Origin: a virus
Virus record (IMG/VR): IMGVR_UViG_3300046008_000242
Location: 62,001 to 126,000 of that record
Length of the DNA: 64,000 nucleotides
Reading direction: 5' to 3' (one strand)
Positions within the stretch are counted from its first letter, which is position 1. Each line of letters begins with the position of its first letter. Under the pieces are notes generated by a model, which was not told the DNA's origin, searched no databases, and saw nothing but the letters and a program-made list of their open reading frames with translations. The position numbers and the translations under genes were made by a program. Shown piece after piece: positions 1 through 64,000 of this stretch.

Positions 1-3000
1 AACCACCAACATATTCAACCAATTTTGAATTGTATTTCAACGTGGATAATTCGCCATCTTTTATTGTATCTGTTACAAGAACATTAAACGATTCACCTTC
101 TACAACCTCATTAACAGTAAGTTCATATTGTTTAAACGATAGATTTCTATATGGGATAGAAGTGTTAATGAAATATGATGTTGAACTTGGGTTAGAAGAT
201 AAGATACCTGGATCCAATGATTTACCACTAACGGTAACTGTATTAGATTCATTCAAAATCATTTTATCTAATGGGGTGTCGTTTACATAATAGAATGTTT
301 TGGTTGAATTCCCTTTAGGTACAACATAATCAACAACACCTGGAGAGAGTACAGCACCAGAACCATCCGCATAACATGATTTTATATTGGCATTAGAAAC
401 AAAGAATGTTAATCTCAAGACTCCACCAGCGTTAGCTACGTTAGATGTAGTCAATGTAATGGTTGAAACTTTTTTCAATGTACCATTACTCAATTTAGTA
501 CCAACAGCGGTTGCTTGCGTATCCGAATCTGATGTGATAGAGAATGAACCCGTTTCAGTGGTCGATGAAGATACAGTTCTGTTAAATTCAGTAGATACGC
601 CATTGAAATCTTTAAAGAAGAATCTAACTTCTTTAGATGCACCAGTTATATATCCAGCTGTAATTTTGTAATAGAATGGGAAAGAACGGTTTCCATCGGC
701 ATCTACGAAATTTTGTAATTTAACAAATCCACTAGCGTCTACCGTCAACGTATTTTGAAATTTATCATAATATGTTATACCAGTTGAGATAACAGCATTT
801 GATGCATTATCCCAAATTTTCATTAAGAAATAATCTTCTGATGCATTATTAACCGAAACAGATCCAGATGTTATTTTATCTTGAGTTGTATTGGTTACGT
901 CTGCTGTTATATTTCTAACACCTTGGGTCGGTAAATTAATATCACCTGTTGTGGAACCATTAGATACAGCAATTTTTATATCGCCAGCCTTACCAGTTTT
1001 GTTTTTAATGTTAACCGATGCAACGCCATAGAATGTAACAGCTGGTGTTATATTACCACTAGAATCAATCGATGTTATACTAGCGGTAGAAGAAACATTA
1101 GATGAATTAACATAATACACATCAATACTAACATCAGAAGAAAGATTTAATGCCCCATAATTAAAAATCTTCAGAACGTGTGCGTCCGTTGAAGCAAAAT
1201 TGTTTGGAGTTATACTCACTAGACCAGTTTCATTTATTGAAACAGATGGGTTAGATGTCGTTAATTTATACGATTTCACCCCAGTTTTCGATACAATAGA
1301 TTTTACAACATTAGAACTAGAAATGTTGGTGTTATCAGTTTTAATTTGGATAACTGTTAAATTGTAAGAATCATTGGCATTTTTAGCATTGGTGTTTAAT
1401 TTAATAGAAACACCGCTGTTGAAATTTGGAATTGAATAATAAAGGGCATTTGATGTACCAAAAGTCGAAACGATATTTGAGTTCGTTGGAGTTACATTAG
1501 CTAATGTATTGTAATTACTCTGAACAACAAAATCGCCAGCGGCTGCAGTCAATACACTATAAGGATCCGACGGTTTAATTAAAATATACGTATTCAATTC
1601 GTCAGCAATGTTACTAGAGATGTTGTAATTTTCTACAACGTTGTATCCCATTGAAACAGGAGATTTACCAGAAACATTACTTAATACAATAGATTCTCTT
1701 AATGAAGGAGCATTCTGTAATTTCAAACTATTTGAACCCGTTACAACACTAGATGTATCCGAATACGTTGATTTGAAACTAACGCAATCCACTTTAATTG
1801 AAGCAGATAACGATGAACTAGAAACCGGAGTAGAAGAATTATTGGTTACATAGATTGTTCTGGTGATGGTTTTATCAGCACTGAAAAAGTCTTCTAATGA
1901 TGTTGGAGTAGAAACTTTAGAACCATTCAAATCCGTTGTGACGTCAATCAAAGAAGAAGAAATGTTATATTTCAACGACGATTGGATAGACGCAGATGCT
2001 GATTGGATTTTAACGTCAATTTTCTTTGGTTTATCAGTAGATAAGACGCCAACTACATTTTGTATCTCGGCTTTTGTCAATGAATCATAAAATTTAATTA
2101 CAAAAGATGCACCTAATTTCTTAATAGAAATTTCTTGGTCGGTCTTTGTGGTAATTTTAGTTGTTCCTGTTGTATTATCAACAACCGTCAATAATAATTG
2201 GTGGTCTGATGACAATCCAGTTGGTAAGTTTCTAGAGAATGTAACTGTTGTAGATCCACCGACGGATAATGTAGCGGTTCCAGATAATGTAGAACTCGAT
2301 AACGTAGACAATCCAATAGAATTATTGACACTAGACAACGACCAAGAGATATTTCTTGAAACGGAACTATCTAACGCTCTGATTGTATATGTTACAGCTT
2401 CTCCATCATCAAGAATTTTATCATCACAACCAGATTTTGAGATGGTAAATGATGCAGTCGATGCATTAACAATTAATGTATCTTCATTGTTTGTTTCTGG
2501 ATGTTTAATACCCGCAATAATCTTAATGTTATTTGGAGCAGAAGATTTCATGGTAAATGTTTTTGGAGTAGATAAACTAGATAATGCACCAGTTCCTCTC
2601 AAAACTTGACCATCAATTAAAACCGAAGAACCTGATGTTGGGGATTCACTGGTTCCATCTAATCCTTCTAATACATTACCAGAAGAATCAATAACTTTCA
2701 AATACCAATTTACAATATCCGTTGGATTAACATTTGTCGAAGCGTATTTAACTTTAAATGTCGGAGACGAAGAAGACGACACCGTAGCAAGGTCGGCATC
2801 TCCAGTTGTTGTAAATTGAGTGGATACACTTTTCTTTGCAGCCTTCAATAATGTCAATGGAACAGAATTATTGGTCACTCCATTACATGAAGTCGATATG
2901 ATTAACAACATATCTTCTAAATTGCCGATGAAATTTTTAATTGTGACATTAAATGTAGCAACACCAGAACCATTCAAATATGTGGTTGGTGTAGATAAAT

Positions 3001-6000
3001 TGTACAATCCAGGAGTTAAATTTGAAACTGAGATATTAACTAATTTTTCAGAATTAGATTTTGATGCATATACAGAACCATATGAAGAAGTTAATGTACA
3101 TGTTAAAATATCACCAGAAATCAATGTCGAATTTGGAGCTAATTCATTCCCAGCACGTTTTACAGATAACGTAAATGTTTCTTGAGTTTTATCTACATAC
3201 AATAAAGATTGAGCACCGCCACCTTTATTGGAATCCGTTAAAGTTAATCTAATGGTATACTGTTTGTCCAAAATTCCTGTAGAAGAAATTGACACATTTC
3301 TATCGGTTTTAGAGAAATAACCATTTGAACTCGAAATTGTAAATTTACCAGAATACGACGCAATAGGACTATATACAGAACCACCTTCACTCACTTCCAA
3401 TAGGTATGGAACTTGTTCAGAATCATATGTAGAAAAATCATACAAATTTGTATTGAGTTTAAAGGTGACACTTTGTCCAGGAATGAAACGCCCGAATGTA
3501 TCGCCAGATGTAGACATGTTGAATGTCTTTTTGGCATATTTACCAACAACCAAAATCTTTTTAGATATCGTTACGCCTAAATCATCAATAAAGATAAATT
3601 CAAATGCACCATTTCTTTCTAAGAAATCTCCAACAGATAAAGGTAATTTAATGTTTTGATTTGGAGCGGAAGTATTCGTATGGAATGAAGTGACATTCGC
3701 TCCTGTTACAATAGAACCATCTTTTTTAACCGTTAATGTGATTACTCTATCTTGTTCACAATTTGTTGATGTGAATGTCATATCAATAGAATTGTTGGTA
3801 TCAATATCTATTTTAACAGGACTGTTTACAGAATATTCTGTACGAACTGGGTTCAATAATTTAACAGATTCTGAGATAACCAAACCATATGAAAATTCAG
3901 GATAATCGATTGCTGGTTTAGCGACATCTGTTCCGACTGTCACAGATAATGTGATTACTCTATCATTTTGGAATACAAGATCTTCATGAGGTTTCAAATT
4001 AATGGAAGCATTACCTAGTGCATCTACTCTGAAATTGAATGAAGATAGATTTGTAATTGGAGTAGTGGTACTTCCAGATACAACATTAGATAAATCGAAA
4101 CTAGAAGTACCACCAGAAACTACAATAGAACCAGTATAAGAAACATTTGGATTTCCATTTTGTACATTAAATTTCATGGATAATGTTTCACCTTCTCTGA
4201 CCACATAAGAAGATGGAGAAATGGTGTAAACCGCAGATGGTTTTGGTATTTTAATTTTGGTTACTGGATTTACTGCAGCAACATCATTAACGATTACAGA
4301 AATTGGAGATTCGTCTGTATAACGTAATGATTGAGAAATACTATAAATTGTTTCTGCCGTTGATGAAGAGAATTGGATACCAGCTGGAGTATCGGTAAAT
4401 GTAACATTAAATTTAGAACCATTATACATTGCTGGAATATAAATGTTACCTTGATACGAACCATTTTCATCTGTGAATTGGTCCGCGCTAGATTTTTGTC
4501 CAGAAACTTGCCAACCTTTTTCTTGTAATTCTCCATCAAAGAAATAATAGATTTTTACATTAGATAACATTCCAGTTATCTTAACAGCAACAACATTTTC
4601 TCTTGTGGAACCTTGTACCAATTTAACTACGTTGTAGGTTTGACCTTGAACAACTTTGTTTTGTTGAGAATTTACTTCCAAGAAATCTTTTGTATTGTTG
4701 ATATCAGTTACTACGTTAGTCGTTTGGTCGCCAGTCTTCCAAGACCCAAAAATCGTGACTTTGGTTCTTTCTGTATTTTCATTACCAATTAATAATTGTC
4801 TTGCTTCTGTTGTATCGATAGCATTTTCTTGGAACACTGTGTAATCTGAATCTGGTGTTAGAATTACATTACCTTTTGAATTGTATACACTGTATGGATT
4901 AACGGAAATTGATGTTGATGCCATCATCTGTGCAGTTAAAATAGATTCAGTGAATGGTAAGGTAATTGTGTTATCGTGTACGGAAGAAGTGATTGGATTA
5001 TTATTAGGACTTAATCCTGCTGTATCTAATAGGAACCCTGGACGCATCTCATTTTTTTCAAAATCGATTGAGAATTTGAAATTAGAATTATCATTAGAAG
5101 GAGCCCCAATTAAAACTTCATCATTGGTTACATCAGCTACATTATATCCTTTGAATGAATCAACTAAGAATCCATTGTTGAACAACGGAGTTCCTGTGTT
5201 ATCCGTGAATGTTTTAGATGCTGTTTCTTTCTCCAATAATGATAGAGAAGTGTAGTATTCCACATTTTCCAAACGTTTATCTAATGCACCAATATCTCTC
5301 ATGGTGTAACGTTTATTTTTGTACATCAATGTTTTAACATTAGAACTGGAATCTGTATAAGGTTCATATGTGAACGAACAGATTTCCATTACGTCTTTAC
5401 CAGCGATTGGTGTAATCGGTGAATCGTAAGAAGGTTGACCTTGTAATAATGTAAATTCACCAGCCTTATCAAGAACCAATTTATCAATTCGTTGTAGATA
5501 ATAATCCAAATTAGTTGTTATTACTTGATTCGTCAATGGTAATGTAAATGCATCAAATGTATTAGAATCTTTACGTTGGATTGGTCTAAAATCAATACAG
5601 TTTCTTAATTTATATTCAATACCATTATCATCAGAGTATTTTGGCAAATTAGAATAAGGAATAGAAGATTCATATGAATTTACAACTAGACCACCATCAC
5701 CAGAATGTTCAAAATAATCTACAACTATCAATATATTTTCAGAAACATTTGCTTCTTTAATCTTCTTAATGGTCGCATGTAGATATGCCGAATTGGTTTG
5801 ACCATTTTGGATAGAATATTTAGAGGAAACATCATTCAATTCAGTACCCAACGTGTATCCAGAAATTGTATATGCTTTACCATCCATAATTACGATAGAA
5901 TTTGCTGGATAATTGTATGTAGAAGAATACGTCAAAGTAGGAACTGTAATAGGATCCCCAGAATACGAATATACACCAACAACTTTACTCACGTCAGATA

Positions 6001-7996
6001 CACCAATAGAACCATTAGCAAAATCGGGTGTATATTGGATAGCAACACCATAATTCTTTTTTAATGTTTTTGTTCTAGATGGAACACCAGAATTGTAAAT
6101 TGTGGTAGTAATGTTAACAGTACCGTTGAATGAACTATCATTAAAATTCAATTCTGCGGTCGAGCTGGAACCAATCGGATTGTTTACAGTTAAAGTAGCC
6201 AATGATGCATCAATAATACTACCCACAGGAAATGCTGTTGGATTAGATGACGTGATTACATTAACAATATAATTTTTATTGATTGAAGACCCAGTAGATT
6301 CATCGTAATCTTTGTATGATGAACCAGAATTGATTGTAGCAACACCATTATATACATTCACTGAATTGTAAGTGTATTTGGATGCATATCTTAAATTATT
6401 GATTGATTTAACTGTGATGTTTGGAATTTGGAACACCAACAATTGTTTATTTGTATCAATGATGGATTTACTAATTGGAATTAGATGAGATACGAAATTA
6501 GAATCATTTTTCCATGTAATATCAAAAACTTCATTGAATTTATATCCTTTAAAATTAACATCATCTAAGAATAATTTGAATACACCAAGACTAGAAAATT
6601 CTAGACCGATACTGGTGGCAGAACCGATAACATCACCAGTTGAATCCAAAAACGTTAATTCTGTTCTAGAATTTGCCGAAGGTAAGAAACTATTATCGGA
6701 TACAGACACTTCAATGTAATTACCATATTGAGCAGAAACGATATGGTCTGATTCCGTTAAGAATTCTCTTGATTTATCTAATTGGATGAAAGTGGTTCTG
6801 GTTTTATTTACTTCGTATCCTTTGATATATGCCTTACCAGAAGAAATTGATAATTGTAATTTCGAATTATCTGCATCATCATAGATTGTTGGCAATAAAC
6901 CTTCTACAATATAATTACCAGATTCATCATATGTTCTTCTGGCAAATTCTTCTGCAATGTTAGAATAAATTGGAGTTCTGTTATCAATTGTCACAACACC
7001 ATTACTGATATGAGACAAATCAATAAAATCTTCATTTGAAATCAATTTATCTTGGTAAGATTTTGTTCCTAATTGTAATGTAATTAGATATCTATCTGCA
7101 CCTGGAGCCGCAAAGTTATTTGAACCAAAAGATGGGTCTAATAATGTTGAGTCTTCATCAGATGTCACGATAGATTCAATTGGAGTTAGACCAATTACAG
7201 CAGATACGCCAATTTTATAGAAATTATTGGTTGCTGTTTCTAATTGGATAATCTTTTCTAATGTAACAGATACATTTGATTCAATTGACGCAACAGTGCC
7301 TACGTAATTAGAAGTGAAAATATCATCTCCAACTTTTAATTCAGTTAAGAATTTTGTATCTAAACCAGCGATTACAGTACCACCCTTTGTGAATGAAATA
7401 GAACCTTCTAGGAAAGTGTCATATTTCTTAACAATTGTGGTCTGCGGAGGACAATAGACAAAAGTGTTTTTTGTATAGAATATACCATCATTGATATGGA
7501 ATAAAACAGAATTTCCAGGAACATCCGCAGTCTCAGCGGTATAAAGTAATACACCTTCTTTTGTGTAAATTTGTATTGCAGAGTTTGCGTCTAAATCAAC
7601 AGCATTAGTTTTTGTGACACCACCGTCGATTAATATAGCAAAAAATGTGGTTAGATCCGAACCAGATACTGGAGATACATGTTTAATCAAGAAGATTCTG
7701 TTATCAGAAGTTTTGAATGTCATGTCAACCAATTTAGTTAAATCGATTGGTAAAGAAGTGTTTGTTTTAATTTTGAAGTAAGAAACAAAATCATAGAAAT
7801 GTTCTCCACCAGATACGACAGAACCATCTTTGAAAATATGATTGGCAAATTTAGCCGTTTGATTTTTTAAGATTGATTGGATCTGCGTGAATTCTCTGGC
7901 TTGGCAAGCAACACCTGGTTTGAATAAAATTTTATGATAATTTTTGGTTTCATCAAAATCATCAAAGTAAGGTGATATATTGTGATTCATTGTCAT
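1..7996 (-). CDS. Giant fibre-like virion protein with DUF4815-like N-terminus (C-terminus beyond window)
   Basis: The minus frame is open from the ATG at 7996 to the window edge, at least 2,665 residues; I read it codon by codon and found no stop. AAGGA lies about 9 nt before this ATG, which favours it over the ATG at 7990. The first ~600 residues (PYFDD, then FKPGVACQAREFTQ) resemble the DUF4815 structural protein of T4-like cyanophages. The rest is Ser/Thr/Asn-rich and reads as a long series of beta-sandwich-like segments with recurrent 'S.GT..L' patterns, as in long tail fibres or adhesins. It lies 17 bp after the gp8-like gene at the end of the baseplate operon, so it is probably a baseplate-attached fibre. 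The receptor-binding end is not in the window. Confidence 0.8.
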   Translation of the reverse strand, partial: MTMNHNISPYFDDFDETKNYHKILFKPGVACQAREFTQIQSILKNQTAKFANHIFKDGSVVSGGEHFYDFVSYFKIKTNTSLPIDLTKLVDMTFKTSDNRIFLIKHVSPVSGSDLTTFFAILIDGGVTKTNAVDLDANSAIQIYTKEGVLLYTAETADVPGNSVLFHINDGIFYTKNTFVYCPPQTTIVKKYDTFLEGSISFTKGGTVIAGLDTKFLTELKVGDDIFTSNYVGTVASIESNVSVTLEKIIQLETATNNFYKIGVSAVIGLTPIESIVTSDEDSTLLDPSFGSNNFAAPGADRYLITLQLGTKSYQDKLISNEDFIDLSHISNGVVTIDNRTPIYSNIAEEFARRTYDESGNYIVEGLLPTIYDDADNSKLQLSISSGKAYIKGYEVNKTRTTFIQLDKSREFLTESDHIVSAQYGNYIEVSVSDNSFLPSANSRTELTFLDSTGDVIGSATSIGLEFSSLGVFKLFLDDVNFKGYKFNEVFDITWKNDSNFVSHLIPISKSIIDTNKQLLVFQIPNITVKSINNLRYASKYTYNSVNVYNGVATINSGSSYKDYDESTGSSINKNYIVNVITSSNPTAFPVGSIIDASLATLTVNNPIGSSSTAELNFNDSSFNGTVNITTTIYNSGVPSRTKTLKKNYGVAIQYTPDFANGSIGVSDVSKVVGVYSYSGDPITVPTLTYSSTYNYPANSIVIMDGKAYTISGYTLGTELNDVSSKYSIQNGQTNSAYLHATIKKIKEANVSENILIVVDYFEHSGDGGLVVNSYESSIPYSNLPKYSDDNGIEYKLRNCIDFRPIQRKDSNTFDAFTLPLTNQVITTNLDYYLQRIDKLVLDKAGEFTLLQGQPSYDSPITPIAGKDVMEICSFTYEPYTDSSSNVKTLMYKNKRYTMRDIGALDKRLENVEYYTSLSLLEKETASKTFTDNTGTPLFNNGFLVDSFKGYNVADVTNDEVLIGAPSNDNSNFKFSIDFEKNEMRPGFLLDTAGLSPNNNPITSSVHDNTITLPFTESILTAQMMASTSISVNPYSVYNSKGNVILTPDSDYTVFQENAIDTTEARQLLIGNENTERTKVTIFGSWKTGDQTTNVVTDINNTKDFLEVNSQQNKVVQGQTYNVVKLVQGSTRENVVAVKITGMLSNVKIYYFFDGELQEKGWQVSGQKSSADQFTDENGSYQGNIYIPAMYNGSKFNVTFTDTPAGIQFSSSTAETIYSISQSLRYTDESPISVIVNDVAAVNPVTKIKIPKPSAVYTISPSSYVVREGETLSMKFNVQNGNPNVSYTGSIVVSGGTSSFDLSNVVSGSTTTPITNLSSFNFRVDALGNASINLKPHEDLVFQNDRVITLSVTVGTDVAKPAIDYPEFSYGLVISESVKLLNPVRTEYSVNSPVKIDIDTNNSIDMTFTSTNCEQDRVITLTVKKDGSIVTGANVTSFHTNTSAPNQNIKLPLSVGDFLERNGAFEFIFIDDLGVTISKKILVVGKYAKKTFNMSTSGDTFGRFIPGQSVTFKLNTNLYDFSTYDSEQVPYLLEVSEGGSVYSPIASYSGKFTISSSNGYFSKTDRNVSISSTGILDKQYTIRLTLTDSNKGGGAQSLLYVDKTQETFTLSVKRAGNELAPNSTLISGDILTCTLTSSYGSVYASKSNSEKLVNISVSNLTPGLYNLSTPTTYLNGSGVATFNVTIKNFIGNLEDMLLIISTSCNGVTNNSVPLTLLKAAKKSVSTQFTTTGDADLATVSSSSSPTFKVKYASTNVNPTDIVNWYLKVIDSSGNVLEGLDGTSESPTSGSSVLIDGQVLRGTGALSSLSTPKTFTMKSSAPNNIKIIAGIKHPETNNEDTLIVNASTASFTISKSGCDDKILDDGEAVTYTIRALDSSVSRNISWSLSSVNNSIGLSTLSSSTLSGTATLSVGGSTTVTFSRNLPTGLSSDHQLLLTVVDNTTGTTKITTKTDQEISIKKLGASFVIKFYDSLTKAEIQNVVGVLSTDKPKKIDVKIQSASASIQSSLKYNISSSLIDVTTDLNGSKVSTPTSLEDFFSADKTITRTIYVTNNSSTPVSSSSLSASIKVDCVSFKSTYSDTSSVVTGSNSLKLQNAPSLRESIVLSNVSGKSPVSMGYNVVENYNISSNIADELNTYILIKPSDPYSVLTAAAGDFVVQSNYNTLANVTPTNSNIVSTFGTSNALYYSIPNFNSGVSIKLNTNAKNANDSYNLTVIQIKTDNTNISSSNVVKSIVSKTGVKSYKLTTSNPSVSINETGLVSITPNNFASTDAHVLKIFNYGALNLSSDVSIDVYYVNSSNVSSTASITSIDSSGNITPAVTFYGVASVNIKNKTGKAGDIKIAVSNGSTTGDINLPTQGVRNITADVTNTTQDKITSGSVSVNNASEDYFLMKIWDNASNAVISTGITYYDKFQNTLTVDASGFVKLQNFVDADGNRSFPFYYKITAGYITGASKEVRFFFKDFNGVSTEFNRTVSSSTTETGSFSITSDSDTQATAVGTKLSNGTLKKVSTITLTTSNVANAGGVLRLTFFVSNANIKSCYADGSGAVLSPGVVDYVVPKGNSTKTFYYVNDTPLDKMILNESNTVTVSGKSLDPGILSSNPSSTSYFINTSIPYRNLSFKQYELTVNEVVEGESFNVLVTDTIKDGELSTLKYNSKLVEYVGG

Positions 7997-8013
7997 TTGT
8001 TATTCCTTAATAA

Positions 8014-9603
8014 TTAGAATTTAATTATTGTGCGTAAATTAATAGATTGTTCATCAGTTTTTAGGAATGAATCCCTGTTGTCTACATACAAAATATCACC
8101 ACTCATCCTATCCATATTGGGTTGAGTTATTGTATTACAAGAAAAACTTTTTGTTGCATCTAATGTTTTTAATATAATTTCGGTTGTTAATGGGAAATTA
8201 TCTAATGATTGTAATAATAATCCATCTACATCAGACGATACAACTAGAAATCTCTTTCCAGCATGTTCTGGATTATAGACGTATAACATGGTATCGTCGG
8301 GAAAGTCGTATCTGTTAAAATCACCACTAGCTGTTGCACCATAACATGTTGACCCTATAGTAGAATCAAACGATTTACCCGATAAATCTAAAGGTGATTT
8401 CAATATACCAAATTGACGGAAATCATTGTTAACAGAAAATCCTTCGACCTTATCTTCTCTAACATTACAAAAGAACATCAATCTGGATGCCGTTAATTCT
8501 TTGATGGCATGTTTTCCATGACCATTAACAGGAGAAACAATTGGTCTAATTATGGCACCAGAACCTCCACCAGAATCGGAAATATTCAAATTTGCGTAAG
8601 AATAACCAGAACCTCTATTGGTCATGATTATCTTGGAAATTTGTTTATTTGAATCTAATTGAGCAGTGGCTGTACATCCAACACCATCGCCTGTTATAGT
8701 GATAATTGGAGTGGAATAATTATTACCACCATTTTCAATTTTACAGAATTCTATGCTTCCAGGAATAGTGTTTAATTCTACATTAGATTGGAACGATTGG
8801 ACATCCCCTTTATCTAATGAACAACTAATGGATGCACCAACACCGTCACCAAAAATGTCTAAGATTAAAAAATTGACATTGATGTATCCTTCCCCAGGAT
8901 TATCTATTCTTACGCCAACCAATATACCATCTTCGATTAATGGAGTTAATAATGCACCATTTCCTGTTTCAGAATATGCCGTGATGGTTGTTGTATTAGA
9001 ATATCCAGATCCTCCGTCGATGATAATGATATTATCGATACCACCATTATTATAATATCTCGATGTTATAGAGGTAGTGACCGGAAAGAATGCTTCTGTT
9101 AAGAATTTGTTTCTAAGAATCAAAGGAATGGTCATAATAAATTTCCATCTATAACCATCCGATGTTACAAATGAATCATATCCTGTGTCTAATGGTTCTA
9201 CTGTTGATTCTTTGTTATTGTTATTATCTAAGCAGAAATAGGCATTATATTGAGAATTGACTACATAGAATTTGGCATTTTCTAATGAAGAAGAACCTGA
9301 GTAAGATAGATTTATTGGAGAATACGAATCATCATAATGGTCAAAAATTACACCAGAATTCCAATTAACTCTAGGCACTACAAAAGCAACATCATTAAAA
9401 TTGATACGTTTTGTCATAATCATATCATTTCTAATTTTGTTTTCATATTTTGGGTTGTTGTATGGAGTTTCTATAACAGACGAACCATTATTTGGAATTG
9501 TCTTACCCAAGTAATAATAAAATTTAGAAGAATTGGTTCTAATTTCCCTTAATATGGAATCTGCTATAGTGTTATGAAAGTTTGATGTAATTGAATATGC
9601 CAT
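8014..9603 (-). CDS. 8: Baseplate wedge protein, gp8-like
   Basis: 529 residues. The N-terminal half carries family features of the T4 gp8 wedge subunit: SLENAKFYVVNSQYNAYFCL, then STVEP and SDGYRWKFIMTIP at roughly residues 105-160. Glycine-rich segments from about residue 190 (DGGSGY, NPGEGYI, NRGSGYSY) form a repeated 'GxGY' pattern common in T4-like structural proteins. Gp8 bridges gp6/gp7/gp10 in the hexagonal baseplate. It starts one base after the end of the 9605-10054 gene and is followed by the giant fibre gene, in line with a late tail operon. T4 gp8 has 334 residues, so this is a longer version with C-terminal additions. Confidence 0.75.
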   Translation of the reverse strand: MAYSITSNFHNTIADSILREIRTNSSKFYYYLGKTIPNNGSSVIETPYNNPKYENKIRNDMIMTKRINFNDVAFVVPRVNWNSGVIFDHYDDSYSPINLSYSGSSSLENAKFYVVNSQYNAYFCLDNNNNKESTVEPLDTGYDSFVTSDGYRWKFIMTIPLILRNKFLTEAFFPVTTSITSRYYNNGGIDNIIIIDGGSGYSNTTTITAYSETGNGALLTPLIEDGILVGVRIDNPGEGYINVNFLILDIFGDGVGASISCSLDKGDVQSFQSNVELNTIPGSIEFCKIENGGNNYSTPIITITGDGVGCTATAQLDSNKQISKIIMTNRGSGYSYANLNISDSGGGSGAIIRPIVSPVNGHGKHAIKELTASRLMFFCNVREDKVEGFSVNNDFRQFGILKSPLDLSGKSFDSTIGSTCYGATASGDFNRYDFPDDTMLYVYNPEHAGKRFLVVSSDVDGLLLQSLDNFPLTTEIILKTLDATKSFSCNTITQPNMDRMSGDILYVDNRDSFLKTDEQSINLRTIIKF

Positions 9604-9604
9604 A

Positions 9605-10054
9605 TTATGCGATCGTAATTACCCAAGAAATTGTAATAGAATCCCCTGAAGCCTTATTGACCACAGGAAACGTTGTTCTAGATAACATATTGTTTGTTGT
9701 ACCAGTTAGATGATTAAACAAACCTGCTTCTGTGATGGCACCAGTAGATACACCGGCACCAAAAGAAGCAGTAAATGTTACACTATTATCTACAACAGTT
9801 GATGAAGAAAGTTCTATTCTATTGCCGATTTGAGTTTGTAATGATGTGTTGGATACAGAAGGACTATTTGTTCCTGAACCGACAGCCATATGAGAAATAG
9901 ATTGGGTTGGATTAACTAATCTATTGGCAATAAGAGCTTTACCTGTGGTAACAACTAAATTTGGAATTCTAATGGTATCAGTTACAACACCAAATTCATT
10001 AGTTTTGACGATTGTTAACGAACCGTTGATAGATGCCGATGATTTAATTTTCAT
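9605..10054 (-). CDS. Conserved small phage tail protein
   Basis: 149 residues. The sequence contains MAVGSGT about residue 57, then TEAGLF, and ends NKASGDSITISWVITIA. That order (AVGSGT...EAGLF...RTTF.VVNK..GD.ITISW) marks a family found in many tailed phages next to fibre or baseplate genes. Its molecular role is not established. It lies between the gp7-position protein and the gp8-like protein in a tightly packed minus operon, so a structural role in the baseplate or fibre is inferred. No signal peptide or membrane segment is visible. Confidence 0.6.
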   Translation of the reverse strand: MKIKSSASINGSLTIVKTNEFGVVTDTIRIPNLVVTTGKALIANRLVNPTQSISHMAVGSGTNSPSVSNTSLQTQIGNRIELSSSTVVDNSVTFTASFGAGVSTGAITEAGLFNHLTGTTNNMLSRTTFPVVNKASGDSITISWVITIA

Positions 10055-10061
10055 GTGTTTC

Positions 10062-11573
10062 CTAGAATGTGTATATTGTCAAACCTTGAGAATAATCTGA
10101 TGCGAAATAATCATCTAATGTATATGATAATGTTCCATTTCGTAATTTTATACTACCACCAGAATCATTTACGTTTGCCGTGTCTGTTAATGTTTTTGTT
10201 ATATACGTTGTTATACTTTCTAAATTATTTATTGTGTCGATTAACGGTTTTATAATTTCATTGAAAGTAGTGTCGTTTAATGTTGATACCAGATCTTGTA
10301 CAAATAATTTATAATCGAAGATGGCACTATTCACTGACGCAGACATATCTATTTCATTTGTAATAGAATATTCCGAGAACATGGCGTATCCGGCTGGATT
10401 TAAAATTCTTTTGACTACATCTTTGAATTTATCAATGTTTTCTGAGATTTGGATTACATAGGAGAACAATTGAAAATAATGATTATCTTGTAACACAAAG
10501 GTGTCGGATAAGAACCCGTTGGTGGAAGCATAATAACCTGGATAACGTTGTAATACACCAACATTAAATTCTACATATGCCACGTCCGCTTCATCAAATG
10601 TTCCTTTGTCGGTAGATAAATCGAAGTAAGATTCAGAAATAATCTCACCAGCGTAATCATCCGCAGAAAAATCAATAGAATACCATTGTTTAGAGAATTG
10701 TAATAATTCTTGGAAACCATTGGTGTTTTCCGTTACATTAGGAAATTCCGATACAACTACATCAGTGAATTTAGATATTACACTAGTGGAGAAATCAGAT
10801 TTAAATCCTCTACCAAAATCAAATATCTGTATTTTTTGTATAGATCCTAATTGGTCTGTCTTAACGATTTTAATTTTAGCATTTTCGCCTTCACCACCCT
10901 TTACATTAAAGATTTGACCTTCTTTGAAATTGAAACCTTTCTTTTGTATTTTACATGTTGATAGACAGGGTTGTATAACACCCATTGTAGATTCAAATGA
11001 AATCAAACATCCAACAGATACATCAGAATAGTAGAATGGTTCAAAGAATACTTCATACGTTCCATTTTCCAAATTTTTAATTCGCGTTACAAATACATCA
11101 AAACTTTTTTGAGGTGTTGTAATTGTTACATAATTACCAGAAAATACATTAGGATCGCCTGACATGGGTAACAATATAACGGATACAGGTTGGATCCATC
11201 TACCATCAGATGCCTTTAGGATTAGATCCCTTGGGTAAGATATGTTTATTTCTTTACCAAACATATGACGAAAAAGAATTCTAAATGCTTCTTCCGTACC
11301 CTTAGAAGAATAGAATTCTTTTAGATGATGGTTTATGAAATGGTCTTCTTTTACCGTAGTGCTTGGTAATGTTGAACCTAATTGGTATTTTATATGTTGT
11401 ACAAATTCTTCTAAATTGTCATCTAATGAAGATATGTTATCAAACGTTTTGAATCTAGATTGTTCGTTGAATTTATAATATAATTCCAAAAATGATATGA
11501 ATTTGGAATAAGTTGGATACGAAAATTCTGGGAATTGTGATAATACAACGGAAGATAATGGTACATTATTCAT
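10062..11573 (-). CDS. Baseplate wedge-cluster structural protein (gp7 position)
   Basis: 503 residues from MNNVPLS. The upstream in-frame ATG would add 16 residues overlapping the gp6-like gene; the chosen ATG overlaps the gp6 stop region (TAATATG), as expected for coupled translation. N-terminal features (FPEFSYPTYSKFISFLELYY, then EFYSSKGTEEAFRILFRHMF and ASDGRWIQP) match a family encoded between gp6 and gp8 in T4-like marine phages. Those are annotated as baseplate or virion proteins. T4 gp7 has 1,032 residues, so if this replaces gp7 it is much shorter. The role is inferred from position and family. Confidence 0.6.
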   Translation of the reverse strand: MNNVPLSSVVLSQFPEFSYPTYSKFISFLELYYKFNEQSRFKTFDNISSLDDNLEEFVQHIKYQLGSTLPSTTVKEDHFINHHLKEFYSSKGTEEAFRILFRHMFGKEINISYPRDLILKASDGRWIQPVSVILLPMSGDPNVFSGNYVTITTPQKSFDVFVTRIKNLENGTYEVFFEPFYYSDVSVGCLISFESTMGVIQPCLSTCKIQKKGFNFKEGQIFNVKGGEGENAKIKIVKTDQLGSIQKIQIFDFGRGFKSDFSTSVISKFTDVVVSEFPNVTENTNGFQELLQFSKQWYSIDFSADDYAGEIISESYFDLSTDKGTFDEADVAYVEFNVGVLQRYPGYYASTNGFLSDTFVLQDNHYFQLFSYVIQISENIDKFKDVVKRILNPAGYAMFSEYSITNEIDMSASVNSAIFDYKLFVQDLVSTLNDTTFNEIIKPLIDTINNLESITTYITKTLTDTANVNDSGGSIKLRNGTLSYTLDDYFASDYSQGLTIYTF

Positions 11574-11574
11574 A

Positions 11575-13377
11575 TTATCTACTCGATGTGAAGATATGAT
11601 TATACACCCCATTATTACCACTTGTTGTATCTATAATGGCATTTGTTGTTACATTGGCTGGTAAGATTTGTAGAATACCATTTCTTAAACCAACCACATC
11701 GTTAGATCTTGGTGTTATAATCAATTCGAATACAGTTGAATTCAATTTTGATATAGACATTCCCAAAATGTAAATTAGACCCGTCGAATAATTAACAGTT
11801 CCTTGATTTAAAACAACATATTCTTTATTACCATCTTTATCCAATTTATATCTTCTTATATTTCCTTTGGTATCATCATCTAAGAAATAGACGGTATCAT
11901 CTCCAGTTAGATAGAAACCAGTTGATTCCACGGAAACACTTTTATTGTTAATGGGGTTTCCAATTTCCACATTATACGGAGTCAATGTATTGAAATATAA
12001 TGTTACAGGTTTTCTTATCTTTATTGTTGTTATGTTACCTAGAACGGAATTATCAATAGAATCTAATTGTTTGGATAATTTAGAGAACCTAAAGATGGAA
12101 TCAAATTGGGTTAATTCAGTGGAATTGAAATTCAAAATTTCATTGAACGCCAATAATGATATATCAGAAACAGTTCTACTGGTCTTCAATGCATCAAAAT
12201 ATACAGTAGAATTTACTTCGATATTGATATAAGAAGGATCCACGAATTCTGGAACAATACCAATTACATTTTTATTTTTAATGATTTCGGTTCTAATGAA
12301 TGTTTTTTCTGGTGTTGTTAATTTTGTGGAATGTTTAGGTTTTATGCATATAAACACTTTACCATAAACTGGAGGATTATTGTCTTCTCCACCCCAAACC
12401 TTAACGATATCTATATTGGCAAAATTGTGTTTGATTAATATATTGTAATCTTCCACTGTGACTGCTCTATTGTTTGAGTTTAATAATTTCGGCGCATTAA
12501 ATTTAATTTCTTCGATAGATTCTGGTTCTTCTCCACCGATAGAAGGTTGCACCACATGACAAACCGACGTTCCAGAGATTATTTGATTATCGAAAGTAAA
12601 GTATCGAACACCATTGGCTACTGCTTTATTGGTAACAAAGTATTCCATTACAACGATGTTACCATTATCCAACGATTTACCAATCCTATCGTTACCAAAA
12701 TACACTTCAAATTTGTTATCGTATATCTCTTTTAAGAAGAACACTTTATCCGTGGATTTGATGTCAATGATATCAGGGGCTAGATTAAATGTAGTGACAT
12801 CACCACTAGATGAATTTTCCTTCACATAAATCTTTAATGTAGTCAAATCAACATTGGCATTTTGTATGATATATCTTTGATTATCTGCGACAGTTATCGT
12901 CTGTAATAAAGGAACACCTTCTTTGATGGTAAGATTATTTGTTCTATATTGACCGTTGACCAGAGGAATCGAAATAGATTCAACATTATAAAAAGAATAT
13001 GATTTATTGTTGGTAGAACCAGTGAATTGGGAATACTTTGGTAACGTAATAGTTGCGGGGTAAGATATGGTATCTTTGATTATAAGATCCACAATAGCCG
13101 TAGATGATCTAGCGGATCTTGGAATATATCCTAATGAATTTGAGATAGACACTACATTTTGACGTTTCGATGCTGTGTCTAAGAATGATTCATTTAACGC
13201 AAAATTGGTATATAGAGAATTGTAATGGGTGTTATATGCCAATACATCTAATAACATAGACATACCAGCACCTTCGAAATTATAATCTGATACTACAGAT
13301 TGACCTTTCAGGAATTGTTTAAGATTAGTTTTAATAGATTCAAAATCTAAATCAGAGACCGTTATCTGTTGGTTCAT
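11575..13377 (-). CDS. 6: Baseplate wedge protein, gp6-like
   Basis: 600 residues, close to T4 gp6 (660). The N-terminus reads VSDLDFESIKTNLKQFL, then LAYNTHYNSLYTNFALNE and SLGYIPRSARSS. This is the hallmark of gp6/J-like wedge proteins, which form the inner ring joining the wedges of the baseplate. GAGGTAAAATAA precedes the ATG, a clear ribosome site. It follows the gp25-like gene by 5 bp, the same gp25-gp6 order seen in many T4-like phages. Confidence 0.85.
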   Translation of the reverse strand: MNQQITVSDLDFESIKTNLKQFLKGQSVVSDYNFEGAGMSMLLDVLAYNTHYNSLYTNFALNESFLDTASKRQNVVSISNSLGYIPRSARSSTAIVDLIIKDTISYPATITLPKYSQFTGSTNNKSYSFYNVESISIPLVNGQYRTNNLTIKEGVPLLQTITVADNQRYIIQNANVDLTTLKIYVKENSSSGDVTTFNLAPDIIDIKSTDKVFFLKEIYDNKFEVYFGNDRIGKSLDNGNIVVMEYFVTNKAVANGVRYFTFDNQIISGTSVCHVVQPSIGGEEPESIEEIKFNAPKLLNSNNRAVTVEDYNILIKHNFANIDIVKVWGGEDNNPPVYGKVFICIKPKHSTKLTTPEKTFIRTEIIKNKNVIGIVPEFVDPSYINIEVNSTVYFDALKTSRTVSDISLLAFNEILNFNSTELTQFDSIFRFSKLSKQLDSIDNSVLGNITTIKIRKPVTLYFNTLTPYNVEIGNPINNKSVSVESTGFYLTGDDTVYFLDDDTKGNIRRYKLDKDGNKEYVVLNQGTVNYSTGLIYILGMSISKLNSTVFELIITPRSNDVVGLRNGILQILPANVTTNAIIDTTSGNNGVYNHIFTSSR

Positions 13378-13382
13378 TTATT

Positions 13383-14336
13383 TTACCTCGTTCTTTCTAA
13401 TGTTAGATCTAATGTAATTGGCACTTTCGATTCAACAATCGAGTACGTTATGGATATGTTATAATTATGTTCAACAATTTCCACAGAAATATCATTAACA
13501 TTTGCTCTGGGTTCATAATTTCTAATCACATCAGCAATGGTTCTTTTTATCAATAGATTGGTGACCAGAGAAGGTGTGTCGAATAATAAATTCATACATT
13601 GCGAACCAAGTTTGGAATTAAACGGACGTTCGAAATTGATGGTTTGGATTAAATGTTTTATGGAAGTAGATACGGCATTACTATTTGTTTTGAACATAAT
13701 GTCTGCTGGAGTAGCAAATCTATATTCCATATTGTTGGCATGAATGTTCCTACCAATAAGATACATTACAACATTTTGCATAATTTGTGAAATATCATCA
13801 CTTCTTGTTTTTATTGTGATGTAATCCATATTGTTGTAGATAGTCATCTCACCTTCTAAAGGTTCAAAATAAACACTAGACGGATCTATACCGATTATGT
13901 TATATGGTATCTTTGTACCATCAGGAACATTTTCCGTTTGTAACGTGAAAATTATCTCAGAACCTTCTTGTAATACATCAGCATTTACGTATAATGTATA
14001 TTTCTCATCTAGATTGTCCAATTTGGTGGAAGTGGTCGATGATGATTTAGAGGATAAATCTGTTCCAATTTTATCATACATTATGGTTGATGTTGAGAAT
14101 AAAGCTGGTACATATAGTTCTAATTCTGAATCAGAGATAATGTTTTTTATCTTACCGATAAATGAGTTACTTACGTAAAGATTATCATCTATTTTCAAAT
14201 ATCGAGTGAATTCTGTGTCTTTACCAACAACTATGTTAGATGAATTGTTATATGAAATTAAACCAACACCTTTATATCGTTCCAATGATGAAGGATTTGG
14301 TATTAATGTTAAATCTAGATCTTTGTATATTGTCAT
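13383..14336 (-). CDS. 25: Baseplate wedge protein, gp25-like with long N-terminal extension
   Basis: 317 residues. The C-terminal ~95 residues (SIKHLIQTINFERPFNSKLG, then NYEPRANVNDISVE) match gp25/IraD-like wedge proteins, including the conserved EPR motif. T4 gp25 has only 132 residues; here about 220 extra N-terminal residues with an Ig-like beta pattern precede the gp25 domain. Gp25 joins sheath contraction to the baseplate. It is the first gene of the minus late operon. No Shine-Dalgarno is obvious; a TAAATAAT late-type motif lies about 27 nt upstream. Confidence 0.8.
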   Translation of the reverse strand: MTIYKDLDLTLIPNPSSLERYKGVGLISYNNSSNIVVGKDTEFTRYLKIDDNLYVSNSFIGKIKNIISDSELELYVPALFSTSTIMYDKIGTDLSSKSSSTTSTKLDNLDEKYTLYVNADVLQEGSEIIFTLQTENVPDGTKIPYNIIGIDPSSVYFEPLEGEMTIYNNMDYITIKTRSDDISQIMQNVVMYLIGRNIHANNMEYRFATPADIMFKTNSNAVSTSIKHLIQTINFERPFNSKLGSQCMNLLFDTPSLVTNLLIKRTIADVIRNYEPRANVNDISVEIVEHNYNISITYSIVESKVPITLDLTLERTR

Positions 14337-14362
14337 AATAGTATTGATTCGATTTGTTTTAT

Positions 14363-14373
14363 ATTATTTAATG
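14363..14373 (-). promoter_or_regulatory. Possible late promoter (CATTAAATAAT)
   Basis: On the minus strand this reads CATTAAATAAT, about 27 nt upstream of the gp25-like start. It resembles the T4 late promoter TATAAATA and is nearly the same as motifs at 33639, 45418 and 49061 ahead of other virion genes. Inferred from repetition only. Confidence 0.4.
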
Positions 14374-14447
14374 CATTTCTCTAACATTTATAATATATCC
14401 ATTTTATGTGGATATATTGTTGATTAAACAATCTTTTCACTTTGACC

Positions 14448-14459
14448 CAATCAACTCTA
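14448..14459 (+). repeat. Conserved loop motif CAATCAACTCTA, copy 1
   Basis: One of eight copies of the 12-nt motif in the window. Flanks are CCATTTTATGTGG-type inverted sequence on the left and ATCATGTAAAATAAACGTTG on the right. The stem is poorer here than at 34104 or 51206. Confidence 0.6.
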
Positions 14460-14614
14460 CATCATGTAAAATAAACGTTGTATATAGTCCAAATATGGAT
14501 GTCTACTGTAAATATAACATATCGAAAGAGTCTTAATGTCAATAGATGAAGATGTTCGACATCGAAAGAGTAATCTTAGACATCGAGTATGTTATTAACA
14601 GAGTCTTAAACTCC

Positions 14615-14643
14615 TTTCGAAATCTCTAATACTCCATTATGAT
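14615..14643 (+). promoter_or_regulatory. Promoter of cassette A1
   Basis: TTTCGA (14615-14620), 17-bp spacer, TATGAT (14638-14643) followed by AGACTATGTCGATCC. The same layout recurs in all six cassettes. The start point would be near 14650. Confidence 0.65.
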
Positions 14644-14649
14644 AGACTA

Positions 14650-14818
14650 TGTCGATCCTTTGAGTTATGTTCTTTAGGTCATTTAATATTACTATATCAT
14701 AACTTAGACGTTTATTATTCATATTATAGACATTCATTTACAACAATATTCTCATATAAAATCTTTCGACTCCATTTAAGCATCCCACCAGATTAGTTTC
14801 TGAGTGGGATTTTTATTG
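14650..14818 (+). ncRNA. Putative small RNA A1 (~170 nt)
   Basis: This is the span between the predicted start point and the intrinsic terminator of unit A1. The 5' part (GTCGATCCTTTGAGTTATG) and the 3' AT-rich part (CATTTACAACAATATTC) are shared with units A2, B1 and, in part, B2. No conserved reading frame is present. An RNA product is inferred; it could instead be a terminated leader. Confidence 0.4.
14782..14818 (+). terminator. Intrinsic terminator of cassette A1
   Basis: ATCCCAC-CAGA pairs with TCTG-A-GTGGGAT and is followed by TTTTTATT. Confidence 0.85.
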
Positions 14819-14911
14819 TGTATAATTTACATTATAATAACATAGATTATTCCTTATAGCATCCATTATTTGCCCAATAATCCACTATAATGGAACGTTA
14901 TGTATACAGAG

Positions 14912-14923
14912 CAATCAACTCTA
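14912..14923 (+). repeat. Conserved loop motif CAATCAACTCTA, copy 2
   Basis: The flanks AACGTTATGTATACAGAG and CTCTATGTCATACATTTTTA can pair imperfectly around the loop. Confidence 0.6.
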
Positions 14924-15089
14924 TGTCATACATTTTTATCGTTGTTTAAACTCCAAATATATCCATCTTATGATAATTCAACATATCGAAAGAGTCTTAA
15001 GATGAATCCTTCGATGTTATTGATTCGTCTTAAGCATCGAAAGAGTAATCTTAGACATCGAGTATGTAAACATCAACGTCTTAAACTCC

Positions 15090-15118
15090 TTTCGAAATGG
15101 TAGAATATCCACTATGAT
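15090..15118 (+). promoter_or_regulatory. Promoter of cassette A2
   Basis: TTTCGA (15090-15095), 17-bp spacer, TATGAT (15113-15118). Confidence 0.65.
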
Positions 15119-15124
15119 AGACTA

Positions 15125-15302
15125 TGTCGATCCTTTGAGTTATATCCGTTGTCTGCATTTAATTGTTTTTAATATTACTAAGACTCTTATTATTCATTAA
15201 CTAATCATATTAAGACTATCATTTACAACAATATTCCCATATAAAATCCTTCGAACCTCATTTCATCCTGTTTAGAATAATATCTAAACAGGATTTTTTA
15301 TT
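15125..15302 (+). ncRNA. Putative small RNA A2 (~178 nt)
   Basis: Predicted transcript from the A2 promoter to its terminator. It shares the 5' GTCGATCCTTTGAGTTAT block and the 3' TTTACAACAATATTCCCATA block with A1 and B1. It has no ORF with a ribosome site. Existence is inferred. Confidence 0.4.
15265..15302 (+). terminator. Intrinsic terminator of cassette A2
   Basis: ATCCTGTTTAGA pairs perfectly with TCTAAACAGGAT, followed by TTTTTATT. The stem sequence is unrelated to that of A1, so the terminator function is kept without its sequence. Confidence 0.9.
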
Positions 15303-15396
15303 GGGCGCAATTTATCAATATCCAATCAAGAATATACATTAAACCATCTATTATTTGTCCAATAATCCACTCTAATGGAACATTCCATATATCATC

Positions 15397-15408
15397 CAAT
15401 CAACTCTA
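15397..15408 (+). repeat. Conserved loop motif CAATCAACTCTA, copy 3
   Basis: Flanked by CATATATCAT and ATGTATAATTTACG, which can form a short stem with one bulged T. Confidence 0.6.
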
Positions 15409-15563
15409 CATCATGTATAATTTACGTTGTTTAAACTCCAAATATAGATGTCTACTGTAAATTCAACACATCGAAAGAGTCTTAAGATGTTTCTTTCGAT
15501 ATCTTAATCATCGAAATAGTAATCTCAGACATCGAATGTGTAATATACAAGGAAAGATATTCC

Positions 15564-15592
15564 TTTCGAAATCTCTAATACTCCATTATGAT
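15564..15592 (+). promoter_or_regulatory. Promoter of cassette A3 driving the 15729 gene
   Basis: TTTCGA (15564-15569), 17-bp spacer, TATGAT (15587-15592). Confidence 0.65.
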
Positions 15593-15728
15593 AGACTATG
15601 TCGATCCTTTGAGTTATGTTCTTTAGGTCATTTAATATTATTATATTCTAGTGTAACTTAGACCCTTATTATACAATACATTTTATTGTAAATAATAGTA
15701 ACAATAACATATAATTAATGATAAAGGT

Positions 15729-16211
15729 ATGGTAGACATAAAATTCACTAATGTATATTCAGACGAATTGCTAGAGATATACATTAAGATGCGTAAGGCT
15801 AGATATGTTGGTTCCAATAAACATTATTCATCTAAGAGAGCAATAAAGAAACATCTTAAACATATTATCTTACAAAGAAGACAAACAGAAAATCTCTTGG
15901 ACATAATGATTATGACAATTGAAGATAAGATAGTCGGTATGAGTTTCCCTAGATTGACCAAAGATATCGATAAGATATTCTATGATATAGATACAACATG
16001 TATTAAGGTTGGTGCGATATTCGTGGATCCAGATTACAGGAATCAGAACATCGGATATGACGCATGTAGTCAGTTCTTTAAATTGTTCCCAGAATATACT
16101 AAGGTTTGGACTTCTAGAAAATGTAATACCGCGTCTATTGCTCTGGCATTAAAATTGGGATTTGAACGGACTCATGATAAAGGAGATTACGTTATCTTTA
16201 AAATGAGATAA
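15729..16211 (+). CDS. GNAT-family N-acetyltransferase
   Basis: 160 residues. The C-terminal half has the GNAT acetyl-CoA binding segment: VGAIFVDPDYRNQNIGYDA (about residues 95-112; R-x-x-x-x-G variant of motif A), then SIALALKLGFERTHDKGDY, the usual motif B ending. Such enzymes transfer an acetyl group from acetyl-CoA to an amine; the substrate cannot be told. It is the first gene after cassette array A, transcribed from the A3 promoter, and so probably expressed early. A host target, as for phage-encoded acetyltransferases that act on host proteins, is only a guess. Confidence 0.75.
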   Translation: MVDIKFTNVYSDELLEIYIKMRKARYVGSNKHYSSKRAIKKHLKHIILQRRQTENLLDIMIMTIEDKIVGMSFPRLTKDIDKIFYDIDTTCIKVGAIFVDPDYRNQNIGYDACSQFFKLFPEYTKVWTSRKCNTASIALALKLGFERTHDKGDYVIFKMR

Positions 16212-16217
16212 AATATC

Positions 16218-16245
16218 TTTCGATGATTGGGATAACATTTATAAT
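16218..16245 (+). promoter_or_regulatory. Promoter for the 16299 gene
   Basis: TTTCGA (16218-16223), 16-bp spacer, TATAATAGATTTC (from 16240). The leader AGATTTCAAGTTGG...CCAATGAATTTAAATCAA is nearly the same as that after the promoter at 33657. Confidence 0.75.
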
Positions 16246-16298
16246 AGATTTCAAGTTGGTGCACCAATGAATTTAAATCAATTATCTAAGGGGTTATT

Positions 16299-16691
16299 AT
16301 GGAACATCTAATTATCAGAAATGAACATTTAACATTATTTGAATTGTTGAGTAAAATTGATTCTGGGAACATCGTCATGAATCAATTTTGTAGATACACA
16401 GAATCGTTTGGTAATGTTGATAACATTTTAAATGGATTGTATAATCCCATCGTATGGGTGTTGGAAGATTCGATTGGTGTAAAGACTATCCTGTATAGAT
16501 CTAATTTCTTGGATTTCTTAAGAAGATTCCATACGGATGAAACATCCAATGATTATGGTATTAAATTTAGCAGTATGAATCGAAGAAATCAGAATAAATT
16601 TGAAGATTCAAATTTCACTGTTAAAGTTATATCTTATCATCCTAACATTGATGTCGATAAGGTAATCAGAATGTTAGATTATAACCATTAG
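16299..16691 (+). CDS. Hypothetical protein
   Basis: 130 residues, unrecognised. It has mixed helix/strand composition, no membrane segment and no cysteine cluster. AAGGGGTTATT precedes the ATG as ribosome site. It has its own promoter and is followed within 10 bp by a strong terminator, so it is a one-gene transcription unit. It shares its leader with the gene at 33745, so the two may be switched on together. Confidence 0.6.
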   Translation: MEHLIIRNEHLTLFELLSKIDSGNIVMNQFCRYTESFGNVDNILNGLYNPIVWVLEDSIGVKTILYRSNFLDFLRRFHTDETSNDYGIKFSSMNRRNQNKFEDSNFTVKVISYHPNIDVDKVIRMLDYNH

Positions 16692-16700
16692 GTAATCGAA

Positions 16701-16732
16701 AGCCGATACAGTTAATTCTGTATCGGCTTTTT
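16701..16732 (+). terminator. Intrinsic terminator
   Basis: AGCCGATACAG pairs with CTGTATCGGCT, loop TTAATT, then TTTT. A degraded copy of the same stem lies at about 21379-21403 beside the second endonuclease. Confidence 0.9.
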
Positions 16733-16735
16733 AGT

Positions 16736-17160
16736 TTAATCCATATACACCAGTAATATATCTTTACAGATACCCGATCTAACGCAGTCGTCGATCGTAA
16801 ATTCAGTTACACCTATCTTTCTAATATCTTTCAATCGATACACCGCATCTGCTAAACCAGATTGTCCTTTTATGTCTGTCTAATGTCACCAGTGATAATC
16901 ACTTTACTGTTATTACCGATCCTAGTTAAGAACATCATCAATTCTTGTTTGGTTGTATTCTGAGCTTCATCGAGTACAACAATAGAATCATTAAATGTAG
17001 AACCCCTCATGTATTCAAGCGGTCGAAATTCGATTACACCTCGTTTGATGTAATACTCGGTAGGACCTTTACCTAATCTACTGTATAGAATATCTTTGAT
17101 TGGTTGGTAATAAGGTTCAATCTTCTCATTTAATTCACCTGGTAGAAACCCATATACGTG
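16736..17160 (-). pseudogene. phoH: PhoH-like ATPase remnant (5' end lost, frameshifted)
   Basis: The minus strand reads VYGFLPGELNEKIEPYYQ, then VLDEAQNTTKQELMMFLTR and VIITGDIRQT: the Walker B and sensor parts of PhoH-family P-loop ATPases. After IRQT the frame breaks near 16877 (stop), then resumes in another frame as KGQSGLADAVYRLK and ends YMD-stop. The N-terminal third with the Walker A loop is missing; in its place, directly upstream, stands the HNH endonuclease gene (17164-18354). The gene therefore looks destroyed by insertion or deletion linked to the endonuclease. No intact start or ribosome site is visible. Confidence 0.75.
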
Positions 17161-17163
17161 AAT

Positions 17164-18354
17164 CTAATTCATATAGAATTTATCAACGGTATGTTTCAAT
17201 AATTTTTCTAATGCAATTTGTAATTCTAGCACATTTAAACCCCTTTTCCACTTTCTATCCACTTCCATTATACCAGTATAATTTGTTATATTATAAAAAT
17301 CCTTGATTTCTTTGATATATGAAATCAAGGATCGTTTATCATCTATTGATTTAAACACAGAACTAATCTCGTTTATTCTATATTCATATTCTTTTATCTC
17401 GATTTTACGCTCATCTAAATATTTATAGAACTTGACTGATCCTTCCTCCAGTTTTTCATCATCGACTTGTTTCCAATTAGAGTTATTAATCCCCATAATT
17501 TTACTTGGGTTGGTGACATTATATTTTTCTATATCATCTAGAATTTGTAGGACTAATGGTCTAGTAAATTTTATTTCCAAGATATGTTTCCTTATTTCTT
17601 TACATTCTGGAGTTTGCATATTACTAATGTAACCAGTTTTCTTAAAATTGGTATCTTTACCCTTTTGGATGCATTCTGGAGTTTGAGATGGAGTATAATA
17701 TCCAGTTCTTTCAAAACATGTATCTTTACGTTTTTGGATACATTCTGGATTTTTCATATTATGTGTATATCCGGTTTCCTCAAAATAACTTTGAGAATAT
17801 TGTTCTCTTAATTTCGGATTAGCTAAATTACTAGTGAATCCAGTTTTCTCAAAAACGATATCCTGTCGGGTTTGGATACGTTTTGGGTCTTTCATATAAT
17901 GAGTATATCCAGTTTTCTCAAAATGCGTATTTCTACATTTTTGGACACATTCTGGATTTTTCATATGATGATATGCACTTATTGATATCTTCAACTCTTC
18001 ATATTCTTCTTCGTTGATAAATTTATGTTTACCATCGGTGCATAATCGTCCAAATGCATGAATCATCTTAGCGTGTAAATTACGGGTTAATCCCATCTCT
18101 ATTAACAATTGGTGACATCTGTAATGTTCTCTTGCTGATAGATAGGCATAATTCAATTTATCAGTCACTCCACCCATCTTGAATGATCTAGGTAATATAT
18201 GATGTTCTTCTGCGTACCCTAAAATTACATCCGCTTCTTTTTTAGTGGATGCTCGAATCCTGGCATTAGATACGATGGAGATATACTCTGCTGTTTGTTC
18301 ATTATCTGAACATAATTCGATTATTTTATCGATATAGATATTATTGCTGGTCAT
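17164..18354 (-). CDS. HNH homing endonuclease with tandem ~25-residue DNA-binding-like repeats, copy 1
   Basis: 396 residues. The HNH site is in the N-terminal part: EEHHILPRSF (49-58), LNYAYLSAREHYRCHQLL. From about residue 130 to 270 run about six ~25-residue repeats (NPECIQKRKDTCFERTGY and variants), like the KxxxTxxExYG repeats in other phage HNH proteins. A unique C-terminal domain follows. AGGAATTTT precedes the ATG. The leader has a hairpin (18379-18408) and a TAAATAA motif, suggesting late expression. It abuts the PhoH remnant and is paralogous to the split copy at 21433-22760. Such enzymes cut DNA lacking the element and spread by repair. Confidence 0.8.
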   Translation of the reverse strand: MTSNNIYIDKIIELCSDNEQTAEYISIVSNARIRASTKKEADVILGYAEEHHILPRSFKMGGVTDKLNYAYLSAREHYRCHQLLIEMGLTRNLHAKMIHAFGRLCTDGKHKFINEEEYEELKISISAYHHMKNPECVQKCRNTHFEKTGYTHYMKDPKRIQTRQDIVFEKTGFTSNLANPKLREQYSQSYFEETGYTHNMKNPECIQKRKDTCFERTGYYTPSQTPECIQKGKDTNFKKTGYISNMQTPECKEIRKHILEIKFTRPLVLQILDDIEKYNVTNPSKIMGINNSNWKQVDDEKLEEGSVKFYKYLDERKIEIKEYEYRINEISSVFKSIDDKRSLISYIKEIKDFYNITNYTGIMEVDRKWKRGLNVLELQIALEKLLKHTVDKFYMN

Positions 18355-18378
18355 AAAATTCCTGTGAGTTTGATTAGA

Positions 18379-18420
18379 GACAACGGAAGTGTGGACTTCG
18401 CGGTTGTCATTTTTATTTAG
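18379..18420. promoter_or_regulatory. Hairpin in the endonuclease leader; terminator-like on the plus strand
   Basis: GACAACGG/GCGGTTGTC-type inverted repeat (18379-18408) followed on the plus strand by ATTTTTATTT. On the minus strand AACTAAATAAAAAT sits just before the hairpin, like a late promoter. The same block precedes the second endonuclease (22785). Confidence 0.5.
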
Positions 18421-18450
18421 TTAAATCGCGTTAAGAAGATAGATTATTCC

Positions 18451-18490
18451 AAATCCCACCAGAAATTTAATCTGAGTGGGATTTTTATTG
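18451..18490 (+). terminator. Intrinsic terminator, no gene just upstream on its strand
   Basis: AAATCCCACCAGA pairs with TCTGAGTGGGATTT, then TATTG. It resembles the A1 terminator. It may shield the 18610 gene or be left over from a lost gene. Confidence 0.8.
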
Positions 18491-18547
18491 GATTCAATTA
18501 TACGTATTCATTCTTAGGATGTATTAATACTTCATCTAAAATAATTC

Positions 18548-18575
18548 TTTAGATTAAACAGAAATGCATTATAAT
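18548..18575 (+). promoter_or_regulatory. Promoter for the 18610 gene
   Basis: TTTAGA (18548-18553), 16-bp spacer, TATAATAGAAT (from 18570). Confidence 0.55.
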
Positions 18576-18609
18576 AGAATCATCTTATATGTCACCTGGA
18601 GAGTATTAT

Positions 18610-18804
18610 ATGTCAATTAAACAATCTTATTTCGAAACATTAAATGCAGCACTTGAATCAGAAAATCTAGTTGATAAATGGAAATTTGGTCTTAACATTT
18701 CTTATGGGCAGACTTTACGCATGATTTCAGAAGACGGTCATCTAATCTCCATATATAGATCCGACACTGGTAGATATGAAAGACCAGTATGGTATAAGGT
18801 TTAA
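18610..18804 (+). CDS. Hypothetical small protein
   Basis: 64 residues from MSIKQSYF. An ATG at 18589 lies too close to the -10 box and lacks a ribosome site, while GGAG sits about 10 nt before 18610. The sequence is soluble and mixed, with a basic/aromatic end (RYERPVWYKV). Family not recognised. It stands between an orphan terminator and a copy of the conserved-loop element. Confidence 0.55.
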   Translation: MSIKQSYFETLNAALESENLVDKWKFGLNISYGQTLRMISEDGHLISIYRSDTGRYERPVWYKV

Positions 18805-18854
18805 TATGCAATCTATACATTAATTGTGTCTTAAATTCCATTTAAATGGACGTA

Positions 18855-18910
18855 GTGGAACGTTTAATGTATATGTCAATCAACTCTACAGGATGTTTAT
18901 TTTAAATCAC
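18855..18910 (+). repeat. Solo conserved-loop element (CAATCAACTCTA, copy 7)
   Basis: The loop motif lies at 18877-18888. The left flank GTGGAACGTTTAATGTATAT and right flank GGATGTTTATTTTAAAT pair only partly. TCAATCAACTCTACAGGAT matches the perfect hairpin at 51206. This copy stands alone upstream of the nucleotidyltransferase gene and has no TTTCGA promoter. Confidence 0.55.
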
Positions 18911-18926
18911 ACTAGAGGCAAATTAG

Positions 18927-19844
18927 ATGGAAATTATATGTGAATCAGAATTTGGTTCTAGATTGTATGGGTTATCCACTCCAGAATCAGACTATGACTA
19001 TAAAGGTGTCATCTTACCAACTAGAGATGAAATCTTACTTGGAAGAACATCTTACCATATCGATAAGTCAACTAATACCAGTTCAACAAAAAACTCTAAA
19101 GATGACGTCGACAGAACCTATTACTCGTTACAATACTTTATTGATATGGCATGTAAGGGAGAAACTGTAACCTTAGACCTCCTCCACGGCAGTCCTGATA
19201 AATTATTACATGAATCTGATATGTGGAGATTCATTGTATCTAATCGCCATCGGTTCTATACAAAGAGTATGAAATCATACATTGGTTACGTCAGAAAACA
19301 ATCAGCCAAATATGGAGCCAAAGGTTCTAGACTTGGTGAGATCGAACGAGTATTAAATGTAATCAATAACATGAAAGATTCTCAGACTGTATCTGATGTT
19401 GAATTAAAGGAATCAGATGTTGTAAGATGGATTGATTATAAGGATAACAGATATTTGGAGGTTTGTGGTAGTAAATATCAAGACAATCTTAAATTGGTTC
19501 ATCTGAAGAAATCATTACAGAACCATTATGATATTTACGGGGAACGATCCAAATTAGCCAAACAAAATGAAGGTGTAGATTGGAAGGCATTGTCCCATGG
19601 ATTTCGTGCTGGTATCCAAGCAAGAGATATTTACTTGAAAGGAGGGTTTGAATATCCGTTGGCAGAATCGAAGTTTCTTTTGGACGTAAAACAAGGTAAG
19701 ATAGACTTCAATGTATTTGAACCAATGTTAGCCGAATTGGTTGAAGAAGTTACATTATTGGCTGGTAAATCAGATTATCCAGAAACTGTTGACAGAACGT
19801 TCTGGGATGATTTCATTAGAGAATGTCATTTAACTAGATTTTAA
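18927..19844 (+). CDS. Nucleotidyltransferase, RlaP-like (DNA polymerase beta superfamily)
   Basis: 305 residues. The N-terminus reads ESEFGSRLYGLSTPESDYDYKGV: the GS motif (GSRLYG, residues 10-15) and paired acidic metal ligands (SDYDYKG, 21-27) of the pol-beta nucleotidyltransferase fold, in the arrangement seen in the RlaP RNA-repair family. The C-terminal helical part (SHGFRAGIQARDIYLKG, PLAESKFLLDVKQGK) also fits. It probably adds nucleotides to an RNA or other acceptor. A ~55-bp fragment of a similar gene (GERSKLxKQNE) is stranded at 21322, showing past duplication. It heads a run of small genes to 21264. Confidence 0.75.
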   Translation: MEIICESEFGSRLYGLSTPESDYDYKGVILPTRDEILLGRTSYHIDKSTNTSSTKNSKDDVDRTYYSLQYFIDMACKGETVTLDLLHGSPDKLLHESDMWRFIVSNRHRFYTKSMKSYIGYVRKQSAKYGAKGSRLGEIERVLNVINNMKDSQTVSDVELKESDVVRWIDYKDNRYLEVCGSKYQDNLKLVHLKKSLQNHYDIYGERSKLAKQNEGVDWKALSHGFRAGIQARDIYLKGGFEYPLAESKFLLDVKQGKIDFNVFEPMLAELVEEVTLLAGKSDYPETVDRTFWDDFIRECHLTRF

Positions 19845-19857
19845 TTGAGGAAATAAT

Positions 19858-20118
19858 ATGAAAGTTGTTGATTTATTTGATTATTTTAATGTGGTTGATT
19901 TTGGTAAACCTCAGGAACATGATGGTCTAGTCCATTATAAGATTAAACGTAACTTGGAACTTTATATTGACGGAGATTTGTACACCCATTACTATATACA
20001 AGATGACGTTGTTACGTTCTTTGGTGGTGAGTTCAATTTCGATATAGGTATAAAAGATAGTTTTAAAAATGATGTTATCGTTAAAAAAATTGGGTTGGGA
20101 TATAAAAATGTTATGTGA
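19858..20118 (+). CDS. Hypothetical protein
   Basis: 86 residues, unrecognised. Strand-rich and acidic, no membrane segment. GAGGAAATAAT precedes the ATG, 13 bp after the nucleotidyltransferase stop, so it is probably co-transcribed with it. Confidence 0.6.
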   Translation: MKVVDLFDYFNVVDFGKPQEHDGLVHYKIKRNLELYIDGDLYTHYYIQDDVVTFFGGEFNFDIGIKDSFKNDVIVKKIGLGYKNVM

Positions 20119-20190
20119 TAGAACACTTTCAAATATGAGATGTTGATATGTATATATTATGAACGTTGTTGATTTTAATTGAGGATTATT

Positions 20191-20517
20191 ATGATAACAT
20201 TATACGTAGGTAGACCAGAACTAATCGAAGAATGGATTGATTTAAATCATCATGGAATAATCCCAATTAAAAATTTCGGACACGATATGTATTATAAAGA
20301 TATATCGTTTGAAAGATTCAATGAATATAAAGATTGGATTATGTCCACTCAATCGATGGACGTAATAAACGAGTTTATACTGTTAGATAATCCTTCAAAT
20401 AAATTGATTAGGGTTGGTAAATCTTGTCTAACCTCAAATAATGGCAAATTGATTGGTACGGAATACACAAGAGAAGAGCTTCTTGTGATTTATAATGAAA
20501 ATTGGGAGATAAGATGA
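20191..20517 (+). CDS. Hypothetical protein
   Basis: 108 residues from MITLYVGR; TTGAGGATTATT before this ATG is the ribosome site, so an upstream TTG start is unlikely. Unrecognised. The sequence is alpha/beta-like with a SCLTSNNGKLIGTEYTREEL segment resembling small phage proteins of unknown role. Its stop overlaps the start of the next gene (ATGA), pointing to coupled translation. Confidence 0.6.
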   Translation: MITLYVGRPELIEEWIDLNHHGIIPIKNFGHDMYYKDISFERFNEYKDWIMSTQSMDVINEFILLDNPSNKLIRVGKSCLTSNNGKLIGTEYTREELLVIYNENWEIR

Positions 20518-20705
20518 AAGTAGAAGAACAATGGGTTAAGTTAGTTCCAGTTGATGGATTATATCATGTTGAATTATCATCAAGACAGGAAACAGAATCC
20601 GCCGGCATGAAATATATTATTAACAATAACAAGTTTTTAAACATTATGCATAATCATGATGTCAACACAACTTATTATTCATACTTTGCGAATGAAGATC
20701 TATAG
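20514..20705 (+). CDS. Hypothetical small protein
   Basis: 63 residues from MKVEEQWVKL, chosen because GGGAGATAAG lies just before it and it overlaps the previous stop. Unrecognised. It lies in an operon-like run 19858-21264. Confidence 0.5.
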   Translation: MKVEEQWVKLVPVDGLYHVELSSRQETESAGMKYIINNNKFLNIMHNHDVNTTYYSYFANEDL

Positions 20706-20712
20706 GGATTAC

Positions 20713-21264
20713 ATGAGTTTATTACAAACATTATGTACAAATAAAGAGATACAACAATTTCATATTTGGGACATAGACACATTACTTGAAAACGATTACT
20801 CCATTACACATAGAGTGTATATGACTTGTATCGGTTATTATGATATGTATAATGAAAAATTAGAATTGGAGATTGAAATCAAGGATAATTTATATCATAT
20901 CGAATTCCCAGAAGATGAACGACGAACATCATTTAAAACTGATTCTATCGATGATATTATAAATTCAATTAAACAAGAGTTTCCTGAAGAACAAGTTGAT
21001 GGATCTTTAGAATCACCGATATCTATTATCCAGGATTCATTAAAGGAAACTGGATATAATGTAAAGACGTATATCAATCCAAGACTAGATCCAATAATCA
21101 CTATCTCTATTGAAGGGAAAAATGATGGAGGATTTACATATTCACCATTATCTGTGAGTATAACTAAAGATAAATCTTATGTTGTTGAATATTCTAAAGA
21201 ATCTAATTCTATTGAATATATTCAGACATTATTACATGGTTTAATAACAAGATTCGGAGTTTAA
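20713..21264 (+). CDS. Hypothetical protein
   Basis: 183 residues from MSLLQTLC, preceded by AGGGATTAC; an upstream ATG frame would overlap the previous gene without a ribosome site. Unrecognised. Acidic, mixed alpha/beta, with a repeated beta pattern in the second half (ITISIEGKND...SVSITKDKSY). It is the last gene before a scrap region (21265-21432) and the second endonuclease. Confidence 0.6.
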   Translation: MSLLQTLCTNKEIQQFHIWDIDTLLENDYSITHRVYMTCIGYYDMYNEKLELEIEIKDNLYHIEFPEDERRTSFKTDSIDDIINSIKQEFPEEQVDGSLESPISIIQDSLKETGYNVKTYINPRLDPIITISIEGKNDGGFTYSPLSVSITKDKSYVVEYSKESNSIEYIQTLLHGLITRFGV

Positions 21265-21321
21265 ATGATTTTAATGACATAACAATACCATATGCATATA
21301 TTGATTATGACAGAAACACAT

Positions 21322-21377
21322 GGCGAACGTTCTAAATTAACCAAACAAAATGAAGATATTGATTGGAAATCCTTGTC
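21322..21377 (+). pseudogene. Nucleotidyltransferase gene fragment
   Basis: GGCGAACGTTCTAAATTA and the following ~35 bp encode GERSKLTKQNEDIDWKSLS, almost the same as GERSKLAKQNEGVDWKALS in the gene at 18927. Only about 19 codons remain. The rest of 21265-21432 holds a decayed copy of the terminator stem from 16701 (CGATACAG...CTGTATCG) and no gene. Confidence 0.75.
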
Positions 21378-21432
21378 AATCGATACAGTTAATTCTGTAT
21401 CGACTTGTTCGTTTTAATTCATATATGTGAAT

Positions 21433-22760
21433 CTAATTCATATAGAATTTATCAATAATATGTTTCAATAATTTTTCTAATCCATTTTGTAATTTTATCA
21501 CATTTAATCTCGTCCAGTTTCTGCTATTCGTTTCCATTATAACAATATGATTTGTTATGTTATAAAAATCCTTGATTTCTGAGATATACGAAATCAAGGA
21601 TTGTTTATCATCAGTGTATTTCAATGTAGAATTAATCTCGTTTATTCTACATTCGTATTCCTTTATCTTAATTTTACGTTCATCTAAATGTTTATAGAAC
21701 TTAACCGAACCTTCATATAGTTTTTCATAATCGACTTGTCTCCAATTAGGTCCATTAATTCCCATAATTTTTCTTGTATCGATAACGTTATATTTTTCTA
21801 TGTCTTGTTGAATCTGAAGAACTAATGGTCTAGCATATTTTATTTCCAAGATGTGTTTCTTCTTTTCTTTACATTCTGGAGTTTTCATATGATGTGTGTA
21901 CCAGTTTCCTCAAAACACGTATCTCTACGATTTTGGATACATTTTGGATCTTTCATATAATGAGTGTACCCAGTTTCCTCAAAACTAGAATCTCTGCGAT
22001 TTCGGATACATTCTGGATTTTGCATAGGATGATTGTATCCAGTTTTCTCAAAATACGTATCCTGACGCTTTTGGATACATTCTGGATTTTTACCAGGATT
22101 ATCGTATCCTGTTCTAGCAAAATGGGTATCTCTACTCTTTTGGATACATTCTGGATTTTGCATATTATGCGCGTATCCAGTTTTCTCAAAATATATTTGA
22201 GAATATTGTTCTCTTAATTCTGGATTGGCAAAATTACTAACATATCCAGTTTTCTTAAAATGGATATCTCTACTCTTTTGGACACATTCTGGATTTTTCA
22301 TATGATGAGTGTATCCAGTTTTCTTAAAATGGGTATCTCTACTCTTTTGGACGCATTCTGGATTTTTCATATGATGATATGCACTTATTGATATCTTCAA
22401 CTCTTGATATTCTTCTTCGGTCATGAATTTATGTTTACCATCTACGCATAATAATCCAAATCCGGAAATCATCTTAGCATGTAAATTACGTTTTAATCCC
22501 ATCTCTATTAACAGTTGATGGCATCTGTAATGTTCCCTTGCCGATAGATATGCATAATTCAATTTATCTGTTTCTCCACCCATCTTAAATGATCTAGGTA
22601 ATATATGGTGTTCTTCTGTATAACCTAAAATTGATTTTGCTTCTTTTTTAGTGGATGCTCTGATTCTGGCATTAGATACGATGGAGATATACTCTGCTGT
22701 TTGTTCATTATCTGAACATAATTCGATTATTTTATCGATATAGATATTATTGCTGGTCAT
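21433..22760 (-). pseudogene. HNH homing endonuclease copy 2, split by a one-base deletion
   Basis: This paralogue of 17164-18354 has an almost identical N-terminus, including HHILPRSF and EHYRCHQLL, and about eight ~25-residue NPECIQK..DT.FEKTGY repeats, two or three more than copy 1. Near 21900 a base is missing compared with the other repeats (GTGTACCAG against GTGTACCCAG). The first frame ends there at 21885 after 291 residues; the C-terminal domain continues in a second frame (21433-21888, 151 residues). It could be dead, an assembly error, or functional as an N-terminal fragment with HNH site and repeats. The upstream leader is shared with copy 1. Confidence 0.7.
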
Positions 22761-22784
22761 AAAATTCCTGTGAGTTTGATTAGA

Positions 22785-22826
22785 GACAACGGAAGGTCAC
22801 GCTTCGCGGTTGTCATTTTTTATTTA
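22785..22826. promoter_or_regulatory. Leader hairpin of endonuclease copy 2
   Basis: A GACAACGG...CGCGGTTGTC inverted repeat (22785-22814) is followed on the plus strand by ATTTTTTATTTAGTT. Sequence and distance to the start codon match the leader of copy 1. From here to 22969 I see no gene. Confidence 0.5.
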
Positions 22827-22969
22827 GTTGATTATCGCGTATTAAGAAGATGGAATAATGAATCGTTAAGTTCGACCAGAAATACATTATAAATGACATG
22901 GAAGAAATTGTGATTACCAAGGATTTTCGGACGCTGAACTTTCATCAGCAATTTAACAGAGGAACGAAA

Positions 22970-23029
22970 ATGACTTTACAAAAAAAGACCACAAAGAATG
23001 CACCTCAACATTTATCGGAGTTTAAATGA
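22970..23029 (+). CDS. Possible 19-residue leader peptide overlapping the RNase H start
   Basis: MTLQKKTTKNAPQHLSEFK: the ATG has a strong ribosome site (AGAGGAACGAAA) and its TGA overlaps the RNase H ATG (ATGA). The RNase H start itself has only GGAG about 8 nt upstream inside this ORF. Translational coupling is inferred. Confidence 0.4.
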   Translation: MTLQKKTTKNAPQHLSEFK

Positions 23030-23922
23030 TTTTAATTGATTTTAATGGGGTCGCGATGCCCCACGTAACAGCATTCAACGCAGATTTACGAACTAACGAT
23101 AAAGAACGAATCCTGGATCTATGTCGCCATACAATTTTGTCTCAATTACTTGTATATAAAAAGAAGTATGAACAAAAATATGGAGAAATGGTAATCTGTT
23201 TGGATGGTCGTAATTACTGGCGCAAACAAGAATTTCCTAATTACAAATCTAATCGCAAGAAGACTAAGGATGAGATGGTTGATTGGCAAATTGTATACGA
23301 TTGTCTTAATCAGATTAGAGATGAACTCAAGGCATTCTTTCCATTCAAGGTAATCTTTGTCAATGAAGCTGAAGCAGATGATACGATGGCTTTTTTAGTG
23401 GAATGGTCTCAGACAAATGACTTGAAAGAAGATCTATTGTATTCTGAACCAAAACCGATGATGGTCGTATCTAGCGATCATGATTTTTCACAACTTCAAA
23501 AGTATGATAATGTTGAACAATTCTCTCCATTCACAAAGAAATTGGTGAAATTCAATAAAAAAGAAATTCATGAAAAGCGAATGGAACATATCGTCAAAGG
23601 TGATAGTGGCGACGGTGTACCAAATCTACTAAGTGACGATAATGTATTTGTTGACAAAAGAAGACAATCTCCAATGACTCAAAAGAGATTGGCTGAATTC
23701 TTCGAGAAAGGAATAGATGCTTGTAAAAATGATATGGAACGACGGAACTACCAACGTAATCAAATGTTAGTAGACTTTGATTTTATCCCACAACGTGTTA
23801 AAGATAAGATCCTTGAAGAATACACTAATGCAAAACCCGTCAGAGATTTGAATTTGATTATGGAATACTTCATGAAAAACAAATGTCGTTTATTATTGGA
23901 AACTTTACAGGATTGGAAATGA
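23026..23922 (+). CDS. rnh: RNase H / 5'-3' exonuclease, T4 Rnh-like (FEN family)
   Basis: 298 residues, close to T4 RNase H (305). Metal-binding acidic motifs of the FEN family are visible: ILIDFNG at the N-terminus, VICLDG, EAEADDTMAFL about residue 115, SSDHDFSQL about residue 150, and GDSGDGVPN about residue 195. The enzyme removes RNA primers from Okazaki fragments and trims adjoining DNA. It starts one base inside the preceding leader peptide and overlaps the next gene by 4 bp. A second, unrelated RNase H (type HI) is at 38338. Confidence 0.9.
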   Translation: MILIDFNGVAMPHVTAFNADLRTNDKERILDLCRHTILSQLLVYKKKYEQKYGEMVICLDGRNYWRKQEFPNYKSNRKKTKDEMVDWQIVYDCLNQIRDELKAFFPFKVIFVNEAEADDTMAFLVEWSQTNDLKEDLLYSEPKPMMVVSSDHDFSQLQKYDNVEQFSPFTKKLVKFNKKEIHEKRMEHIVKGDSGDGVPNLLSDDNVFVDKRRQSPMTQKRLAEFFEKGIDACKNDMERRNYQRNQMLVDFDFIPQRVKDKILEEYTNAKPVRDLNLIMEYFMKNKCRLLLETLQDWK

Positions 23923-24206
23923 AAGTATTATCATTATATGGTTATTTCTTGTTACCAGATGATTTTGACGGAACAAGAGAAGATGCATTAGATTTATTTG
24001 TGGAGTATAGAAAGACTAAAGGGTACTCTGGTAATAAAACAGGGAAATTGTTAAACGACGATGAAGCATTAGATGTTTGGAGTTCATTTTTACAAGCTAC
24101 AGAAACTGGTGAATATAAATGGACTGGTGATATTAACGTATCGCAATTGATTGACGGAAAAATGGAACGTATTATTGACTCTGAACCTTTGGTGCAACAA
24201 GAATGA
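23919..24206 (+). CDS. Hypothetical protein
   Basis: 95 residues from MKVLSLYGYF, start overlapping the RNase H stop (ATGA) with AGGA 7 nt upstream. Unrecognised; acidic with DGTREDALDLFVEY and GKLLNDDEALDVW. Co-transcribed with rnh by position. Confidence 0.55.
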   Translation: MKVLSLYGYFLLPDDFDGTREDALDLFVEYRKTKGYSGNKTGKLLNDDEALDVWSSFLQATETGEYKWTGDINVSQLIDGKMERIIDSEPLVQQE

Positions 24207-24298
24207 AATTAACATACTGTGTATATTGTAGAAAAGAAATTTGTAAATGTGGTGGAGGATTCTCTCCCGATTTTGATATTAGACGAGTAAGGAAATAA
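24203..24298 (+). CDS. Tiny Cys-rich protein
   Basis: 31 residues: C-x2-C then C-x-C-GG (CVYCRKEICKCGGG), a possible zinc knuckle, with a basic end RRVRK. The start overlaps the previous stop (ATGA). Kept because of tight overlaps on both sides and the cysteine spacing. Confidence 0.45.
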   Translation: MKLTYCVYCRKEICKCGGGFSPDFDIRRVRK

Positions 24299-24299
24299 C

Positions 24300-24413
24300 A
24301 TGCCATTATTATTGTTTACCGTAGTAGCGGGTTTAGGATTATCTTATGCATTTCATTATATCGCAGATAATCATGAAAAGATTGAAGAATTGAGTAGAAA
24401 GGAAAGAAGTTGA
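24300..24413 (+). CDS. Small single-pass membrane protein
   Basis: 37 residues: a hydrophobic stretch LLLFTVVAGLGLSYAFHYIA followed by a charged tail NHEKIEELSRKERS. This fits a type of short phage inner-membrane protein; function unknown. GAGTAAGGAAATAAC upstream is a good ribosome site, and its stop overlaps the TTG of the next gene. Confidence 0.5.
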   Translation: MPLLLFTVVAGLGLSYAFHYIADNHEKIEELSRKERS

Positions 24414-24772
24414 ATCAAATTGAAATCATAGCAATAGCAGCTCATGAAACAATCAAGAAATTCTGTGATGAAAATGGAGAAACGACTAATCTCCATTGGA
24501 ATGAATGTCCAGAATGGCAGAAACACGCCGCTATAGCAAATGTTAAATTTGTATTGGAAACGGATAATGTAACAGATGAAATGTTACATGATTTCTGGAT
24601 GAAAGATAAATTAGAACACGGATGGAAACTTGGTGATGTAAAAGATACAGAATTGAAGATTCATCCTTGTCTGGTGCCATTTGAAGAAATATCTGAATAC
24701 CAACAGATGAAGGATAGATTGTTTATCAATACTGTCCAATTATTGGATAGTAAATCTTACGATTACAACTAA
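24410..24772 (+). CDS. RyR-domain protein
   Basis: 120 residues. The start is a TTG overlapping the previous stop (TTGA) with AAAGGAAAGAAG upstream; no better ATG fits. Residues about 45-105 carry the RyR pattern: HDFWMKDKLEHGWKLG, then HPCLVPFEEISEYQQMKDR. RyR domains occur in ryanodine receptors and, alone, in phages and bacteria, where they are thought to bind ligands or nucleotides. The phage role is unknown. It lies among small genes after rnh. Confidence 0.7.
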   Translation: MNQIEIIAIAAHETIKKFCDENGETTNLHWNECPEWQKHAAIANVKFVLETDNVTDEMLHDFWMKDKLEHGWKLGDVKDTELKIHPCLVPFEEISEYQQMKDRLFINTVQLLDSKSYDYN

Positions 24773-24800
24773 ATAAAGTTTTGAGTATAGGAAAATATAA

Positions 24801-25097
24801 ATGAGTGAAATTGAAAATGAGATCCTTGAAAAAGGATTAACTGCTCCACGGATTACACCAGAGCATATTGAATCTGTTATTGAAAAGGAAGATTACTACG
24901 TATTTCCTGATACATGTCTGACTGTATGTTGTCTTACATTATCTAATGGATTTAATGTAACAGGAGAAAGTGCTTGTGCATCTCCAGAAAACTTCAACAA
25001 AGAACTTGGTCAGAAGATCGCTAGATCTAACGCAAAGAGTAAGATTTGGGTTCTGGAAGGATATCTTTTGAAGGAGAGATTGAAAGATGGCAACTAA
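24801..25097 (+). CDS. Gp49-family phage protein (N4 gp49 / Sf6 gp66 type)
   Basis: 98 residues. PRITPEHIESVIEKEDYY, then TLSNGFNVTGESACASPENF and KIARSNAKSKIWVLEGYLL match the Gp49 family pattern (NGF.VTG.SACVSP.NF...A..KIW.LEGYLL). The family is widespread in phages and of unknown function. GAGTATAGGAAAATATAA precedes the ATG. It overlaps the next gene by 11 bp. Confidence 0.8.
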   Translation: MSEIENEILEKGLTAPRITPEHIESVIEKEDYYVFPDTCLTVCCLTLSNGFNVTGESACASPENFNKELGQKIARSNAKSKIWVLEGYLLKERLKDGN

Positions 25098-25659
25098 AAA
25101 GTTTATTCCTGAAATTTTACAAGAGATTAATGATTCACCAAATGTATTGGAATCATTGAAAAGTTATGTTGACAATGAGACATTAAAATATACGTTTGCT
25201 TGGGCATTTATCCCAAAAGCCAAGTTTATGCTCCCTGACGGAATTCCACCATATAAACCAACATCAAATCCAATTGGAACAACTGCATCTAATTTTGCTC
25301 AAGAAGTTAGAAAATTCCAGATGTTCTTACGGACTGATATGAAACGAGTCCATCTTGAGAAATTGTTTATCCAATTGCTTGAAGACTTACATCCTTCTGA
25401 ATCTGAAGTGTTAATCTGTATTAAAGACCAGAACTTACGCAGATTGTATCCTAACATCACATTAGATTTAATTGTTGAAGCAGGATTCTTTACATATCCG
25501 CATATCCCAGAAGGATACAAAATTTACGTTCCTGAAGTAAAAGAAGAATCAGATTTTTTGGAATCAGAAGATTCTTCAGAGGAATCTCAACCCGTTTCAA
25601 AAGAAACAACTCCAACTACACCTAAGAAAGGTGGACGACCTAAAAAGGAAACAAAATGA
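25087..25659 (+). CDS. T4-like conserved protein (DUF6433-like)
   Basis: 190 residues. The middle part (FQMFLRTDMKRVHLEKLF, EDLHPSESEVLICIKDQNLR, LYPNITLDLI) fits a family common in T4-like phages and described as DUF6433; it has no known activity. The C-terminal 40 residues are low-complexity, rich in E, S and T, and end with an AT-hook-like KKGGRPKKE that could touch DNA. It is translationally coupled to its neighbours (ATGA overlap at 25656). Confidence 0.6.
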   Translation: MATKKFIPEILQEINDSPNVLESLKSYVDNETLKYTFAWAFIPKAKFMLPDGIPPYKPTSNPIGTTASNFAQEVRKFQMFLRTDMKRVHLEKLFIQLLEDLHPSESEVLICIKDQNLRRLYPNITLDLIVEAGFFTYPHIPEGYKIYVPEVKEESDFLESEDSSEESQPVSKETTPTTPKKGGRPKKETK

Positions 25660-25821
25660 GCGAATTTGAAAAATTTAAACAATCAGTAATGGAAGAATTT
25701 ACTGGTAAATTGACTGAAGCAAAAAAAAGAATCACCCGAAGAAAAAGGTGAATCTAAAGCCGAAGAAGAATCAGAAGATGAAAATAAAGAATCTAAAAAG
25801 TTAGAAAAAGATTCTGATTAA
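25656..25821 (+). pseudogene. Small acidic protein gene, frame broken at an A8 run
   Basis: Frame 0 gives MSEFEKFKQSVMEEFTGKLT, then EAKK and a basic, out-of-place RITRRKR before a stop. After the run of eight A (25721-25728) another frame reads ESPEEKGESKAEEESEDENK and ends KLEKDSD, an acidic tail that fits the start. One A too many explains it. This could be real slippage, programmed frameshifting, or an assembly error. Confidence 0.6.
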
Positions 25822-25827
25822 AATTTG

Positions 25828-25861
25828 AACCTCAATGTCATAAATTGGCATTGGGGTTTTT
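25828..25861 (+). terminator. Intrinsic terminator
   Basis: AACCTCAATG-T-C pairs with GGCATTGGGGTT, loop ATAAATT, then TTTCT. It ends the rnh-to-25821 gene run. Confidence 0.8.
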
Positions 25862-25877
25862 CTCTATTGAGGATACA

Positions 25878-26195
25878 ATGAAACCGACAAAAGTAGAAAA
25901 ACAAAAAGAACCTATCCTGATTGCATCATTTGCTACGTTATCAACTGGTGTGTCTATCCCAAGCATTTCAAACATCATATTTGCTTCTCCGTCAAAATCA
26001 AAGATTAGAGCATTACAGTCTATCGGTAGAGGATTACGATTAAAGGAAGGTAAATCTATATGTAAATTGTATGACATAGCAGATAATCTATCTTATAAGA
26101 GTTGGCGTAATCACACTTTAAATCATTTCGAAGAAAGAGTGAAGATTTACGCATCAGAGAAATTTGATTTTAAAATTCATAAAATAGATTTTTAA
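25878..26195 (+). pseudogene. uvsW: UvsW helicase C-terminal remnant
   Basis: 105 residues with a good ribosome site (TTGAGGATACA). LIASFATLSTGVSIPSISNI, then SKSKIRALQSIGRGLRLKEG match the last ~100 residues of T4 UvsW (helicase motifs V and VI, with QSIGRGLR as the arginine-finger motif), ending IYASEKFDF. T4 UvsW has 587 residues; the helicase core with the Walker boxes is missing. A fresh short N-terminus (MKPTKVEKQK) and a terminator lie directly upstream, so the 5' part is gone rather than interrupted. It may still be translated; activity as a helicase is excluded. Confidence 0.75.
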
Positions 26196-26220
26196 TCCTT
26201 TTAATTTTAATGAAATCAAG

Positions 26221-26233
26221 TATAATAGATTTC
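26221..26233 (+). promoter_or_regulatory. Promoter -10 for the 26248 gene
   Basis: TATAATAGATTTC matches the window's strong -10 consensus exactly, but the -35 position lacks TTTCGA. Confidence 0.5.
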
Positions 26234-26247
26234 AAATGAGGTGTGGT

Positions 26248-26481
26248 ATGATAGATTCATATCAGGTTAAATGTATTATCGGTTCTAAACTAAACAGAAT
26301 TGTTGATACGAAAGTTGAATATCACGAAACTGGATATTCAATTAAATTTATTGATGTATTGTTTGATTATAGTATAATAAATGAACTCAAGCATACACTT
26401 GATAGATTTATCTCAGAGGATTACTCCATTTTTGAATCAGATGGCGTAATTGTAATCAAAGTTGAATTTTATTTTAAATGA
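26248..26481 (+). CDS. Hypothetical protein
   Basis: 77 residues from MIDSYQVKC; GAGGTGTGGT places this start rather than an upstream GTG or ATG near the promoter. Unrecognised alpha/beta sequence. First gene after the promoter at 26221, 9 bp before DenV. Confidence 0.55.
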   Translation: MIDSYQVKCIIGSKLNRIVDTKVEYHETGYSIKFIDVLFDYSIINELKHTLDRFISEDYSIFESDGVIVIKVEFYFK

Positions 26482-26490
26482 GGAATGAAC

Positions 26491-26943
26491 ATGACCAGAA
26501 TTAATGTTATTGAACCAAAACAATTGACAGACCAACATCTAATGGCAGAATATAGAGAATTACCAATGGTTGGTAGCGCATTAAAACGTTCTATACGTTC
26601 CAAAAATGGTGTCCCAAAGATTCCAAGTAAATATACATTAAACACTGGTCATGTTACATTCTTCTACAATCTAGGTGCATATCTTGAAAGAAGATATAAA
26701 TCTCTAATTGATGAATTGAATAATAGAGGTTACAAGTTAGATGAAAACAGAATTGTTGATTTTGATGTGTTCAAGGATAATGGTATGTACAATGATTGGA
26801 ATCCAGATGAACCTGCTTTGCGTATAAACGTAGAAAGAATCAAACAGAAACTAGACATGAAGATTGATTGGTATAAACATTATGGTAAACCAATTCTAGA
26901 TAAACATGAAGTGTTGAATCCAACTGAATTATATAGAGGTTGA
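26491..26943 (+). CDS. denV: Pyrimidine-dimer DNA glycosylase, T4 endonuclease V (DenV)
   Basis: 150 residues (T4: 138). The second ATG is chosen: GAGGA lies 6-7 nt before it and it gives MTRIN, so Thr2 becomes the N-terminal nucleophile as in T4 DenV. DQHLMAEYRELP keeps H16, R22 and E23 at the T4 positions; NTGHVTFFYN and IDWYKHYGKP match the rest. The enzyme excises UV-induced cyclobutane dimers by glycosylase/AP-lyase action. A UV-exposed (surface-water) life is a natural inference. Confidence 0.95.
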   Translation: MTRINVIEPKQLTDQHLMAEYRELPMVGSALKRSIRSKNGVPKIPSKYTLNTGHVTFFYNLGAYLERRYKSLIDELNNRGYKLDENRIVDFDVFKDNGMYNDWNPDEPALRINVERIKQKLDMKIDWYKHYGKPILDKHEVLNPTELYRG

Positions 26944-26944
26944 T

Positions 26945-27178
26945 ATGAAAAAGGGTAGTTTGTTGTTCGCGTGCATTTATCTAATGAGAACGGTAAGGAA
27001 GATACCAAAAAATAGACCAATGGATTGGTTCTTTGACCAATATGAAAAACAAATCAAAGAAGTGTCTGAATTGTATTCGGTTTCTTCTGATGAATTACGC
27101 AACTTCTATATAAAATCATATAGAAGGGTTATTGATAAATCTATTGGCGATTATTATGAAAAATTTACACGTCTTTAA
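26945..27178 (+). CDS. Hypothetical protein
   Basis: 77 residues, helical and basic (LLFACIYLMRTVRKIPKNR at the start). The ATG follows denV's stop closely with AGAGGTTGAT upstream. Unrecognised. Confidence 0.55.
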   Translation: MKKGSLLFACIYLMRTVRKIPKNRPMDWFFDQYEKQIKEVSELYSVSSDELRNFYIKSYRRVIDKSIGDYYEKFTRL

Positions 27179-27407
27179 GATACAGTATATTCCGCCTACA
27201 TTAGATGGAGGTCATAGAATTAAGATTAAATCAGAACGGTTCAATCAATCTATTTTCATTCCATTTATTAATGGTTCGACTATGATTGAATCTGCAACAG
27301 AATGTCTTAATTCAAAAGGATATGACATCCAATTTTCTGGAGAAGGAAATGGCAATACAATGTATCTAATTAGTCAAGTGTTTAAATCATTAAAGGAATC
27401 AAAATGA
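27156..27407 (+). CDS. Hypothetical protein
   Basis: 83 residues from MKNLHVFKIQ; overlaps the previous gene by 23 bp. Unrecognised; beta-rich first half, DGGHRIKIKSERFNQSI. Overlaps the next gene by 4 bp. Confidence 0.5.
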   Translation: MKNLHVFKIQYIPPTLDGGHRIKIKSERFNQSIFIPFINGSTMIESATECLNSKGYDIQFSGEGNGNTMYLISQVFKSLKESK

Positions 27408-27826
27408 ATCTATTAGAATTTTCAATGGACATCCAACGTTTATATTACGAAAATGTCGAATTGAAAAAAGAGAACCAAAGATTACTTGGGATTGAAAAAG
27501 AATACAATGAATTATTGAGAACATCTAATGAACATAATCAGAAGATGTTCTCTAATGTTTTAAAACTATGTTTGAATGGAATTGATTCGTTTAAACAAGA
27601 AGAATGGCAACCAGATTGGTCTAAAATCAAATATGATTATTTGGCGATGGATAACAATGGTGAATGGAATTCATTCGAAACAAATAAAATTCATTTTAGT
27701 GATAGATTATTAACTTGGATGTTTGATGTGGGTTGTCATAAGGAATATAAACAAGAATTACACATTGATTATAAACATCCAGCTCCTTCTAAGTCATTTT
27801 ACACAAGACCTGGTATATCAAAATGA
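27404..27826 (+). CDS. Hypothetical coiled-coil protein
   Basis: 140 residues; ATG overlaps the previous stop. Residues 15-45 (ENVELKKENQRLLGIEKEYN) form a short coiled coil. The rest has W-rich patches (EEWQPDWSKIKYDY, NNGEWNSF) as in small phage proteins of unknown role. Confidence 0.55.
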   Translation: MNLLEFSMDIQRLYYENVELKKENQRLLGIEKEYNELLRTSNEHNQKMFSNVLKLCLNGIDSFKQEEWQPDWSKIKYDYLAMDNNGEWNSFETNKIHFSDRLLTWMFDVGCHKEYKQELHIDYKHPAPSKSFYTRPGISK

Positions 27827-28167
27827 TTGAATTAGAATCTAAAATTGTATTCGACCATGAAACATTCTTAATACATACGGCATTAGATGTTGGTTCTATC
27901 TTCGGTGTAAATTTACAAGGAAGAACTCACGAAGATGGAACATACAATGCGACTGATTTTAGAAACAAATATCTTGTACCATTATTGATGCAACAAATTT
28001 ACATTATCGTGGATTTTGATTCATGTAATGGAGCAGCATCGAATTGGTTAGAAGAATGTTTTGGAGGATTAGTTAGAATGGGATTTGATAAGGAATATCT
28101 ATTGAACCATTTGAAATTTGTGGATGAATCGATTGAACTCGAATGTTTTGAATATATTGAAGGTTGA
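27823..28167 (+). CDS. STAS-like DUF4325 protein
   Basis: 114 residues. GVNLQGRTHEDGTYNATDFR, then IIVDFDSCNGAASNWLEECF and GGLVRMGF reproduce the DUF4325 pattern (GR..DG...A..FR...L.P......I.DF.......S.F..E.FGGL.R), a STAS-like fold usually found next to ATPases of the GHKL type or in phages. Function unknown. It is translationally coupled to the coiled-coil gene before it. Confidence 0.75.
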   Translation: MIELESKIVFDHETFLIHTALDVGSIFGVNLQGRTHEDGTYNATDFRNKYLVPLLMQQIYIIVDFDSCNGAASNWLEECFGGLVRMGFDKEYLLNHLKFVDESIELECFEYIEG

Positions 28168-28197
28168 AACTTACCAAATTAGAGAGATGTTTAAGAA

Positions 28198-28617
28198 ATG
28201 ATGAAGGATAAATTTAAAATGTATTTCATGGAGGTCGCCGAGTTGACTTCCAAATTATCGCATGCCAATAAATTGAAGGTTGGATCTGTTGCTGTTAAAG
28301 ACGGAAGAATCATTGGTTGTGGATATAATGGCAATAACATTGAATTAGATCTAGATGAATGTGAAGATGTAATTGATGGTGAACTAATCACAAAATCAAC
28401 TGTATTACATTCTGAAGAAAATCTAATTGCGTATCTAGCCAGAAACAATGAATCCTCTAAGGATGCCATATTATTCTGTAACGTATTGCCGTGCATCAAA
28501 TGTGCTAGATTGATTGTTGCGTCAGGATTCAAAGCTGTGTATTACAGAAACATGTATAGAGATAATTCTAGTATTGAATTCTTCAATAAATGTGGCATCC
28601 ATATCGAACGATTATAA
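28198..28617 (+). CDS. cd: Deoxycytidylate (dCMP) deaminase
   Basis: 139 residues. Zinc site HSEEN (H71, E73 as proton shuttle) and PCIKCA (C99, C102), with GSVAVKDGRIIGCGYNG upstream. T4 Cd is 193 residues; this is a compact form. It converts dCMP to dUMP, feeding ThyX (53648) and so dTTP supply. The start is ATGATG at 28198; no stronger ribosome site than AAGAA is present. Confidence 0.9.
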   Translation: MMKDKFKMYFMEVAELTSKLSHANKLKVGSVAVKDGRIIGCGYNGNNIELDLDECEDVIDGELITKSTVLHSEENLIAYLARNNESSKDAILFCNVLPCIKCARLIVASGFKAVYYRNMYRDNSSIEFFNKCGIHIERL

Positions 28618-28650
28618 GTAAGAACAACTAAACAAATTGGAAAATGATAA

Positions 28651-28839
28651 ATGAGTAATAAATGGCATGGTGGTAAAGGTTCAACCACAAGACCAACTGA
28701 TGTTGACAAATATAATGAAAATTGGGATAGAATCTTTGGAGACAAGAAGAAGGATTCAGTTAAACCAAAGAAACAAAAGTTGAATGAAGTCGAATTTGAC
28801 GATGATGCTCTTCATATGTTAAACGATTCAGAATATTAA
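28651..28839 (+). CDS. Conserved small phage protein (MSNKWHGGKGS type)
   Basis: 62 residues. The N-terminus MSNKWHGGKGSTTRPTDVDK is typical of a short protein found in many T4- and T5-like phages; its function is unknown. Basic middle, acidic end. GGAAAATGATAA upstream. Ended by the terminator at 28845. Confidence 0.7.
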   Translation: MSNKWHGGKGSTTRPTDVDKYNENWDRIFGDKKKDSVKPKKQKLNEVEFDDDALHMLNDSEY

Positions 28840-28844
28840 AGGAA

Positions 28845-28880
28845 ACCGAAATAGATGAGAAATTCTATTTCGGTTTTATT
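28845..28880 (+). terminator. Intrinsic terminator
   Basis: ACCGAAATAGA pairs with TCTATTTCGGT, loop TGAGAAAT, followed by TTTATT. An ATG at 28855 lies inside the stem, so it is not the PseT start. Confidence 0.85.
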
Positions 28881-28905
28881 ATTTTTACCATATAATGAGA
28901 ATAAA

Positions 28906-29805
28906 ATGAAAGCAATTTATACAATCGGTGTAAGTTCTTCTGGTAAATCATATTGGTCTAATGAATTTGTCAAGAATAATCCAAATTACCTGATTATCGA
29001 ACGAGATAAAATCAGAGCAGATATTCTTAGATCGTTATGTACATACAGAGAAGGGTTCCTATGGAAGGTCTGGGATTTTAAAGATGAACATAAGGTCAAT
29101 GAAATTGTACAACAGATGATTGATTTTGGAGTAAAGAATAATAAAGACATTATCTTCTCTAATACAAATTTGAATAAGAAGTATCTACTCAAATCAATTC
29201 AACAGATGACTGAGTTAGGGTATAAAACTGAAATGAGATACTTTCCTGTTGATTTTGAATTGGCAATCGAACGCGATAAGAAACGAACTGAGACTGTTGG
29301 TATTGATGTAATCGAGAAACAATGGTTACAATGGCTTGAATTACCAAGAGAATGTATTGGTATCCCAAAATACATTAAAGACGATACAAAACCGAAAGCC
29401 GTTGTTTGTGATATTGATGGTACAGTTGCCAGACATGTTAATAGAAATCCGTATGATTATTTTAAAGCTGGAACGGATGAACCTATTACGGAAGTGGTGA
29501 ACATTGTTAAAATGTATAAAGAAAACGGATACCAGATTATCTTCTTATCTGGTAGAGATTCTGTATGCAGAGAAATAACGAATGATTGGTTGGGAAAACA
29601 TTTTGGATCGGACTTCTTATTGTATATGAGAACCCAAGGTGACAGACGAAAGGATAGAATTGTCAAACAAGAATTATTTTTCAATCATGTTGCTGAAAAT
29701 TGGGATGTTGAAGTTGTAATTGACGACAGGAAACAAGTCGTTAGATTATGGACAGACATAGACGTAAAGTTGTTGAATGTTGGTAATTATTATGAGACAT
29801 TTTAG
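28906..29805 (+). CDS. pseT: Polynucleotide 5'-kinase / 3'-phosphatase, PseT-like
   Basis: 299 residues (T4: 301). P-loop GVSSSGKS at residues 8-15 with kinase domain to ~160, then a HAD-type phosphatase with DIDGTVARH (D169, D171), SGRD and IDDR motifs. It heals 3'-phosphate/5'-OH ends of cut tRNA or nicked DNA. The start at 28906 skips 17 in-frame codons inside the terminator. A ligase-fold protein (46669) could seal the ends it makes; no clear T4 Rnl1 is in the window. Confidence 0.92.
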   Translation: MKAIYTIGVSSSGKSYWSNEFVKNNPNYLIIERDKIRADILRSLCTYREGFLWKVWDFKDEHKVNEIVQQMIDFGVKNNKDIIFSNTNLNKKYLLKSIQQMTELGYKTEMRYFPVDFELAIERDKKRTETVGIDVIEKQWLQWLELPRECIGIPKYIKDDTKPKAVVCDIDGTVARHVNRNPYDYFKAGTDEPITEVVNIVKMYKENGYQIIFLSGRDSVCREITNDWLGKHFGSDFLLYMRTQGDRRKDRIVKQELFFNHVAENWDVEVVIDDRKQVVRLWTDIDVKLLNVGNYYETF

Positions 29806-29974
29806 TGAAAGATTCATAGACACAGAATCATTGGTTGGTTCAATTATATCAATAATCGGTATTATCTTATTTTTAACTGTTGGTGATTTTTATATATTAT
29901 CAATAGGGATAATACTGTTGTTATTTTCAATTATAACACTTTCTTATGAAATTTGTACATTTAAAGGAGATTAG
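29792..29974 (+). CDS. Small two-helix membrane protein
   Basis: 60 residues from MRHFSERF with two hydrophobic segments (VGSIISIIGIILFLTVG and YILSIGIILLLFSIITLSY). It overlaps the end of pseT. Function unknown. Confidence 0.55.
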   Translation: MRHFSERFIDTESLVGSIISIIGIILFLTVGDFYILSIGIILLLFSIITLSYEICTFKGD

Positions 29975-29975
29975 G

Positions 29976-30794
29976 TTGATTGTAAATTATTGTTCAGATC
30001 TTCATCTTGAGAGAAATGTTGGAATATCTATTAAGAATAGAAACAAAGCTGATTTATTGATTCTTGCTGGTGATATTGTACCAATTAAATTATTGATTCA
30101 ATCCTCCAATAATTTAAAGAAATATGATGAATGGGATAATATAACAGAATTCTTTGACACAGCATCCACTCAATATAAAGATGTTATATATGTATGCGGT
30201 AATCATGAATTCTATGATTCTGATATTGATGATGTAAAAGCATTGAAGAAATCATTAAAACAGTATAACAATATACATGTATTAGAACAAGAATCAATAC
30301 GTATTGACGGTCATTTATTTGTTGGTGGAACATGTTGGACAAAGATAAAAGATCCAACTTTGGAAGCGGAAGCATTACATAAATTCTCAGATTACATTTA
30401 TATCTCTGATGGTAAGATAACCGAGTATTATACCAATAAACGCAAACAATTATTACCTTCGACCACTTCTAAAATGTGTGACGATTTTATCAAATATGTA
30501 AATCAAACATTAGAGGAAAACGACAACAATAATTTAATAGTGATAACGCATCATTGTCCAACTCAACTTGGAATCCCAAACATTTTCAAAGGTAATTTCT
30601 GGAACGGATTATTTTGTAATGAATTTGATGACTATATATATGATACCAATAGAATTTCTCATTGGATATATGGACACACTCATGATTATCCAAAAGATTT
30701 TTATATTGGTTCCACTAATATATTATCTAACACACACGGGTACCCTAATGAGGGATTTCCTTTGACATTTGAAATGAAAACATTTACATTATGA
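29976..30794 (+). CDS. Calcineurin-like metallophosphoesterase
   Basis: 272 residues from a TTG with AAAGGAG 6 nt upstream; an ATG at 29946 in frame lacks a ribosome site. Metal-binding motifs appear in order: SDLHLE, LAGDIV, CGNHEFYD, THHCPTQ, and YGHTHD (D-x-H, GD, GNHE, H, GHTH). This is the complete set of the superfamily. It may act as a nuclease or phosphatase on nucleotides or proteins; the substrate is unknown. It sits between two short membrane protein genes. Confidence 0.85.
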   Translation: MIVNYCSDLHLERNVGISIKNRNKADLLILAGDIVPIKLLIQSSNNLKKYDEWDNITEFFDTASTQYKDVIYVCGNHEFYDSDIDDVKALKKSLKQYNNIHVLEQESIRIDGHLFVGGTCWTKIKDPTLEAEALHKFSDYIYISDGKITEYYTNKRKQLLPSTTSKMCDDFIKYVNQTLEENDNNNLIVITHHCPTQLGIPNIFKGNFWNGLFCNEFDDYIYDTNRISHWIYGHTHDYPKDFYIGSTNILSNTHGYPNEGFPLTFEMKTFTL

Positions 30795-30937
30795 TGGGAT
30801 TATTTTACGCTGGGTTGATGTTAACATTATTGGTATTATTTTATTTCTTTATCCTTTGTGTATTGTTGTTTATAATATACGTATTGGTATATTGGTTATT
30901 GTTTATGCCATTGACGTTTCTAATTGAATTATTTTGA
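30791..30937 (+). CDS. Small hydrophobic membrane protein
   Basis: 48 residues, almost wholly hydrophobic (LMLTLLVLFYFFILCVLLFI, then YVLVYWLLFMPLTFLIELF): two helices. The ATG overlaps the phosphoesterase stop. Function unknown; holin-like size and shape, but no other lysis gene is nearby. Confidence 0.45.
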   Translation: MMGLFYAGLMLTLLVLFYFFILCVLLFIIYVLVYWLLFMPLTFLIELF

Positions 30938-30951
30938 CATAGGATTTTGGT

Positions 30952-31146
30952 GTGGGATCTTTTCATTACCATAAAGTTAAATCAATCATTTCAGAAGCCA
31001 TAATCATGGATGGATTTGGTAAATTAATGAATTATGATGGACCGTTCAGAGATGTGGATAACAAAGTTGTATATTACGATCCCAAAAAGGGGTCTTTCTT
31101 GGATGCTGTAAAATTACATAAAAACTTAAATAGGAATATATTATGA
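30952..31146 (+). CDS. Hypothetical protein (GTG start)
   Basis: 64 residues. The start GTG has AGGA 7 nt upstream. The sequence GSFHYHKVKSIISEAIIMDG is unrecognised. Its stop overlaps the MazG-like start (TTATGA). Confidence 0.5.
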   Translation: MGSFHYHKVKSIISEAIIMDGFGKLMNYDGPFRDVDNKVVYYDPKKGSFLDAVKLHKNLNRNIL

Positions 31147-31493
31147 CATTATCAAAAGACGTGTTGGAATTCATGAATGCTTGCGACCAAGAAGTTTCTC
31201 ATGTGAACTCAGAACTCTATCTAAATCTAATCAAAGAAGAATATGAAGAATTACTCGAAGGTGTCAGAAACAACGATCGAGTTGAAATTTTGGATGCTCT
31301 AGAAGATCTTAAATGGGTAATCGCCGCGTACTCTCTATGTATGGGATTTGATTCGGAAGGTGCTTGGAATGAAGTGAAACGTTCAAACATGTCTAAGTTG
31401 GATCCAATTACTGGTAAGGCAATCAAACGAGCAGATGGTAAGATTTTGAAACCAGAAACATTCAGTCAACCAGATTTAACTCCATTTGTATAG
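31143..31493 (+). CDS. MazG-like NTP pyrophosphohydrolase
   Basis: 116 residues. EEYEELLEGVRNNDRVEILD and ALEDLKWV give the ExxE...ExxD metal motif of all-alpha NTP-PPases; NMSK and RADGKILKPETF near the end are typical of the phage subgroup. Such enzymes hydrolyse (d)NTPs, possibly clearing dUTP or altering alarmone pools. Operon with flanking small genes. Confidence 0.8.
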   Translation: MTLSKDVLEFMNACDQEVSHVNSELYLNLIKEEYEELLEGVRNNDRVEILDALEDLKWVIAAYSLCMGFDSEGAWNEVKRSNMSKLDPITGKAIKRADGKILKPETFSQPDLTPFV

Positions 31494-31502
31494 AGATACA
31501 CC

Positions 31503-31676
31503 ATGGAACAAGAAATTGATTACAAAGAATTGTATCTGAATAGAATCAGAAAAGACATTGGTGAATTGATTGAATTCCTTACCAGTAAATCCGTCGAAGA
31601 AGAACATCTAAGACAAGCGTTCCTAGATGAAGTCAGACGAACTGGAACAGCAGATAAATTAAAAGAATTATTGTAA
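31503..31676 (+). CDS. Hypothetical small helical protein
   Basis: 57 residues, highly charged and helical (MEQEIDYKELYLNRIRKDIG). No clear ribosome site (AGAGATACACC). Ended by the terminator at 31690. Function unknown. Confidence 0.45.
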   Translation: MEQEIDYKELYLNRIRKDIGELIEFLTSKSVEEEHLRQAFLDEVRRTGTADKLKELL

Positions 31677-31689
31677 CAATACATTATAG

Positions 31690-31726
31690 ACCATCATATG
31701 TGTTTAACATATGATGGTTTTTATTT
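31690..31726 (+). terminator. Intrinsic terminator
   Basis: ACCATCATATGT pairs with ACATATGATGGT, loop GTTTA, followed by TTTTATTT. Confidence 0.9.
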
Positions 31727-31741
31727 TTAAGGATAAAATAG

Positions 31742-31909
31742 ATGCCAACTCCGTACATTAAGAAAGTAGCCGATATATATAACAAACCCATAGAAGATGT
31801 CGAGAGATTATGGGATAAAGCCAAAGAATCCGTTGGTGATGAAAACAAAGAAGATTATGCTTTAATTACTCACATATTCCATAAAATTGTCAAATCTCAT
31901 TATGCATAA
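31742..31909 (+). CDS. Conserved small T4-like protein
   Basis: 55 residues: MPTPYIKKVADIYNKPIEDV, ERLWDKAKES, then EDYALITHIFHKIV. This pattern (short protein with 'EkLWDKAK' and 'Y..it.IFkkMv') recurs in T4-like phages without known function. AAGGATAAAATAG upstream. It overlaps the methyltransferase start. Confidence 0.6.
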   Translation: MPTPYIKKVADIYNKPIEDVERLWDKAKESVGDENKEDYALITHIFHKIVKSHYA

Positions 31910-32954
31910 ATTCAATTATAATTGGAAGTTATCTGAAACTGAATTTACAAAAGATAAGTTCAAGGTATTCTCTTGTTTCGCTTGTTGTGGTGGTTCTACG
32001 ATGGGTTATAAACTTGTTGGTGGGAATGTTCTTGGTTGTGTAGAAATAGATCCAAGAATGAACAAAGTTTATAATGATAATCATCATCCAAAGTATAGTT
32101 TCCTAGAAGACATTAGGGAATTCGTCAAAAGAGATGATTTACCAGAAGAATTATACAATTTAGATATCCTTGATGGTAGTCCACCCTGTTCTAGCTTCAG
32201 TATGAATGGTAATAGAGATAAGGATTGGGGTAAGGAGAAGATGTTCTCCGAGGGTCAAGCCAAACAAGTGTTGGATACATTATTCTTTGATTTTATTGAA
32301 CTTGCTAAGAAATTACAACCAAAAATTGTTATCGCAGAAAATGTGAAAGGATTGATTCTTGGTAAGGCATTAAAATATGTTGACAGGATCTATAAAGAAT
32401 TTGATGAAGCAGGATATTATTGTCAACATTTTCTATTGGATGGTTCCAAAATGGGATTACCACAACGGAGAGAACGTGTATTCTTTGTCTGTCTAAGGAA
32501 GGATCTAGGTGAACCGTTCTTGGAATATAAAGGGTTAGAATTAAAACCAAGATTGATAATGGAATTTGATGAACCAATTATACCATTTAAAGATATATCA
32601 GAAGATGAAGTATATCCTGACAAAGAATTAGAACCATCAATAAGAAAATTATACCCATTGGTTAAACCAGGAGATGGATTTGATAAGGCTGAATTATCCA
32701 ATGGTAATTTCTTTTCGTATAAGAAATTACATCCAGATAGACCATGTAATACATTAACAACTGGTAAATCTTGTTTTCATCATGTCATCCCAAGAAGAAT
32801 GACAGATAAAGAATTTATATTGGCAAGCTCATTTCCATTGGATTTCAAATTTGGTGATGTTAAACCAGATTATGCTTGTGGTATGTCTGTACCACCAATT
32901 ATGATGGCAAACGTTGCGTCTAATGTATATGAACAATGGTTGAAACACCTTTAA
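31902..32954 (+). CDS. DNA (cytosine-5) methyltransferase
   Basis: 350 residues from MHKFNYNW (an upstream TTG lies inside the previous gene). The C5-MTase motifs are in order: FSCFACCGGSTMG (motif I), GSPPCSSFS with nucleophile Cys96 (IV), ENVKGL (VI, ~146), QRRERVFF (VIII, ~188), and a late motif X region. It would methylate cytosines in phage DNA, giving protection from restriction or marking. No partner restriction enzyme is seen nearby. The recognition sequence cannot be told. Confidence 0.92.
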   Translation: MHKFNYNWKLSETEFTKDKFKVFSCFACCGGSTMGYKLVGGNVLGCVEIDPRMNKVYNDNHHPKYSFLEDIREFVKRDDLPEELYNLDILDGSPPCSSFSMNGNRDKDWGKEKMFSEGQAKQVLDTLFFDFIELAKKLQPKIVIAENVKGLILGKALKYVDRIYKEFDEAGYYCQHFLLDGSKMGLPQRRERVFFVCLRKDLGEPFLEYKGLELKPRLIMEFDEPIIPFKDISEDEVYPDKELEPSIRKLYPLVKPGDGFDKAELSNGNFFSYKKLHPDRPCNTLTTGKSCFHHVIPRRMTDKEFILASSFPLDFKFGDVKPDYACGMSVPPIMMANVASNVYEQWLKHL

Positions 32955-32962
32955 CATAGAAT

Positions 32963-33000
32963 ATCCCATCAGATGTAAAAGTCTGATGGGATTTTTATTG
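32963..33000 (+). terminator. Intrinsic terminator
   Basis: ATCCCATCAGA pairs with TCTGATGGGAT, then TTTTATTG. Confidence 0.9.
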
Positions 33001-33016
33001 GGTAAAGGATATACAA

Positions 33017-33352
33017 TTATTGTTTCATCCAATTACTGGTTGCCATCAATAGACCATTTGTCCATGTAAATGTCTGACGATACGTATTTCCATTCAAATC
33101 TACATACGTGTCAGTAATTAAATTACCTGATGCATCATAACCGAGTGTATGATTAGATACAGCATTTGGATTAATCGCTAAACCATCAGAAGCGATGAAA
33201 GTTGGAGTAGTGCTAACCCCACCTGGAGTGATACCATCCGATAAGCATAATCCACCATTCGCTGGATTATAAAACAAATCTCCTTTAACACCGATAAAAG
33301 TGGTTGGATCCGTACCGCCAAGTTTATCGGCAAATAATTTATATGTTGTCAT
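33017..33352 (-). CDS. Small virion/tail-type protein, paralogue 1
   Basis: 111 residues. The N-terminal part has GDLFYNPANGGLCLSDGITP as in tail-fibre-associated proteins. The C-terminal 45 residues (YDASGNLITDTYVDLNGNTY, RQTFTWTNG, WMKQ) are nearly the same as in the neighbour at 33382. The family is seen in phage structural proteins. It lies on the minus strand, converging with the methyltransferase, isolated from the other late genes. Confidence 0.6.
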   Translation of the reverse strand: MTTYKLFADKLGGTDPTTFIGVKGDLFYNPANGGLCLSDGITPGGVSTTPTFIASDGLAINPNAVSNHTLGYDASGNLITDTYVDLNGNTYRQTFTWTNGLLMATSNWMKQ

Positions 33353-33381
33353 TTTGTTTCCTTATGTTATCTGTATAAAAT

Positions 33382-33585
33382 TTATTGTTTGACCCATACA
33401 CCAACATTAGTTAAATTGCCGTTGGTGTAAGTGAAAGTCTGACGATACACGTTTCCGTTAAAATCAACGAATGTGTCTGTAATTAAATTGCCTGATGCGT
33501 CATAGGTGAAATTATGAGCGGCAGCATAGTCTGGATAAATTGTGTTGTTATCTGATGCAACAACACCATAATTATCTACGAACAT
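33382..33585 (-). CDS. Small virion/tail-type protein, paralogue 2
   Basis: 67 residues. It is the short form of the paralogue at 33017: YDASGNLITDTFVDFNGNVY then RQTFTYTNG and ending WVKQ. It probably arose by tandem duplication of the C-terminal domain. AAGGAATACAAAT precedes the ATG, and a CATTAAATAAT late-type motif lies about 55 bp upstream. Confidence 0.6.
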   Translation of the reverse strand: MFVDNYGVVASDNNTIYPDYAAAHNFTYDASGNLITDTFVDFNGNVYRQTFTYTNGNLTNVGVWVKQ

Positions 33586-33638
33586 ATTTGTATTCCTTAA
33601 AAAGTCAATCGATGATTAGTTTATATAAACTATTTAAA

Positions 33639-33649
33639 ATTATTTAATG
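33639..33649 (-). promoter_or_regulatory. Possible late promoter (CATTAAATAAT)
   Basis: The minus strand reads CATTAAATAATTTTAAA, almost the same as upstream of the gp25-like gene. Confidence 0.4.
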
Positions 33650-33656
33650 ATTTTTC

Positions 33657-33684
33657 TTTCGATGTCAAAGATAACCTTTATAAT
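33657..33684 (+). promoter_or_regulatory. Promoter for the 33745 gene
   Basis: TTTCGA (33657-33662), 16-bp spacer, TATAATAGATTTC (from 33679); leader shared with 16240. Confidence 0.75.
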
Positions 33685-33744
33685 AGATTTCAAGTTGGAA
33701 GAATCCAATGAATTTAAATCAAACATTTTATAGAGGTCATTATC

Positions 33745-33996
33745 ATGTCACATCGTATCGCAGATGTTCAATCAAAATCGGTTTCAAAAGAACCAACTAA
33801 AGGTTTCACTTTGGCAACTAAAATTAAAAAAGGAAAATCTATTGAATGTGTAATCGATAGTTCCGATGGTCGTTATATTTCAATCTTGAAAATCGAATCT
33901 GTGACAATCACACCAAGTGGTAAATTTGTACATTTAGATGTTGGTGCGGATGAACCTATTGAATTCAAATCAACAGATTACATCAAATTGATATAG
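33745..33996 (+). CDS. Hypothetical protein
   Basis: 83 residues. Basic N-terminus, then a beta-rich stretch (GKSIECVIDSSDGRYISILK, TPSGKFVHLDVG). AGAGGTCATTATC upstream. It is a single-gene unit between a consensus promoter and a terminator. Family not recognised; by size and basic charge it might bind nucleic acid. Confidence 0.6.
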   Translation: MSHRIADVQSKSVSKEPTKGFTLATKIKKGKSIECVIDSSDGRYISILKIESVTITPSGKFVHLDVGADEPIEFKSTDYIKLI

Positions 33997-34022
33997 GATT
34001 AGATTCTTTTGGGCAATCTTAA

Positions 34023-34062
34023 GATCCTCAATTAACTGAACAAGTTGGTTGGGGATTTTTAT
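34023..34062 (+). terminator. Intrinsic terminator before cassette array B
   Basis: ATCCTCAATTAACT pairs (with G-U) to AGTTGGTTGGGGAT, then TTTTATTG. Confidence 0.8.
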
Positions 34063-34103
34063 TGCGTAAAGGTTTCTTATATCATACATTATTTGCTCGT
34101 TAA

Positions 34104-34179
34104 TGGACTCTAGTGGAATCTTCCGTATATTATCCAATCAACTCTATGTTATGTATAATTTACGTTCCACTAGAGTCCA
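34104..34179 (+). repeat. Long stem-loop with conserved loop, copy 4
   Basis: TGGACTCTAGTGGAA (34104-34118) is the exact inverted repeat of TTCCACTAGAGTCCA (34165-34179). An inner stem (CGTATATTA with TGTATAATTTACG, imperfect) holds the loop CCAATCAACTCTATG. Confidence 0.75.
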
Positions 34180-34312
34180 ATATAGTGTATTTCATTGTAA
34201 TGTCAACATATCGAAGGATTTGCATGAATACTCTTTCGATACATTAAACATCGAAAGAGTCTTATCGGTAATCTATAACATCGAATGTGTATCTATCAAT
34301 ATCCGAAACTCC

Positions 34313-34341
34313 TTTCGAAATCTCTAATACTCCACTATGAT
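34313..34341 (+). promoter_or_regulatory. Promoter of cassette B1
   Basis: TTTCGA (34313-34318), 17-bp spacer, TATGAT (34336-34341). Confidence 0.65.
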
Positions 34342-34347
34342 AGACTA

Positions 34348-34520
34348 TGTCGATCCTTTGAGTTATGTTCTTTAGGTGGCATTAATATTACTATATTATA
34401 TTCTAGTGTAACTTAGACGTTTATTATTCATATTATAGACATTCATTTACAACAATATTCCCATATAAAATCCTTCGATCCAGATCCCGTTGAGAACACC
34501 CGTTCCTTCGGGATTTTTAT
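34348..34520 (+). ncRNA. Putative small RNA B1 (~172 nt)
   Basis: From the predicted start to the terminator. It is most like A1 in its 5' (GTCGATCCTTTGAGTTATGT) and 3' (CATTCATTTACAACAATATT) parts. Inferred, not shown. Confidence 0.4.
34484..34520 (+). terminator. Intrinsic terminator of cassette B1
   Basis: ATCCCG...GAAC pairs with GTTC...CGGGAT, then TTTTATT. Confidence 0.8.
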
Positions 34521-34614
34521 TGGATACAATTTGACAAACATCACGGTATCAATATACATAAACAATCATTATTTGGACGTTAATCCATCCTAATGGAACG
34601 TCCTGTATATTATC

Positions 34615-34626
34615 CAATCAACTCTA
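34615..34626 (+). repeat. Conserved loop motif CAATCAACTCTA, copy 5
   Basis: AACGT on the left and ACGTT on the right can close the stem; inner pairing is weak. Confidence 0.55.
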
Positions 34627-34758
34627 TGTCATATAGAATAAACGTTGCATACAATCCAAATATAGATGTCTATGTTAATTCAACATATCGAAACAGTCTT
34701 CATGTATTCTTTCGATATGTTAATCATCGAGCTTGTTATAATCAGTTAAAGATACTCC

Positions 34759-34787
34759 TTTCGAAATCGATAAAACTCCATTATACT
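34759..34787 (+). promoter_or_regulatory. Promoter of cassette B2
   Basis: TTTCGA (34759-34764), 17-bp spacer, TATACT (34782-34787). Confidence 0.6.
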
Positions 34788-34793
34788 AGACTA

Positions 34794-34968
34794 TGTCGAC
34801 GTTTTGAGTTATATCCGTTGTTTACATTTAGATGGTTTAATATTACCAAGCGTCTTCTATATGTGTATTATACATTAAACTAATCATATTAAGACATTCA
34901 TTTACAGTTAAAATATTTCGACTCCAGATCCCGTTGAGAACCAAAAAGTTCCTTCGGGATTTTTATTA
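34794..34968 (+). ncRNA. Putative small RNA B2 (~175 nt)
   Basis: Predicted promoter-to-terminator span; keeps TTTGAGTTAT near the 5' end but lacks the TATTCCCATA part seen in A2 and B1. Inferred. Confidence 0.35.
34928..34968 (+). terminator. Intrinsic terminator of cassette B2
   Basis: ATCCCG...GAAC pairs with GTTC...CGGGAT, then TTTTATTA; near-copy of the B1 terminator. Confidence 0.8.
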
Positions 34969-35061
34969 GATTCAATTTATCAATATCCAACCAAGAACAT
35001 TCCTTATAACATCCATTATTTGTCCAATAATCCATCTTAATGGAATGTCCCATATATCATC

Positions 35062-35073
35062 CAATCAACTCTA
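35062..35073 (+). repeat. Conserved loop motif CAATCAACTCTA, copy 6
   Basis: Context CATATATCAT-loop-TGTCATGTAAAATAAACG, as in copy 3. Confidence 0.55.
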
Positions 35074-35228
35074 TGTCATGTAAAATAAACGAACAATAGT
35101 AGACAAATATAGATGTTCCTTGTAAATTTAACATATCGAAAGAGTCTTAAGACAATTCCTTTGATGTTATTGGTGTCGAAAGAGTAATCTTAGACATCGA
35201 GTGTGTAATATACATGGAAAGATACTCC

Positions 35229-35257
35229 TTTCGAAAACATAGAAACTCCACTATGAT
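35229..35257 (+). promoter_or_regulatory. Promoter of cassette B3 driving the 35389 gene
   Basis: TTTCGA (35229-35234), 17-bp spacer, TATGAT (35252-35257). Confidence 0.65.
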
Positions 35258-35388
35258 AGACTATGTCGATCCTTTGAGTTATATCCATTAGGTGGTTTTA
35301 ATATTACTTTATTATATTCTAGTGTATTCCTCGACATAATAATCACTATATAACCATATACAATAAACAAATAATCATATAGGAACAA

Positions 35389-35883
35389 ATGGAACAATTA
35401 TCCTTAAATCAATATCTTTCTGTTATCTCATCATTATATTTTCTTTCAGACACTCAAAATGTTGGTGGAATCCCAGAACATTTCTTTTCAGATATTAATG
35501 AACAATTAAACATCAGTTCACCGAAAGGAATTAGACAATGGTTCAAAGACAATCTTAGATCTAAGGGATTCTATAACATACCAAAGATAGAAGAAGATGT
35601 AGAAGATATTGTCAGAAAAATCATCCGTCTTAGAAAAGAATACGTCCCAGTTGAAACTATTACAATTCAATGTAATAAGGCTATTCGAAATCCCAACAAG
35701 GAAATTCGATTCAATGATAATACAACAAAGAAGATTGATAAACGAACATTGAAAGAATTGTATTCAATTTTAACAGATGAATATATTAAACCAGAACACA
35801 AATTAGAATTACAGAATTACGCAGCTGAATCTTATGACAACATATTGAAAATTGTTGAAACAAACCGATTGGTGATGAAATGA
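35389..35883 (+). CDS. Hypothetical protein, paralogue of the 37140 gene
   Basis: 164 residues, helical. SLNQYLSVISSLYFLSD at the start, then FNDNTTKKIDKRTLKELYSI, YIKPEHKLELQNYAAESYDN and ILKIV line up with the protein at 37140 (FLSVVATFYYKSD; FNDGTSRKVD; RIKPDTRMQFQEYCKESF). The family is not recognised. Transcribed from cassette B3; its stop overlaps a tiny membrane protein gene. Confidence 0.65.
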   Translation: MEQLSLNQYLSVISSLYFLSDTQNVGGIPEHFFSDINEQLNISSPKGIRQWFKDNLRSKGFYNIPKIEEDVEDIVRKIIRLRKEYVPVETITIQCNKAIRNPNKEIRFNDNTTKKIDKRTLKELYSILTDEYIKPEHKLELQNYAAESYDNILKIVETNRLVMK

Positions 35884-35984
35884 TTCTTATTAAGAATATT
35901 GTCAATGGATTATTATTCTTATCTTGTTGGATGTTAGCTTCATTTTCGATATACATTATCTGGATGATTGCTTTAATACATTAA
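35880..35984 (+). CDS. Tiny membrane protein
   Basis: 34 residues with one hydrophobic helix (GLLFLSCWMLASFSIYIIW). The ATG overlaps the previous stop. It lies between the 35389 gene and the convergent caspase-like gene. Confidence 0.45.
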   Translation: MILIKNIVNGLLFLSCWMLASFSIYIIWMIALIH

Positions 35985-35985
35985 A

Positions 35986-36010
35986 AATGGGACTCTATAA
36001 AGAGTCCCAT
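35986..36010 (-). terminator. Terminator of the caspase-like gene
   Basis: AATGGGACTCT pairs with AGAGTCCCATT; on the minus strand it is followed by TTTTTAATG. Confidence 0.8.
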
Positions 36011-36015
36011 TAGAT

Positions 36016-36744
36016 TTAGAATAAATTTTCTGTTAATTGTTTTTCTGAACAAGATAATTGAGGGTGTTGTGAATATCCATGGGATACCATATAATCCTCT
36101 ATTGTCTTAAATACAATTCCTCTATTACCAGAGGATGTCAATAAAGCTGCGGTGAATGCTCCTTGATATTTTCCATCAATGAATGCGTCTGCAGCAGTCT
36201 CAGAATCTTTAGCTGCAGAAAAACATATTACATTATCTACATTAGAAATGTTAAATGGAGTTTTATTATTAACATTTTCTAAAGGTGATGGTATGTATCT
36301 CGAAACATTTGAATTTAGTTTTAATTCCCTAGTCAATGAACCAGAATGACAACAATCCATTAAACATGTTATCTCAACATTAGGATATTTCGAGAAGATT
36401 TGTTGTAATTCATCGTCTGTGATATAATTGTTAGACCATTTACCATTTGAATCAATTAGGTCGTATGGACATAAGATTTCGGTTAACCCATCATCTTCTG
36501 TTCCATTATCGCAAGGAACTTGAGAACCATGACCTGAATAATGGAATACAAATTTACCAACGGAATTAGATAACAATTCCTCTAGATTACGAATAATCTC
36601 AGATTTGGTTGCCCGTTCATCATGTAACCTAATTACATCATATCCATATTGTTTCAATTCGAACGCTATATGTTCTGAATCATTGATACATCCTCGTAAC
36701 GGAGCTGTATTATATTTGTTGATTGCCACTGATAATGCTTTCAT
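36016..36744 (-). CDS. Caspase-like cysteine protease (metacaspase type, peptidase C14)
   Basis: 242 residues forming a complete caspase-fold domain: RGCINDSEHIAFELKQYGYD near the start, YSGHGSQ with His72, EDDGLTEILCPYD, then LMDCCHSGS with the catalytic Cys132, and late CFSAAKDSETAAD and GAFTAALL segments. Both catalytic residues are kept. Metacaspases cleave after Arg/Lys; in prokaryotes such proteins mostly act in defence or regulated death. It stands alone on the minus strand with its own promoter (36759-36786), ribosome site (AGGAGATTAAA) and terminator, between two paralogous plus genes. This looks like an added (moron-type) gene. The target is unknown. Confidence 0.88.
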   Translation of the reverse strand: MKALSVAINKYNTAPLRGCINDSEHIAFELKQYGYDVIRLHDERATKSEIIRNLEELLSNSVGKFVFHYSGHGSQVPCDNGTEDDGLTEILCPYDLIDSNGKWSNNYITDDELQQIFSKYPNVEITCLMDCCHSGSLTRELKLNSNVSRYIPSPLENVNNKTPFNISNVDNVICFSAAKDSETAADAFIDGKYQGAFTAALLTSSGNRGIVFKTIEDYMVSHGYSQHPQLSCSEKQLTENLF

Positions 36745-36758
36745 TTTAATCTCCTATA

Positions 36759-36786
36759 GTTATAGTATTATTTAAAGTTTTCGAAG
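36759..36786 (-). promoter_or_regulatory. Promoter of the caspase-like gene, sharing its -35 with a divergent promoter
   Basis: On the minus strand CTTCGA (36781-36786), 16-bp spacer, TATAAC (36759-36764). The TTCGAA palindrome at 36780-36785 also gives the -35 of the plus promoter. Confidence 0.55.
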
Positions 36787-36806
36787 ATATTAAAATGAAG
36801 TATAAT
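36779..36806 (+). promoter_or_regulatory. Promoter for the 36837-38345 genes
   Basis: TTTCGA (36779-36784), 16-bp spacer, TATAATAGATTTC (from 36801). Confidence 0.75.
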
Positions 36807-36836
36807 AGATTTCATATTAACGACATGAGGATGAAT

Positions 36837-37130
36837 ATGAAGAAACAAGCAATAATGATTGATAATTATTACTCTGGTGGTAGAGTAAGAACAGTGGAAT
36901 TTATTGTTGATTCGTTAGAAATTGTAATCCATTTCCGTACAAACGATAATTCTATAACAAATTACAATGTCTATAATAAAGAGTTGCCTATTTCAATCTA
37001 TGATAATAAAATAGTTCTTCAACTTATGATTAACCTATTCAATTATATGGATGAATACGAAGGATATTTCAATTCTAACGTAGACCGATCTAAACCTGAA
37101 ACGTATATTACATTTTCATTTACAATCTAG
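36837..37130 (+). CDS. Hypothetical protein
   Basis: 97 residues from MKKQAIMIDN; GAGG 6 nt upstream selects this ATG. Beta-rich, unrecognised (VRTVEFIVDSLEIVIHFRTN). First gene after a consensus promoter. Confidence 0.55.
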   Translation: MKKQAIMIDNYYSGGRVRTVEFIVDSLEIVIHFRTNDNSITNYNVYNKELPISIYDNKIVLQLMINLFNYMDEYEGYFNSNVDRSKPETYITFSFTI

Positions 37131-37139
37131 GAGTAATTC

Positions 37140-37619
37140 ATGGACAAAAATACATTCTTATCTGTTGTGGCAACATTTTATTACAAATCTGACGTTGAAT
37201 TCCAACATGGATTACATGAAGAATTATTTGAAGAAATTGTTACGTTACTGGGAATTAATGAAATTCCATCATCCGTTAGAACATGGATGAATGATAATAA
37301 ATTAGCAAAAAACTTTTACAAGGTTCCTGAAATCGTAATTAATGTTGACGAGATTGTCAATAAGATGTTAGAAGACAATGTTGTACATGATAATATCTTA
37401 TCTCAATTGAAAAATTGTAATAATGGTAAAAACCATAAAGTGTTCTTCAACGATGGAACCTCTAGAAAGGTTGATGTGCGTTCCGCTGGAATTGCCATTA
37501 GAGCATTACGTTCTGAACGTATTAAACCGGATACAAGAATGCAATTTCAAGAATACTGCAAAGAATCATTTGGTAATCTTATGAAATTTGTAAAACAAGC
37601 CAAATTAATGGGGTTATAA
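37140..37619 (+). CDS. Hypothetical protein, paralogue of the 35389 gene
   Basis: 159 residues. Shares its start (FLSVVATFYYKSD), the FNDGTSRKVDVR segment and the end (RIKPDTRMQFQEYCKESFGN) with the 35389 protein; the middle has diverged. Together they flank the caspase-like gene. AGGAGTAATTC precedes the ATG. It lies one base before the ImmA/IrrE-like gene; this pairing might be functional. Confidence 0.65.
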   Translation: MDKNTFLSVVATFYYKSDVEFQHGLHEELFEEIVTLLGINEIPSSVRTWMNDNKLAKNFYKVPEIVINVDEIVNKMLEDNVVHDNILSQLKNCNNGKNHKVFFNDGTSRKVDVRSAGIAIRALRSERIKPDTRMQFQEYCKESFGNLMKFVKQAKLMGL

Positions 37620-37620
37620 T

Positions 37621-38139
37621 ATGAACTTAATCGAAGAAATTAGAGGTCAAACTGGAACATTGGAAATGAACCCTACCATGGCTGAATTTGCTGATGGCAT
37701 GAGAATAAAATATAACACAAAACATCTATTTCCAGTGAATGTGGTTAAAATCGCCAATGAAATTGGTATTTTACAATGTTTTCATCACGGTGAAATTGGA
37801 TACGACGTAAAGACTATTGTATCTTCAAGCGAGAATACAAAACCTATCTTTATTGTAAATGATATGGGTAAATCAATTTTAATCTTACGAGAATATACAG
37901 CCAGATGTATTGGTGAATATCTTATTAGTGTAAATGAACCTATACCAGAATACGTAACCAATTCATTTTATATTGGAGATACTCCGAATTATGTAGATGA
38001 ATTTGTTTATCATTTTTTAATGCCAGAAAATGAAGTTAAAAATAAGATTAAAGAAGGATATTCTGTTACAGATTTATCTGATTATTTTTGGGTATCAAAT
38101 TGGTTCGTCAGAGAACGATTAGAACAATTAGGAATTTAA
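37621..38139 (+). CDS. ImmA/IrrE-like protein with lost HExxH zinc site
   Basis: 172 residues. FPVNVVKIANEIGILQCF, then IFIVNDMGKSILILREYTAR and a late DEFVYHFLMPENEVKNKI, SVTDLSDYFWVSNWFVRERL with EQLGI follow the ImmA/IrrE layout (VD...A..LGI...VN...R...AHELGH...A..FLMP...L...F.VS...V..RL..LG). Where the zinc motif HELGH is expected, this protein reads RCIGEYLI, so metalloprotease activity is not expected. It could be a regulatory or decoy form. The family match rests on the C-terminal half mainly. Confidence 0.5.
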   Translation: MNLIEEIRGQTGTLEMNPTMAEFADGMRIKYNTKHLFPVNVVKIANEIGILQCFHHGEIGYDVKTIVSSSENTKPIFIVNDMGKSILILREYTARCIGEYLISVNEPIPEYVTNSFYIGDTPNYVDEFVYHFLMPENEVKNKIKEGYSVTDLSDYFWVSNWFVRERLEQLGI

Positions 38140-38144
38140 ATTAT

Positions 38145-38345
38145 ATGTATGAATTACACTACGCGACTGGTAGTACATTACAATCTTCTTTTTACGATAA
38201 CATCGTTGATGCAATTGATGATGCTGATTGGATGATACAATCGGACGAAAATGTTGAACCAATATCTATCCACGAAATCATTAAAAATGAGGTCTGGAAT
38301 AACGGAGAAGGCGATTTGGTAGACTTGAGAAAATTATATGATTGA
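38145..38345 (+). CDS. Hypothetical small acidic protein
   Basis: 66 residues from MYELHYATG with AGGAATTTAAATT upstream. Acidic; family not recognised. Overlaps RNase HI by 8 bp. Confidence 0.5.
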
Positions 38346-38799
38346 AAAAGTATTGATATACGCAGACGGTGCTTGTAAATCTAATGGCAGAGAAAACTCT
38401 AATGGTGGTTGGGGTGCTGTTATGTCATATAAAGGTATCGAGAAGGAAATCTGGGGTGGTGAACGCAATACAACAAACAACAGAATGGAATTACTTGCTG
38501 TAATAAATGCATTGGAATTACTGAAACGACCATGTCCTGTTAGTATATTTTGCGATTCAAAATATGTTTTAGACGGAGCATCCTCTTGGATTAAAGGATG
38601 GAAACGTAATGGTTGGAAGACTGCATCTAAACAACCAGTTAAGAATGAAGATCTATGGCGTCGATTAGATGAAACAATGTCATTACATGAAATTGAATTT
38701 GTATGGATTAAGGGACATAATGGGCATCCAGGAAATGAACGAGCAGACGCATTGGCTAACAAAGGATATTATGAATTGATTGAAGGGTTATATGACTAA
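38338..38799 (+). CDS. rnhA: Ribonuclease HI
   Basis: 153 residues, same size as E. coli RNase HI (155). The four catalytic acidic residues are present: D10 (IYADGAC), E51 (NNRMELL), D73 (FCDSKYV), D137 (NERADALA), with the conserved [15 protein letters not shown] loop. It degrades RNA in RNA-DNA hybrids. It joins the T4-type RNase H at 23026, so this phage has two unrelated enzymes for primer removal. Overlaps both neighbours. Confidence 0.93.
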
Positions 38800-39700
38800 T
38801 CTATTTGATGATGAATATATCATGTTAGATGAATTCAGGAAGTTCTCATTCCAACATATAGCATTAGGTGATGTAGACCCTATCTATACCATGATTAGAA
38901 ATTCTGAATTATCTGATAATGAGAAGAAACGTCTGATATTCTCCAATCTGATGGTATATGATTTAAAACATTCAATTAAACTTACTTCTATACCAGACGA
39001 CCAGTATTATGACTATGTAAAAATGTTATTCACTGAAGCCAAAGTCGGCAAAGATAGAATTGATGTGGCATCAAGAGAAACTAATGTCAAATCAAGAAGT
39101 TATAACACTCAGATAGATAAAATGAGATGTAATACCCCAGAACAATGGATAGATAATGTATTACAGAATACTGTCGATTGGAACACTTCTATTGAATCCG
39201 CAAAGATGATACCAACATTTGGAGAATACTTTGCATTTAAAGTTGCGGATATGGTAGAGTCTATCTTTGATATGAATTATACAGTAAAATGGGATGATTC
39301 ATTTAGAAGAACAATACCAAAGGGTTCATTATCTGGTTTTGAATTGGTTAAGACAGGATCTGCAACCAAACATCGTTCATCTGAACAGATTAGACAAGAT
39401 CCTTTATTAGAACAATTCTTCTTGACTGAATTGGAATTCTTCAAGGACTATAAATGTCCACATAATCCAACAAGATGTATTGGAGTCACCGAGATTGAGA
39501 CATTCCTATGTGATTTTAGAAAGACATTTAAAGGAACATTAAATAAAGGAGATAAGGTGTTGAAACTAAAATCTGCGTTAGAATTTAATGTTGGTTCTGA
39601 TATAGCAGATAAATTGAAATCATCTGTTGATAATCTTATTGATAGAAGAGCAAAATATATTGATGTTAATGTAACCGAAAACGAATGTGAGAAATTATAA
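38792..39700 (+). CDS. Putative helical domain protein of a 5-hmdU DNA kinase / thymine pyrophosphorylase-like system
   Basis: 302 residues from MTNLFDDEY (GAAGGG upstream). EFRKFSFQH...DP at the start, [18 protein letters not shown] at 140-156, [18 protein letters not shown], and a Cys set C222-C229-C240 ([13 protein letters not shown]) resemble the glycosylase-like helical proteins known from thymine-hypermodifying phages (HMUDK helical domain or alpha-glutamyl/putrescinyl thymine pyrophosphorylase). The next gene, overlapping by one base, is a P-loop kinase with matching motifs, which supports the reading. The match is by remembered pattern only; an unrelated helical protein is possible. 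Confidence 0.45.
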
Positions 39701-40248
39701 TGAGAAAAGTTATTGCTGTATGTGGAGTTCCAGGAACAGGTAAATCTACGTTATTCAGAGAATTTATGAAGACATCTACTTGGGAACGAACAATCCCAGC
39801 CAAATTGGTTGATTCTGAATACTCCAAGGAATTGGATATGTATATCTTGGGAAAATATGATGATGGTGAAGTGTTTGCAGGTACGGACCGTCTTTCTATG
39901 GCCGTATCACCAGAAGTTGAGAAATTACTGAGAGTTACGACATCTAATGTGATGTGGGAAGGTGATAGATTGACTGGTAATAAATTGTATTCATTTATCT
40001 CAGATAATTTGACTTATGATGTTGAATTTCATATTATTGTAATCAAAGCAGAACAATCAATTCTGAATGCTAGATATGAAGAACGCGGTTCTAATCAACC
40101 AGAACAATTCTTGAATTCAAAGGAAACCAAAATCAATAACATTTTGAATAATTTTGAATTGACAGAATTTGTTACGGAATTCAAAAACGAAACGAAAGAA
40201 GACCAATTAAAAATCTTAGAATTTATTAAATCAATTTTGGATAGATAA
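39700..40248 (+). CDS. P-loop nucleotide kinase, 5-hmdU DNA kinase-like
   Basis: 182 residues. Walker A GVPGTGKST (9-17); GTDRLSMAVSPEV (61-73) and MWEGDRL (85-91) are segments I associate with phage 5-hydroxymethyl-dU DNA kinases, which phosphorylate hmdU in DNA as the first hypermodification step. LNARYEERG is a plausible lid. It overlaps the helical protein gene by one base (TAATG-type), pointing to a complex. If the function holds, a dUMP hydroxymethylase should exist in the phage; the altered ThyX at 53648 is the only candidate here. Confidence 0.5.
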   Translation: MRKVIAVCGVPGTGKSTLFREFMKTSTWERTIPAKLVDSEYSKELDMYILGKYDDGEVFAGTDRLSMAVSPEVEKLLRVTTSNVMWEGDRLTGNKLYSFISDNLTYDVEFHIIVIKAEQSILNARYEERGSNQPEQFLNSKETKINNILNNFELTEFVTEFKNETKEDQLKILEFIKSILDR

Positions 40249-40251
40249 TCA

Positions 40252-40280
40252 TTTCGGAACTCTTTGAAATTCATTATAAT
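40252..40280 (+). promoter_or_regulatory. Promoter for the 40319 gene
   Basis: TTTCGG (40252-40257), 17-bp spacer, TATAAT (40275-40280). A late-type CATAAATAATT follows at 40286, so early and late transcription may both start here. Confidence 0.6.
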
Positions 40281-40285
40281 GGAAC

Positions 40286-40296
40286 CATAAATAATT
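40286..40296 (+). promoter_or_regulatory. Possible late promoter (CATAAATAATT)
   Basis: CATAAATAATTATTTTAAA, close to T4-type TATAAATA, 23 bp before the 40319 ATG. Confidence 0.4.
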
Positions 40297-40318
40297 ATTT
40301 TAAATAAGGATAAATTAT

Positions 40319-40960
40319 ATGAGCACATTTAAAGAGTACCAAGCTGAAGTGTTAAAAGAAATGGCTTTAGTGGGCAAAGGTGATTGGTCAAAGAATCATG
40401 CAGTTTCGTATATTGTAAAATCAATTTTTGATTCAAAATATGAATTCGTTGATGAAATTAAAATACCAAAATTAAATAAGACATTAAAATTATACAAATC
40501 ATTATTTGATTCTGAATATATCACATATAGATTTGGTGATTGGGTTGACACTGAAAAGGGTGTTGAATTTGGTTCTATTGCGTCTATGACATTAGAAAAA
40601 TGTGACGATACACTTGGTTATAAAAACATTTGGAAATCCAATTCAGAATTAGTTGCTGAGGTGTTTCAAATGAAAGGAATAGCAAAAGAATTGTTCCATT
40701 ATTTTGTAAAGGAATTGAAAATAACATTATTGGGCGATAGTGTACAATATTTTGGTTCAAGAAAATTATGGAGTAGCATAAGTAAAAGTAGCCATGTTAT
40801 TGTAGACATTATCGATATAACTCATAAAAAACTTATAGATGAAAATGTAGAAGTTTATCATGGGTTTGATAATTGGGATTGGGATAAACGAGTTTGGACT
40901 GATAATGGAGATGATACTAAAATTGTGGACATTAGACTTATTCTTAGAGATATTAAATAA
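40319..40960 (+). CDS. GNAT-like-fold phage protein
   Basis: 213 residues. The C-terminal third (MKGIAKELFHYFVKELKITL, LGDSVQYFGSRKLWSSIS, then a beta end) follows a pattern shared by phage proteins with an acetyltransferase-like fold (GxGxA..LY..L....L.SD..Q..G...LW..L). The acetyl-CoA loop is degenerate, so activity is doubtful. It has two relatives in the window: 40972-41550 and 57552-58134, both frame-broken. AAGGATAAATTAT precedes the ATG. Confidence 0.5.
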   Translation: MSTFKEYQAEVLKEMALVGKGDWSKNHAVSYIVKSIFDSKYEFVDEIKIPKLNKTLKLYKSLFDSEYITYRFGDWVDTEKGVEFGSIASMTLEKCDDTLGYKNIWKSNSELVAEVFQMKGIAKELFHYFVKELKITLLGDSVQYFGSRKLWSSISKSSHVIVDIIDITHKKLIDENVEVYHGFDNWDWDKRVWTDNGDDTKIVDIRLILRDIK

Positions 40961-40971
40961 GGTTAGATGAA

Positions 40972-41550
40972 ATGGCAATAGCTAGGTTTGGTGACTGGGT
41001 TGATGATATATCTATACAAAATGTATCTACTCAAATCATCCAAGACAAGTATCCGATACCAGAAGATATAATTGTACAAGACGTCCATTATGAGTTGCGT
41101 AAATTAAATTCTAAATCCAACATAATGTATCGTCTTGGTCGGTTCTGTAAGAGAAGATCTATTGAAGAATTCAGAACATATGGTGTAATTGATTTAGATT
41201 ATCGTGGTGACTTGCTTGGATATAAAAATGTCCATAATGTTGATGGTGTTAAAGTTATAACAAAATCGCAAGGAACTCAATTTGCTCAATCCATGTATAT
41301 ACATTTTGTACAGAATTCTGGAATGACTATACTAGGTGATGAAGAACAATTCTTTGAGCAAGGAAACTCTGGTGTAGATTAAGTAAAAATGAAAATGTTT
41401 GTGATGATATCATCAATCTAAATGAAAATCAAATCATTGAAACTGACGTTGTATTACGCCATGGAAATAATGATTGGGAATTTGATGACCGAGTCTGGTC
41501 TTACGATAAAGATCTATCTCATATACGTCTAATCTTACGAGATATTAAAT
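40972..41550 (+). pseudogene. Paralogue of the 40319 gene, broken by a one-base frameshift
   Basis: The first frame gives 136 residues up to 41382 (GDEEQFFEQGNSGVD, stop). From about 41370 a shifted frame reads LWCRLSKNENVCDDII and runs to NDWEFDDRVW...LILRDIK at 41550, matching the intact neighbour's LWSSISKSSHVIVDII...DWDKRVW...LILRDIK. One base is lost near GAGCAAGGAAACTC. Tandem duplication followed by decay or a sequence error. Confidence 0.75.
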
Positions 41551-41613
41551 AAGATGTATCGTTCTTATATAAAATTTTGATTTTGCGAATAATCAAAACA
41601 TCGTGTGTCACCT

Positions 41614-41697
41614 GGAGCAGATTGTTAGCGTAATCTGCTCCATTATATTTGTACAAAATTAAATAAGCGAAATTCCATTAGGTTTTTCGCTTTTTTC
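41614..41697 (+). terminator. Hairpin and intrinsic terminator
   Basis: A GGAGCAGATT/AATCTGCTCC stem (41614-41642) without a T run is followed by AAGCGAAA/TTTTCGCTT with TTTTTC (41665-41697). The latter is the likely terminator. No gene is seen in 41551-41755. Confidence 0.75.
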
Positions 41698-41755
41698 ATA
41701 TAAATCAAAGAGGAAATCTTTATCGACGGATATTGTTTTTCCAAAAGGGAATAAA

Positions 41756-43222
41756 ATGTTATCGTTCAACCAATATAAAACTTCATTACAGGAATCAACT
41801 CATTATAGAGTTGGTAAAAATGGATTTGATGCAATTAGAAATCAATTTCTGAACAATTCGCATGTTAATACATTACTGAATGTATTACAACCATATGCGT
41901 CCAAATTACACCTTAAAATCATTGATAACAAAATCACAAACAATATCCATTTTTCCATTGTGGATGATTTTCAATCAATCAAAAGAATGTATGATTCTAT
42001 CTCCCATATTGGCGTCGAACATATCATCGAAGATAAGAATTCAATCAAATTTAGAACTGGTGATGTAAATTTCACATTCTATAAATCTGGTGGAGGATTC
42101 AAACGAATCATCGATGAAGACGGTAATGAATTGGTAAATAATAAACCAAGTTCATATCAACACGAAGAAGCCATTGTCTATATCCTAAATGCATTTCCTG
42201 AATATCCAACCAAAACTCAAATCAATAAAAACATCGGATTTGAATTTGACGATACATGGTTCTTATCATTCAAAGAAACATACAATGCCATCGGCAGAGT
42301 AATTGATATTCAATCTTATGAATTCTATAGAGATTCTGATAAGAATAAATTACAAATTCTTTCGTTGATGACTCAATCCAAGTATCTACCAGATTCTAAG
42401 GATAATTGGAATCCATCTGATGTATGGGCAATCAATAAACATAACAAGCAAAATGTAATTGATACCATCTCAGAAACTCTATACAGAATTGAGACTGGTA
42501 GAGCGGACGTATATGATTTGAACGATACAATCAAACATCTATTTGATACAAGACAATTAATCGGTTTCTCCTTGAAGAAGGTTGTTGCTCCGCCATCAAA
42601 TCTAGTGTCTGAATCTGTTTTAAATGAATTTGCAAAGATCGAGAAAGTTGAAGTGGATTACAATTATGTTGATAATGTCTACTTCGATAAACCATTAAAA
42701 ATGTTCAAATTTAATGATACCTTATCATATATCGACATGTATTGTAATATGAAGGAATTTGGTAAAGATTACAGTTACATGTTTAGATTGGCTCCAAGAG
42801 GTAAGAGTAATGATTTGAATGTATATTGTCAAGGTTCTGGCGACTACAATAAATCAAGTTGGGATGGTAGTAGTTCGAAGGCTCTGATTAACAAATTGAC
42901 TGATTTTAAGATTCCTGAATTCAAAGATTATGTCGATTACCAATTAAATGTTGAATCTAATGTATGGAAGACGTTAGATGTTGTTGATTCAAGATATTCA
43001 CATTTTATCGATTATGTTAAACACAATAGATTTATATTCATCGATTGTCAGATGTTGGAAACGGAACAACCAGAAAATCAATACATGATTAAACGTTGTC
43101 TTGTGTTATTACATTTCTTATATTGTTTAGAACAAACCAATATGACAGAATCATTAAAGATGTTATGTCTGTCATCAAAGAAACAAAATCATTTCAGCTC
43201 GGTGTTCTATAAAATTTCATGA
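41756..43222 (+). CDS. Conserved T4-like virion-associated protein
   Basis: 488 residues. The start MLSFNQYKTSLQES is the type of N-terminus shared by many T4-like phage proteins thought to be packaged or head-associated. Middle motifs DNWNPSDVWAINKHNK and LIGFSLKKVVAPPSN match a family of unknown function in T4-like phages. No enzymatic motif is visible. AAAGGGAATAAA upstream. It forms its own unit, ended by the terminator at 43228. Confidence 0.5.
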   Translation: MLSFNQYKTSLQESTHYRVGKNGFDAIRNQFLNNSHVNTLLNVLQPYASKLHLKIIDNKITNNIHFSIVDDFQSIKRMYDSISHIGVEHIIEDKNSIKFRTGDVNFTFYKSGGGFKRIIDEDGNELVNNKPSSYQHEEAIVYILNAFPEYPTKTQINKNIGFEFDDTWFLSFKETYNAIGRVIDIQSYEFYRDSDKNKLQILSLMTQSKYLPDSKDNWNPSDVWAINKHNKQNVIDTISETLYRIETGRADVYDLNDTIKHLFDTRQLIGFSLKKVVAPPSNLVSESVLNEFAKIEKVEVDYNYVDNVYFDKPLKMFKFNDTLSYIDMYCNMKEFGKDYSYMFRLAPRGKSNDLNVYCQGSGDYNKSSWDGSSSKALINKLTDFKIPEFKDYVDYQLNVESNVWKTLDVVDSRYSHFIDYVKHNRFIFIDCQMLETEQPENQYMIKRCLVLLHFLYCLEQTNMTESLKMLCLSSKKQNHFSSVFYKIS

Positions 43223-43227
43223 TTATA

Positions 43228-43267
43228 AAATCCCATTAGATGTAAAAGTCTAATGGGATTTTTATTG
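43228..43267 (+). terminator. Intrinsic terminator
   Basis: ATCCCATTAGA pairs with TCTAATGGGAT, then TTTTATTG. Confidence 0.9.
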
Positions 43268-43281
43268 CGTAAAGAAAAGTC

Positions 43282-43309
43282 TTTCGATGATTATTAAATT
43301 CATTATAAT
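43282..43309 (+). promoter_or_regulatory. Promoter for the 43354-45422 genes
   Basis: TTTCGA (43282-43287), 16-bp spacer, TATAATAGATTTC (from 43304). Confidence 0.75.
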
Positions 43310-43353
43310 AGATTTCAATTAAGAAATTTCATCTAACAATAAAGAGGTTTAAA

Positions 43354-43746
43354 ATGACACAAGAATTTAAAACACCAGTTTCTTTAGAATCAGCTGTTAA
43401 AGAAATCACCAAAACAAAGGTGATGATTGAAAAAGAAAAAGAAAAAATTGCTGAAATTGAAGAAAATGGATTTGAATACACTGGTGGATTTAATGTTAGT
43501 GATTATGATTCGTTCGGTGAATTGGTAGAAGCTCTTCAAGAGTTAATCAAAGAACGCGGTGATCTTAAAATTGAATGGAAAGGTGACCTTTCCATATACC
43601 ATTACCCAGCAACCGAAAAAGAAACCAAGCAAATCATTGAAAATTGTAAAATTCGTATTCTCGGACATTACTCTAAAATCTCATTGATTCAAAAATATGT
43701 TGAAAAAGAAATGGAGAAAATCCATTCTGTTATGGAGTCGATTTAA
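43354..43746 (+). CDS. Hypothetical coiled-coil protein
   Basis: 130 residues; helical ends (KTKVMIEKEKEKIAEIEEN; KYVEKEMEKIHSVMESI) around an acidic core. AAAGAGGTTTAAA upstream. Unrecognised; first gene of a unit. Confidence 0.6.
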   Translation: MTQEFKTPVSLESAVKEITKTKVMIEKEKEKIAEIEENGFEYTGGFNVSDYDSFGELVEALQELIKERGDLKIEWKGDLSIYHYPATEKETKQIIENCKIRILGHYSKISLIQKYVEKEMEKIHSVMESI

Positions 43747-43953
43747 ATGGACATTGATTTATTACAACAAATTAAAAAAGAAGCAGAATTAACAGATTCT
43801 GATGTAGTTAGAATCATTGAACAAAGTGGTTCTTACGTCTGGTTCTATATCAATCCATTGGATGGAGAAAATGTATTCCCAATTATCTGGAATGTTACAT
43901 TAACAACAACAGGTAAAGTTAAGAAAGGTTCTTTACGTCATGAACAAGGATAA
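43747..43953 (+). CDS. Hypothetical protein
   Basis: 68 residues, ATG right after the previous stop (TAAATGG). Unrecognised; VWFYINPLDGENVFPIIWNV is a beta-like core. Confidence 0.5.
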   Translation: MDIDLLQQIKKEAELTDSDVVRIIEQSGSYVWFYINPLDGENVFPIIWNVTLTTTGKVKKGSLRHEQG

Positions 43954-43957
43954 CATT

Positions 43958-44173
43958 ATGTCAATATCAGAATACATCAATTCCAAATCATTCATCAAAA
44001 TGGTTAAAGGATTAAAATCTGACGAAAGAACATCAATGTCAGTTTATAAATCCATCTCCAAATACGTCGAATCTAATCCAAACATTATCGATTCACAAAT
44101 TGAAGTTTGCCAACAATACGTTGAATTGAGTTTTAAATTGTCCGATGAACATTTCTTCCATATGGTGTTATAA
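43958..44173 (+). CDS. Hypothetical helical protein
   Basis: 71 residues from MSISEYINSK; AAGGATAACATT selects this ATG over one at 43940. Unrecognised. Confidence 0.5.
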   Translation: MSISEYINSKSFIKMVKGLKSDERTSMSVYKSISKYVESNPNIIDSQIEVCQQYVELSFKLSDEHFFHMVL

Positions 44174-44370
44174 TGAACAGATTAGAAAAATGGTTATTCA
44201 ATTCGATTTTACGCAATGAAATCAAACAAGGATTTCATTGTGATGACAATTTAACTGAAATTTACTCAATGATTGATAAGGTATGCAGAGAAGAATTTAA
44301 TGAAGATTCAAGACAGATATTAGACCAATATCAACAAGTTATGTTCGATAAACGTAAGAGGTTCATCTAA
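44173..44370 (+). CDS. Hypothetical helical protein
   Basis: 65 residues, ATG overlapping the previous stop (TAATG). Unrecognised; charged helices and a basic end (FDKRKRFI). Overlaps the next start by one base. Confidence 0.5.
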   Translation: MNRLEKWLFNSILRNEIKQGFHCDDNLTEIYSMIDKVCREEFNEDSRQILDQYQQVMFDKRKRFI

Positions 44371-45422
44371 TGGGTGGCAATGTAATTATTGATGGTATAT
44401 CAGCAGATAGAATTGATTTACATGAAATAGATAGAGAATCATTGGTATCTGAATTGACCAATTTACTATCTGGATTAAATCAAATGCATAATACGTTTTA
44501 TGGAGAATTCTTATGGAATGAATCATTATTCAATTCCAAACATTTCCTTTCTGGTTCATCTATACATTTTTTCAATACAGAAGGAATTTCAACTGGCGAA
44601 TTTATATCCAATAAGAGTTCTATTGGTGATATTGATTTGATGGTAGACGTAAATCAAAAGGATACAATAAGATTTATTCTTGATAGATTATCCTGTTATC
44701 ATGAATTTTATAAATGGGAAATGATTGGATATAAAACATCTGCTGGACAATTCATAACATTATGGCATCTAAGGGGTTTTAATTTGAATGTCCAGATTGA
44801 TTTTGAATTGGTTGAATATAACGATGGAATCCCAACTGAATGGAGTTCGTTCTCTCATTCCAGTTCGTGGTCTGATATTACATCAGGAATTAAAGGGTTC
44901 CATCACAAATATCTGTTACAATCTATCGCTGCTTCTAGAACCAAAGAACGTATTGTATTATTGACTGGTAAGTCAAAGAAACATAAGATTGTTGAAAAGA
45001 GTCAATTGGCATTTTCTGTACAACGTGGATTACGTTGGAGATATATTAACACAGGATTGGTAATCGATGGGTTAAACGTATTCGATGAATTGACTTCCGA
45101 TGAATCAACATTTCATACGGATCTACAGACAATGTCCAATATCTTATTTGATGGCGTTGTAATCGGTTGTATAGAAGAAATGAAATCATTTGTTGGATGT
45201 ATCGATTTGATTAAACAATTCATTCCTGAACATTCTAAATCAATAGTTGATGATTATGTTGGTAGGATGTTCAGTTGTAATTCTCAGATGATTGTCAGAG
45301 ATAATCATGTTGGTGATTATAATGAAAAGATTATTGGATTTTTGTTTATCTTGGAGAAATTGAATGTTGAATACTCCGAAGAATATCGTAAAATGATACT
45401 TGAATATTATGCAAATCATTAA
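44370..45422 (+). CDS. Nucleotidyltransferase-fold phage protein
   Basis: 350 residues. LSGSSIHFFN (~residue 60) followed by SIGDIDLMVDV (~85) is the GS...DxD signature of the nucleotidyltransferase fold; a late KGFHHKYLLQSIAAS helix matches a group found in T4-like phages. The substrate is unknown. It lies beside a ligase-fold protein and a cytidylyltransferase-like protein (46669, 47529); similar clusters in T4-like phages suggest related work on nucleotides or RNA ends. Confidence 0.6.
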   Translation: MGGNVIIDGISADRIDLHEIDRESLVSELTNLLSGLNQMHNTFYGEFLWNESLFNSKHFLSGSSIHFFNTEGISTGEFISNKSSIGDIDLMVDVNQKDTIRFILDRLSCYHEFYKWEMIGYKTSAGQFITLWHLRGFNLNVQIDFELVEYNDGIPTEWSSFSHSSSWSDITSGIKGFHHKYLLQSIAASRTKERIVLLTGKSKKHKIVEKSQLAFSVQRGLRWRYINTGLVIDGLNVFDELTSDESTFHTDLQTMSNILFDGVVIGCIEEMKSFVGCIDLIKQFIPEHSKSIVDDYVGRMFSCNSQMIVRDNHVGDYNEKIIGFLFILEKLNVEYSEEYRKMILEYYANH

Positions 45423-45428
45423 ATAATT
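45418..45428 (+). promoter_or_regulatory. Possible late promoter (ATTAAATAATT)
   Basis: ATTAAATAATTATTTTA starts at the end of the previous gene, about 27 nt before the next ATG. Confidence 0.35.
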
Positions 45429-45454
45429 ATTTTACTATATGGAAAAATACAACA

Positions 45455-46621
45455 ATGATAACCTTTAAAGAATTACAAAATAAAATAGATGAAGCTAGAA
45501 AGAATCCTGATTTGAATCCAAAAATTTCAGCGTATGAATTTTTATATCCTTATAGAAATGATGATAATGCGTTCATTTCATTTATGATGACAAATAAAAT
45601 AGGAATTAAACCGTCTGCAACTTACGACGAAACTCCTTTGGGAATCTATTGTTATCCATTGAAAGAGATATGGAAGGCGTATCGTATAGATGATAAGAAA
45701 TCATTTAGAGTATTACCATATGCTGGCGATATGGAATATGTAAAACTGATAAAATGGAATGGTAAGGGTAAATTTATACAAGATTTGTATAAAACATACA
45801 CTGATGTAGAATTCAATAATGATATGAAGAATCTTAGAAAGGTATATAAAAATAAAACAAATTCTAATATAGATGACGCATATAATGAATTGATTGATTT
45901 AATTAAAATATATGGCGGTAAAATAACATCCGACATTAAAAAGGGTTCATTAATCCATGTATCTGGTATCCAATTTAAATCGGTTGATTATGAATCGATT
46001 GGATACAATAAAATAATTACAGAATTGAAACCATTAGAACGAAAGTACAATTTATGTGTATTTCCATTAGAAGAAATCATTAAAAAAGTGTATGATGACA
46101 CTAGACAATCTGATATTTCTAATCCATATATGTTTTTAAAAATTACAAAATGGGTTTCTAATTTTGGAGCAGATCCATCCATTGATGAATTTTTCAGAGG
46201 GACATATCATGCTCCATCCAAATCGAATTTACAAGATTCCTCTGAAAAATTACCTAATATGAAAATGACGTATGATTATATAAGAAGATGGAATCTTTTA
46301 CTTAGAGAATTGGGATATGTTGGTATAGCAGATAGATCTGGTAAAGGTTTAATTCATAAAAATGAACCAATACAAGCTGTATTCTTATCGTCAGAATTTG
46401 TTAAAGAAGTTGACACTTTCTTAAATAAAGATTATAAGAAAATTGTAAGAGAATCTTATGAAGAATCTAGAAAATATATTGAGGAATTGGAAGGATTGAA
46501 TTCTTTAACATTTTCCACCAAACATCTTGAAAAAATATATGAACATGAAGAATCTACTATAAAAATTTCCAATGCAATGCATTCTGAAAATACGTTAAAA
46601 AGATTATTGAATAAATTGTAA
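45455..46621 (+). CDS. Conserved phage protein with IH.NEP.QAVF motif
   Basis: 388 residues. The C-terminal third reads LRELGYVGIADRSGKGLIHK then NEPIQAVFLS, a motif shared by many phage head-associated proteins and sometimes compared with ADP-ribosyltransferase folds. The N-terminus MITFKELQNKIDEARK is of the packaged-protein type. No further assignment is possible. A weak ribosome site precedes it; the late-type motif suggests structural timing. Confidence 0.45.
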   Translation: MITFKELQNKIDEARKNPDLNPKISAYEFLYPYRNDDNAFISFMMTNKIGIKPSATYDETPLGIYCYPLKEIWKAYRIDDKKSFRVLPYAGDMEYVKLIKWNGKGKFIQDLYKTYTDVEFNNDMKNLRKVYKNKTNSNIDDAYNELIDLIKIYGGKITSDIKKGSLIHVSGIQFKSVDYESIGYNKIITELKPLERKYNLCVFPLEEIIKKVYDDTRQSDISNPYMFLKITKWVSNFGADPSIDEFFRGTYHAPSKSNLQDSSEKLPNMKMTYDYIRRWNLLLRELGYVGIADRSGKGLIHKNEPIQAVFLSSEFVKEVDTFLNKDYKKIVRESYEESRKYIEELEGLNSLTFSTKHLEKIYEHEESTIKISNAMHSENTLKRLLNKL

Positions 46622-46668
46622 CATTTTAGTATTATAATATGAACTGTATAATTTGAGAGGATATGAAA

Positions 46669-47532
46669 ATGAGTAGAAAATCTATACCACATGTACACAA
46701 AATGAAAGATATTGATTTCATTAATGCATTAAAATCAATTAAACAAAATGGCGGAAATCTAAAGGATATTCCTGTCATGTTAAAAATTGATGGATTTGGA
46801 TTCACTATTGGTAAAGATGCATATGGATACAAATATGTTAAAACAAGTAATTCTGGTAGAATCTACCATCCAACCGAATTCTTGGATTATATACAAGATT
46901 GTAACATCAATGACCCAATTAGAATCAAACGAGCAGAACAATATAAGAAATTGGCTGATTTCTTTATATCTGACGTTGTATCTCCATTAGATAAACTACC
47001 AAATAATCATTCCATTAAAATGGAAGTGTTTGTTACTGATATGGGTGAAGTCATTGGTGATTATATCAAATTTGTGCATATTGCTTACCCTAAATCAGTA
47101 ATTGGTTCTGAATATACATTCTTTCCGCATTCGGTGTATGAATCTGGTGGTGCATTTGTGTCGGATAAATCACCCGAGATTATTGAAACATGTTTTAGAG
47201 GGTTTGAATATGGTGACCAATATGTTACATGGAATCCAACAATATCATTCAAAGATGTTAACATTGTAAAAGAATTATCATGGGTATTTGAAGCGTTAGA
47301 CATACCAAATCTTGAACGAATCATTGTATCCAGGAAGAAATCTGACAAGGAACAAAAAGAATCAATTAAACATGTATTACAAGAACGTAAAGATTTATTT
47401 TCAGACTTCTTAATCTCTAACGCAAATAACACTGATAGATTAGGCGAATTATTTGAAGGAATTATCTTTGATGTCGATGGTAAATCATATAAGATAACTA
47501 CTTCAGAATTTAAGGAATTGATGAAACAATGA
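46669..47532 (+). CDS. ATP-dependent ligase-fold protein
   Basis: 287 residues from MSRKSIPHVH (GAGAGG 8 nt upstream; an ATG at 46663 is too close). KIDG (residues 39-42) is nucleotidyltransferase motif I with the candidate AMP-bearing Lys39; IKMEVFVTD fits motif III/IIIa, and EGIIFDVDGKSYKI near the end fits motifs IV-V. This is the DNA/RNA ligase superfamily, in a small form seen in T4-like phages next to a cytidylyltransferase, as here. With PseT it could complete an end-healing/sealing pathway. Confidence 0.65.
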   Translation: MSRKSIPHVHKMKDIDFINALKSIKQNGGNLKDIPVMLKIDGFGFTIGKDAYGYKYVKTSNSGRIYHPTEFLDYIQDCNINDPIRIKRAEQYKKLADFFISDVVSPLDKLPNNHSIKMEVFVTDMGEVIGDYIKFVHIAYPKSVIGSEYTFFPHSVYESGGAFVSDKSPEIIETCFRGFEYGDQYVTWNPTISFKDVNIVKELSWVFEALDIPNLERIIVSRKKSDKEQKESIKHVLQERKDLFSDFLISNANNTDRLGELFEGIIFDVDGKSYKITTSEFKELMKQ

Positions 47533-48071
47533 AAACATTAGTCTGTTCATTTGGTAGATGTAATCCTCCCCATAAAGGTCATTTCTTGTTGATTGGTAAG
47601 ATTAAAGAATTGGCAAAACAAAATAATGCGGATTCTGTTATGTTCTTATCGCATTCGGAAGATAAGAAGAATCCTTTACCGTATGATTTGAAATCGAGAT
47701 TGATGAATAAATGGTCTGATGGATTGGTAAAGATAGATTATGATAATAAAGTCAAACAACCCATGAATCTGTTACATTATGTCAATGAGAATTTATATGA
47801 ACGAGTTATCATTGTATGTGGAGAAGATAGACACCAAGAATATTCTAATAGAGTAAATTTGATGTTATCAACAAGAGATTATTTTGAATTTAAATCTGTT
47901 GAAATTGTATCAAGAGGCGAACGATTTGGAATAGGACCGTCATCATATTCTAGTTCCAAGATGAGAGAATTTGTTAGAAATAATGATAAGAATTCGTTTT
48001 ATTCATATCTACCTCATGAATGTTCGTTTGATGAAGCAAATGAAATATGGGATTGTTTAATCAATAAATAA
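47529..48071 (+). CDS. Cytidylyltransferase-like nucleotidylyltransferase
   Basis: 180 residues. GRCNPPHKGH (9-18) is the HxGH-type ATP-binding motif and SSSKMRE (~140) the SxxxxR/ISSTxxR motif of the nucleotidylyltransferase (NMNAT/CTP:phosphocholine) superfamily. The substrate is not clear; NAD-pathway use is one option. The start overlaps the ligase stop (ATGA). Confidence 0.8.
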   Translation: MKTLVCSFGRCNPPHKGHFLLIGKIKELAKQNNADSVMFLSHSEDKKNPLPYDLKSRLMNKWSDGLVKIDYDNKVKQPMNLLHYVNENLYERVIIVCGEDRHQEYSNRVNLMLSTRDYFEFKSVEIVSRGERFGIGPSSYSSSKMREFVRNNDKNSFYSYLPHECSFDEANEIWDCLINK

Positions 48072-48072
48072 T
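48062..48072 (+). promoter_or_regulatory. Possible late promoter (CAATAAATAAT)
   Basis: AATAAATAATAACA, 23 nt before the 48095 ATG. Confidence 0.35.
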
Positions 48073-48094
48073 AACATATTGAATAAGGAATCAT

Positions 48095-49039
48095 ATGAAA
48101 GACGAACATTTATTAAAAATGCTTGCCGACACATTCGACTTGGACCCAAAGGATAAAGATTTCAAGAAGAAGATTATGGTAAGATTAAAGGACGACAAGA
48201 ACATACCAGATGCATTAAAGAAGACTGCATCTAATGTCATTATTTCAACAGTTTCAGAATCGGTAACACCAATGCAAACATTTAAAGAATTTAGAAAACG
48301 AGTAGATGAAGCATCTAGCTCAATGGATACATTATACAACACGCCAAGAAGATCTGCCACGGATTTCAACGACGATAATGTAAATGATTTACATCAGGAT
48401 AAAAATAAAGACGGACATATCGACGGAGACGTTAATAGAGATGGTAAAGTAGACGGCGATGTCAACAAAGATGGGATCCCAGATTACGATTTGGAAGATG
48501 ATACAACGACTGACGATATCTATGGAAATCTAATTGGAACCAATGATGATGTAGTTGATGATATTTTTAATGGTATCGGTGAATTAGATGATTTAATCGA
48601 TTTGGATGTTTATGATGATGAAGAATTTCATATTGTAGACGATGAAGGTAATCATGTCGGATATATTAATCCAGGTATTGTAGATCCATATTTCCAGACT
48701 AATGAATCTGTCGAACGTATCGATGAAATGTTAAGTAGAAGAGCTCGTATGAAAATGGCTGTTAAATTTCATCAATCACAATCAAAACGAATGGCTAAGA
48801 TGAAAATTGCGTTACATACAAAATCATCGCCAGCTAAAATCGCATCTAGAGCTCGTAAAGCCGCTGTATTGGCCTTTAAAATGAAGATGGCAAAGAAACC
48901 TCTAAGTGCATTATCATTACCTGAAAAAGAACGTTTAGAAAAGATGGTTCAGAAAAAACGAGCAACCATCACAAAATTGGCAAATAAATTATTACCAAAA
49001 ATCAAGAAGATTGAATCCACTAGATTGGCTCGTCGATAA
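48095..49039 (+). CDS. Virion-associated protein with calcium-binding-like repeats and a basic tail
   Basis: 314 residues. Residues ~100-128 hold three near-perfect DxNxDGxxDxD loops (DKNKDGHIDGDVNRDGKVDG, DVNKDGIPDYD), as in dockerin/thrombospondin-3-type Ca sites. A strongly acidic stretch follows. The C-terminal 100 residues are very basic and helical (RRARMKMAVKF, KMKMAKKPLSALSLPEKERL, KLLPKIKKIESTRL), a domain found in T4-like marine phage head-region proteins. The mid-region FKEFRKRVDEASS resembles packaged-protein leaders. A role in head assembly or as an internal DNA-binding protein is inferred. Confidence 0.55.
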   Translation: MKDEHLLKMLADTFDLDPKDKDFKKKIMVRLKDDKNIPDALKKTASNVIISTVSESVTPMQTFKEFRKRVDEASSSMDTLYNTPRRSATDFNDDNVNDLHQDKNKDGHIDGDVNRDGKVDGDVNKDGIPDYDLEDDTTTDDIYGNLIGTNDDVVDDIFNGIGELDDLIDLDVYDDEEFHIVDDEGNHVGYINPGIVDPYFQTNESVERIDEMLSRRARMKMAVKFHQSQSKRMAKMKIALHTKSSPAKIASRARKAAVLAFKMKMAKKPLSALSLPEKERLEKMVQKKRATITKLANKLLPKIKKIESTRLARR

Positions 49040-49060
49040 CATATATTGTTTGTTCTTTCA

Positions 49061-49071
49061 CATAATAAATA
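49061..49071 (+). promoter_or_regulatory. Possible late promoter (CATAATAAATAATT)
   Basis: AATAAATAATTTCA, about 36 nt before the Ig-domain protein start. Confidence 0.35.
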
Positions 49072-49106
49072 ATTTCATACTATTATTATATAAAGGAAAG
49101 AACAAA

Positions 49107-49973
49107 ATGAGTATATGGAAATGGACAGATAATGAAGCATCATTACCTTCATTTTTATCAGAAGACGATAGAAGAAACGTAATTTTTGTATCGCAGGCTG
49201 AAGCAGACGATCCTGATACAAAATTGAAAGGTATCAAATGTTCAGGTTGGTACAAATACTTTACGTATAAAGATTCATCTGGTGCAACTAGACACAAAGT
49301 TGAATTGTTAAATGCAGCTTCAAACGCAACGTATTCTGTTGGAACAACTAGAACTGTTGATGCCAATTTAACCGCAACTCAATCTTATGTAATTTCTGCC
49401 ACAGATCCTGCATCTAGTGTTATCTTCGAAGGAACTGCAGCAACTGTATCCACAACAGCTTCAATTTCGGTTGGTGGTGGTACTTTGAGTTATCAATGGC
49501 AAGTTTCTTCTACCAATAGAACATTTATTAATGTTGCTGATACTGGAGTTTATACAGGTTCAACGACCAATACATTGTCTATTTCAAATACCACTGGATT
49601 AATTGGTAAGAAATATCGTTGTGTGATTACCGCAGCCAATGCATTTACTGTCACCACTAAATTTGGGGAATTGAGATTAAAAGATCCATATAAAATTTCA
49701 ATTTCGACTCAACCAACCAGTAAATCTGTTACGGCTCCTGCTGGGACAACATTTACAACAACAGCTTCAATTTCAGCTGGCGGTGGTGCATTGAGTTATC
49801 AATGGAAAGTTGATGGTGTCAATTTGACAAATACTGGAGTTTACACTGGAGCAACAACTGCAACATTGACCATCTCTAATGTGTCTGGATTGAATGGTAA
49901 ATTGTATACATGTAACATCACAGCAACAAATGCTACACCTACCTTGTCGACAGCAGCATTGACTGTGGTGTAA
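49107..49973 (+). CDS. Virion decoration protein with two Ig-like domains (Hoc-like)
   Basis: 288 residues from MSIWKWTD (AAAGGAAAGAACAAA upstream). The N-terminal ~75 residues (NEASLPSFLSEDDRRNVIFV, GWYKYFTYKDSSG) form a domain common in T4-like virion proteins. Two Ig-like domains follow (~105-195 and ~200-288): SYQWQVSS...GVYTGSTTNTLSISN and SYQWKVDGVNLTNTGVYTG each have the W core and YxCxI ending (YRCVITA; YTCNITA). Such domains decorate capsids or tails and bind carbohydrates or mucus. The two are similar to each other, from internal duplication. Confidence 0.75.
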   Translation: MSIWKWTDNEASLPSFLSEDDRRNVIFVSQAEADDPDTKLKGIKCSGWYKYFTYKDSSGATRHKVELLNAASNATYSVGTTRTVDANLTATQSYVISATDPASSVIFEGTAATVSTTASISVGGGTLSYQWQVSSTNRTFINVADTGVYTGSTTNTLSISNTTGLIGKKYRCVITAANAFTVTTKFGELRLKDPYKISISTQPTSKSVTAPAGTTFTTTASISAGGGALSYQWKVDGVNLTNTGVYTGATTATLTISNVSGLNGKLYTCNITATNATPTLSTAALTVV

Positions 49974-49974
49974 T

Positions 49975-50316
49975 ATGATTGATGACGATAATTTCTTCGA
50001 TAAAGCTAAACATGCGTATAACAATCTTCAATGTAATAACATTTTTGAATTTAGACACGATTTCGCTAGATTTAATTTGTTGAAGAAATTATTTGTCAGA
50101 TACACAAATAATGAATTATCATGTATTAAATTAATTGTCAATCATATAATTATTCTTTATAATGTTTTTGGGAATAATAATACAGAATTCCTATATTATA
50201 GATTTGATGAAAAATACTGGCCTATAATAACATCTATTATAATGTTTTTGAATTATGATACAGATGAGACAATGGAATATGATATTAAAACCTTAGAATT
50301 ACTAAAGGAAATGTAA
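49975..50316 (+). CDS. Conserved T4-like hypothetical protein
   Basis: 113 residues, helical: FEFRHDFARFNLLKKLFVRY, then LIVNHIIILYNVFGNN. This pattern occurs in T4-like phages, usually beside the next gene and late genes; function unknown. ATG one base after the Ig protein stop. Confidence 0.6.
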   Translation: MIDDDNFFDKAKHAYNNLQCNNIFEFRHDFARFNLLKKLFVRYTNNELSCIKLIVNHIIILYNVFGNNNTEFLYYRFDEKYWPIITSIIMFLNYDTDETMEYDIKTLELLKEM

Positions 50317-50729
50317 TGAAAATTATCGATAATCTTATTGCGTTGCGTATATTAACATTATTGACCACACCATTCAATCAGACGGATGCTTATAAATTAG
50401 GTATCATAGATGATGAAGGTAAAGTGTTAAGAAAATACAACACATTACAAACATCAGACGAGAAAGATTCCGTTAATTATCTCAAACGATTGGTATTTAA
50501 TCTCAAACGCATGATGAATTTGATACCAGGTGGAGATAATAGAATCAAGAATTTGGCTGCAGCAATGTTTTTGATTAAAGAATCATACGAAAATGAAAAT
50601 GACGAAAATTTAATATCAGAACAATTCATAAATCTTGTTACGTCAAATAAACGATTACTGGATGAAGAATTACATGTAATTGAATTTTTACCATTATTGG
50701 AAAACGCAAATGGAAGAGCAGATTGTTAA
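50316..50729 (+). CDS. Conserved T4-like hypothetical protein
   Basis: 137 residues. IALRILTLLTTPFNQTDAYK, LGIIDDEGKVLRK and LKRLVFNLKRMMNLIPGG fit a family found in T4-like phages next to the protein before it. Function unknown. TAATG overlap with the previous gene. Confidence 0.6.
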   Translation: MKIIDNLIALRILTLLTTPFNQTDAYKLGIIDDEGKVLRKYNTLQTSDEKDSVNYLKRLVFNLKRMMNLIPGGDNRIKNLAAAMFLIKESYENENDENLISEQFINLVTSNKRLLDEELHVIEFLPLLENANGRADC

Positions 50730-51129
50730 TAGAAGGGTTGCTGATAGATCCAAAGATGTAGAATTGGCAAACCAACAAAAATCAATAGATAAATTAGAAA
50801 GAGTTGTAGAAAAGATTGCAGAAAACACCATTACAATGAATAAAATGGTTGCAGTCCATGAAGAAAAAATCAATAATTTCGAAGAACAACATAAATCTCT
50901 TGTACAAGAAGTTAAAAACGTCACATCTAAAGTAGATGAGAGTGATAAAAAAATAACAAAAAATGTAACAGATTTAGAAACAAAAATTTCCGATGAACAT
51001 AAAGATAAATTTGACGATCTGGAAAAACGCATTTCCACTATCGAACAATGGAAATGGTTTGTTGTTGGTATAGCAGGTGCTGTCGGGTACTACCTAGAAC
51101 ACATGAATGTATTTTCAACAAAACCTTAA
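50710..51129 (+). CDS. Coiled-coil protein with C-terminal membrane helix
   Basis: 139 residues from MEEQIVNRR. Residues ~15-110 are a long coiled coil (QKSIDKLERVVEKIAENTIT, EKINNFEEQHKSLVQEVKN). A hydrophobic segment WKWFVVGIAGAVGYYLEHM follows at the end. This is XhlA-like in layout (coiled coil plus membrane anchor). Hemolysin/holin-accessory or virion-inner-membrane roles are both possible. Confidence 0.5.
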   Translation: MEEQIVNRRVADRSKDVELANQQKSIDKLERVVEKIAENTITMNKMVAVHEEKINNFEEQHKSLVQEVKNVTSKVDESDKKITKNVTDLETKISDEHKDKFDDLEKRISTIEQWKWFVVGIAGAVGYYLEHMNVFSTKP

Positions 51130-51133
51130 GAAT

Positions 51134-51166
51134 AATCCCATCAATAAAATGATGGGATTTCTTTTA
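51134..51166 (+). terminator. Intrinsic terminator
   Basis: ATCCCATCA pairs with TGATGGGAT, loop ATAAAA, then TTCTTTT. Confidence 0.85.
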
Positions 51167-51205
51167 CCTTAAATTTACAATATAATAATGTTTAAATGGA
51201 TTATA

Positions 51206-51261
51206 ATGCTCGTTTATAATATATGTCAATCAACTCTACAGGATATATTATAAACGAGCAT
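51206..51261 (+). repeat. Solo perfect stem-loop with conserved loop (copy 8)
   Basis: ATGCTCGTTTATAATATAT (51206-51224) is the exact inverted repeat of 51243-51261, around the loop GTCAATCAACTCTACAGG. A TATAAT lies at its left edge (51202). This is the clearest form of the element that also opens each cassette. The DNA between 51167 and 51348 holds no gene. Confidence 0.8.
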
Positions 51262-51316
51262 TAAACGACAAATAAGATGGATAAAATAACATCTTTTATA
51301 AGATAGTAAAAACGAT

Positions 51317-51322
51317 TATAAT
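51317..51322 (+). promoter_or_regulatory. Possible promoter -10 for the 51349 gene
   Basis: TATAAT 26 nt before the ATG; the -35 position (TTTATA) is a poor match. Confidence 0.35.
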
Positions 51323-51348
51323 AAATTATATTTTTAACTGGAGAAAAT

Positions 51349-51588
51349 ATGCAAGCAATCAAAATTGAATTTAACAATAATGTAATCAGAGTATTACTTT
51401 TAAATGGAGTTACATATTTCGACATCTTCTCTGATAAGGTTGAAGTGAGAAATCCAGAAGGAATTGTCGTTTTTTATAAAGGTATCAGACCAAATGAATT
51501 AAATGAATCAAACTTCCAAGCATTTATCGAACAAATCTATTCAATCAATGCACCATGTAATCCTATAGTAGAACAACAAACATCATGA
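51349..51588 (+). CDS. Hypothetical protein
   Basis: 79 residues with GGAGAAAAT upstream. Beta-rich, unrecognised. Its stop overlaps the next start (ATGA). Confidence 0.55.
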   Translation: MQAIKIEFNNNVIRVLLLNGVTYFDIFSDKVEVRNPEGIVVFYKGIRPNELNESNFQAFIEQIYSINAPCNPIVEQQTS

Positions 51589-51734
51589 CACTAATCTATT
51601 TTCAATTAATTGGAGTGTTCTTTTGTATGGATGCATTATTCAATAAATCATTGTCTGTCCAAGATATTATGAAAACATTTTATATTGGTATCATTCTTAT
51701 ATTGACCATTTTAATTGAAGGAATAAATTTATGA
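51585..51734 (+). CDS. Small two-helix membrane protein
   Basis: 49 residues: LIYFQLIGVFFCMDALF and FYIGIILILTILIEGINL are hydrophobic. Overlaps both neighbours by 4 bp. Function unknown. Confidence 0.5.
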   Translation: MTLIYFQLIGVFFCMDALFNKSLSVQDIMKTFYIGIILILTILIEGINL

Positions 51735-51904
51735 ATAAAACTACGTCTGCCAATGTTTATTATTCTCTTAGAGGAGACGCGACACACTTTGACAGTAATG
51801 TGATGATTTTAGAATTACCAAAGATGGTAAACAAACTAATCCACCAAAACAATATAGTAAAAATAAGAAACCTAAGAAATGGTGATTCATGTCGTTGTAT
51901 ATAG
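51731..51904 (+). CDS. Small ORF, possibly frame-broken, upstream of primase
   Basis: The ATG overlaps the membrane protein stop and gives MNKTTSANVYYSLRGDATHF, running out-of-frame into primase. An alternative frame after ~51800 reads DFRITKDGKQTNPPKQYSKN and ends KKPKKW at 51885, just before the primase ATG, and looks more protein-like. A one-base indel near GTAATGTGATG would join the two. Low certainty. Confidence 0.35.
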   Translation: MNKTTSANVYYSLRGDATHFDSNVMILELPKMVNKLIHQNNIVKIRNLRNGDSCRCI

Positions 51905-52902
51905 ATAAGAAATACATCCATCTGTTCTCATCTTCCATGCGCAACTTCCGAAAGATAAATGAGGAAACATGGAAGATGAGTTGTCCTATCTGTGGTGATT
52001 CAAAAAAGAACACAAAGAAGGCGAGAGGATTCATCTATACTGTTAAAAATGATATGTTCTATCGTTGTTTCAATTGTAGTTACTCCACCACATTTGGTAA
52101 TCTGTTGAAAGAAGTCAATCATCTATTGTATTCTGATTATATTGTGGAACGATACAAACAAGGTGTTAATAAACATAGATCCAATAAGACAATTGTGATT
52201 CCAGAATCAACTCAAAAGTTTTCTGAATCTTCAATCTACAATTCGAAGATTCTATCTCAATTAACACCAGTTGTTGAATCTAAAGAAGCAGTTGAGTTCC
52301 TAACAAGGCGACAGATTCCAAAAGATAAATGGAGTCTGTTGTATTACACCACACAATATAAGAAATTGATAAATTCAATTTTACCAGAGAAATTTGATTC
52401 TGAATTAGATTCACCTAGAGTTGTCATTCCATATTTCAACCAACAAGGTTATATCTTCCAATTAACAGGTAGAGCAATCGATAACAATTTCATGAGATAT
52501 TCTAATATCAAATTGATGGAAACGGATTACCCTGTATATGGTTTAGAACGGGTGGATCTATCCAAAAAGATATATGTTGTGGAAGGTCCTATTGATTCAT
52601 TGTTCCTAGATAATTGTATTGCCGTATCTGGATCCGCGTTCAACAGTAATGCGTTCTTAAAGGAACATAAAGAAGATGTTGTATTGGTTTATGATAATGA
52701 ACCAAGATCAATTGAAATAATGAAATTAATGGAAAACAGTATTAAACATAAATTTCATGTATGTATATGGGACAATAAGATACAACAGAAGGACATCAAT
52801 GAGATGATTATGGCAGGAGTGGATGTTAAACGTATTATAGATAATAATACGTTTGTAGGAGCAGAAGCTCTAATGAAATTTATAACATGGAGGAAATGTT
52901 AA
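51889..52902 (+). CDS. 61: DNA primase, T4 gp61-like
   Basis: 337 residues (T4 gp61: 342). N-terminal zinc finger CPICGD (C32, C35) with CFNC (C60, C63); TOPRIM motif VVEGPIDSLF about residue 225 and LVYDNEPRS for the second acidic pair. It lays RNA primers for lagging-strand synthesis with the gp41 helicase, which is not in the window. Confidence 0.92.
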   Translation: MSLYIDKKYIHLFSSSMRNFRKINEETWKMSCPICGDSKKNTKKARGFIYTVKNDMFYRCFNCSYSTTFGNLLKEVNHLLYSDYIVERYKQGVNKHRSNKTIVIPESTQKFSESSIYNSKILSQLTPVVESKEAVEFLTRRQIPKDKWSLLYYTTQYKKLINSILPEKFDSELDSPRVVIPYFNQQGYIFQLTGRAIDNNFMRYSNIKLMETDYPVYGLERVDLSKKIYVVEGPIDSLFLDNCIAVSGSAFNSNAFLKEHKEDVVLVYDNEPRSIEIMKLMENSIKHKFHVCIWDNKIQQKDINEMIMAGVDVKRIIDNNTFVGAEALMKFITWRKC

Positions 52903-53108
52903 TGGGTAGGCGACAGGATAACGACTTATCTGAATATGTTGAAGATTCATTACAATCTGAAGAATTACCAAATGATTCTCGTTTCATCAAAAGGAAACGA
53001 GAACAGTATAATGTTGATTCTGAGATTAAAGAATTACACAAATTAAAATACCCAAATGATCCTATTTCGGATTCAATTTCAGACAAAATTTCATCATGGA
53101 AAAAATAA
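52902..53108 (+). CDS. Hypothetical small acidic protein
   Basis: 68 residues from MGRRQDND; GGAGGAAATGTT is a strong ribosome site and the TAATG overlap with primase fixes the start. Charged and helical, unrecognised. Confidence 0.5.
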   Translation: MGRRQDNDLSEYVEDSLQSEELPNDSRFIKRKREQYNVDSEIKELHKLKYPNDPISDSISDKISSWKK

Positions 53109-53641
53109 ATTCATATTTGTATGGTGTCGATAAAATGCGTAATCATTTTGTTGAAACAGAAAAAACGAATAAATCAATTAGAGTTTATAAGATATTCAAA
53201 AAACATCAAATCCGTCATAATTTGTTATTTGTATGGAATGATGAATTAATTCCGATATATAATGATGAAAAGATGCAAGGAAAATATGGAATTTGTTGTA
53301 GTGTCACTAAACATTCCCAACGTAAAGATTTAAATGGTATGTATGAATGTACAGGAAAATACATTAAACAAGGATTCAATAGATTATATGAAATTAAGGT
53401 TTCATGTTGGTCTACATGGTTATTAAATTATGTTTGTGCATTCCCATACAATAAAAAAAGAGCAACGATATATGTACCAAAACATTATATGTTAACAATT
53501 AAATTTAATGAATCTTTAAAAGGACATTCAATAAGTTATAAAAATTCAACATGTATATGTACAGGTAAAGAAACAGATAAACTGATTGAAGTCGGTTTCC
53601 ATGGATTTATTGAAAAATCAAAAATTAAACAGATACAATAG
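53096..53641 (+). CDS. Hypothetical protein
   Basis: 181 residues, basic, Cys- and Tyr-rich (GKYGICCSVTKHSQRKDL, VSCWSTWLLNYVCAFPYNKK). Unrecognised; no clear motif. Overlaps the previous gene by 13 bp. Confidence 0.5.
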   Translation: MEKINSYLYGVDKMRNHFVETEKTNKSIRVYKIFKKHQIRHNLLFVWNDELIPIYNDEKMQGKYGICCSVTKHSQRKDLNGMYECTGKYIKQGFNRLYEIKVSCWSTWLLNYVCAFPYNKKRATIYVPKHYMLTIKFNESLKGHSISYKNSTCICTGKETDKLIEVGFHGFIEKSKIKQIQ

Positions 53642-53647
53642 GAAAAT

Positions 53648-54229
53648 ATGAAAGTTGAATTATTATTTGTGACACCAAACGCCGAAGAATTCTTGGGTAT
53701 TGTTGCTGGAGAATGTTATGGCGCAGATATTTCTGATACGGAAAAAAACATTAAAAGAGCAAGTCATTGTTCATCAAAAGGTCATCTAGCTGTATTACGA
53801 TTCGCTCATGCTGTATTTAGAATCTCGGATATCTCAAGAGTGTGTTCACATCAGATGGTTCGTTCTAAACATCTTGACTTCCTACAGAAGAGTCAACGAT
53901 ACACAAAATCTGATGTATCTGAATTGCTAGAATTAGAAGTTCCACCATTTTTTGAAACATCAGAAGAAGTATCTATTGTATTAAAAGAAGCATTAGAACA
54001 TTCTTATACACAATATGATAAATTATTATCATTGGGTGCCAAGAAAGAAGACGCTAGAATGGTGTTACCAAACTTCTCTCCAACATCATTAAATGTTGTC
54101 GGTAATTTCCAAGCATGGTTAGATTTTATCAAATTAAGAAATACCAAAGAAGCTCAATATGAAATTAGATTAGTTGCTCAAGAAATTGAACGTCAATTGA
54201 AAGAAGTTGCTCCTAATTTATTCAACTAA
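53648..54229 (+). CDS. thyX: Flavin-dependent thymidylate synthase ThyX, altered signature
   Basis: 193 residues. Overall ThyX layout: ASHCSSKGHLAVLRFAHAVF, SRVCSHQMVRSKHLDFLQKS, QRYTK, MVLPNFSPTSL and NFQAWLDFIKLRN. The family signature RHR-x7-S reads R72-S-K-x7-S82: the His and second Arg, which contact FAD and dUMP, are replaced. The serine and spacing are kept. ThyX methylates dUMP to dTMP with FADH2 and methylene-THF. The change may be tolerated, lower activity, or alter the product. Upstream dCMP deaminase would supply dUMP. Confidence 0.85.
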   Translation: MKVELLFVTPNAEEFLGIVAGECYGADISDTEKNIKRASHCSSKGHLAVLRFAHAVFRISDISRVCSHQMVRSKHLDFLQKSQRYTKSDVSELLELEVPPFFETSEEVSIVLKEALEHSYTQYDKLLSLGAKKEDARMVLPNFSPTSLNVVGNFQAWLDFIKLRNTKEAQYEIRLVAQEIERQLKEVAPNLFN

Positions 54230-54237
54230 ATTATTAC

Positions 54238-54447
54238 ATGACATACGAATTACATCAAATCTATAACGAATCTGGTAATGATTTCAAAACCAAAGTCATC
54301 ACTAAATTTAAACATAAACCCTCTTTTCAAGAAATATGCAAACTTGTTCCATCGTTAGAACAAGTGTTTGATTGTGAAAATTATATTATGAATGAATATA
54401 TGACTTGTACATCAAATGGCATTTATCTATTGAAAGAAATCAAATAA
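54238..54447 (+). CDS. Hypothetical small protein
   Basis: 69 residues between thyX and nrdB; unrecognised. No strong ribosome site (TTATTAC). Position suggests co-transcription with nucleotide metabolism genes. Confidence 0.45.
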   Translation: MTYELHQIYNESGNDFKTKVITKFKHKPSFQEICKLVPSLEQVFDCENYIMNEYMTCTSNGIYLLKEIK

Positions 54448-54457
54448 GGAATTTAAT

Positions 54458-55447
54458 ATGAGCGTTCCTCATATCAAGGAAAAAACGGAATCAATGGTTA
54501 TCCATTATCCTGAAGCAGAAGAATTCACTAATGAACAACTAAAGATCTTCTGGCTACCAGATGAAGTTAAAGTTGAAAAAGACGTTCATGATATTCTCAC
54601 TGGTTTCACTGAATCTGAAAAACATGGTGTAATCACAACATTACGTCTGTTCACATTATATGAATTACATGCAGGTCAGAATTTCTGGACAGGTAAATTC
54701 ATGAAGATTTTCAAACGTCCTGAATTAGCTGCCATGGGTGCTACATTTGGTATGTTTGAATTGGCAATCCATCGACCATTCTATAATAAAATCAATGAAT
54801 TACTTCATCTTAACACAGATGAATTCTATTTGGATTATGTAAATGATCCAACATTGAAAAGTAGAATGGAATTCATCGAGGATGTTATCTCAAACAAACA
54901 TGAATTGTTGGCATTAGCAGGATTCAGTATGGTAGAAGGTGCCGTCCTGTATAGTTCTTTTGCATTCCTTAAACATTTCCAATCAAATGGTAAGAACAAA
55001 CTCAATAACATTGTAAGAGGTATCAACTTCTCAATTAGAGATGAAGGTTTACATTCATTGGCTGGTAGTTGGTCATTCAAGACATTAAAACGTCAGATGA
55101 AATTGAACGCCGAAAAAGAAGCTTCTGTTAAGGAATCCGTCATCGAATTGGCTCATGTAATTTATGAACATGAATCTAGAATTGTTGACATGATTTTTGA
55201 AAAAGGGAATATGACTGGTATTTCTAAAGAATCATTAAAGATTTTTGTTAAATCCAGATTAAATGAATGTTTGATTCAATTAGGTTATGAAGGTGTATTT
55301 GAGATACAAGAAAACTTAATTGCAGATTATTTCTATGACGGTTTGAAAAAATATTCATTCAACGATTTTTTCGCGGGGATTGGGAACGAGTACAATAGAG
55401 CTTGGTCTGAGGATGATTTTTTATGGACACTTGAAGGGAATGCATAA
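54458..55447 (+). CDS. nrdB: Ribonucleotide reductase small subunit NrdB
   Basis: 329 residues. Metal ligands can be traced: E69 (YELHAGQNFW), E101 and H105 (GMFELAIHRPFY, with Tyr109 as possible radical Tyr), EGAVLYSSFAF, and RDEGLHS. The E-x3-H spacing differs from the E-x2-H of E. coli NrdB and fits a subgroup I know from marine phages and bacteria. It makes the radical needed by NrdA for dNTP production. Overlaps nrdA by one base (TAATG). Confidence 0.92.
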   Translation: MSVPHIKEKTESMVIHYPEAEEFTNEQLKIFWLPDEVKVEKDVHDILTGFTESEKHGVITTLRLFTLYELHAGQNFWTGKFMKIFKRPELAAMGATFGMFELAIHRPFYNKINELLHLNTDEFYLDYVNDPTLKSRMEFIEDVISNKHELLALAGFSMVEGAVLYSSFAFLKHFQSNGKNKLNNIVRGINFSIRDEGLHSLAGSWSFKTLKRQMKLNAEKEASVKESVIELAHVIYEHESRIVDMIFEKGNMTGISKESLKIFVKSRLNECLIQLGYEGVFEIQENLIADYFYDGLKKYSFNDFFAGIGNEYNRAWSEDDFLWTLEGNA

Positions 55448-57168
55448 TGAGCGAAAATTTATATAACGATCTATCTGTTAAACGTAAAGAATTACAAACA
55501 AAAGGATATCTTCCTGAATGGTTTATTACTCCTGGATTACAATTATGGGAGGAGAAGTATGAACACGATACAGAAACATCTGTAAAAGGACAATTTGGAC
55601 GTATCGCTAGAACAGCTGCTTCTCATTTGCCGGAATCAATTAGACAATTAGCAAATGATAAATTCTTTGAAATATTATGGAAAGGTTGGTTATCTCCTTC
55701 TACTCCAGTTATGTCAAACATGGGTACAAATAAGGGTTTAGTTGTTTCATGCGCGGGTTCTGTAATCGATGATTCTATTGATGGTTTCTATTCTTCATTA
55801 AGAGAATCTGCATTATTGACAAAATATGGATTTGGTACATCATCATATCTTGGCGACATTAGACCAAGAGGAACTCCTATCGCTGCTGGAGGATTGGCAT
55901 CAGGGGTGGTTCCGGTATTCGAAGATTTCGTTAACATGACCAATAAAGTCACGCAAGGTACAAGTCGTCGAGGTTCATGGGCTGGTTATCTTCCTATGGC
56001 TCATGGAGATTTTGATGAATTGTTAGACCATATTTCGGCGAATCCAGATGGTTCTAATGTTGGTTGGAACTTATATGATAAAGATGTTGGTAATTTGAAT
56101 AGAGGAGAACAAGAAATTAATCGACGTTGGAAAAGAACCATGAAAACAAAAATGGTCAATGGTTCTGGATATTTCTTCTTTCCTGATAAAGCTAATAGAA
56201 GAGTTCCTGAATGTTATAAGAAACTTGGATTAACAGTTAAAGCCAGTCAATTGTGTAATGAGGTGGTTTTGGCTTCTGGTGTAGATCCAACAGATAATGA
56301 AAAAATCACATTTTCTTGCGTATTATCATCTATGAATGTTTCTTGGTATCATGATTGGAAAAATACAGATGCGGTTTATTGGGCCACGATTTTCTTAGAT
56401 TGCGTTGCTGAAGATTTCATCCAAAATGCAAAAGATATTAAAGGGTTAGAACAAGTCGTAAGATTCACTGAAAGAGGTAGAGCCATAGGGATGGGTCAAT
56501 GTGGCTTACATACATTATTCCAAGAAAATAATATTCCATTTGAATCATTAGATGCACATTATCTGAATATGGAAATTGCTGAACATATCCATAAAGAAGC
56601 AAATAGAGCATCTGAATATCTAGCCGAATTGTTAGGTGAACCAGTTTGGTGTAAAGGAACAGGAAAACGTAATACACATCTAATCGCCGTTGCTCCAACA
56701 AAAAGTTCAGCTCTTATCCAAGGTGGAGTTTCTGAAGGTATCAATCCATATCCTTCTAACACTTATGTCCAACAGACTGCTGCTGGTGAAGTTAATCGAG
56801 TAAATCCTACTTTATTGAAATTGATGAAATCGCGTAATGTATATAATGATGCTACGTTACAATCAATTGTTGATAATTTTGGTTCTGTCCAACAAGTTGA
56901 TTGGTTAGATGACCATGAGAAGAAAGTATTTAAGACCGCATTCGAGATCGACCAAAATATATTGATTAGATACGCGTCTAATAGAGCAAAATACATTGAC
57001 CAATGGCAATCTGTGAATTTGTTCTTTAGCGCAAATGCCGATCCAAAGTATATTTCTTCTGTGCATCAGAAGGCATTTAATGATGAAAACATTCTAGGAT
57101 TATATTACATTTACAGTTCTGCGCATGATTCGAGTTCTACTCCAGTTACATGTGAATCCTGTCAATAG
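55447..57168 (+). CDS. nrdA: Ribonucleotide reductase large subunit NrdA (short class I)
   Basis: 573 residues, much shorter than E. coli NrdA (761): the N-terminal ATP cone is lacking, so dATP feedback is not expected. Conserved parts: STPVMSNMGT, VVSCAGS (first redox Cys), QLCNEVVL (active-site C-x-E), ITFSCVLSSMN (second redox Cys), SEGINPYPSNTYVQQTAAG. The C-terminal CESCQ is the thioredoxin-reducible tail. It reduces ribonucleotides with NrdB. Confidence 0.93.
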   Translation: MSENLYNDLSVKRKELQTKGYLPEWFITPGLQLWEEKYEHDTETSVKGQFGRIARTAASHLPESIRQLANDKFFEILWKGWLSPSTPVMSNMGTNKGLVVSCAGSVIDDSIDGFYSSLRESALLTKYGFGTSSYLGDIRPRGTPIAAGGLASGVVPVFEDFVNMTNKVTQGTSRRGSWAGYLPMAHGDFDELLDHISANPDGSNVGWNLYDKDVGNLNRGEQEINRRWKRTMKTKMVNGSGYFFFPDKANRRVPECYKKLGLTVKASQLCNEVVLASGVDPTDNEKITFSCVLSSMNVSWYHDWKNTDAVYWATIFLDCVAEDFIQNAKDIKGLEQVVRFTERGRAIGMGQCGLHTLFQENNIPFESLDAHYLNMEIAEHIHKEANRASEYLAELLGEPVWCKGTGKRNTHLIAVAPTKSSALIQGGVSEGINPYPSNTYVQQTAAGEVNRVNPTLLKLMKSRNVYNDATLQSIVDNFGSVQQVDWLDDHEKKVFKTAFEIDQNILIRYASNRAKYIDQWQSVNLFFSANADPKYISSVHQKAFNDENILGLYYIYSSAHDSSSTPVTCESCQ

Positions 57169-57222
57169 AATCTTATATTAAATACAATTAAATGAATACA
57201 CATAAACCTAAAAGGAATTAAG

Positions 57223-57375
57223 ATGGCATCTGTTAAAAAGAATTTTGCTTGCGACCATTGCGATGCGCAAGGATCTATTACAATTAAATCAAAGGATTTT
57301 TCTGAGAACGACATTAGAAGTTGTCCAATTTGTGGTACACCTTTGCTTGATGAAGTTGACGAAGATGAAGAGTAA
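57223..57375 (+). CDS. Small zinc-ribbon protein
   Basis: 50 residues: ACDHCDAQG and SCPICGTPL give two CxxC pairs 25 residues apart, a zinc ribbon, followed by an acidic tail. AAAGGAATTAAG upstream. Related short zinc proteins are common in T4-like phages without known role. Ends with the terminator at 57391. Confidence 0.6.
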   Translation: MASVKKNFACDHCDAQGSITIKSKDFSENDIRSCPICGTPLLDEVDEDEE

Positions 57376-57390
57376 GTTGTAAAATAAACA

Positions 57391-57427
57391 AACCGATAGA
57401 GTTGAATGCTCTATCGGTTTTCTTTTG
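57391..57427 (+). terminator. Intrinsic terminator
   Basis: AACCGATAGAG pairs with CTCTATCGGTT, then TTCTTTTG. Confidence 0.9.
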
Positions 57428-57462
57428 TTTGTAATATAATAAATGTTAAAAATGAGAAAATA

Positions 57463-57555
57463 ATGAAAATTAAAACAAACACATTCGAAGAAATTAGAAA
57501 AATGATAACAGAAATGCCTGAACATAGACCAGAAACAAAAGACCAATCTCCATGA
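57463..57555 (+). CDS. Short ORF, maybe the N-terminus of the broken gene that follows
   Basis: 30 residues: MKIKTNTFEEIRKMITEMPE, ending SP-stop, overlapping the next ATG. The start resembles the 'F.E.RK...E' leaders of T4-like proteins, so it may be the first exon-like piece of the frameshifted 57552-58134 gene. Confidence 0.35.
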   Translation: MKIKTNTFEEIRKMITEMPEHRPETKDQSP

Positions 57556-58134
57556 TTGATATTTCAGCAGAAGGAGATGCTGGTAGATATATTTCGGATT
57601 CCACCGTACAACGTAAATTTGATATAATCAAACATGTTGAAAAGAAAGGAACAATGGATGCATATGTAATTTTATTGACGAAAACAAAAGGAATGGCTGG
57701 GTGTATATTCCATCTATTCGTAAAGAAGATGGAGCTAAGATTTATTATGTTGCATGTTTGGTTAATTTTAAACATCCATTGATTGAAAAATTACCAAAAG
57801 AATTGAAACATAAAAACAATTACAAATATCAACCGTGGCAACTGTTCCGAATTTAGAGGGGATGGGATTAGCGTCTGCTGTATATCAAGCGTTGGTTGAC
57901 GATGGGTATGTTATTGTTTCGGATAGTGTACAATATGATGGTGGTAAACAATTATGGAAGAAACTTTCTATATTACCATCTTTAAACGTATTTGTATACG
58001 ATAACTTGACCAGAGATTTCATTAAGGATGATTCTGGTGAGATAATCAATTATAACACTAAAAATTTAACAGATGATAAAATATGGTTACCAAATTCTAA
58101 ATGTAGAAGATTTATTTTGATTGCTCATAAATAA
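57552..58134 (+). pseudogene. GNAT-like-fold protein gene broken by two frameshifts
   Basis: Three reading pieces follow each other: MIDISAEGDAGRYISDSTVQ to LLTKTKG (~57690); then, shifted, NGWVYIPSIRKEDGAKIYYV to NNYKYQPWQ (~57835); then, shifted again, VATVPNLEGMGLASAVYQAL, SDSVQYDGGKQLWKKLS to the stop at 58134. The last piece matches the 40319 family closely. The combined reading makes one sensible protein of ~195 residues. Two single-base indels in AT-rich DNA explain it. Confidence 0.7.
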
Positions 58135-58186
58135 TCCATCTAAAATTCTTCATATGTATTACTATTATACATTGGAGAATACAAAT

Positions 58187-58606
58187 ATGTGGTTATATCA
58201 AGGAATTGAGTTGGATGAGATCCCAGAGGGTAAGATAGGATTTGTATATCTTATCACCAATAAGGTGGACAATAGAAAGTATATTGGAAAGAAACAATTC
58301 TATTCATTTACGTCATCTATGAAGACGGTTACATTGAAAAATGGAACTAAAAAGAAGAAACGAGTGAAGAAGAAAACGGAATCTGATTGGAAGACATACT
58401 TCTCAAGTTCAGACGATCTGAAAGCAGAAGTTGAACAATTAGGTGAGGATAATTACATTAGAGAGATATTACATTTATGTGGTAATCTTGGTAGTCTAGG
58501 ATATCTGGAAGCAAGGGAGCAGATGGATAGACGAGTGTTAGAATCGGACGAATACTTGAATAGACAAATTCAATGTAGAGTCCATCAATTACATGTTAAA
58601 ATATGA
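58187..58606 (+). CDS. GIY-YIG-like putative nuclease
   Basis: 139 residues from MWLYQGIELD (TTGGAGAATACAAAT upstream). GFVYLITNKVDNRKYIGKKQ holds the VYLI...YIG pair of the GIY-YIG fold; TESDWKTYFSSSDDLKAEVE and EILHLCG follow, then an E at LGYLEAREQ that could bind metal. This form is widespread in T4-like phages as a single gene. It may be a homing-like or repair nuclease. Confidence 0.7.
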   Translation: MWLYQGIELDEIPEGKIGFVYLITNKVDNRKYIGKKQFYSFTSSMKTVTLKNGTKKKKRVKKKTESDWKTYFSSSDDLKAEVEQLGEDNYIREILHLCGNLGSLGYLEAREQMDRRVLESDEYLNRQIQCRVHQLHVKI

Positions 58607-59076
58607 AAACTATAATTATGTTATTCTTACTAATTTTATCCGCTGATGTTGCTTCTAACGGCAAACCAAATCCTGTTTTAACTCCTGGAACAATTAATCC
58701 AAGTATATCTCAGGATAACATAGATGAAACTGTTTGCGTTCCTGGATATTCCTCCAAGATTAGACCTTCTTCAAGTTACACCAACAAATTAAAGAAACAA
58801 CAGATTATTGAATACGGATATTCTGAAGTAGATACAAAACATTATGAAGAAGACCATCGAGTTCCATTAAGTGTAGCAGGTAATCCTACAGATCCACATA
58901 ATCTATGGCCTGAACCTTGGGTTGGTGACAAATACTCAGCCAAAGAGAAAGACAAAATTGAGACAGCGGTACATCGATTGTTATGTTCTGGTAAGATTAC
59001 ATTAAAACAGGCTCAACATGTATTCTTAGGAGATTGGACTATCGAGTATCCAAAATTATTACAATCTTTAAAATAA
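58603..59076 (+). CDS. Exported HNH-type nuclease
   Basis: 157 residues. The N-terminus is a signal peptide (MKTIIMLFLLILSADVASNG). Then LTPGTINPSISQDNIDETVC, VPGYSS, YEEDHRVPLSVAGNPTDPHN, LWPEPW and a Cys at LLCSGK form a pattern of small secreted HNH endonuclease-like proteins known in bacteria. DH in EEDHRVPL and N in PHNLWP are the likely catalytic residues. The protein would act in the periplasm or outside. The start overlaps the GIY-YIG-like gene (ATGA). Confidence 0.7.
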   Translation: MKTIIMLFLLILSADVASNGKPNPVLTPGTINPSISQDNIDETVCVPGYSSKIRPSSSYTNKLKKQQIIEYGYSEVDTKHYEEDHRVPLSVAGNPTDPHNLWPEPWVGDKYSAKEKDKIETAVHRLLCSGKITLKQAQHVFLGDWTIEYPKLLQSLK

Positions 59077-59079
59077 TTC

Positions 59080-59107
59080 TTTCGATGTAAAAGATAACCT
59101 TTATAAT
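59080..59107 (+). promoter_or_regulatory. Promoter for the 59157 gene
   Basis: TTTCGA (59080-59085), 16-bp spacer, TATAATAGATT (from 59102). Confidence 0.75.
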
Positions 59108-59156
59108 AGATTCTGAAGTTGAGGAATTCACTCTTAACTAAAACAAAGAAGGTTAT

Positions 59157-59453
59157 ATGAAAACATTAAAAGAAGTTGCTGAATATAAATTTGGATATGA
59201 ATCCACTAAAAACGAGGATTTCAAATCCATAGAAATTACATTAGATGAACAATTTCCGTACATCGGATTCCCAGCAAGAATTATATCTTTATTAGATTCA
59301 CATAATGATAAATCTTCGTATGAAATAATTGATGATAAAACATTATTGGTTAAATTTGACAAACAATCTGTAATTTTATATTCTGGAATAAAAGATAGAG
59401 GTTGGTATCCAGAAGGTGTTTATGTTCTATTAAGAAGTTGGTTGTCTCAATAA
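59157..59453 (+). CDS. Hypothetical protein
   Basis: 98 residues; AAGAAGGTTAT upstream. Unrecognised alpha/beta sequence, aromatic end (RGWYPEGVYVLLRSWLSQ). A one-gene unit between a consensus promoter and a terminator, like 16299 and 33745. Confidence 0.6.
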   Translation: MKTLKEVAEYKFGYESTKNEDFKSIEITLDEQFPYIGFPARIISLLDSHNDKSSYEIIDDKTLLVKFDKQSVILYSGIKDRGWYPEGVYVLLRSWLSQ

Positions 59454-59472
59454 ATTTATTGACAAACATAAG

Positions 59473-59510
59473 AAATCCCATAAGACATTAAATCTTATGG
59501 GATTTTTATT
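59473..59510 (+). terminator. Intrinsic terminator at convergent genes
   Basis: AAATCCCATAAGA pairs with TCTTATGGGATTT, then TTATTG. Confidence 0.9.
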
Positions 59511-59514
59511 GGAT

Positions 59515-59823
59515 TCAGATATGATGTCTCACTAGAACTTTGACTAAACTTTCGCATGTGATAACTTTGTTAGATACATTATTTGTTATGATTACATCAA
59601 AAACCATTTCAGGCGGTTCCAATTCATCTACATCAAATTGGTATTGAGCAATACCCTTTACTGGATCTATAATATTCATATCTTTCAATTTAACAACACC
59701 CATCTTATTCTTCCAACGCAACTTAACAGAAGTCCCATTAAGATCTATCACAGAAGAATTTGCATTATCCATACAGATAACCCGCAACGCAGATTCTGTA
59801 TCTCCTTCAACAAAATTTGCCAT
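59515..59823 (-). CDS. BppU-like N-terminal-domain tail protein
   Basis: 102 residues. FVEGDTESALRVICMDNANS, SVIDLNGTSVKLRWKNKMGV, KDMNIIDPVKGIAQYQFDVD and LEPPEMVFDVII match the small beta-sandwich of baseplate-upper-protein N-termini, which attach fibres or side proteins. Last gene of the right-hand minus tail cassette. Overlaps the gene upstream (TAATG). Confidence 0.6.
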   Translation of the reverse strand: MANFVEGDTESALRVICMDNANSSVIDLNGTSVKLRWKNKMGVVKLKDMNIIDPVKGIAQYQFDVDELEPPEMVFDVIITNNVSNKVITCESLVKVLVRHHI

Positions 59824-61322
59824 TAAAATGTTCCTCTTTTAGTTATTATATTGTTGAAATTCAATTTATTATCTTCAACCGAGTTGAAATAAATCATCAT
59901 CGATAAAATTTTCAAAAATTGTTTAGAATTATAAAATCCAGAAATCCTAGAATTTATTATATTAGAACGCACCGTAACGCCAATAAACAATCCTTCCAAA
60001 TCATTTATCGTAGAAATTAGATTTTCTGACGATAATCCAAACACCAAATTCGCGTCAATAATTCCCAATTCGTTGATAATTGAATTAGATCCAATAGATA
60101 ATGTTCTATCTTGATTCAAATAACCTTGCGATAATGCCCCAGAAACCCCAGTCAATTCTTGTATCTTAGCATTCAACGGTTCAACATTATATACGTATCC
60201 GTTAACAGTTATATTTTGTTGTAATGGTTTTGATATATTTTTACCAAAATTTGACAAATTATTAACAATTAAATTTGAAGATATTCCAAAAGACGAAGTG
60301 ACATTCAATCCATTAATGATAGATGTTAATGAATTTTGTGTAATTTGTCTACCTACATATAAAGATACTCCATTTACATTAGAACTAATAGACAAACCAT
60401 TTACACCTTTACCGACCGTCTTTTCTAGATTACCAGAAATTATATTTGAATTATTGGTATTGATGTTTCTAGAAGTGATTATACCTAAAGAATTTAAATT
60501 TGTTGATGACAAATTATTCAACATTTGTACAACAGAAGAACTTGATGATACAAATGTTCCTAAATTTAAGATTCCGAATACACCTGAGACAGGAGATGTT
60601 ATATCAGATACTGCTCCTATTTGCACGGAATTTAAACCAGATTGTAAATTAATACCATTAACCAATACATTTCTATTTACAACAAAATTGTTTATATTGG
60701 TTTGAGATGATACTGATTGTTGGATAATCTGTAATTGTTTATTGATTGAATTAATGTTTGAATTTATCGATAAAGAATTTAATACATTATTTCTAGATGT
60801 TGTGATTATACCATTACTGGAAATAGAATTTACCGTTGTTATTTGTTTGTTTCTTCCGTTAGAAACATTACCGATAGAAACAGATGAAGATGAACCACCT
60901 ATAGAAACATTTATCGATTTTGAAACATTACCGATAGTTGATGTTGTCGATGTTCCAATTAACGTTAATGACGCAGATTCATCAATTGTAACAGTCAAAC
61001 TTCCTATATTACTCGTTGAATATACAGAAGATACATTTAATGTCGAATTTAATCCAACAGATCCATTATTATTTGATAAAGATAATCCAGTTATAGAAAT
61101 AGATACAGAACATTGTAAATTATTTGTATCGCTGGTAATTAAGTTGGGATTAATTATTTTATCGTTTGATAATTGTAAAGATCCAACACTATTAGTAAGA
61201 TTTCCTCCAACCAAATCAACTGTATATCCACTAACGACAGGAATCTCAACCAACGACCCACCAGATGCAGATAAGTATTTCGATCCGACTGCGAAGCCTG
61301 AAAAGGGATTTAAGTAACTCAT
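59823..61322 (-). CDS. Tail fibre-like repetitive beta protein
   Basis: 499 residues. Low complexity, rich in S, N, I and V, with repeats such as SIGNVS..., SINSNINSINKQ, and NVNGVSLYVGR. A typical fibre/adhesin shaft composition. The N-terminus MSYLNPFSGFAVGSKYLSAS may be a base-attachment part. A conserved C-terminus is not recognised. The start overlaps the beta-helix protein stop (ATGA). AT-rich like the rest of the phage, unlike the two genes upstream. Confidence 0.55.
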   Translation of the reverse strand: MSYLNPFSGFAVGSKYLSASGGSLVEIPVVSGYTVDLVGGNLTNSVGSLQLSNDKIINPNLITSDTNNLQCSVSISITGLSLSNNNGSVGLNSTLNVSSVYSTSNIGSLTVTIDESASLTLIGTSTTSTIGNVSKSINVSIGGSSSSVSIGNVSNGRNKQITTVNSISSNGIITTSRNNVLNSLSINSNINSINKQLQIIQQSVSSQTNINNFVVNRNVLVNGINLQSGLNSVQIGAVSDITSPVSGVFGILNLGTFVSSSSSVVQMLNNLSSTNLNSLGIITSRNINTNNSNIISGNLEKTVGKGVNGLSISSNVNGVSLYVGRQITQNSLTSIINGLNVTSSFGISSNLIVNNLSNFGKNISKPLQQNITVNGYVYNVEPLNAKIQELTGVSGALSQGYLNQDRTLSIGSNSIINELGIIDANLVFGLSSENLISTINDLEGLFIGVTVRSNIINSRISGFYNSKQFLKILSMMIYFNSVEDNKLNFNNIITKRGTF

Positions 61323-62605
61323 GTTAAATAAGCCGCATAGTCAACATGGATTGTTTCGCTTGGGTCACCAACACAAACTCTGACGTAAATGTTACCCGCT
61401 TTGGCAGGTGTGATAGTGAGTTGAAGTTTTTGTTTTACATCTAAACCATTTGTCCACACCACACTTGATGTTGGGTGATTAGTCGTCGCAACAACAGGTG
61501 AGGCTCGTTTATTCGTTCCAAAACTACCTTTATCCGTTGTGCCGAAGAAATCCGCGTCTAACCAAATGTGCGAATCGTTTAATGTTACACCACAAGTCAC
61601 ATCGACATTTACAGTAACAGGTGCGCCAACCGTCTCATTTGGAATCGTGATAATGTCACTTTTAACATAATTCACGGCTTCATTTGCATCGGCGTTAGTG
61701 ATAAATTTCCAACTACACCCTGCCGAACCTTCTGTTGCGCCTGCGTTTTTATAAACGCCACTATCTGCAATAATCATCCCACCTGACATTTCACACTTGT
61801 ATAAATACACGCCGCAATTCCACATCGTTGCGCGGAATTTTGGGTTTATAGGTCGTGTCGCGCCGCAAATGTTGGCCGACCAGCTTGAGGGCATCTTACA
61901 ATTGATAAATTTAACATCACCCGATGACGCATTAGTTGTAGTGATTAGCACAGATGTTGATGCAAAATTTGAAAAATCAAAATCTTTGAATTCAATATCT
62001 GAAACACCTGTTAGATTTAAAAATCCTGTTGGCGTTACTGAACCGGATGCAATGTTCCCACCTTCAAACCGTAACGTGGTGTTACCAGGTGTGATTTTTT
62101 GTGCAGCTTGTCCAAAACGAAATGTGCAGTTCTTAAATTCTATCGAGCTTTCTTGTCCAAACGAAGAATTACCCATAGTAAATGCAGAACCCGTACTTGT
62201 CGTCTGGAGCAAAAGACTACAGTTTTTAAACACTAAATGCGTTTGGTCAACAGTAACAATGAAGTTAGCTGTATTTGTACCTGTTCCGATATTAAAAGAG
62301 ATATTTTCAATATAAGCAACGCCCGAGAACGACATTGAACTTGCGGCTGTTGTCGTGACGGTGGCTGTCGCAGGTACACCGCTCGAATCATTCACGGCAA
62401 CAACTTTGACAGGGTTTCCAAAACTTCCAGCAAAAGCAAAGGTTTGAGAAACTGATAATGATTCAGCGTGCGCTTGGCTCAAATAAATCATATCACCAGC
62501 GACATCAATTGCTGTTGCGCCTGCCAACGTTGCTTTGGCTAACGCCCATGTTCCACCATTATCAGCATCTAAGCCGTCTGTACTTCTGACGTAAATATCA
62601 GGCAT
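61319..62605 (-). CDS. Beta-helix tail spike/fibre protein, GC-rich import
   Basis: 428 residues. MPDIYVRSTDGLDADNGGTW, ATAIDVAGDMIYLSQAH at the start and many short strands (DIEFKDFDF, VKFINCKMP, FKNCTFRFG) indicate a right-handed beta-helix. The C-terminal AGNIYVRVCVGDPSETIHVD looks like a capping domain found in siphophage and podophage tail proteins. GC is near 42% in lines I counted, against ~28% in the gp6-like gene, and codons such as GCG and GGC are common. A likely receptor- or capsule-binding protein gained from another phage. Confidence 0.6.
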   Translation of the reverse strand: MPDIYVRSTDGLDADNGGTWALAKATLAGATAIDVAGDMIYLSQAHAESLSVSQTFAFAGSFGNPVKVVAVNDSSGVPATATVTTTAASSMSFSGVAYIENISFNIGTGTNTANFIVTVDQTHLVFKNCSLLLQTTSTGSAFTMGNSSFGQESSIEFKNCTFRFGQAAQKITPGNTTLRFEGGNIASGSVTPTGFLNLTGVSDIEFKDFDFSNFASTSVLITTTNASSGDVKFINCKMPSSWSANICGATRPINPKFRATMWNCGVYLYKCEMSGGMIIADSGVYKNAGATEGSAGCSWKFITNADANEAVNYVKSDIITIPNETVGAPVTVNVDVTCGVTLNDSHIWLDADFFGTTDKGSFGTNKRASPVVATTNHPTSSVVWTNGLDVKQKLQLTITPAKAGNIYVRVCVGDPSETIHVDYAAYLT

Positions 62606-63035
62606 CTAGCACCTCACCTACTCTTTCGCTCGCTAAAATCCCAGCAATCACTAACGCTTGCAAACCCGCTTGCGTCAACGGGTCATTGCGATAAATCTGC
62701 GTAGTCTTATTAAACACTTCACGAAAATAAACAATGTTTGCATCCGTTGATGCTTGAAACGCAACCCATTCTGCTGGTGATAATCGACGCATTACTTCAA
62801 CAGGTGTTAGAGGAATTTCAAAATTTGTGGCTTCTTGTAATACCCGTTCACGTCTTTGTAATTCAATCTGAATTTGAACACCGCGTTCAAGACACACATC
62901 TTCAATCAAGCTCGCATCAGTTGACAAGTAAGTTTGCAGATACGTCCGACCGTTTGAATCAGTATGTTCTTCCGTAACAAGAATAGAACCATCAGCTTGG
63001 ACACTTTGCGATTTCACTGTTGAGGTAATGTTCAT
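62598..63035 (-). CDS. Tail-associated protein of imported cassette
   Basis: 145 residues. HTDSNGRTYLQTYLSTDASL followed by a helical part (RREERVLQ-type region, MRRLSPAEWVAFQAS) resembles small proteins encoded just before phage spike genes, possibly a chaperone or attachment protein. It overlaps the spike gene and shares its higher GC. GATTAAATC precedes the ATG; TAGGATT supplies the ribosome site. Confidence 0.5.
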   Translation of the reverse strand: MNITSTVKSQSVQADGSILVTEEHTDSNGRTYLQTYLSTDASLIEDVCLERGVQIQIELQRRERVLQEATNFEIPLTPVEVMRRLSPAEWVAFQASTDANIVYFREVFNKTTQIYRNDPLTQAGLQALVIAGILASERVGEVLDA

Positions 63036-63174
63036 GATTTAATCCTAAGTTGGTTGTCTATTATTGTATATAAAATCAATTTCATTTATAATATTCAAAT
63101 AGTTTAGTCAAGTTGACCACCCACATTAAAATTTAGAATAGACATATATTGTTATTTAAATTTTTAGATTATCA

Positions 63175-63633
63175 TTAAGATAATCTAATTAATCCTGTGG
63201 TATCATTGTTCGTCGGCATGGTTAATGTAAATGTACCAGCTGTTACAATTTGACTACCAAATGTATGGACAGATACAGCATTTTTACCAGTTGCTGTGTT
63301 ATTGTAAATCAATACTGCATCAAACGCTGTTGATAATGTCACTCCACTAAAAACGATTGATGCTGACGGAGTTACATATGCTGTACCATTTGATGTTGCT
63401 GGAGCTGTTCCGAATGTGACATTTACCCCACCAGCAGTATATCCAGTACCAGAAACTTCACCAGTGGCAGAATAAGCTGTAGTGGCGGCACCTAATGATG
63501 CTGTAGATAGATACAACGCTGCTTTAAATGTATCTGGGGTTGTTGTTCCTCGAACAACAGATGTTCCGAATGCGTGTAATCCATTCATTAAATCTTGTTT
63601 GAATGAAGTACACATTGACTGAGCGTTGGGCAT
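63175..63633 (-). CDS. Conserved phage tail protein
   Basis: 152 residues. MCTSFKQDLMNGLHAFGTSV, FKAALYLSTASLGAATTAYS, ATGEVSGTGYTAGG match a family found beside fibre genes in many tailed phages; no activity is known. The AT-rich base composition agrees with the phage's own. AAGGAAATAAAT upstream. A 9-bp palindrome (CGATTCTTATAAGAATCG) lies in its leader near 63660-63680. Confidence 0.65.
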   Translation of the reverse strand: MPNAQSMCTSFKQDLMNGLHAFGTSVVRGTTTPDTFKAALYLSTASLGAATTAYSATGEVSGTGYTAGGVNVTFGTAPATSNGTAYVTPSASIVFSGVTLSTAFDAVLIYNNTATGKNAVSVHTFGSQIVTAGTFTLTMPTNNDTTGLIRLS

Positions 63634-63705
63634 ATTTATTTCCTTTGTTGTAATTTTTGTATCGATTCTTATAAGAATCGAAGTTTAAATGCGTCTTTTC
63701 ATGTA

Positions 63706-63900
63706 TTAAAATTTACCAATTTCCGTAGAAGATGTTGTTGATTTAAGAATCAAATCAACATCACGTTTAACTTCTTCCCCTTCTAATCGATAAATTGTTA
63801 TCTTTGAAATTTCAGTTAATGTTTCATTTTGGATTACTTCTTTTTCCAATAATGATTCCTCAATTTCACCTTTTGTTGTTAAAATTAACATATCAGACAA
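63706..63900 (-). CDS. Hypothetical small acidic protein
   Basis: 64 residues; charged (KGEIEESLLEKEVIQNETLT). TAGGAATTGTCTGAT upstream. Unrecognised. First gene of the minus block at the right edge. Confidence 0.5.
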   Translation of the reverse strand: MSDMLILTTKGEIEESLLEKEVIQNETLTEISKITIYRLEGEEVKRDVDLILKSTTSSTEIGKF

Positions 63901-63930
63901 TTCCTATTACGATTCAATAAAATGTTTAAT

Positions 63931-63940
63931 TTTATTTATC
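63931..63940 (-). promoter_or_regulatory. Possible late promoter (GATAAATAAA)
   Basis: The minus strand reads CGATAAATAAAATT about 30 nt before the 63900 start, like other TAAATAA motifs in the window. Confidence 0.35.
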
Positions 63941-64000
63941 GTATTAGAAGATTTATATTTTGTTAAATTACATGAAAAACATAAATGAGATTTTCAAACA

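Follow-up and report, generated by a model that had tools for sequence, protein, structure and literature searches.

Candidate early-promoter cassettes form tandem arrays at synteny breakpoints in a T4-like phage genome

Promoter-early stem-loops (PeSLs), in which a sigma70 promoter is combined with a terminator, are repeated composite elements that lie beside accessory genes and act as exchange points between genomes. They are said to have been described by Arbiol in 2010 and by Comeau, Arbiol and Krisch in 2014, in RB49/phi1, T4/PST and KVP40/nt-1. A stretch of RB49 has several gaps of ~100 bp, one per gene, in which a terminator or short spacer leads directly into TTGACA-N17-TATAAT with an ATG ~45 nt further on, and these gaps we take to be the published PeSLs. 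In the group II T4-like Campylobacter phages CP21, CP220 and CPt10, intergenic tandem repeats of 1-2.9 kb (repeat regions RR1-RR4) split the genome into modules that are inverted between related phages; the number of repeat units varies and single units are found elsewhere (PMC4546147). These units are 72-86 bp long with the core AAACTTAAAGCAA, and the text makes no mention of promoters (PMC4546147); the units in the CP21 region that we inspected are 85 bp. Repeated intergenic sequences of 29-58 bp in the halovirus HF2 are, according to the abstract, proven promoters (PMC8707807).

The cassettes described here were found in a 64,000-nucleotide stretch of DNA (the window), corresponding to bases 62001-126000 of the 249,362-base virus record G000; positions are those of the window unless G000 or G002, a related phage, is named. 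To judge from its genes, G000 is a T4-like phage, with a gp6-type baseplate protein that shares 39.5% identity with its counterpart in Methylophilales phage Melnitz, and with a T4-type terminase, tail sheath and ATP-dependent ligase. As in PeSLs, a sigma70-like promoter is coupled to a stem-loop terminator, the element is repeated beside variable accessory genes (seven arrays; GNAT, small unknown genes, a ligase operon) and genomes differ at the copies, the breakpoints at arrays A1 to A6 pointing to recombination between copies. Unlike the RB49 PeSL-type gaps, the units are 430-485 bp long, stand in gene-less tandem rows and contain, besides a large region of phased boxes, a conserved head, a conserved start-site core and a long leader, and the breakpoints move whole core-gene blocks. 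Whereas PeSLs are compact and occur one per gene, here a terminator is followed by ~85 bp, a head and ~155 bp of boxes before the next promoter. As in the CP21-type regions, tandem repeats lie at module borders, and the 28-kb block between A1 (minus strand) and A2 (plus strand) is inverted in G002, but the units are much longer and have motifs other than the AAACTTAAAGCAA core. The HF2 repeats differ in being those of an archaeal virus, and tandem cassettes with terminators do not appear in that abstract (PMC8707807).

The cassettes are best read as a large tandem relative in kind of PeSLs that also resembles the CP21 repeat regions, while being a sequence member of neither. The initial annotation, made from the window alone, recognized no described T4-like element with this layout and so overlooked both PeSLs and the module-separating repeats of CP21 and CP220. 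A search of 50,697 phage records with array A gave no match, hence none to known PeSLs; no convincing sequence relative of the array or its promoter was found in known phages, and Rfam, at the gathering threshold, had no matches in the window.

Anatomy and distribution of the arrays

Array A consists of three tandem non-coding units that begin near 14447, 14911 and 15396. From start to start they are 464 and 485 bp apart by the CAATCAACTCTA head motif and 475 and 474 bp apart by the promoter. The features of the array and its flanks are:

13383-14336, minus strand: gene for a 317-aa baseplate wedge protein, divergent left flank of array A
14385-15728, plus strand: array A, three tandem non-coding cassettes
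14448-14459, plus strand: unit 1 head motif CAATCAACTCTA
14521-14568, plus strand: unit 1 ATCGAAAG boxes, at 14521-14528 and 14561-14568
14615-14643, plus strand: unit 1 predicted promoter, -35 TTTCGA at 14615-14620, 17-nt spacer, -10 TATGAT at 14638-14643
14644-14655, plus strand: unit 1 start-site core AGACTATGTCGA, an imperfect palindrome, with the predicted start near 14650
14782-14817, plus strand: unit 1 predicted intrinsic terminator
14912-14923, plus strand: unit 2 head motif
15090-15118, plus strand: unit 2 predicted promoter, -10 TATGAT at 15113-15118
15265-15301, plus strand: unit 2 predicted terminator, its sequence unlike that of unit 1
15397-15408, plus strand: unit 3 head motif
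15564-15592, plus strand: unit 3 predicted promoter, -10 TATGAT at 15587-15592, with no terminator before the next gene
15729-16211, plus strand: gene for a 160-aa GNAT acetyltransferase behind array A

The initial annotation had described three tandem non-coding cassettes, the first two ending in different terminators to give short RNAs and the third running into a coding gene, and this description is borne out in each part. All three units have an exact TTTCGA-N17-TATGAT and none is an open frame, hairpins followed by U-runs end near 14817 and 15301, giving predicted RNAs of ~165 and ~174 nt, and the terminator-less third unit leads into the GNAT gene. The window has six copies of GTCGATCCTTTGAGTTAT when up to 3 mismatches are allowed, with 0.09 expected; the 23 copies of CAATCAACTCTA at up to 2 mismatches compare with 11.4 expected, a signal that rests on the exact copies.

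The cassette is not local to the window. With array A as query, 25 places matched in the G000 record, and mapping of heads, promoters, terminators and ORFs across G000 stretches assigned ~25 full units to seven main arrays, with both strands represented:

A1, G000 9.6-12.0 kb, minus strand
A2, G000 39.9-40.7 kb, plus strand
A3, window 14385-15728, plus strand: array A
A4, window 34070-35388, plus strand: array B, three cassettes with head motifs at 34135, 34615 and 35062 and -10 boxes at 34336, 34782 and 35252; the gene behind it (35389-35883, plus strand) encodes a 164-aa protein
A5, G000 136.9-138.7 kb, plus strand
A6, G000 175.5-177.0 kb, minus strand
A7, G000 209.4-211.0 kb, minus strand

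Most last units run into genes, which encode the GNAT protein (array A), the 164-aa protein (array B), an AAA protein and ligase (A6), and small unknown proteins (A1, A5, A7). In both phages the last unit of A2 faces the terminase gene instead, its promoter aimed into the 3′-end of the large subunit gene (L022, G000 40.6 kb; L085, G002 73.9 kb), which could give rise to early RNA antisense to a late gene. One HNH endonuclease gene is adjoined by a cassette terminator rather than by a promoter.

Outside the main arrays, a full unit and another head lie near G000 43.6-44.1 kb, and there are single heads elsewhere. The head motif CAATCAACTCTACAGGAT is solitary at 51204-51263, and also at 18877 and at G002 197271, in each case a short way ahead of ORFs and with no cassette promoter; at 51204-51263 it lies in the loop between the arms of a perfect 21-bp stem. 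Within arrays, the head arms mostly do not match each other. A second dispersed promoter-like motif, TATAATAGATTTCAAGTTGG, often 3′ of a CTTTCGATG box, precedes small genes at 16240-16259, 33679-33698 and several more sites in G000 and G002.

Promoters, phased boxes and predicted transcripts

Units from the G000 and G002 stretches were aligned on AGACTATGTCGA alone, with TTTCGA, TTGACT or TTGCCT taken as -35 and TANNNT as -10. All 48 true copies of the core, 24 per phage, have a -35 box and a -10 box separated by exactly 17 nt, an arrangement from which a sigma70-like promoter is predicted. Four further AGACTATGTCGA hits were set aside, three being one-mismatch chance matches and one a wrong-strand reading of an inverted core. 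In units with TTGACT or TTGCCT at -35, a TTTCGA box is mostly present 6 bp further downstream (for example, TTGACTTTTCGA); as TTTCGA reappears when the -35 changes, both are evidently kept. The core is itself an imperfect palindrome and, in the G000 unit at 10.68 kb (locus L021, around 10.48 kb), the 17-bp start-site core GATAGACTATGTCGATC is exactly inverted in place, a change that would presumably be better tolerated by a dimeric DNA-binding site than by an RNA signal.

Upstream of the promoter, TCGA boxes occur ~20-21 bp apart, mostly near -56, -76, -96 and -118 relative to the -10 in G002 and near -55, -76, -91 and -116 in G000, so that the main boxes are separated by ~two helical turns. 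TCGA density is 20 per kb in the units and 3.5 per kb in the window, and 37 of the 66 genomic copies of ATCGAAAG fall within the arrays, which make up 4.4% of the record. The distance from the head to the -35 is 123, 132-135, 143-145, 153-156, 164-166 or 176 bp, with one exception at 150, and the step between these classes is ~10.7 bp, one helical turn (P = 4e-5 on 10 distinct values, or ~0.02 by our own estimate if only about five size classes count as independent). Such one-turn steps suggest a DNA-bound protein. Slippage between boxes was rejected as the source of 10-11 bp steps, the commonest box spacings being 15-16, 20-22 and 24-25 bp, which do not readily produce them. The head was also considered as a second promoter, either forward and T4-middle-like or on the reverse strand, and rejected since boxes and spacings were, by eye, inconsistent across copies. 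A search for MotA gave no match, and the controls were likewise silent.

The density and phasing of the TCGA boxes would be compatible with titration of a factor and, together with a conserved head that is also found alone and in places forms a strong hairpin, raise the idea that the arrays are clusters of binding sites, serving as promoter-primed replication origins, in repressor titration, or as partition or packaging sites. We consider this very improbable, since the seven arrays are scattered over both strands and genes follow most of them; no origin-like feature came to notice.

Hairpins followed by U-runs end 26 internal units, 144-193 nt after the predicted start, a range that leaves out one weak terminator call at 233 nt. 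The terminators have several unrelated sequences that all conform to this pattern. Upstream of them, the leader bodies lack structure (mean z of -0.09 and +0.29), and alifold found no consensus fold in heads or leaders, so a conserved RNA fold was rejected for both. The transcribed body beyond ~+20 is alike within a phage and hardly so between phages, with 56% identity between G000 and G002 as against 51% for shuffled sequence, and there is no conserved hidden reading frame, none of 44 units being open throughout. The initial annotation had placed conservation in the regulatory and transcribed parts and not in any ORF, and had named a conserved coding frame as evidence that would count against it; the regulatory parts and the lack of an ORF stand, while conservation of the transcribed body between phages does not. 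With leaders unstructured, near chance in cross-phage identity and closed to translation, selection seems to act on the starting and stopping of transcription and not on the RNA.

These observations bear on the proposal that the units are genes for trans-acting small regulatory RNAs of 145-190 nt, with the arrays raising their dose. The predicted RNA length is kept in both phages and every internal unit carries a promoter and a terminator of its own, as such genes would require, but bodies with neither structure nor much sequence conservation between phages, and terminator hairpins that are freely swapped, make this improbable. The regulatory RNAs offered as one possibility in the initial annotation are likewise weakened; the comparative data agree in silico with its promoter-RNA-terminator cassettes and with its suggestion that they multiply the sites at which early transcription begins.

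A related phage and breakpoints at the arrays

The core was recovered elsewhere by pattern scans of IMG/VR, in small fragments and in two large contigs: G002, of 234.7 kb, and G001, of 149 kb, which is apparently much the same virus as G002. There are at least 20 full, diverged units in G002, and heads and promoters are 72-74% identical between G000 and G002. In G002, too, an array has the 317-aa baseplate wedge gene on its left; five units there replace the three of G000 and the right flank differs, with ligase next in place of GNAT. The G002 ortholog of the 164-aa gene likewise follows an array, whose left flank differs from that in G000. Beyond the G001/G002-type contigs and fragment L096, those CAATCAACTCTA matches in other viral contigs that were inspected look like chance or coding sequence. 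The promoter core TTGACN-N17-TATRNTAGACTATG turns up commonly elsewhere among viral contigs (IMG/VR, loci L098-L233), many of them unrelated-looking, with many matches in non-coding sequence and one large group that looks coding; among cellular genomes, a longer form ending in TCG occurs in only three Clostridium contigs. The recurrence suggests that a promoter whose start-site sequence is fixed is widespread in phages; the core thus appears to be a promoter type that phages share, with the tandem arrangement of boxed cassettes as the distinctive part.

Synteny between G000 and G002 breaks at A1-A6, six of the seven arrays, and A7 is intact. The window runs colinear with G002 89.5-103.9 kb (plus strand) as far as base 14373, at the start of array A; between 15685 and ~33.0 kb it matches G002 from 160.9 down to 144.9 kb (minus strand; bases 20001-24999 lay outside this search) and, from 34754 within array B, it matches G002 from 196.8 down to 168.8 kb (minus strand). 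Large breaks in the window were seen at two places only, 14.37-15.69 kb and 33.0-34.75 kb, and both coincide with arrays (A and B), which occupy ~4% of the window; this lay beyond the reach of the initial annotation. Elsewhere, the flanks of A5 and A6 are exchanged between the two genomes. No other large breaks were seen in the ~190 kb examined, in part at the gene level only; small gene moves exist, for example of a gene at 199.7 kb.

Two further features were noted in the window. Paralogous repetitive genes with KNPECVQK/FEKTGY repeats lie at 17164-18354 and 21433-22760, the latter copy divided between two frames; several of these copies are matched by one and the same G002 gene. The minus-strand gene at 36016-36744 encodes a protein that by eye is caspase-like (FHYSGHGSQ and DCCHSG motifs), is conserved in G002 and has no PHROG match.

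With most arrays at breakpoints, unit number variable and units that look mosaic, the arrays might be mainly recombination or spreading repeats, either selfish or favoured for gene shuffling, in which the promoters matter little. Plain repeats would, however, lose the promoter spacing, the paired -35 replacement and the helical phasing that are kept in 44-48 units and two phages, and we give this explanation little credence.

A probable role in early transcription and genome re-ordering

The reading that we favour, and consider probable, is that the arrays are early-promoter cassettes that also serve as recombination sites. Each unit would be a complete transcription-start cassette, in which a ~200-bp regulatory region, with the conserved head and several TCGA boxes, many ~two helical turns apart, extends down to a host sigma70-type promoter, followed by the imperfectly palindromic core over the start site and a ~130-nt untranslated leader. 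Host RNA polymerase would start at each core, probably under the control of a phage or host DNA-binding protein that occupies one DNA face of the boxes and sets the timing of the promoter. In internal units the leader would stop at the intrinsic terminator, yielding mainly short, dispensable RNAs, whereas the last unit would express the operon behind it, in most cases with a leader that enters early or accessory genes. As the cassettes are repeated in both orientations, phage homologous recombination could pair them, changing unit number, swapping the genes behind arrays and inverting or moving whole gene blocks, and exchange at the arrays would keep a promoter beside each operon while gene order shifts.

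Several observations count against this reading. With terminators between tandem promoters, internal units should add little to expression of the downstream gene, and the presence of multiple tandem units per array lacks an explanation in it. One array ends antisense into terminase, and the HNH gene is adjoined by a terminator. Rearrangement at arrays may also be a by-product of repetition. A more far-reaching version, to which we assign a modest chance, is that a phage-coded protein bound to the phased TCGA boxes and head, as a filament or loop, switches many dispersed early promoters in concert, with tandem rows kept since module re-ordering by recombination then never parts an operon from its promoter; this would be a new class of early regulatory element.

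Early-promoter cassettes that double as recombination sites would tie to one element the early-promoter logic and the genome re-ordering of large T4-like phages, which are usually studied apart, and would extend the PeSL idea from compact single cassettes to tandem arrays that border core-gene blocks. This reading predicts where breakpoints will be located in relatives, and the helical phasing would provide a direct handle for finding the regulator.

Follow-up and report, generated by a model that had tools for sequence, protein, structure and literature searches.

A phage ThyX carrying RSK in place of the RHR signature: a predicted dTMP synthase whose FAD-phosphate pocket is probably remodelled

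The 64,000-nucleotide stretch of viral DNA analysed here (the window) carries at positions 53648–54229, on the plus strand, a thyX-type gene whose 193-residue product reads RSK where ThyX proteins are recognized by RHR. We consider it probable that this protein functions as a dTMP synthase in which the pocket for the FAD phosphates has been remodelled. According to this reading, the enzyme would turn dUMP and methylene-tetrahydrofolate into dTMP for phage DNA synthesis. The histidine and the second arginine of RHR and an arginine of the partner subunit (residue 190 in Mycobacterium tuberculosis, Mtb, ThyX) would have been lost from the FAD phosphate/ribityl pocket, and a new arginine, R51 at the position of Mtb Glu74, would together with Lys74 of the window protein retain the positive charge there. 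Both FAD binding by the new residues and dTMP as the product are inferences. Most likely, this ThyX is not the source of the modified DNA bases of the phage.

The gene call draws on the open reading frame, on profile models and on relatives of the protein. The reading frame begins with ATG just downstream of an AGGAAA-like ribosome site, and its product matches the Thy1 family PF02511 with an E-value of 5.7e-42 (144.1 bits, cut-off 24.8) and the NCBIfam thyX equivalog TIGR02170 with 122.3 bits (cut-off 87.9), while Thy1 is the only Pfam-A family matched below an E-value of 0.001. PF02511 was likewise matched by all 28 members of the RSK clade that were scanned. An AlphaFold model, for which 28 window and clade sequences served as input, reached a mean pLDDT of 87.8, and its top structural matches are ThyX structures, with a Z-score of 19.2 over 187 residues and an rmsd of 2.6 Å for Mtb ThyX (2gq2) and a Z-score of 18.3 for the Thermotoga maritima enzyme. 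Family models and fold are thus those of ThyX. Since the literal RHR-x7-S is replaced by RSK-x7-S, we file the protein as a variant and not as a canonical member of the family.

RHR serves as the hallmark by which ThyX, itself under study as a target for antibacterials, is recognized, and the literature treats it as highly conserved. In the window protein the signature reads R72-S73-K74-HLDFLQK-S82, as the preliminary description had recognized, with the triplet (codons at 53861–53869, plus strand) aligning to R95-H96-R97 of Mtb ThyX and the x7-S spacing unchanged. A review of solved structures (PMC6514825) describes bonds from RHR to the phosphate of the AMP part of FAD and to the ribityl and phosphate groups of its FMN part, with Ser71 and Arg190 (Mtb numbers) from another subunit joining in these FAD contacts. 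The first arginine of the triplet also holds the flavin ring (PMC6514825 and PMC11940539), and in T. maritima this residue, R78, which corresponds to the retained R72, is described as holding flavin N1/O2 (PMC11940539). Alignment to Mtb ThyX places two further substitutions, R51 (codon 53798–53800, plus strand) for Glu74 and Q155 (codon 54110–54112, plus strand) for the FAD-contacting Arg190. The earlier statement that, apart from two signature residues, the family pattern is unaltered therefore holds for the triplet and the spacing but not for these two positions. The altered signature residues are FAD contacts and neither dUMP nor catalytic residues.

The residues for catalysis and dUMP binding are all in place. 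H46, S82, R84, Y85, R137 and R164 of the window protein align to Mtb H69, S105, R107, Y108, R172 and R199. The codon of H46 (T. maritima H53; role in PMC11940539) lies at 53783–53785 and those of S82-Q83-R84-Y85 at 53891–53902, both on the plus strand; the latter include the equivalents of T. maritima S88, R90 and Y91 (roles in PMC8316439 and PMC11940539), which according to PMC8316439 are important for the step that consumes the flavin carbinolamine. Since the altered sites are FAD contacts and the catalytic and dUMP-binding residues are kept, the changes would affect how the cofactor is held rather than the chemistry or the binding of dUMP. The assignment of R51 to the same FAD-phosphate pocket, as a putative phosphate ligand, comes from covariation only.

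This covariation became apparent in an alignment of 196 ThyX proteins that combined the RSK clade with relatives of gp9 from SP-15 and of the ThyX of Escherichia phage ManiMatter_Bas94 (Bas94), next to rows from genomes sampled in the phylum to which G061 belongs (the genome with locus L105, titled uncultured proteobacterium), five further loci and 17 comparison proteins. Four rows with gaps at the sites in question were dropped, leaving 192. All 42 proteins with Glu74 keep R95, R97 and an arginine or histidine at position 190, and all 150 proteins lacking Glu74 have a changed R95/R97, with position 190 changed as well in 149 of them and H190 kept in one; because the altered groups were deliberately collected and the sample is non-random, these figures show coupling and not frequency. 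The altered proteins retain S105, R107, Y108, R172 and R199 without exception (150/150) and H69 in 149 cases. RHR is missing from every protein without Glu74 and from two of the 42 with it; RTR and RNR forms occur among the comparison phages with Glu74 and Arg190 kept, and RHR is hence not absolute in ThyX. A tree of 61 rows from which the columns of Glu74, RHR and position 190 had been left out requires three losses of Glu74, three losses at position 190 and four changes of RHR. A topology that unites all altered rows in a single clade was rejected (p = 1.6e-6), and a single origin of the SP15 and Bas94 groups was compatible with the data (p = 0.50). These tree analyses show the coupled change of Glu74, RHR and position 190 to have arisen in at least two lineages.

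The loss of the FAD contacts on the AMP side could also mean that dUMP is methylated with a flavin or an electron donor other than FAD and NADPH, such as FMN or a reductase of the phage or its host. The changed positions lie at FAD phosphate/ribityl contacts (Glu74 by covariation), change as a set and did so at least twice, all of which would suit such an enzyme; R51 and K74, however, keep the pocket positive, and R72 and S82 persist, as does the folate/flavin histidine H46, so that we regard this possibility as unlikely. The alternative of a changed cofactor use, which had been raised in the preliminary description, nevertheless fits better than the synthesis of hydroxymethyl-dUMP proposed there, since the altered residues are FAD contacts. 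In a broader form, the rewired set might mark a class of phage ThyX without tight FAD binding that works with another flavin or redox partner and perhaps makes 5-hydroxymethyl-dUMP in phages with modified pyrimidines. We think this rather improbable; if true, the presence of a rewired gp9 in SP-15, with a thymine derivative in its DNA, would be no accident. That the SP15-like group, one of two other groups with this rewiring, includes gp9 itself counts against our main reading, as the rewiring may have a link with unusual pyrimidines. On at least two occasions, whole phage lineages have exchanged RHR along with two partner positions and left the catalytic residues in place. Such rewired proteins offer a test by nature of which FAD contacts the enzyme requires, and they caution against assigning ThyX function from RHR alone.

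RSK is not a chance oddity of one genome but a conserved, real variant. The 105 loci fetched yielded 77 distinct proteins, of which 76 carry RSK and one RSA, a count biased towards like sequences because the peptide patterns of the scan partly held the RS or Q155 residues; one of the scans took the best 80 of 108 relatives. The motif GHL[AS]xLR and a glutamine at the Mtb 190 position are present in 77 of 77. The window gene differs from its nearest relative (L001, 95% identical) at 75 nucleotides, 59 of these changes being synonymous, with a dN/dS of 0.047. Such strong purifying selection, together with catalytic residues that are intact clade-wide, speaks against a decayed or non-catalytic ThyX retained for another role, for which the altered signature and an atypical family case from Corynebacterium glutamicum, not needed for thymidylate according to the title of PDB entry 3ge9, could be cited; we consider decay extremely improbable. 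Although 2,213 GenBank phage records match the window protein, all are less than 60% identical, and among the 60 listed the best reaches 34% with no close relative seen. A scan of 84,980 species genomes gave four loci that match the clade, all in metagenome-assembled genomes. The RSK clade is viral, and since no close GenBank phage relative was seen, our knowledge of it comes from contigs of IMG/VR and these four contigs of metagenome-assembled genomes. Our literature search returned no report of a non-RHR phage ThyX or of a ThyX-type dUMP hydroxymethylase.

The genomic context is consistent with a role in dTMP supply. Directly after thyX follow, on the plus strand, nrdB (54458–55447; PF00268, E = 9.8e-44) and nrdA (55447–57168; PF02867, E = 8.4e-69) for the small and large chains of ribonucleotide reductase. 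A toprim/primase-like gene (51889–52902, plus strand; weak Toprim match) has a homologue with 43% identity in G047, a phage contig that also bears a homologue of the kinase discussed below, and there it precedes an ordinary RHR ThyX and nrdA. The gene order is similar but not identical, as three small ORFs and nrdB are interspersed in the window. The similar place of two different ThyX proteins suggests that both do the same job. A dUTPase, expected if dUMP feeds ThyX, was found in 16 of 27 RSK-ThyX records from other phages, the set also scanned for TET genes, but neither in our own record (G000) nor in G007. ThyA was sought, along with the transferase family described below, in 45 of about 88 RSK records (the larger ones, our own included), none of which gave a match over the family cut-off; a PF00303 match in G044 was sub-threshold and contained internal stops.

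The preliminary description had also noted an hmdU-type kinase in this phage and had proposed that the altered ThyX makes a hydroxymethylated dUMP. A P-loop kinase gene, likely the one meant, is indeed present at 39700–40248 (plus strand), beside an amino acid:DNA transferase-like gene (38780–39700, plus strand) that matches PF18724 just under the cut-off (24.2 versus 26.2 bits), phrog_6364, the PDB glycinyltransferase 8z2m (E = 1.8e-4) and gene 109 of PhiW-14. Comparison of the kinase with PDB sequences and a search with the gene at 41756–43222 gave nothing useful. In a hydroxymethyl-dUMP synthase the methylene intermediate would be hydrated instead of reduced and would feed 5-hydroxymethyluracil decoration in DNA. 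ThyX looked like a candidate source since no protein of PF00303, which covers the ThyA fold including dUMP/dCMP hydroxymethylases, was matched up to an E-value of 10 across the 249-kb record, and the idea gained ground with the two genes of hypermodification type. A Thy1-family hydroxymethyluridylate synthase has also been proposed, as a proposal only, for SP-15 gp130 (PMC5977210); that protein, however, is far more degenerate, scoring 26.1 bits against Thy1 (L142:1291–2577; cut-off 24.8), and is not of the RSK type, whereas in the window protein the equivalents of S88, R90 and Y91 are intact.

Several observations weakened this candidate further. Enzymes of the TET/JBP family oxidise methylated bases on DNA. 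Our phage record encodes two of them by family match, both outside the window on the minus strand (G000:180408–180824 and G000:183548–184000), and a C5-cytosine DNA methyltransferase within it (31887–32954, plus strand; PF00145, E = 9.1e-45), so that hydroxymethyl groups on DNA are possible without ThyX. TET/JBP genes occur in all 12 tested records with the kinase (11 and Cr30, our own phage included), a test that covered nine of 17 IMG/VR kinase loci besides our own phage, Melnitz-3 and Cr30; they are absent from PhiW-14 and SP-15, searched as contrasts. The C5-methylase, TET and kinase genes are grouped together in Melnitz-3. Phages with the kinase make do with ThyA (Cr30) or an ordinary RHR ThyX (Melnitz-3, G047). 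Conversely, TET was found in none of the 27 RSK records from other phages and the transferase family in none of 41, absences that are weak evidence because most of these records are fragments. The four of 45 RSK records that do contain the transferase family all belong to the species-level cluster of the window, the only one among the tested records in which RSK-ThyX and TET coincide. In the records tested, the kinase thus goes with TET and not with RSK-ThyX, and we judge the hydroxymethyl-dUMP idea unlikely, indeed very doubtful as an account of this enzyme.

With dTMP as the predicted product of ThyX, the base-modification question in this phage shifts to TET and the C5-methylase, and the kinase is probably one of TET-made hydroxymethylated bases. 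A nucleotidyltransferase-like gene at 47529–48071 (PF01467 just under the cut-off) has homologues that lie close to this kinase both in Melnitz-3 (L107) and in L126, and is a candidate for a further member of this pathway. Elsewhere, the window holds a gene for a caspase-like peptidase C14 (36016–36744, minus strand; PF00656, E = 5.4e-26), two DUF7487 genes (17164–18354 and 21885–22760, both minus strand) and a gene for an RlaP-like RNA-repair nucleotidyltransferase (18927–19844; PF10127).

When compared to the ThyX proteins of M. tuberculosis (2af6/3gwc) and T. maritima (TM0449), the window protein shares the fold, the family models, the catalytic and dUMP residues and the x7-S spacing, but has RSK for RHR, arginine for Glu74 and glutamine for Arg190, and with 193 residues it is shorter than the solved chains compared (217–270). 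The T4/cyanophage-type ThyX (Melnitz-3, G047: RHRSFSFQEFSQRY) is canonical in RHR and Arg190 and sits on a distant branch, although that of G047 sits in a similar setting to the window gene, near a toprim-like gene and nrdA, in a phage with a homologous kinase. The nearest parallels in the altered positions are the ThyX types of SP-15 gp9 and Bas94, known from GenBank phages and IMG/VR relatives. The Bas94-like KHQ and the gp9-like KYV/KYR groups (L161, L169–L202, L203–L267) share the rewiring, with arginine, serine or threonine for Glu74, triplets such as KYV, KYR and KHQ, among others, and glutamine, leucine or tyrosine at position 190; their triplet starts with lysine, unlike the arginine of the window, and they occupy the other half of the tree. 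SP-15 is a phage with hypermodified thymine; in the published account of it, gp9 is the proposed thymidylate synthase and the degenerate gp130 the proposed hydroxymethyluridylate synthase (PMC5977210).

A TET/C5-methylase system of DNA hypermodification in phages was reportedly described by Burke et al. in 2021. The window phage shares with such systems the C5-methylase, two TET/JBP genes, the kinase and the transferase-like gene; ThyX is no part of them.
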